Below, in pieces: positions 1 through 12,407 of a stretch of 12,407 nucleotides of DNA; the first letter of the stretch is position 1; every line of letters begins with the position of its first letter. The position numbers and the translations under genes were made by a program. A model generated the notes under the pieces. The model did not search any database, was not told the DNA's origin, and saw only the letters and a list, made by a program, of their open reading frames with translations. Source of the DNA: Burkholderiales bacterium RIFCSPHIGHO2_12_FULL_61_11 (GTDB lineage Bacteria > Pseudomonadota > Gammaproteobacteria > Burkholderiales > Burkholderiaceae_C); the NCBI GenBank assembly GCA_001770785.1, contig MERZ01000106.1:2767-15173 (forward strand), given 5' to 3'.

Positions 1-812
1 CCATGGCCGGGCCCGACCTTGACCGCGATTCAACCTCGCTGGACCTGCCCCCAGTCGATTACGCTGCTGATTTGACAGCTTCCAGTGCCCGAGGGACGGG
101 CGGTATGCCGCTAAAAGGCTTGAGAATCGGTCTTCCCACGCAGTTCCTTGGTGCCGGCTGCTCGCCCGACGTGCTGGCCGCCGTGCGCGGCGCGCTGGCC
201 GAGCTGGAAAAGCTCGGCGCCACGCTGGTCGACGTGAGCCTGCCGCTGACCGAGCTGTCGATTCCGGTCTACTATGTGATCGCGCCGGCCGAAGCCAGCA
301 GCAACCTGAGCCGCTTTGACGGCGTGCGCTATGGCCACCGCGCGGCACACTACACCGACCTGACCGACATGTACAAAAAGTCGCGATCCGAAGGCTTTGG
401 CCTTGAGGCAAAGCGCCGCATCATGATCGGAACCTATGTGCTGTCGCACGGCTACTACGACGCCTATTACCTGAAAGCGCAAAAAATCCGCCGCCTGATT
501 GCCCAGGACTTCCAGAAAGCCTTCGCGCAATGCGACATCATTGCCGGGCCGGTGTCACCCACCGTGGCCTGGAAGATCGGCGAGAAATCAGACGACCCGG
601 TGGCCAACTACCTGGCCGACATCTACACGCTGCCAGCGAGCCTGGCAGGCCTGCCCGGCATGAGCATTCCAGCCGGTTTCGGTGCCCATGGCATGCCGGT
701 GGGCCTGCAGCTGATTGGAAACTATTTCAAGGAAGCGCAGCTGCTGGGAACGGCCCACCAGTTCCAGTTGGCGACGGACTGGCATGAAATACCACCGGAG
801 GCATTGGCATGA
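1..812 (+). CDS. gatA: Glu-tRNA(Gln)/Asp-tRNA(Asn) amidotransferase subunit A, C-terminal part
   Basis: This is the 3' part of gatA; the frame is open from the first bases of the window and the 5' end lies outside. GatA is the glutaminase subunit of GatCAB: it releases ammonia from glutamine, which is channelled to GatB to amidate Glu-tRNA(Gln) or Asp-tRNA(Asn). About 269 residues are visible, against roughly 480-490 for a whole GatA. The amidase Lys-Ser-Ser catalytic triad is in the missing N-terminal half, so catalysis cannot be judged here. Visible family features are MAGPD near the window start, a DSTSLD segment, the stretch around [30 protein letters not shown], and the conserved C-terminal [13 protein letters not shown] and GLQLIGNYF. 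The ATG at position 3 is an internal methionine, not a start. The stop TGA (810-812) overlaps the gatB start in ATGA, so the two are translationally coupled. Confidence 0.95.
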
Positions 813-2299
813 CTGGCATGAACAAGACCAAAAAATCCCTGCTGGTGCAGGGCTACGAAATCGTCATCGGCTTTGAAACCCACGCCCAGCTCACAACGAA
901 ATCGAAGCTGTTCAGCCGCGCCTCCATTGCCTTTGGTGCCGAGCCCAACACGCAAGCCTCGGCCGTCGACTTTGCCCTGCCCGGCGCGCTGCCGGTGATG
1001 AACAAGGGCGCGGTGCAACGCGCTATCGAGTTCGGCCTGGCTGTCAACGCCCACATTGCAAAGCAGAGCGTCTTCGCGCGAAAAAACTACTTTTACCCCG
1101 ACCTGCCCAAGGGCTACCAGATCAGCCAGTTCGAAATCCCAGTGGTGCAGGGCGGCGTGGTCGAGTTCTTCCTTGACGGCGAAAGGAAATCGGTGCGCCT
1201 GGTGCGCGCGCACCTCGAAGAAGATGCCGGAAAATCATTGCATGAAGACTTCGTCGGCATGAGTGGCATCGACCTGAACCGAGCCGGCACGCCGCTGCTG
1301 GAAATCGTCACCGAGCCCGACATGCGCTCCACCGCCGAGGCCGTGGCTTACGCCAGGGAACTGCACAAGATTGTCACCTGGATCGGCATTTGCGACGGCA
1401 ACATGCAGGAAGGCAGCTTCCGCTGCGACGCCAACGTGTCGGTACGCAGGCCCGGCGAGCCGCTCGGCACGCGCCGCGAAATCAAGAACCTGAACAGTTT
1501 CAAGTTCATGCAGCAGGCGATGGATTACGAGGTGCGCTGGCAAATCGGACAGCTCGAAGACGGCCACGCGATCGAGCAGGCCACCGTGCTGTTTGACCCC
1601 GACACGGGCGAAACGCGTTCCATGCGAAGCAAGGAAGACGCAGCCGACTACCGCTATTTTCCCGACCCGGACCTGCCGCCGCTGGTGATTGGCCGGGACT
1701 GGGTGGAGCGCGTGCGCGCCGAGATGACCGAGTTGCCGCGCGTGATGGCGCAGCGCTTCGTGGCCGACTACGGCCTGTCCGAGTACGACGCCGGCCAGCT
1801 CACGCAAAGCAAGGCCATTGCCACGTATTTTGAAACAGTTGCACATATAAGCGGCGCTCCAAAACTTGCGGCAAATTGGGTGCTCGGAGAGGTGTCAGCG
1901 TTGCTAAATCGGCTTCAAGTGGACATTAACGCCGTCGGAGTACCGGTGCCAACTGCACTCGGTGAACTCATTCGCCGTGTTGCCGACAATACGATCTCCC
2001 ACTCTGGCGCCAAGATTGCGTTTCAGGAGATGTGTTCACGCATTCACGAAGAAATCAGCGACCTTGCTGCGTTTATCGAGAACATCATTGAGTCGCGCAA
2101 TCTCAAGCAGATGAGCGACACCGGCGAGCTGGAAAGAATCATTGATGCGGTGCTGGCGGCCAACGCCAAAAACGTTGACCAAGTTCGTGCCGGCAATGTC
2201 AAGGCCTTCAACGCGCTGGTCGGCCAGGCCATGAAGGCCAGCCAAGGCAAGGCCAATCCGGCGCAGGTGAACGAACTGCTGAAGAAAAAACTGGCTTGA
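809..2299 (+). CDS. gatB: Asp/Glu-tRNA amidotransferase subunit B
   Basis: GatB binds the misacylated tRNA, activates the tRNA-bound Glu or Asp with ATP and completes amidation with ammonia from GatA. The 496-residue protein is close to the usual length of about 480-490. Family motifs are in order: [13 protein letters not shown] (16-28), [20 protein letters not shown] (87-106), HLEEDAGKS (135-143), the signature [17 protein letters not shown] (155-171), [13 protein letters not shown] (201-213), [11 protein letters not shown] (223-233), [20 protein letters not shown] (262-281), and the C-terminal YqeY-like end [10 protein letters not shown] (467-476) to [17 protein letters not shown] 809 is preferred because GGAG lies 8 nt upstream (797-800); ATG 818 is the alternative. 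Residues about 341-432 (nt 1829-2105) are unusual: GC falls to about 52% from about 70% just before, and the stretch from SALLNRLQ to IENIIESR differs from the usual betaproteobacterial form. The frame is intact, so the gene is probably functional. Confidence 0.97.
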
Positions 2300-2305
2300 G
2301 GGTCT

Positions 2306-2332
2306 GGCGATCCGGCTGACATCCGGATTGCC
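2306..2332 (+). terminator. Hairpin just downstream of gatB, candidate transcription terminator
   Basis: The arms GGCGATCCGG (2306-2315) and CCGGATTGCC (2323-2332) form a 10-bp stem with one G-U wobble and a 7-nt loop. It begins 6 nt after the gatB stop codon. The downstream bases are A-rich (ATTAAAAATAT) rather than a T tract, so intrinsic termination on the + strand is not assured. It sits between convergent genes and could slow transcription from either side. Confidence 0.5.
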
Positions 2333-2392
2333 ATTAAAAATATAGCCGCTTGCGCCCGTCCTTCTTGGACTAAAAGCCAATTTTACTTAACC
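2333..2392. other. AT-rich convergent spacer, possible dispersed intergenic repeat
   Basis: This spacer lies between the gatB hairpin and the stop codon of the convergent DUF4124-type gene. It contains ATATAGCCGCTTGCGCCCG followed by a 4-bp/5-nt mini-hairpin (GTCC-TTCTT-GGAC) and GCCAATTTTA. From memory, sequences of this pattern (TAGC-TGCTTGCGC) recur between genes in Comamonadaceae. Only one copy is present here, so repeat status cannot be shown from the window. Confidence 0.25.
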
Positions 2393-3067
2393 CTAGTTTT
2401 TCACGGTGGTCTTGGGGCGGTTCGCGACTGCATTGGCAGGCGCGTCCCCTGACGATGCCCAAAGCTCCTTGAGCTTGACCAGCTCTTCGTCAAAACGCCG
2501 GTTGACGCGCTTTTTTTCCAGTTCTTGATCCAGAATGAATTTCTTCTGCACAAGCATGCTGCTGTCGTTTTCCTCCAGCCTGCGCTTGAGTGCAGACGGA
2601 GCCTTACTCGGATCTTTCACGTAAAACTCAAATTCGCTATTGACGGCCTTGCGATGCTCGACCAGTTCCAGCGTTCTTTTGCTGGAAGCCTTGATGACTT
2701 CGTCAATCTGGGAAAGTGCCGTGGCGCGCTCCTGATCGTGTACCGCACGGCTGGGATAACGCAGCAGCAGGGCCCGGTCGCGGCGCTTTTCCTCGGCTTC
2801 GCGGGCACGCAGTTCGGCGGCTCGTCTGTCTTTTTCTTGCTGCGCGGCCTGTTCGTGCGCGGTCAGAGACGGGCCAATCTGGCGCTTGACGGTGCCGCTG
2901 CGAGTCAGCTCCTGCTGCGAGCGGTCCAGGCATTCAATAATCGGCCGGTCCGCCGTGAGGGTGCGGCCTTTTGCATCGACACAGGTGTAAATGCCCTGCG
3001 CCGCCGCATTGCCGCCCAGGCAGGCGACCCAGAGCAGACCCACTGTAAGCGTTGTTTGCGAAAGCAA
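2393..3067 (-). CDS. Exported DUF4124-type protein with long charged coiled-coil region
   Basis: This 224-residue protein probably acts in the periplasm. It starts at TTG 3067, chosen because GAGGA lies 6 nt upstream and because the resulting N-terminus is a signal peptide (hydrophobic residues 7-20, likely cleavage after AAA at 21-23). Residues 25-50 (GIYTCVDAKGR ... IIECLD, with Cys29 and Cys46) match the start of the DUF4124 family, whose molecular role is not known. Residues about 68-215 are very rich in Glu, Lys, Arg and Ala and are predicted by eye to form a long helix or coiled coil. The tail is Ala/Asn-rich. The gene begins 9 bp after the pyrE stop codon, and its Shine-Dalgarno overlaps that stop, so it is probably co-transcribed with pyrE. 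No functional link between the two is evident. Confidence 0.8.
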   Translation of the reverse strand: MLSQTTLTVGLLWVACLGGNAAAQGIYTCVDAKGRTLTADRPIIECLDRSQQELTRSGTVKRQIGPSLTAHEQAAQQEKDRRAAELRAREAEEKRRDRALLLRYPSRAVHDQERATALSQIDEVIKASSKRTLELVEHRKAVNSEFEFYVKDPSKAPSALKRRLEENDSSMLVQKKFILDQELEKKRVNRRFDEELVKLKELWASSGDAPANAVANRPKTTVKN

Positions 3068-3076
3068 TTTAAGTCC

Positions 3077-3835
3077 TCAATCGACGCCGTAGCGTTCGCG
3101 GTAAGCCAGCACAGACTGGTAATGTGTTTGCAAGAGCAGTGCACCAGCGGCATCGACTGCCGACGCGCTGCTTTGCAAAGACAGATACTGCAGCAAGTCG
3201 GTCAGGCGCGCAATCGCGCAAACCTGCAGACCCAACTGTGTGCTGACATACTGCACAGCGCTGTAGTTCACGTCAAGCCCATTCTCGGTGGCCTTTTCCT
3301 GCCGGTCCAGCGCAATCACCACGGCATGGGGCGTGGCCCCAGCGGCCCGGATGATGGCAATCGATTCGCGCACCGCCGTGCCGGCCGACATCACGTCATC
3401 GACAATCAGCACCCGGCCTTTCACCGGTGCACCGACCAGCGTGCCGCCCTCGCCATGGTCCTTGGCTTCCTTGCGGTTGTAGGCAAATGGCAGGTTGCGC
3501 CCCAGCCGCGCCAGCTCGATGGCCAACGCCGTGGCCAGCGGAATGCCCTTGTAGGCCGGGCCAAAAATCATGTCAAACTGCAAGCCGCTGCGCTGCTCCT
3601 CGGCCAGCAGGCAGCGCGCATAAAATTGCGCCAGCCGGCCCAGCTTGGCACCGTCATCAAACAGGCCCGCGTTGAAAAAATACGGGCTGATGCGGCCAGC
3701 CTTGGTTTTGAACTGGCCAAAACGCAGCACCCCCGATTCAACGGCAAACTGCACGAATTGCTGGGCCAGCGCGGGATCGGGGGATGCCCCGGAAGTCGTC
3801 TGGCCCCTGTTGTCTGCTTGCCCTGCCTCACTCAT
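3077..3835 (-). CDS. pyrE: Orotate phosphoribosyltransferase
   Basis: PyrE converts orotate and PRPP to orotidine 5'-monophosphate, the fifth step of de novo pyrimidine synthesis, in the cytoplasm. The 252-residue protein has FNAGLFDDGAKL (54-65), FGPAYKGIPLA (91-101), the flexible catalytic-loop region YNRKEAKDHGEGG (119-131), and the PRPP-binding motif VLIVDDVMSAGTA (142-154). It is longer than the roughly 213-residue enterobacterial enzyme, with a poorly conserved N-terminal leader of about 20 residues and a C-terminal extension from about 215. I recall similar extensions in Burkholderiales. ATG 3835 is chosen for AAGGAA 6 nt upstream; the frame stays open further upstream, but that part is antisense to the exonuclease gene. 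The start lies only 10 bp from the divergent exonuclease start, so its promoter must lie inside that gene's 5' coding region. Confidence 0.96.
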   Translation of the reverse strand: MSEAGQADNRGQTTSGASPDPALAQQFVQFAVESGVLRFGQFKTKAGRISPYFFNAGLFDDGAKLGRLAQFYARCLLAEEQRSGLQFDMIFGPAYKGIPLATALAIELARLGRNLPFAYNRKEAKDHGEGGTLVGAPVKGRVLIVDDVMSAGTAVRESIAIIRAAGATPHAVVIALDRQEKATENGLDVNYSAVQYVSTQLGLQVCAIARLTDLLQYLSLQSSASAVDAAGALLLQTHYQSVLAYRERYGVD

Positions 3836-3836
3836 T

Positions 3837-3845
3837 GGAAATTCC
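3837..3845. promoter_or_regulatory. Shared 9-bp palindrome carrying Shine-Dalgarno elements of two divergent genes
   Basis: The bases between the starts of pyrE and the exonuclease gene include GGAAATTCC, a palindrome around one central base. Read on the minus strand, its GGAA (preceded by AA) is the pyrE ribosome binding site; read on the plus strand, its GGAA lies 5 nt before TTG 3846. One short element thus serves translation of two divergent genes. No convincing -10/-35 pair was found in the 10-bp gap, as expected for promoters displaced into the opposite genes. Confidence 0.45.
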
Positions 3846-4250
3846 TTGTTTAAATTAACCAGCCTCAACCTCAACGGTATCCGTTCCGCCGCCAGCAAAG
3901 GCCTGCAGGACTGGGTGGCCCAGTCCATGCCGGATTGTATTTGCGTGCAGGAACTCAAGGCGCAAGCCTTTGACATGAGCGGCCGCTTCGAGGAAATCGC
4001 CGGTCTCAAAGGTTATTTTCATTTTGCCGAAAAAAAAGGCTATTCCGGCGTCGGCATCTATACGCGTCACGAGCCCAGCGACGTGATCGTGGGCTATGGC
4101 TCGACGGAATTTGACACCGAGGGCCGCTACATTGAACTGCGTTTTGACCGCCCTGGCCGACAGCAAAGCCCCAAGCTGTCCATCATCAGCGGCTACTTCC
4201 CCAGCGGCTCGTCGGGCGAGGAGCGGCAGGCCGCCAAGTTCCGCTTATGA
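3846..4250 (+). pseudogene. xth: Exonuclease III, N-terminal fragment (reading frame broken by duplication)
   Basis: Exonuclease III is the major AP endonuclease and 3' repair exonuclease of base-excision repair. This ORF of 134 codons begins at TTG 3846 (MFKLTSLNLNGIRSA). It holds the N-terminal active-site elements of the EEP fold: the Asn of LNLNG (residue 8, E. coli Asn7), Glu36 in CVQELK (E. coli Glu34, metal ligand), and Tyr117 in SGYFPSG (E. coli Tyr109). After KFR the frame enters the 19-bp spacer, gains one Leu and stops at TGA 4248-4250. It therefore lacks the Asp/Asn of GDINIAH, the later Asp and the SDH motif, and cannot be active alone. Removing one repeat unit plus spacer (299 bp) would restore a continuous protein of about 286 residues, so the ancestral gene was intact. 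GGAA lies 5 nt upstream of TTG. Confidence 0.85.
3967..4246 (+). repeat. 280-bp direct repeat, copy 1, inside the exonuclease III gene
   Basis: By manual comparison this copy is identical to 4266-4545 at every base, including a run of eight A residues. The offset is 299 bp, which is not a multiple of three, so the duplication shifts the frame. It encodes the stretch from FDMSGRFEEI to RQAAKFR. No target-site duplication, transposase or terminal inverted repeat flanks it. Confidence 0.97.
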
Positions 4251-4265
4251 TGGACAGCTTGGGGC
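4168..4265. repeat. Inverted repeat: spacer between the two 280-bp copies is a reverse-complement copy of repeat sequence
   Basis: The 19-bp spacer 4247-4265 is the exact reverse complement of 4168-4186. Allowing one mismatch at 4246, the pairing extends to 22 of 23 bases (4243-4265 with 4168-4190). The same 19 bases recur at 4467-4485 in copy 2, so the spacer can pair on either side. The mRNA could form a 19-23 bp stem with a loop of about 52 nt that buries the ATG at 4247. Such an inverted, templated filler at a duplication junction is a hallmark of template switching during DNA synthesis, in the cell or in an amplification step. Confidence 0.93.
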
Positions 4266-5005
4266 CCTTTGACATGAGCGGCCGCTTCGAGGAAATCGCC
4301 GGTCTCAAAGGTTATTTTCATTTTGCCGAAAAAAAAGGCTATTCCGGCGTCGGCATCTATACGCGTCACGAGCCCAGCGACGTGATCGTGGGCTATGGCT
4401 CGACGGAATTTGACACCGAGGGCCGCTACATTGAACTGCGTTTTGACCGCCCTGGCCGACAGCAAAGCCCCAAGCTGTCCATCATCAGCGGCTACTTCCC
4501 CAGCGGCTCGTCGGGCGAGGAGCGGCAGGCCGCCAAGTTCCGCTTTCTGGCCGAGTTCTACCCGCACCTGGCGGCCCTGAAGGAAACCCGCGACTTCGTG
4601 CTGTGCGGCGACATCAACATCGCGCACCAGGAAATCGATCTGAAAAACTTCAAGGGCAATAAAAAGAACAGCGGCTTTTTGCCCGAGGAGCGGGCCTGGA
4701 TGACCGAACTGCTGCGCGATGCCGAGCTGGTCAACGAAGCCGCTGACGAATTAACCCAGAGCACCGGCGTCAGGGGTGGCGGCATGGTCGATGTCTACCG
4801 AGCGCTGCACCCCGCGACGACCGGCGACGCCTACACCTGGTGGAGCAACCGCGGCCAGGCCTATGCCAAAAACGTCGGCTGGCGACTGGACTACCACCTC
4901 GCGACGCCCGCGGCGGCGGCGACTGCCCGCTCCGCCGCGATTTACAAAGACCAGCGTTTCAGCGACCACGCGCCCTTGACGATCGAGTACGACTGGGACC
5001 TTTGA
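4247..5005 (+). pseudogene. xth: Exonuclease III, C-terminal fragment with duplicated middle segment
   Basis: This frame of 252 codons starts at ATG 4247, overlapping the upstream fragment's stop in ATGA. The first seven residues (MMDSLGP) come from the inverted spacer and repeat junction; residues 8-99 repeat the upstream ORF. It carries Tyr83 (SGYFPSG), Asp122 and Asn124 in GDINIAH, FLPEERAWM (144-152), the metal/active-site Asp215 in WRLDYHLA, and Asp240-His241 in SDHAPL, so the C-terminal half of the active site is complete. It lacks the LNLNG Asn and the VQE Glu. It also has about 20 extra residues (about 161-180, a VNEAADELTQ ... RGGGM segment) before VDVYRALHP compared with the usual family form. 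Reinitiation at ATGA is possible, but no Shine-Dalgarno precedes ATG 4247. Function would need association of both fragments; more likely the gene is inactive or the break is artefactual. Confidence 0.8.
4266..4545 (+). repeat. 280-bp direct repeat, copy 2, inside the exonuclease III gene
   Basis: Exact second copy of 3967-4246. At its left edge it joins the 19-bp inverted spacer; at its right edge it continues into the unique 3' part of the gene (FLAEFYPHL). Perfect identity at all codon positions means the event is very recent or was introduced during sequencing or assembly. Confidence 0.97.
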
Positions 5006-5112
5006 TGGGCTATTGATCACACAGCGTCAACCAGGTAGGCGTGCGTGTCTGCTTTCGCCTGGACCCATTTTGGTCATTCGGCAGCGACGGTTGCGGTGCT
5101 CGTCCGTTTTCA

Positions 5113-5133
5113 ATAGCTGCGGTATCAAGCTAT
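5113..5133. other. Small inverted repeat at the 3' end of the ABC permease gene
   Basis: ATAGCT (5113-5118) and AGCTAT (5128-5133) flank a 9-nt loop, and the permease stop codon (5130-5132 on the minus strand) lies in one arm. On the minus strand the downstream bases read TGAAAACGG, with no T tract, so this is a weak terminator candidate. The rest of the 124-bp convergent spacer (5006-5129) shows nothing else. Confidence 0.25.
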
Positions 5134-5909
5134 CGCGCCAGTCCCGGATAGAGCCTGGACGCCAGAGCCAGCATCACCGCAAACACCAGCAGCATCACGC
5201 CAAAGCTCGTGCTGCTGGCATGGAGGCTCTTGCCGCCGACAATCATCGCCCCGCGCAGCACGTCCACCAGATAGGTCAGGGGGTTGAATACTGCGATGGC
5301 CTTGAGCCAGGCGGGCATCAGGTCCAGGGGGTAGAGGGCATTCGACGCAAAAAATAGCGGCATCGTCAGCACCTGACCGATGCCCATGAATCGCTCACGC
5401 GTCTTGACAATACAAGCAATGAGCAGCGAGAAGGTCGAAAAGATGCACGATCCAATGAAGACGCCGGAAGCCACGGTCAGCATGGGCAACAGCTCCCAGC
5501 GTATGTTTACCTCCAGGGCAATCGCCACCAGGTAAACCACGGCGGCCTGTACCAGTCCGCGCAGTCCCGCCGCCACGGCCTTGCCCAGCACCAGCGCGCT
5601 GCGATGGGCCGGCGTGACCAACAGCTTGTGGACGATGCCCAGGTCGCGCTCCCAGATGACCGCGATGCCATAGAAGATGGCGCTGAAAAGAATGCTTTGG
5701 GCGAGTATCCCCGGCGCCATGTAGTCCAGGTAGCGCAGGTTTCCGGTTGGTATGCCCCGCACCTGACTGAAGACTTGGCCGAACACGGCCAACCACAGCA
5801 CCGGCTGCACGGCGCGCGAAAGCAGCTCGGTCGGGTCACGCATCAGCTTGCGTACCTCGGCATCAACGACGGCAGCACTCTCGTAGATAAAATTGAGCAT
5901 GTCTTTCAC
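5130..5909 (-). CDS. ABC-2 type transporter permease
   Basis: This 259-residue integral membrane protein is the membrane half of an ABC-2 (DrrB/NodJ-like) exporter. About six hydrophobic segments are visible, near residues 34-48, 65-85, 113-133, 143-167, 181-198 and 236-252. Between the second and third is ERDLGIVHKLLVTPAHRSAL (87-106), the cytoplasmic coupling region that is well conserved in ABC-2 permeases. NPLTYLVDVLRGAM (209-222) before the last segment is also typical. GTG 5909 is chosen because it overlaps the ATPase stop as GTGA, implying translational coupling; ATG 5900, three codons later, is the alternative. The substrate cannot be told; family members export drugs, lipooligosaccharides or polyketides. 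Confidence 0.93.
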   Translation of the reverse strand: MKDMLNFIYESAAVVDAEVRKLMRDPTELLSRAVQPVLWLAVFGQVFSQVRGIPTGNLRYLDYMAPGILAQSILFSAIFYGIAVIWERDLGIVHKLLVTPAHRSALVLGKAVAAGLRGLVQAAVVYLVAIALEVNIRWELLPMLTVASGVFIGSCIFSTFSLLIACIVKTRERFMGIGQVLTMPLFFASNALYPLDLMPAWLKAIAVFNPLTYLVDVLRGAMIVGGKSLHASSTSFGVMLLVFAVMLALASRLYPGLAR

Positions 5910-6718
5910 CCCCGTCCCCGGAAAGCTTCGCGGCTTTCACGCACATCGCGGTAGTGGCCGCCATGCTCGATCACCGCGCCGCTGAAATGGGCAAACACAT
6001 CGCCCAGATTGGCCTCGGGACCCACCTGCGCCTTGAGCTCAGCGGGTTTGCCCACAACGGCCAGGCGACCCTGATGGAGAATGGCTAGTTCGTCGCAAAG
6101 GATGTCGGCCTCTTCCATGTCGTGGGTGGTGATCAGGATGGTCATTCCTTTGTCCTGCCGCAATTGCAACAGCCTTTCCCACACGGTCCTTCGAGCGACG
6201 GGGTCCAAGCCCAGTGTCGGCTCGTCCAGAAACAGCACTTCGGGATAATGCAGCGTCGCCTGAGCGATCTCGAGCCGCCGAACCATGCCGCCGGAGTAGG
6301 TTTTAACCAGTTTCCCCGCAGCATCCTCGAGACCGGCAAACGCCAGGGCCTCGCTCACGCGTGCCGCACGCTCTGCACCGCGCAGACCCTGCAAACGTGC
6401 TGACAGGTTCAGATTTTCGGTGGCCGTCAGTGCGCCATCGGCTGACAGCAACTGCGGCACATAGCCAATACGCCGCCTCACCTCGACCGGGTCCGCCGCG
6501 ACATCGAAACCAGCAACTGTTGCCGAGCCGGAGCTCGCTTCGAGCAGCGTGGTGAGAATCTTGATGGCCGTGCTCTTGCCCGCGCCATTGGGACCCAAGA
6601 GGCCAAAGATCAGGCCGCGCACCACATTCAGGTTCAGCCGGTCGAGCGCGGTGAAGTGGTCGAAGCGCTTGCTCAACTCGACGGTGGCAATGACGACATG
6701 TTGGTTGGTTCCAGCCAT
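5906..6718 (-). CDS. ABC-2 type exporter ATP-binding protein
   Basis: This 270-residue cytoplasmic ATPase powers the adjacent permease. Motifs are complete: Walker A GPNGAGKST (42-50), Q-loop Gln89 in YVPQ, ABC signature YSGGM (141-145), Walker B VLFLDEP (161-167) followed by the D-loop LGLDP, and the switch His199 in TTHDMEEAD. The DrrA/NodI/CcmA-like subfamily fits the permease type. The C-terminal 45 residues, after the ATPase core, are typical in length for these exporters. The start at ATG 6718 lacks a clear Shine-Dalgarno (upstream GCATCCCGCC), so initiation may be weak. It is the first gene of a two-gene operon; no promoter could be assigned confidently. Confidence 0.95.
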   Translation of the reverse strand: MAGTNQHVVIATVELSKRFDHFTALDRLNLNVVRGLIFGLLGPNGAGKSTAIKILTTLLEASSGSATVAGFDVAADPVEVRRRIGYVPQLLSADGALTATENLNLSARLQGLRGAERAARVSEALAFAGLEDAAGKLVKTYSGGMVRRLEIAQATLHYPEVLFLDEPTLGLDPVARRTVWERLLQLRQDKGMTILITTHDMEEADILCDELAILHQGRLAVVGKPAELKAQVGPEANLGDVFAHFSGAVIEHGGHYRDVRESREAFRGRG

Positions 6719-6741
6719 GGCGGGATGCTAGCATCTGCGCT

Positions 6742-6990
6742 GTGTTCCTCAGTGATCTGAACGAGCAATTTACGCGCAGCACATTCAGCCGCGGGAAGTT
6801 CCGCTTCGGGCCGACTGCCGACATCGAGAGGAAAAATGTGGATTTTTTTGATGGCACGACCATCACCTGGCAACCCCCTGGTATCGCAGCCACCGCCGGC
6901 CCGGCCGTGAATGATCGGAAGTTGGTGGGCGCCATGGAACTCACCAGCAACGACGGCCCCAAGTTCAGCCGGAGCGCCTGCACAAAAAAA
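6742..6990 (+). pseudogene. Coding-like fragment between the ABC operon and the CigR-like gene
   Basis: This stretch of more than 300 bp between two minus-strand genes has no complete gene. One plus-strand frame is open through it and uses mostly G or C at third codon positions, like the real genes nearby. It reads FLSDLNEQF, GKFRFGPTADIERKN, VDFFDGTTITWQPPG, LVGAMELTSNDGPKF. The possible GTG start at 6742 has no Shine-Dalgarno. There is no stop before the frame runs into the terminator hairpin at 6992 and the antisense of the next gene, so a normal 3' end is lacking. It may be a remnant of a deleted gene. I do not recognise the family, and it may be chance. Confidence 0.22.
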
Positions 6991-7028
6991 TACCGCCCTG
7001 CGGCTGTCCTCGGGCAGCGCAGGGCGGT
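6982..7028 (-). terminator. Rho-independent terminator of the CigR/RcnB-like gene
   Basis: ACCGCCCTGC (6992-7001) pairs perfectly with GCAGGGCGGT (7019-7028). After one bulged base the stem continues with GCTG/CAGC around an 8-nt loop. On the minus strand the hairpin is followed by A and then seven T residues (complement of 6984-6990). It begins 9 bp past the stop of the gene at 7038, so it is a textbook intrinsic terminator for that gene. Confidence 0.92.
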
Positions 7029-7037
7029 GGGGCCCGA

Positions 7038-7544
7038 CTACATGCGGTTCAGATCCTGCAATGCATCGATCACCATTGCGGTGCCGACGGCAATGAGCAG
7101 AATGTCAGCGCCTACACGCACATAGCGGTGTCCGGCCGGCGGTACGCCCAGTTGCACGACGAGGGAGGGCGGCACACTGTAATAAATGACATCACGCGGC
7201 AAAGGCTGGCCTATGGTCCACTTGCGGGCCTGCCCCGGCGGCATGCAGCCATTGTTTTTCTTGGCCAGGCCGGGCGGGCAACGGCCAACGCGGAATTGCT
7301 CGCTGTAGTAGTTGCGCACCACCGTGCGCTGGGTATCGCCGAAATACCCACCCACCTGGACAGGCGCACCTTGCGCCTTCCCTTGCTTGGACTGACCCGG
7401 CCGGGCTTGCTTTTCGCTCTGCCCGGGCTTGCCGGACTTGGCACCGGCCCACTCCGGCTTTTCGGCCATGGCCCCAGCGCTGGCCAGCAGACCGGCGACA
7501 AGGAGCCCGAGGACGCGGACCGTTTTGAATTCAGTGATTTTCAT
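7038..7544 (-). CDS. CigR/RcnB-family small exported protein
   Basis: This 168-residue protein is probably periplasmic or inner-membrane anchored. It has a signal peptide (basic start, hydrophobic 11-25, likely cut after AMA at 27). A low-complexity Gly/Lys/Gln/Pro-rich linker follows at about 33-60 (GKPGQSEKQARPGQSKQGK), then CPPGLAKKNNGCMPPGQARKW (89-109, beginning Cys89 and including Cys100). The C-terminal end, HRYVRVGADILLIAVGTAMV (139-158), is characteristic of the CigR/RcnB families. RcnB affects Ni/Co homeostasis in E. coli and CigR is an anti-virulence membrane protein in Salmonella; neither role should be transferred here. The start ATG 7544 has AGAGG 6 nt upstream. The gene is monocistronic, with its own strong terminator, and its upstream region carries a diverged copy of the DUF4382 gene leader. 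Confidence 0.88.
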   Translation of the reverse strand: MKITEFKTVRVLGLLVAGLLASAGAMAEKPEWAGAKSGKPGQSEKQARPGQSKQGKAQGAPVQVGGYFGDTQRTVVRNYYSEQFRVGRCPPGLAKKNNGCMPPGQARKWTIGQPLPRDVIYYSVPPSLVVQLGVPPAGHRYVRVGADILLIAVGTAMVIDALQDLNRM

Positions 7545-7582
7545 ACCTGACCTCTTGAGAGCTTAAGGGAACGTGAAATTGG

Positions 7583-7730
7583 TTTTAGAGTAACTTCACG
7601 GAGCACCTCATTCATAAAATATTACCCGGCAAGAACACCGCAACGGGATGAAAGATGAAGTTACCAACGGAACTCATCGACCCATGTAGGACGATGCCAC
7701 GATGACTTGTCTCAATATGCGGATGTCGCT
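7583..7730 (-). repeat. Diverged copy of the DUF4382 gene leader upstream of the CigR-like gene
   Basis: These 148 bp align without any gap to 9438-9585 at a constant offset of 1855. By hand count about 113 of 148 bases match (about 76%). The best conserved part is 7621-7650, with 28 of 30 bases matching. The position matching the lipoprotein ATG (9454) is GTG at 7599. The frame reads Met-Lys-Leu-Leu and then TAA where the lipoprotein has CAA. Homology stops a few codons into the coding region, so only the leader and very start of the gene were copied or kept. The copy ends about 40 bp from the CigR-like start codon and probably supplies its 5' untranslated region. Confidence 0.85.
7588..7604 (-). 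other. Four-codon vestigial leader frame upstream of the CigR-like gene
   Basis: Within the leader copy, GAGGTG lies 4 nt before GTG 7599, followed by AAG, TTA, CTC and a TAA stop. The arrangement matches the lipoprotein gene's AAGGTG-CTCC-ATG site, so ribosomes could initiate here and stop at once, 44 nt before the CigR-like start. It may be a mere relic or could influence downstream translation. Confidence 0.4.
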
Positions 7731-7966
7731 GGACTGCGCAGAAGATACTTTGGTAAGCCTTACGCTCTCACCCAAGTGGTGAAATTTTTCAAGACCAGAA
7801 AAGTGGGCAGTCATGCGGCCTCATTGACTGAAGCAAGCGTCCCACTGAATACGAAGGGACTCCCCACTTTCAGGTAACGACATCAAGTACCAATATTGGT
7901 TTTACGGAAGTTGCGCTTCACTTCGTTCGTTGTGATCAACTTACGGCGGAACTTACACCCGCAGGA
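7731..7966. other. Intergenic stretch without a recognisable gene
   Basis: About 236 bp between the leader copy and the tandem hairpins. The sequence is poorer in GC than the genes around it. A plus-strand frame is open from about 7659 to TAA 7875-7877, but it has no ATG, and its first part lies in the diverged leader copy, so it is probably not coding. No inverted repeat longer than about 6 bp, tRNA or transposase motif was noticed. Confidence 0.5.
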
Positions 7967-7987
7967 GTGCGCCCATGCTGGGCGCAC
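7967..7987. other. Perfect 8-bp hairpin next to the terminator
   Basis: GTGCGCCC (7967-7974) and GGGCGCAC (7980-7987) enclose a 5-nt loop. It is followed on the plus strand by ATGAAAAAG and lies immediately beyond the minus-strand terminator at 7990-8014. It may be a second, back-up hairpin of a tandem terminator, but has no T tract of its own. Confidence 0.5.
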
Positions 7988-7989
7988 AT

Positions 7990-8014
7990 GAAAAAGCCCG
8001 CACATGGCGGGCTT
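7990..8014 (-). terminator. Rho-independent terminator downstream of the DUF4382 region
   Basis: AAGCCCGC (7994-8001) and GCGGGCTT (8007-8014) form an 8-bp stem with a 5-nt loop. On the minus strand the stem runs into TTTTTC. It lies 18 bp past the stop of the small ORF at 8033, which suggests that the transcript from the DUF4382 gene, or from the small ORF, ends here. Confidence 0.88.
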
Positions 8015-8032
8015 GGATGGGAAAGTAGGCGG

Positions 8033-8200
8033 CTAATATAGCTGCTGCCCGTCAGGTTCGAATGAGGTTACCCGCGAATTTCGGATATCGATGCAGTATT
8101 CCTCCTGGCCGGGCTTGAAGGCCAAGCATTCGCTGCCAGTATGCGCGCACGAGGAAACGGTATGCAGGAAGAATAATCGGCGCACAACACGCAGGCCCAT
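8033..8200 (-). CDS. Possible small Cys-containing protein, 55 residues
   Basis: This frame lies between the DUF4382 gene and the strong minus-strand terminator, and its stop is 18 bp before the terminator hairpin. From ATG 8200 it gives 55 residues beginning MGLRVVRRLFFLHTV, then Cys18, Cys25 and Cys36 and an ordered-looking C-terminal half (SECLAFKPGQEEYCIDIRN, ending PDGQQLY). A longer version from ATG 8257 would have to read through the hairpin at 8215-8246, so I prefer the shorter start. No convincing Shine-Dalgarno precedes either start. I recognise no family; it could instead be the tail of a gene whose front was deleted. The terminator position is the main support for its being or having been a real gene. 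Confidence 0.35.
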   Translation of the reverse strand: MGLRVVRRLFFLHTVSSCAHTGSECLAFKPGQEEYCIDIRNSRVTSFEPDGQQLY

Positions 8201-8214
8201 CACTTTTGTAAAGC

Positions 8215-8246
8215 TAGAGCGCACGCTCGTAAAGGTGTGCGCTCTA
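8215..8246. other. Perfect 10-bp hairpin downstream of the DUF4382 gene
   Basis: TAGAGCGCAC (8215-8224) pairs with GTGCGCTCTA (8237-8246) around a 12-nt loop. It begins 14 nt after the DUF4382 stop codon on the minus strand and is followed by GCTTTACAAAAG, a poor T tract. It may act as a partial terminator or protect the 3' end of the lipoprotein mRNA. Confidence 0.55.
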
Positions 8247-8260
8247 TCGCTTCGCAACGA

Positions 8261-9454
8261 TCAGGGTATCAACGTGAAATTAACTGCAGTCTGGTTAGCG
8301 GTAGAGATATCCACCGATGGCATGGACGCTGTCGTATAACCATTTGCCGAAGCCTCAAGTTTATATTTCCCCGTACCTGGCGTCGTGTCTGTCTTCGTTA
8401 CAAACACTAGAGGCAAGGTCGCACTATATGAAACAAGCTGCGGTGCAACGGTCGGCAAACTCAGGGAATATGCTCCGGTTGTCACGTCGGCGCCCTGATA
8501 TTTGATGGACACGGTAGGGCCAGTGGCAAAACTTTGTTTTGCCGTCACGTAAGCGGCTTCGGTTGTGCTGAGCGGATTCAGGATAGCCGTGCCACTGATG
8601 ATGCGGTTTGCGGTAGCAGCCGCTTGCAGGTTGATCGGCTCGACACTGGAACTGACAACGACTGTGCTGGTGGTGCTGGCGACCGGCACCGCAGCGATGA
8701 CAGCAGTGGCGCTGTTGTCGGCCGTGATGACTACGTCGTAATTACCCGGGGCAAGACGGGCCAGGTAAAACTCGCCGGTTGTGGCATTGGGGGCAGTAGA
8801 ACCGAAGATCGTTCCGTTCTGTTGCGCCGTCACCAACACATGGTCAGCCAGCAACGACGTGTTGATGAAACCGTTGATGCCATTGAGGACGGTTGGGACG
8901 ACCTTGATGACAGGCTTGAGCGCGTAAACGCCATTCCCTCTTTTCACGATCGATTTGCACGCATCGAAGTCCAGCACCAGATCGACCCGCTGTCCGGACG
9001 CGACGTCGAACTGGTTGATCAGCTTGAGGCCGCTTTGCATTGCGCTTGGCGTTTCAAGAGATATTTCCGTCTTTGTGGTGTCGTCGGTCAGGACTACCGA
9101 GTTGGCCCCAGCGTTGGCATCAAGCACCAGGCGCAATTGCGTGTAATGACCTGCTGCAAGCGGTGTCTCTCCTAACTGTTCCAGAGCGCCGTTGGTTAGG
9201 TCGAGGAGATTGATTTTACGTGCGGGATTCAAAATAATTTTGGCCCAGCCCTCGTCTTTTTCGCCTGCGGATGCGCTTTGATGCACACGGACTTCATTGA
9301 CCGTGACATTGACCTCGTCATAGCCGCAAGACGGCGCATCAGTCATTGCCACACTCAGCGTGCCCGGTGCCGGCGTACTGCCACCACCGCAGGCCGCGAG
9401 GCCCGCCACCAGAAGACCACCCAGGGCCAGCTTCAGATTTTGGAGTAACTTCAT
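8261..9454 (-). CDS. DUF4382 domain-containing lipoprotein
   Basis: This 397-residue envelope lipoprotein starts at ATG 9454 with AAGG 6 nt upstream. The signal peptide MKLLQNLKLALGGLLVAGLA ends in the lipobox LAAC with Cys22, followed by GGGSTPAPG, so the mature protein is lipidated at the Cys. Residues about 31-190 fit DUF4382: SVAMTDAPSCGYDEVNVTVN near the start, KINLLDLTNGALEQLGETPL in the middle, and LKPVIKVVP near 190. The rest (about 195-397) is Thr/Ser/Ala-rich and looks like two beta-sandwich repeats of the carboxypeptidase-regulatory or Ig-like kind (GEFYLARLAPGNYDVVITAD; GKYKLEASANGYTTASMP). No enzymatic motif is seen. The family's function is unknown; a surface or structural role is a guess. 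The frame is open upstream to 9781, but that part lies in the leader shared with 7583-7730, where it is not open. Confidence 0.9.
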   Translation of the reverse strand: MKLLQNLKLALGGLLVAGLAACGGGSTPAPGTLSVAMTDAPSCGYDEVNVTVNEVRVHQSASAGEKDEGWAKIILNPARKINLLDLTNGALEQLGETPLAAGHYTQLRLVLDANAGANSVVLTDDTTKTEISLETPSAMQSGLKLINQFDVASGQRVDLVLDFDACKSIVKRGNGVYALKPVIKVVPTVLNGINGFINTSLLADHVLVTAQQNGTIFGSTAPNATTGEFYLARLAPGNYDVVITADNSATAVIAAVPVASTTSTVVVSSSVEPINLQAAATANRIISGTAILNPLSTTEAAYVTAKQSFATGPTVSIKYQGADVTTGAYSLSLPTVAPQLVSYSATLPLVFVTKTDTTPGTGKYKLEASANGYTTASMPSVDISTANQTAVNFTLIP

Positions 9455-9585
9455 GGAGCACCTTATTCGAACAATATTGCCCGGCACGAACACCGCAACG
9501 GGATGAAGTGCGAGCTTACTTGCGGCACTCATCGCGCCACGTAGGACAATTCCACGATTGCCTGTCCGGATACGTGGCCGCCACT
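9438..9585 (-). promoter_or_regulatory. Leader region of the DUF4382 gene, partly duplicated at 7583-7730
   Basis: This stretch holds the first codons, the Shine-Dalgarno and about 130 bp of upstream leader. The copy at 7583-7730 aligns ungapped, with strongest conservation at 9476-9505, within about 50 nt upstream of the start codon. Conservation in a part that is not coding in the other copy suggests a regulatory or mRNA-level element. No -10/-35 pair could be chosen with confidence. Confidence 0.6.
9536..9578 (-). promoter_or_regulatory. Bulged inverted repeat in the DUF4382 gene leader
   Basis: GCCACGTA (9536-9543) pairs with TACGTGGC (9571-9578). Inside it GGACA (9544-9548) pairs with TGTCC (9563-9567), leaving a 3-nt bulge and a 14-nt loop: 13 base pairs in all. 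It lies about 80-125 nt upstream of the lipoprotein start. It could be an mRNA structure or an operator. The outer arm is not preserved in the 7583-7730 copy. Confidence 0.4.
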
Positions 9586-9725
9586 GGGGCGGCGTCCGGT
9601 ACCGAAGAAACGTGAGTGAAAGTAAGCAATGAAACGGAGGTGGCGCATGGCAGCATTCCGTCGGATTGCGACCACACCTCGAATGACCGGAGTAGGCCGC
9701 CATGTACTTTGAACGGGCTATAACC
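9586..9725. other. Spacer between the response regulator and the DUF4382 leader
   Basis: This 140-bp stretch follows the stop of the response regulator gene. No GC-rich hairpin with a T tract was seen, so termination of the kinase operon could not be placed. A promoter for the DUF4382 gene probably lies here or in the leader, but no consensus match was convincing. Confidence 0.35.
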
Positions 9726-10112
9726 TCACTCCTGCGTCGCCCAGATACGCTGGATCTGCGCGGAAAGCGCCATCGGGTCAAAGGGCTTGGGAATGACTTC
9801 GAGCGCGCCCAGCGCCTTGTAGGCCGCCACTTCCGCGGCCTGCACCTTGGCGGTCATGAAAACCACTGGCGTGTGGGCGGTGGCGGGCAGCGCGCGCAGC
9901 GCCTTGAGCGTGCCGGGGCCGTCCATGCCGGGCATCATGACGTCCAGCAGCAGCAGGTCGGCTCGGGCATCCGGTGCGGCGCTCAGTGCTTGCTGGCCGG
10001 AGGCGCAGGCGATCACGGTGAAGCCCCCCACAACTTCCAGGGCCATCTGCGCCACGACGCGGATATCAGGCTCGTCTTCAACATAAAGAATGCGGTTCAA
10101 GGGTGCGGGCAT
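9726..10112 (-). CDS. Single-domain response regulator (CheY-like receiver)
   Basis: This 128-residue protein is a receiver domain with no output domain. It has the acidic pair Glu12-Asp13, the phospho-acceptor Asp57 in [13 protein letters not shown], Thr87 in VFMTAK, and Lys109 in PKPFD. It probably passes or removes phosphoryl groups in a relay, or acts by protein-protein contact. ATG 10112 lies 3 bp after the stop of the hybrid kinase, so the two genes are almost certainly co-transcribed and this is the likely cytoplasmic partner of the kinase. The Shine-Dalgarno is weak, which fits translation coupled to the upstream gene. Confidence 0.93.
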
Positions 10113-10115
10113 GGT

Positions 10116-12407
10116 TTAACTCAGGGGTTGAGGGCGGGTGGGGCCGGGGTCACCGGGGATACGAAGAACGCGCTGGATGGTATTTAACAACTCGGTGTTG
10201 GAGGTATGGGCCTTGAGCAGGACCGCTTCGGCCCGCCGGCCGTCGGTCGGGTCCACATCGCTGGCCGAAAACACGATGACCGGCGGCCGTGGATCGAGCG
10301 CATCGATATCAGCCACGAGATCCCAGCCCGAATCCTCGCCCAGTGCGAGGTCCAGCAGCACCAGGTCAAAGCGGTGCTCGCGCAGCCGGGTTCGGGCTTG
10401 CTCCAGCGTGGCCGCAAATTCGAAGTCTGCAAAATCCTGGACAATCGCTTCGGTGATGCGCTGGATGTCGAGATCATCTTCCACATGCAGGATGAGCGGC
10501 TTGCCTGAATGCAGGCCGGCTATGGCCCGGCGAACGCTGAGAATCAGCAGGCTTTCATCGATCGGTTTTTCAAGCCAGTCCGAGACCGTGAGCGGTTTAT
10601 GGTTGAACTGCAAGCGCCCTGCTTCGGCCATGGCCGAGATCATTACCACGGGCAGGTGGCGTGTTCTTTCTTCGCCGCGCAGCGCACTGATGAAGGCGGC
10701 GCCGTGTTGACCCGGCAGCTTCAGGTCCACCGTGACGGCATCGTAGGCGTTGCGCGCGAGGAAGGCCAAGGCTTGCGCCGCGCTATACGCCATGTCGGCT
10801 TCAAATCCGGCTTTGTTCAGCATCATGCTGATGAGCCGGGCCACGTCGGGGTCGCCCTCGCAAATCAGGATGCGCGGCCGGGAGGCTGACGCCCGCGCCT
10901 TGAGAGGCTGGCGCAGCGGCGCCGGATCCCGCCATTCGGGCAGCTCGAAGAAGAAGGGGCTGCCCGCACCCGCCTCGCTGCGAAAGCCGATCTGGCCGCC
11001 CATCTTCTCGATGAGGGCCCGGGAAATGCTGAGTCCGAGGCCGGTCCCGCCTTTTTGCCGGGCGTCGGAAGCATCCGCCTGTGAAAACTTCTGGAAGATG
11101 CGGCTGCGAAATTCCTCCGAAATACCGGGGCCGTGGTCCGCGACTTCAACCCGCACCTGCTGCCCCACGCGCGACACATTAAATTCCACCGCGCTCTCCG
11201 GCGGTGAAAACTTCACCGCATTGGACAGCAGATTGGTCACCACCTGGGTCAGGCGGTCGCTGTCAATACGCACCTGCAGCGGCTCATCGGGCGGGCGCAG
11301 TTGCAACTTCACGCGATGCTGGCTCGCGAAACCTTCGTTGGCGGCCAGCGCCTGCTGGAGCAGCGGCCCGATGTCGACGACCTGCAGGTCCAGGCGCATC
11401 TTGCCGGACTCGATTTTTTCGCTGTCCAGGATGTCGTTGATCAGCCGGATCAGGCGCTCGCAGTTGTTCTTGGCAATGCCCACCAGGCTCTTCACGGCCT
11501 CGGGCAGCTCGCCGGCTACGCCGCCGGCGATCAGCCCCAGCGAACCGCGGATCGAGGTCAACGGTGTGCGCAACTCGTGGCTGACCGTTGAGACGAACTC
11601 GGTTTTCATGCGATCAATGCGCTTGAGCTCGGTGATGTCGGTGCCCAGCACGAAAAAGCCCAACACCTTGCCTTGGTCCTCGTTATCCCCATAGCGCGGG
11701 AAAAACTGGAAGGCATAGCTTCTGAGGTCGCCCTGCGGCGTCATCTGGTCGCGCTCGTAGCGTACGGGGTTGCCACGCAGTACTTCTTCGACCTTGTCCT
11801 GGACACCCCCGTAGGTTTGCGGGCCGAGCACCTCGGCCAGGGTGTGGCCATTGATCTGCCCGAAGTTCAGGCCAAAGAGCTCTTCGTAGGCCTTGTTGTG
11901 AAAGCGGAAGCGCTGCTCCAGATCCAGGTCGGCAATCAGGGCCGGTACGGTGTCGGTGAGCTGGCGCAACTGCAATTCGCTGGCACGCAGCGCCTCGGTG
12001 ATGCGCTTGCTTTCGGTGATGTCGCGCATGCTGCCAATGAACAGACGACGCCCTCCCAGGAAAAATTCCGAAACCCGCAGGTCCATCGGGAAAACGCCGC
12101 CGTCACTGCGCAGCCCCGTCACCTCGCGTCCGGTTCCGATTATTTTCGCCTGCCCGGTATGGAGATAGCGCCCCAGGTAGCCATCGTGTTCGCTGCGGTA
12201 AGGCTGCGGCATCAGCATGGAGACATTCTTGCCGAGCACCTCCTTGCTGCGGTAGCCGAACATGCGCTCGGCAGCCGGATTGAATAGTTCAATCATGCCG
12301 CTATCGGAGATGCTCAACATGCCTTCATCCACATTGTCGAGGAGCGCCCGTTCGTGACGTTCGCTGTCGCGCAAACTGGTACTCATCTCGCGGGCTTGCG
12401 CTTCCGA
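10116..12407 (-). CDS. Hybrid histidine kinase: PAS-PAS-HisKA-HATPase-REC-REC (5' end outside window)
   Basis: The frame is open to the window edge, with seven codons before ATG 12386, so the start probably lies beyond; residues are numbered here from that ATG. A FixL-like PAS lies at about 12-125 (His67, Arg73, Arg87) and a second PAS at about 140-254. HisKA follows with the phospho-acceptor His270 in STVSHELRTPL. HATPase has the N box NLLSNAVKFS (385-394), G1 DHGPGIS (417-423) and G2 GGTGLGLSI (446-454). Receiver 1 (about 504-620) has Asp554 in VDLKLPG and Lys608. Receiver 2 (about 631-745) has Glu636-Asp637-Asp638, Asp679 in LLDLALGEDSG, Ser707 and Lys725. No transmembrane segment is seen in the visible part, so it may be cytosolic unless the missing N-terminus has one. 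There is no HPt or output domain. The response regulator lies 3 bp downstream, so a multi-step relay is likely. Confidence 0.95.
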   Translation of the reverse strand, partial: SEAQAREMSTSLRDSERHERALLDNVDEGMLSISDSGMIELFNPAAERMFGYRSKEVLGKNVSMLMPQPYRSEHDGYLGRYLHTGQAKIIGTGREVTGLRSDGGVFPMDLRVSEFFLGGRRLFIGSMRDITESKRITEALRASELQLRQLTDTVPALIADLDLEQRFRFHNKAYEELFGLNFGQINGHTLAEVLGPQTYGGVQDKVEEVLRGNPVRYERDQMTPQGDLRSYAFQFFPRYGDNEDQGKVLGFFVLGTDITELKRIDRMKTEFVSTVSHELRTPLTSIRGSLGLIAGGVAGELPEAVKSLVGIAKNNCERLIRLINDILDSEKIESGKMRLDLQVVDIGPLLQQALAANEGFASQHRVKLQLRPPDEPLQVRIDSDRLTQVVTNLLSNAVKFSPPESAVEFNVSRVGQQVRVEVADHGPGISEEFRSRIFQKFSQADASDARQKGGTGLGLSISRALIEKMGGQIGFRSEAGAGSPFFFELPEWRDPAPLRQPLKARASASRPRILICEGDPDVARLISMMLNKAGFEADMAYSAAQALAFLARNAYDAVTVDLKLPGQHGAAFISALRGEERTRHLPVVMISAMAEAGRLQFNHKPLTVSDWLEKPIDESLLILSVRRAIAGLHSGKPLILHVEDDLDIQRITEAIVQDFADFEFAATLEQARTRLREHRFDLVLLDLALGEDSGWDLVADIDALDPRPPVIVFSASDVDPTDGRRAEAVLLKAHTSNTELLNTIQRVLRIPGDPGPTRPQPLS

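Follow-up and report, generated by a model that had tools for sequence, protein, structure and literature searches.

The question raised by this locus is whether an exact 280-bp tandem repeat, which splits the xth (exonuclease III) gene of a Burkholderiales genome into two reading frames, records a mutation in the organism or was made on the way to the assembled sequence. The window, i.e. the whole stretch of DNA analyzed here (12,407 nucleotides), lies within C106, a contig of 15,173 bp. The genome to which C106 belongs measures 3.77 Mb, is split over 416 contigs, and is 93.8% complete and 2.8% contaminated; its nearest named relatives are Polaromonas. The fragmentation, the contamination, and the many Polaromonas metagenome-assembled genomes nearby suggest that the genome is probably metagenome-derived. 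C106 is interrupted by two N runs, one of 14 bases and one of 6 bases that lies immediately upstream of the window. The window opens on what looks like the end of a putative gatA, and profile searches identify ordinary neighbors, namely gatB, a DUF4124 gene, pyrE, xth, and an ABC-2 transporter pair; further genes include an RcnB-like gene (just under the Pfam cut-off), a DUF4382 gene, and a sensor kinase. The features at the xth site are as follows, in window coordinates.

3846-4250, plus strand: first xth piece, TTG start, 134 codons, TGA stop, covering TIGR00633 positions 2-123
3967-4246, plus strand: copy 1 of the 280-bp repeat, inside xth, 100% identical to 4266-4545
4168-4186, minus strand: template of the spacer (repeat and fold-back scans), present too in copy 2 at 4467-4485
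4241-4246, plus strand: turn point, CCGCT facing AGCGG at 4188-4192, then mismatch T4246 (sequence comparison)
4247-4265, plus strand: 19-bp spacer, reverse complement of 4168-4186 (repeat and fold-back scans), a putative fold-back contig tip
4247-5005, plus strand: second xth piece, 252 aa, ATG start overlapping the TGA, covering TIGR00633 positions 49-254
4265-4266, no strand: second junction, without microhomology and without an N run (sequence, and comparison beyond the tip)
4266-4545, plus strand: copy 2 of the 280-bp repeat, single copy in relatives, putative start of the next, overlapping contig

The split gene was assigned to xth, family TIGR00633, by profile search, and the frame shift described in a first-pass annotation of this DNA is borne out, with piece 1 stopping at the TGA at 4248-4250 and a new frame running from the ATG at 4247 to 5005. 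Piece 2 scores 179 bits against TIGR00633 and passes the curated cut-off of 99.05, piece 1 scores 87.4 and falls below it, and a single polypeptide spanning the 255 positions of the family is absent. The best solved structures by sequence are, for both pieces, the exodeoxyribonucleases 2jc5 and 4b5h. Protein lengths among the best 120 of 8000 scored are 255-292 aa, and six proteins inspected from these 120 run uninterrupted through both junctions. At 4247-4250, the TGA that closes piece 1 and the ATG that opens piece 2 overlap as ATGA, a point missed in the earlier annotation; such an overlap is usually taken as translational coupling, and here it is likely an accident of the chimera proposed below. 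The apparent TTG start of xth has a parallel in the nearest protein (P0001), which likewise has L as its first residue. Upstream, at 3833-3848, xth (plus strand) faces away from pyrE (minus strand), with likely start codons ~10 bases apart, so that each promoter would fall inside the other gene. The same genome has a further full-length TIGR00633 gene (L115, C364:4191-4976), at a locus that also carries what we take to be an acyl-CoA synthetase-like frame.

A window-wide repeat scan recovered the direct repeat as had been claimed, i.e. 280 nt at 100% identity between 3967-4246 and 4266-4545 with a spacing of 299, and the 19-nt spacer is indeed the exact reverse complement of its template (7013-7031 and 6934-6952, respectively, in C106 coordinates). 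The CCGCT reported at the first junction is also present: 4241-4245 pairs with AGCGG by five matches, after which come one mismatch (T4246 versus G) and the 19 exact positions, and the arms extended over this mismatch reach 25 nt at 96% complementarity (4168-4192 and 4241-4265). From base composition, the expected number of chance inverted matches of one given 19-mer within 600 positions is 4.6e-9, a figure to be read as a lower bound because exact internal inverted repeats of 19-20 bases occur elsewhere in the genome (L128 and L136). Taken together, the sequences of the spacer and of the 280-bp repeat indicate that the structure is not due to chance and has a cause. The second junction (4265/4266), which the first-pass annotation had passed over, shows zero shared bases on either side, and microhomology at both junctions, which is the criterion for MMBIR/FoSTeS, was not found, the first junction having five bases plus a mismatch and the second none. 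There is no N run at 4265/4266, and the spacer is thus internal to the contig. That mobile-element ends are lacking, as had been stated, holds in so far as the window-wide scan shows no further repeat at the site; a transposon or integron origin was set aside on the same scan.

The sister-locus comparison that had been suggested as a check found the duplication in 0 of the 109 relative loci examined, with one copy in each. The repeat unit is single-copy in 29/29 unnamed and 80/80 named loci, copies being counted as hits of at least 100 bp on either strand, the named loci being 80 retained out of 563, and the two sets overlapping in genomes; this rules out an ancestral or shared duplication. 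The flanks are spaced by 280 bp in 27/29 unnamed and 33/80 named loci, by 268 bp in 1 and 32, and by other distances in 1 and 15. In the 80 named loci retained out of 563, the match to xth piece 2 starts at residue 8 or 9, past the residues encoded by the spacer. A 34-base query with the spacer matched 1 of the 109 loci (L008), over 25 bases and on the strand opposite its xth, i.e. the match is to the template. Across the genus, at least one TIGR00633 match is present in 86 of 87 genomes, and the junction pattern (up to 3 mismatches) occurs in 1 of the 87, which is the genome under study, and was not found in the 86 others, some of which are incomplete.

Fold-back structures also occur at other broken ends of this assembly. 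The sample comprised 140 of the 416 contigs, of which 44 were wholly masked and 96 readable, with 1,061,090 bases and 140 N runs or gaps, the assembly being scaffolded. Piece ends were defined as contig ends or N-gap edges; pieces had to measure at least 150 bases, and ends created by cutting stretches of >20 kb were excluded. A tip was defined as a terminal stretch of at least 15 bases that repeats nearby sequence exactly in inverted orientation, with the arm reaching the last base. Such tips are present at 7 of 450 piece ends versus 2 of 5000 random interior points, a comparison that applies to this assembly and in which the control rate is taken as counted; in the first 80 contigs alone, the counts are 3/232 and 0/2000. 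The seven tips, all at contig ends or N-gap edges, are listed below with their turns or loops.

L129:7146-7278: fold-back tip, microhomology of five bases, one mismatch, then the exact inverted copy
L141:13718-13811: fold-back tip, microhomology of three bases, one mismatch, then the exact inverted copy
L229:8030-8163: fold-back tip, no matches adjoining the arm
L240:1-89: fold-back tip, two matches, then a mismatch
L235 at 10213: fold-back tip, four matches, then two mismatches
L170:1: fold-back tip, loop of 4
L231:1: fold-back tip, loop of 3

Arm and loop lengths of the seven are 45/43, 41/52, 38/18, 34/21, 16/26, 15/4, and 15/3, and that of the xth spacer is 19/60. The tips of L170 and L231 might be natural short hairpins, and without them, 5 of the 450 piece ends remain. 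For the L141 tip (1-38), 18/30 relatives give one long match starting at query base 37-53; for the L229 tip (274-314), 15/25 relatives match, with the match ending at base 267-292; and for the L240 tip (1-34), 23/25 relatives match, starting at base 29-43. The remaining relatives of these three gave short matches or none. For each of the three, the tip additionally finds matches on the other strand of some relatives, and these are to its template. The alignments indicate that the folded bases, absent from relatives, are foreign in three of the four long tips (L141, L229, and L240), whereas L129, the longest, gave 2 weak matches among 30 relatives, too few to judge. Reading frames at the L129 and L141 tips run into the inverted sequence; these presumably encode a molybdopterin-type oxidoreductase and a pilus/secretion-type ATPase, respectively. 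Internal inverted repeats of 17-39 bases (L128, L136, L144, L151, L179, and L222) were not scored as tips, and the longer imperfect ones (L144 and L151) were treated as natural. The exact 19-20-base inverted repeats at L128:13864-14105 and L136:6736-6897, with loops of 204 and 122, are apparently intergenic and may be either natural or of the same chimeric origin.

One overlap between adjoining contigs also looks unmerged. The end of the left contig recurs inside the right contig, ~70-150 bases in, at 2 of the 140 N gaps (L143 and L180), and a direct repeat of at least 14 bases lies across 6 of the 140, far from the gap edge in 4 of these 6. At L180:9713-9815, the left end reappears at bases 72-105 of its right neighbor with 32/34 bases identical, as would be expected of such an overlap. 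L143 (2476-2484, 55 nt) was rejected as another such overlap, its contig being rich in short repeats.

From these data, we put at roughly 85% the probability that the 280-base duplication in xth is not a mutation but a fold-back chimera at a contig tip combined with an unmerged 280-bp contig overlap. In the first step, a chimeric read would have formed during library preparation or amplification, the 3' end of a strand folding back at CCGCT/AGCGG and being extended by 19 bases, and the assembler would have taken this chimeric end as a contig end (A-R-S), halting the contig there. In the second step, the next contig, which would start 280 bp upstream (R-B), may have been placed end to end with the first, doubling the 280 bp because the 19 false bases masked the true overlap. 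We infer the order of the two steps, the joining itself, a contig end hidden at 4265/4266, and an absence of reads spanning that position. In a one-step variant, likewise an artefact and included in the same estimate, a doubly chimeric read would loop the assembly graph. The results support such a two-step artefact, which would explain where the spacer and its turn come from, why the second junction is blunt, why the copies are perfectly identical, and why the structure is absent elsewhere. Like the tips, the xth spacer repeats upstream sequence nearby, exactly and in inverted orientation, and ends abruptly, and its junction is absent from relatives. The first-pass annotation had offered two readings, a template-switch mutation or a chimera from amplification or assembly. 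The chimera is favored because there are tips at other broken ends, three of the four long ones being lacking in relatives, and because the second junction looks blunt; the mutation is without positive support beyond the sequence.

Some observations nevertheless count against the artefact. All seven tips sit at contig ends or N gaps, whereas the xth spacer is internal without an N run, and an extra joining step is therefore needed. This step would be rare, since a search of the 96 readable contigs for exact direct repeats of at least 100 bp within 5 kb gave no second case, the next longest exact runs measuring 87; another duplicated overlap with an inverted spacer was not found in these contigs either. 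An overlap of 280 bp exceeds what de Bruijn contigs usually share, which also argues against an artefact, and the turn signature seen at xth (microhomology, one mismatch, exact inverted copy) recurs in just 2/7 tips (L129 and L141).

A real event in some form is on balance unlikely. It could be a template-switch mutation of very recent date that has become the main allele and inactivates xth, in which the nascent strand would leave at 4246, copy 4186 to 4168 off the other strand, return to 3967, and re-copy 280 bp. This event and the artefact predict identical letters: set against the single-copy relatives, the three segments fit the four-point geometry (L-1, 2-3 inverted, 4-R), and the perfect identity of the copies fits a recent event. 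The loss of xth could be made bearable by the second full-length xth-like gene on C364. However, the fold-back tips are an error of the same assembly, the second junction is without microhomology, the junction is in 0/86 other genus genomes (some incomplete), and an allele assembled from a metagenome would need to predominate in the population; we thus regard such a mutation as distinctly improbable. Very unlikely is the more specific proposal that a real double template switch would have created, in one event, an xth split into two overlapping coupled (ATGA) frames that are both translated. A real duplication leaving a working split exonuclease III made of two translationally coupled pieces is hardly credible: the ATGA overlap fits it, and the pieces jointly cover TIGR00633, overlapping by the repeated segment, but neither alone spans the family, the duplication is in 0/109 relative loci, and the objections to the template-switch mutation apply equally. 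That the assembler merged a minor variant or second strain carrying a real duplication into the main contig is likewise hardly credible, for although metagenome assemblies mix strains, the copies are without a single base difference and a real mutation would be required as well.

Published systems offer likenesses on both sides. In multiple displacement amplification, a freed 3' end primes nearby at short complementarity, 406/475 chimeras being inverted and >70% showing 2-21 nt of complementarity (PMC1855051). The likeness would lie in a 3' end priming on nearby sequence, although the xth case would need two switches if it arose in a single read. In the PDSM model, library reads made of a strand plus its own inverted complement result from end repair, with mismatched bases at the pairing site (PMC10908179); that model concerns human capture libraries, in which natural inverted repeats or palindromes pair, whereas the xth turn has five bases plus a mismatch. 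In many short template switches, point 4 precedes point 1 (PMC7954356), and xth shares with the four-point switch the 1-2-3-4 geometry, the inverted 2-3, and point 4 before point 1; those events, on the other hand, are great ape genome differences, whereas the xth event has nothing in common with a relative. In starving E. coli, two inverted switches lead to a direct duplication with an inverted piece and junction microhomology, the embedded inverted duplications measuring 5.2-42.6 kb with 3-30 bp of microhomology (PMC3161906), whereas the xth piece is 19 bp and one of its junctions has none. None of the titles and abstract openings searched dealt with metagenome assemblies in which fold-back contig tips are combined with unmerged overlaps.

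The main value of this locus is as a warning that a draft genome can mimic a textbook complex rearrangement that is explicable by its own assembly errors. Before template-switch mutations or pseudogenes are claimed from such a genome, a cheap check is to examine the remaining contig ends of its assembly for fold-back tips. Elsewhere in the window, a 150-bp stretch is repeated at 77% identity (7583-7732 and 9438-9587), one copy lying just upstream of the RcnB-like gene (minus strand) and the other near the likely start of the DUF4382 gene (minus strand). A third, partial copy of this stretch is present at C143:6329-6395 (67 bp, 81%), and the two copies in the window are possibly a shared control region.
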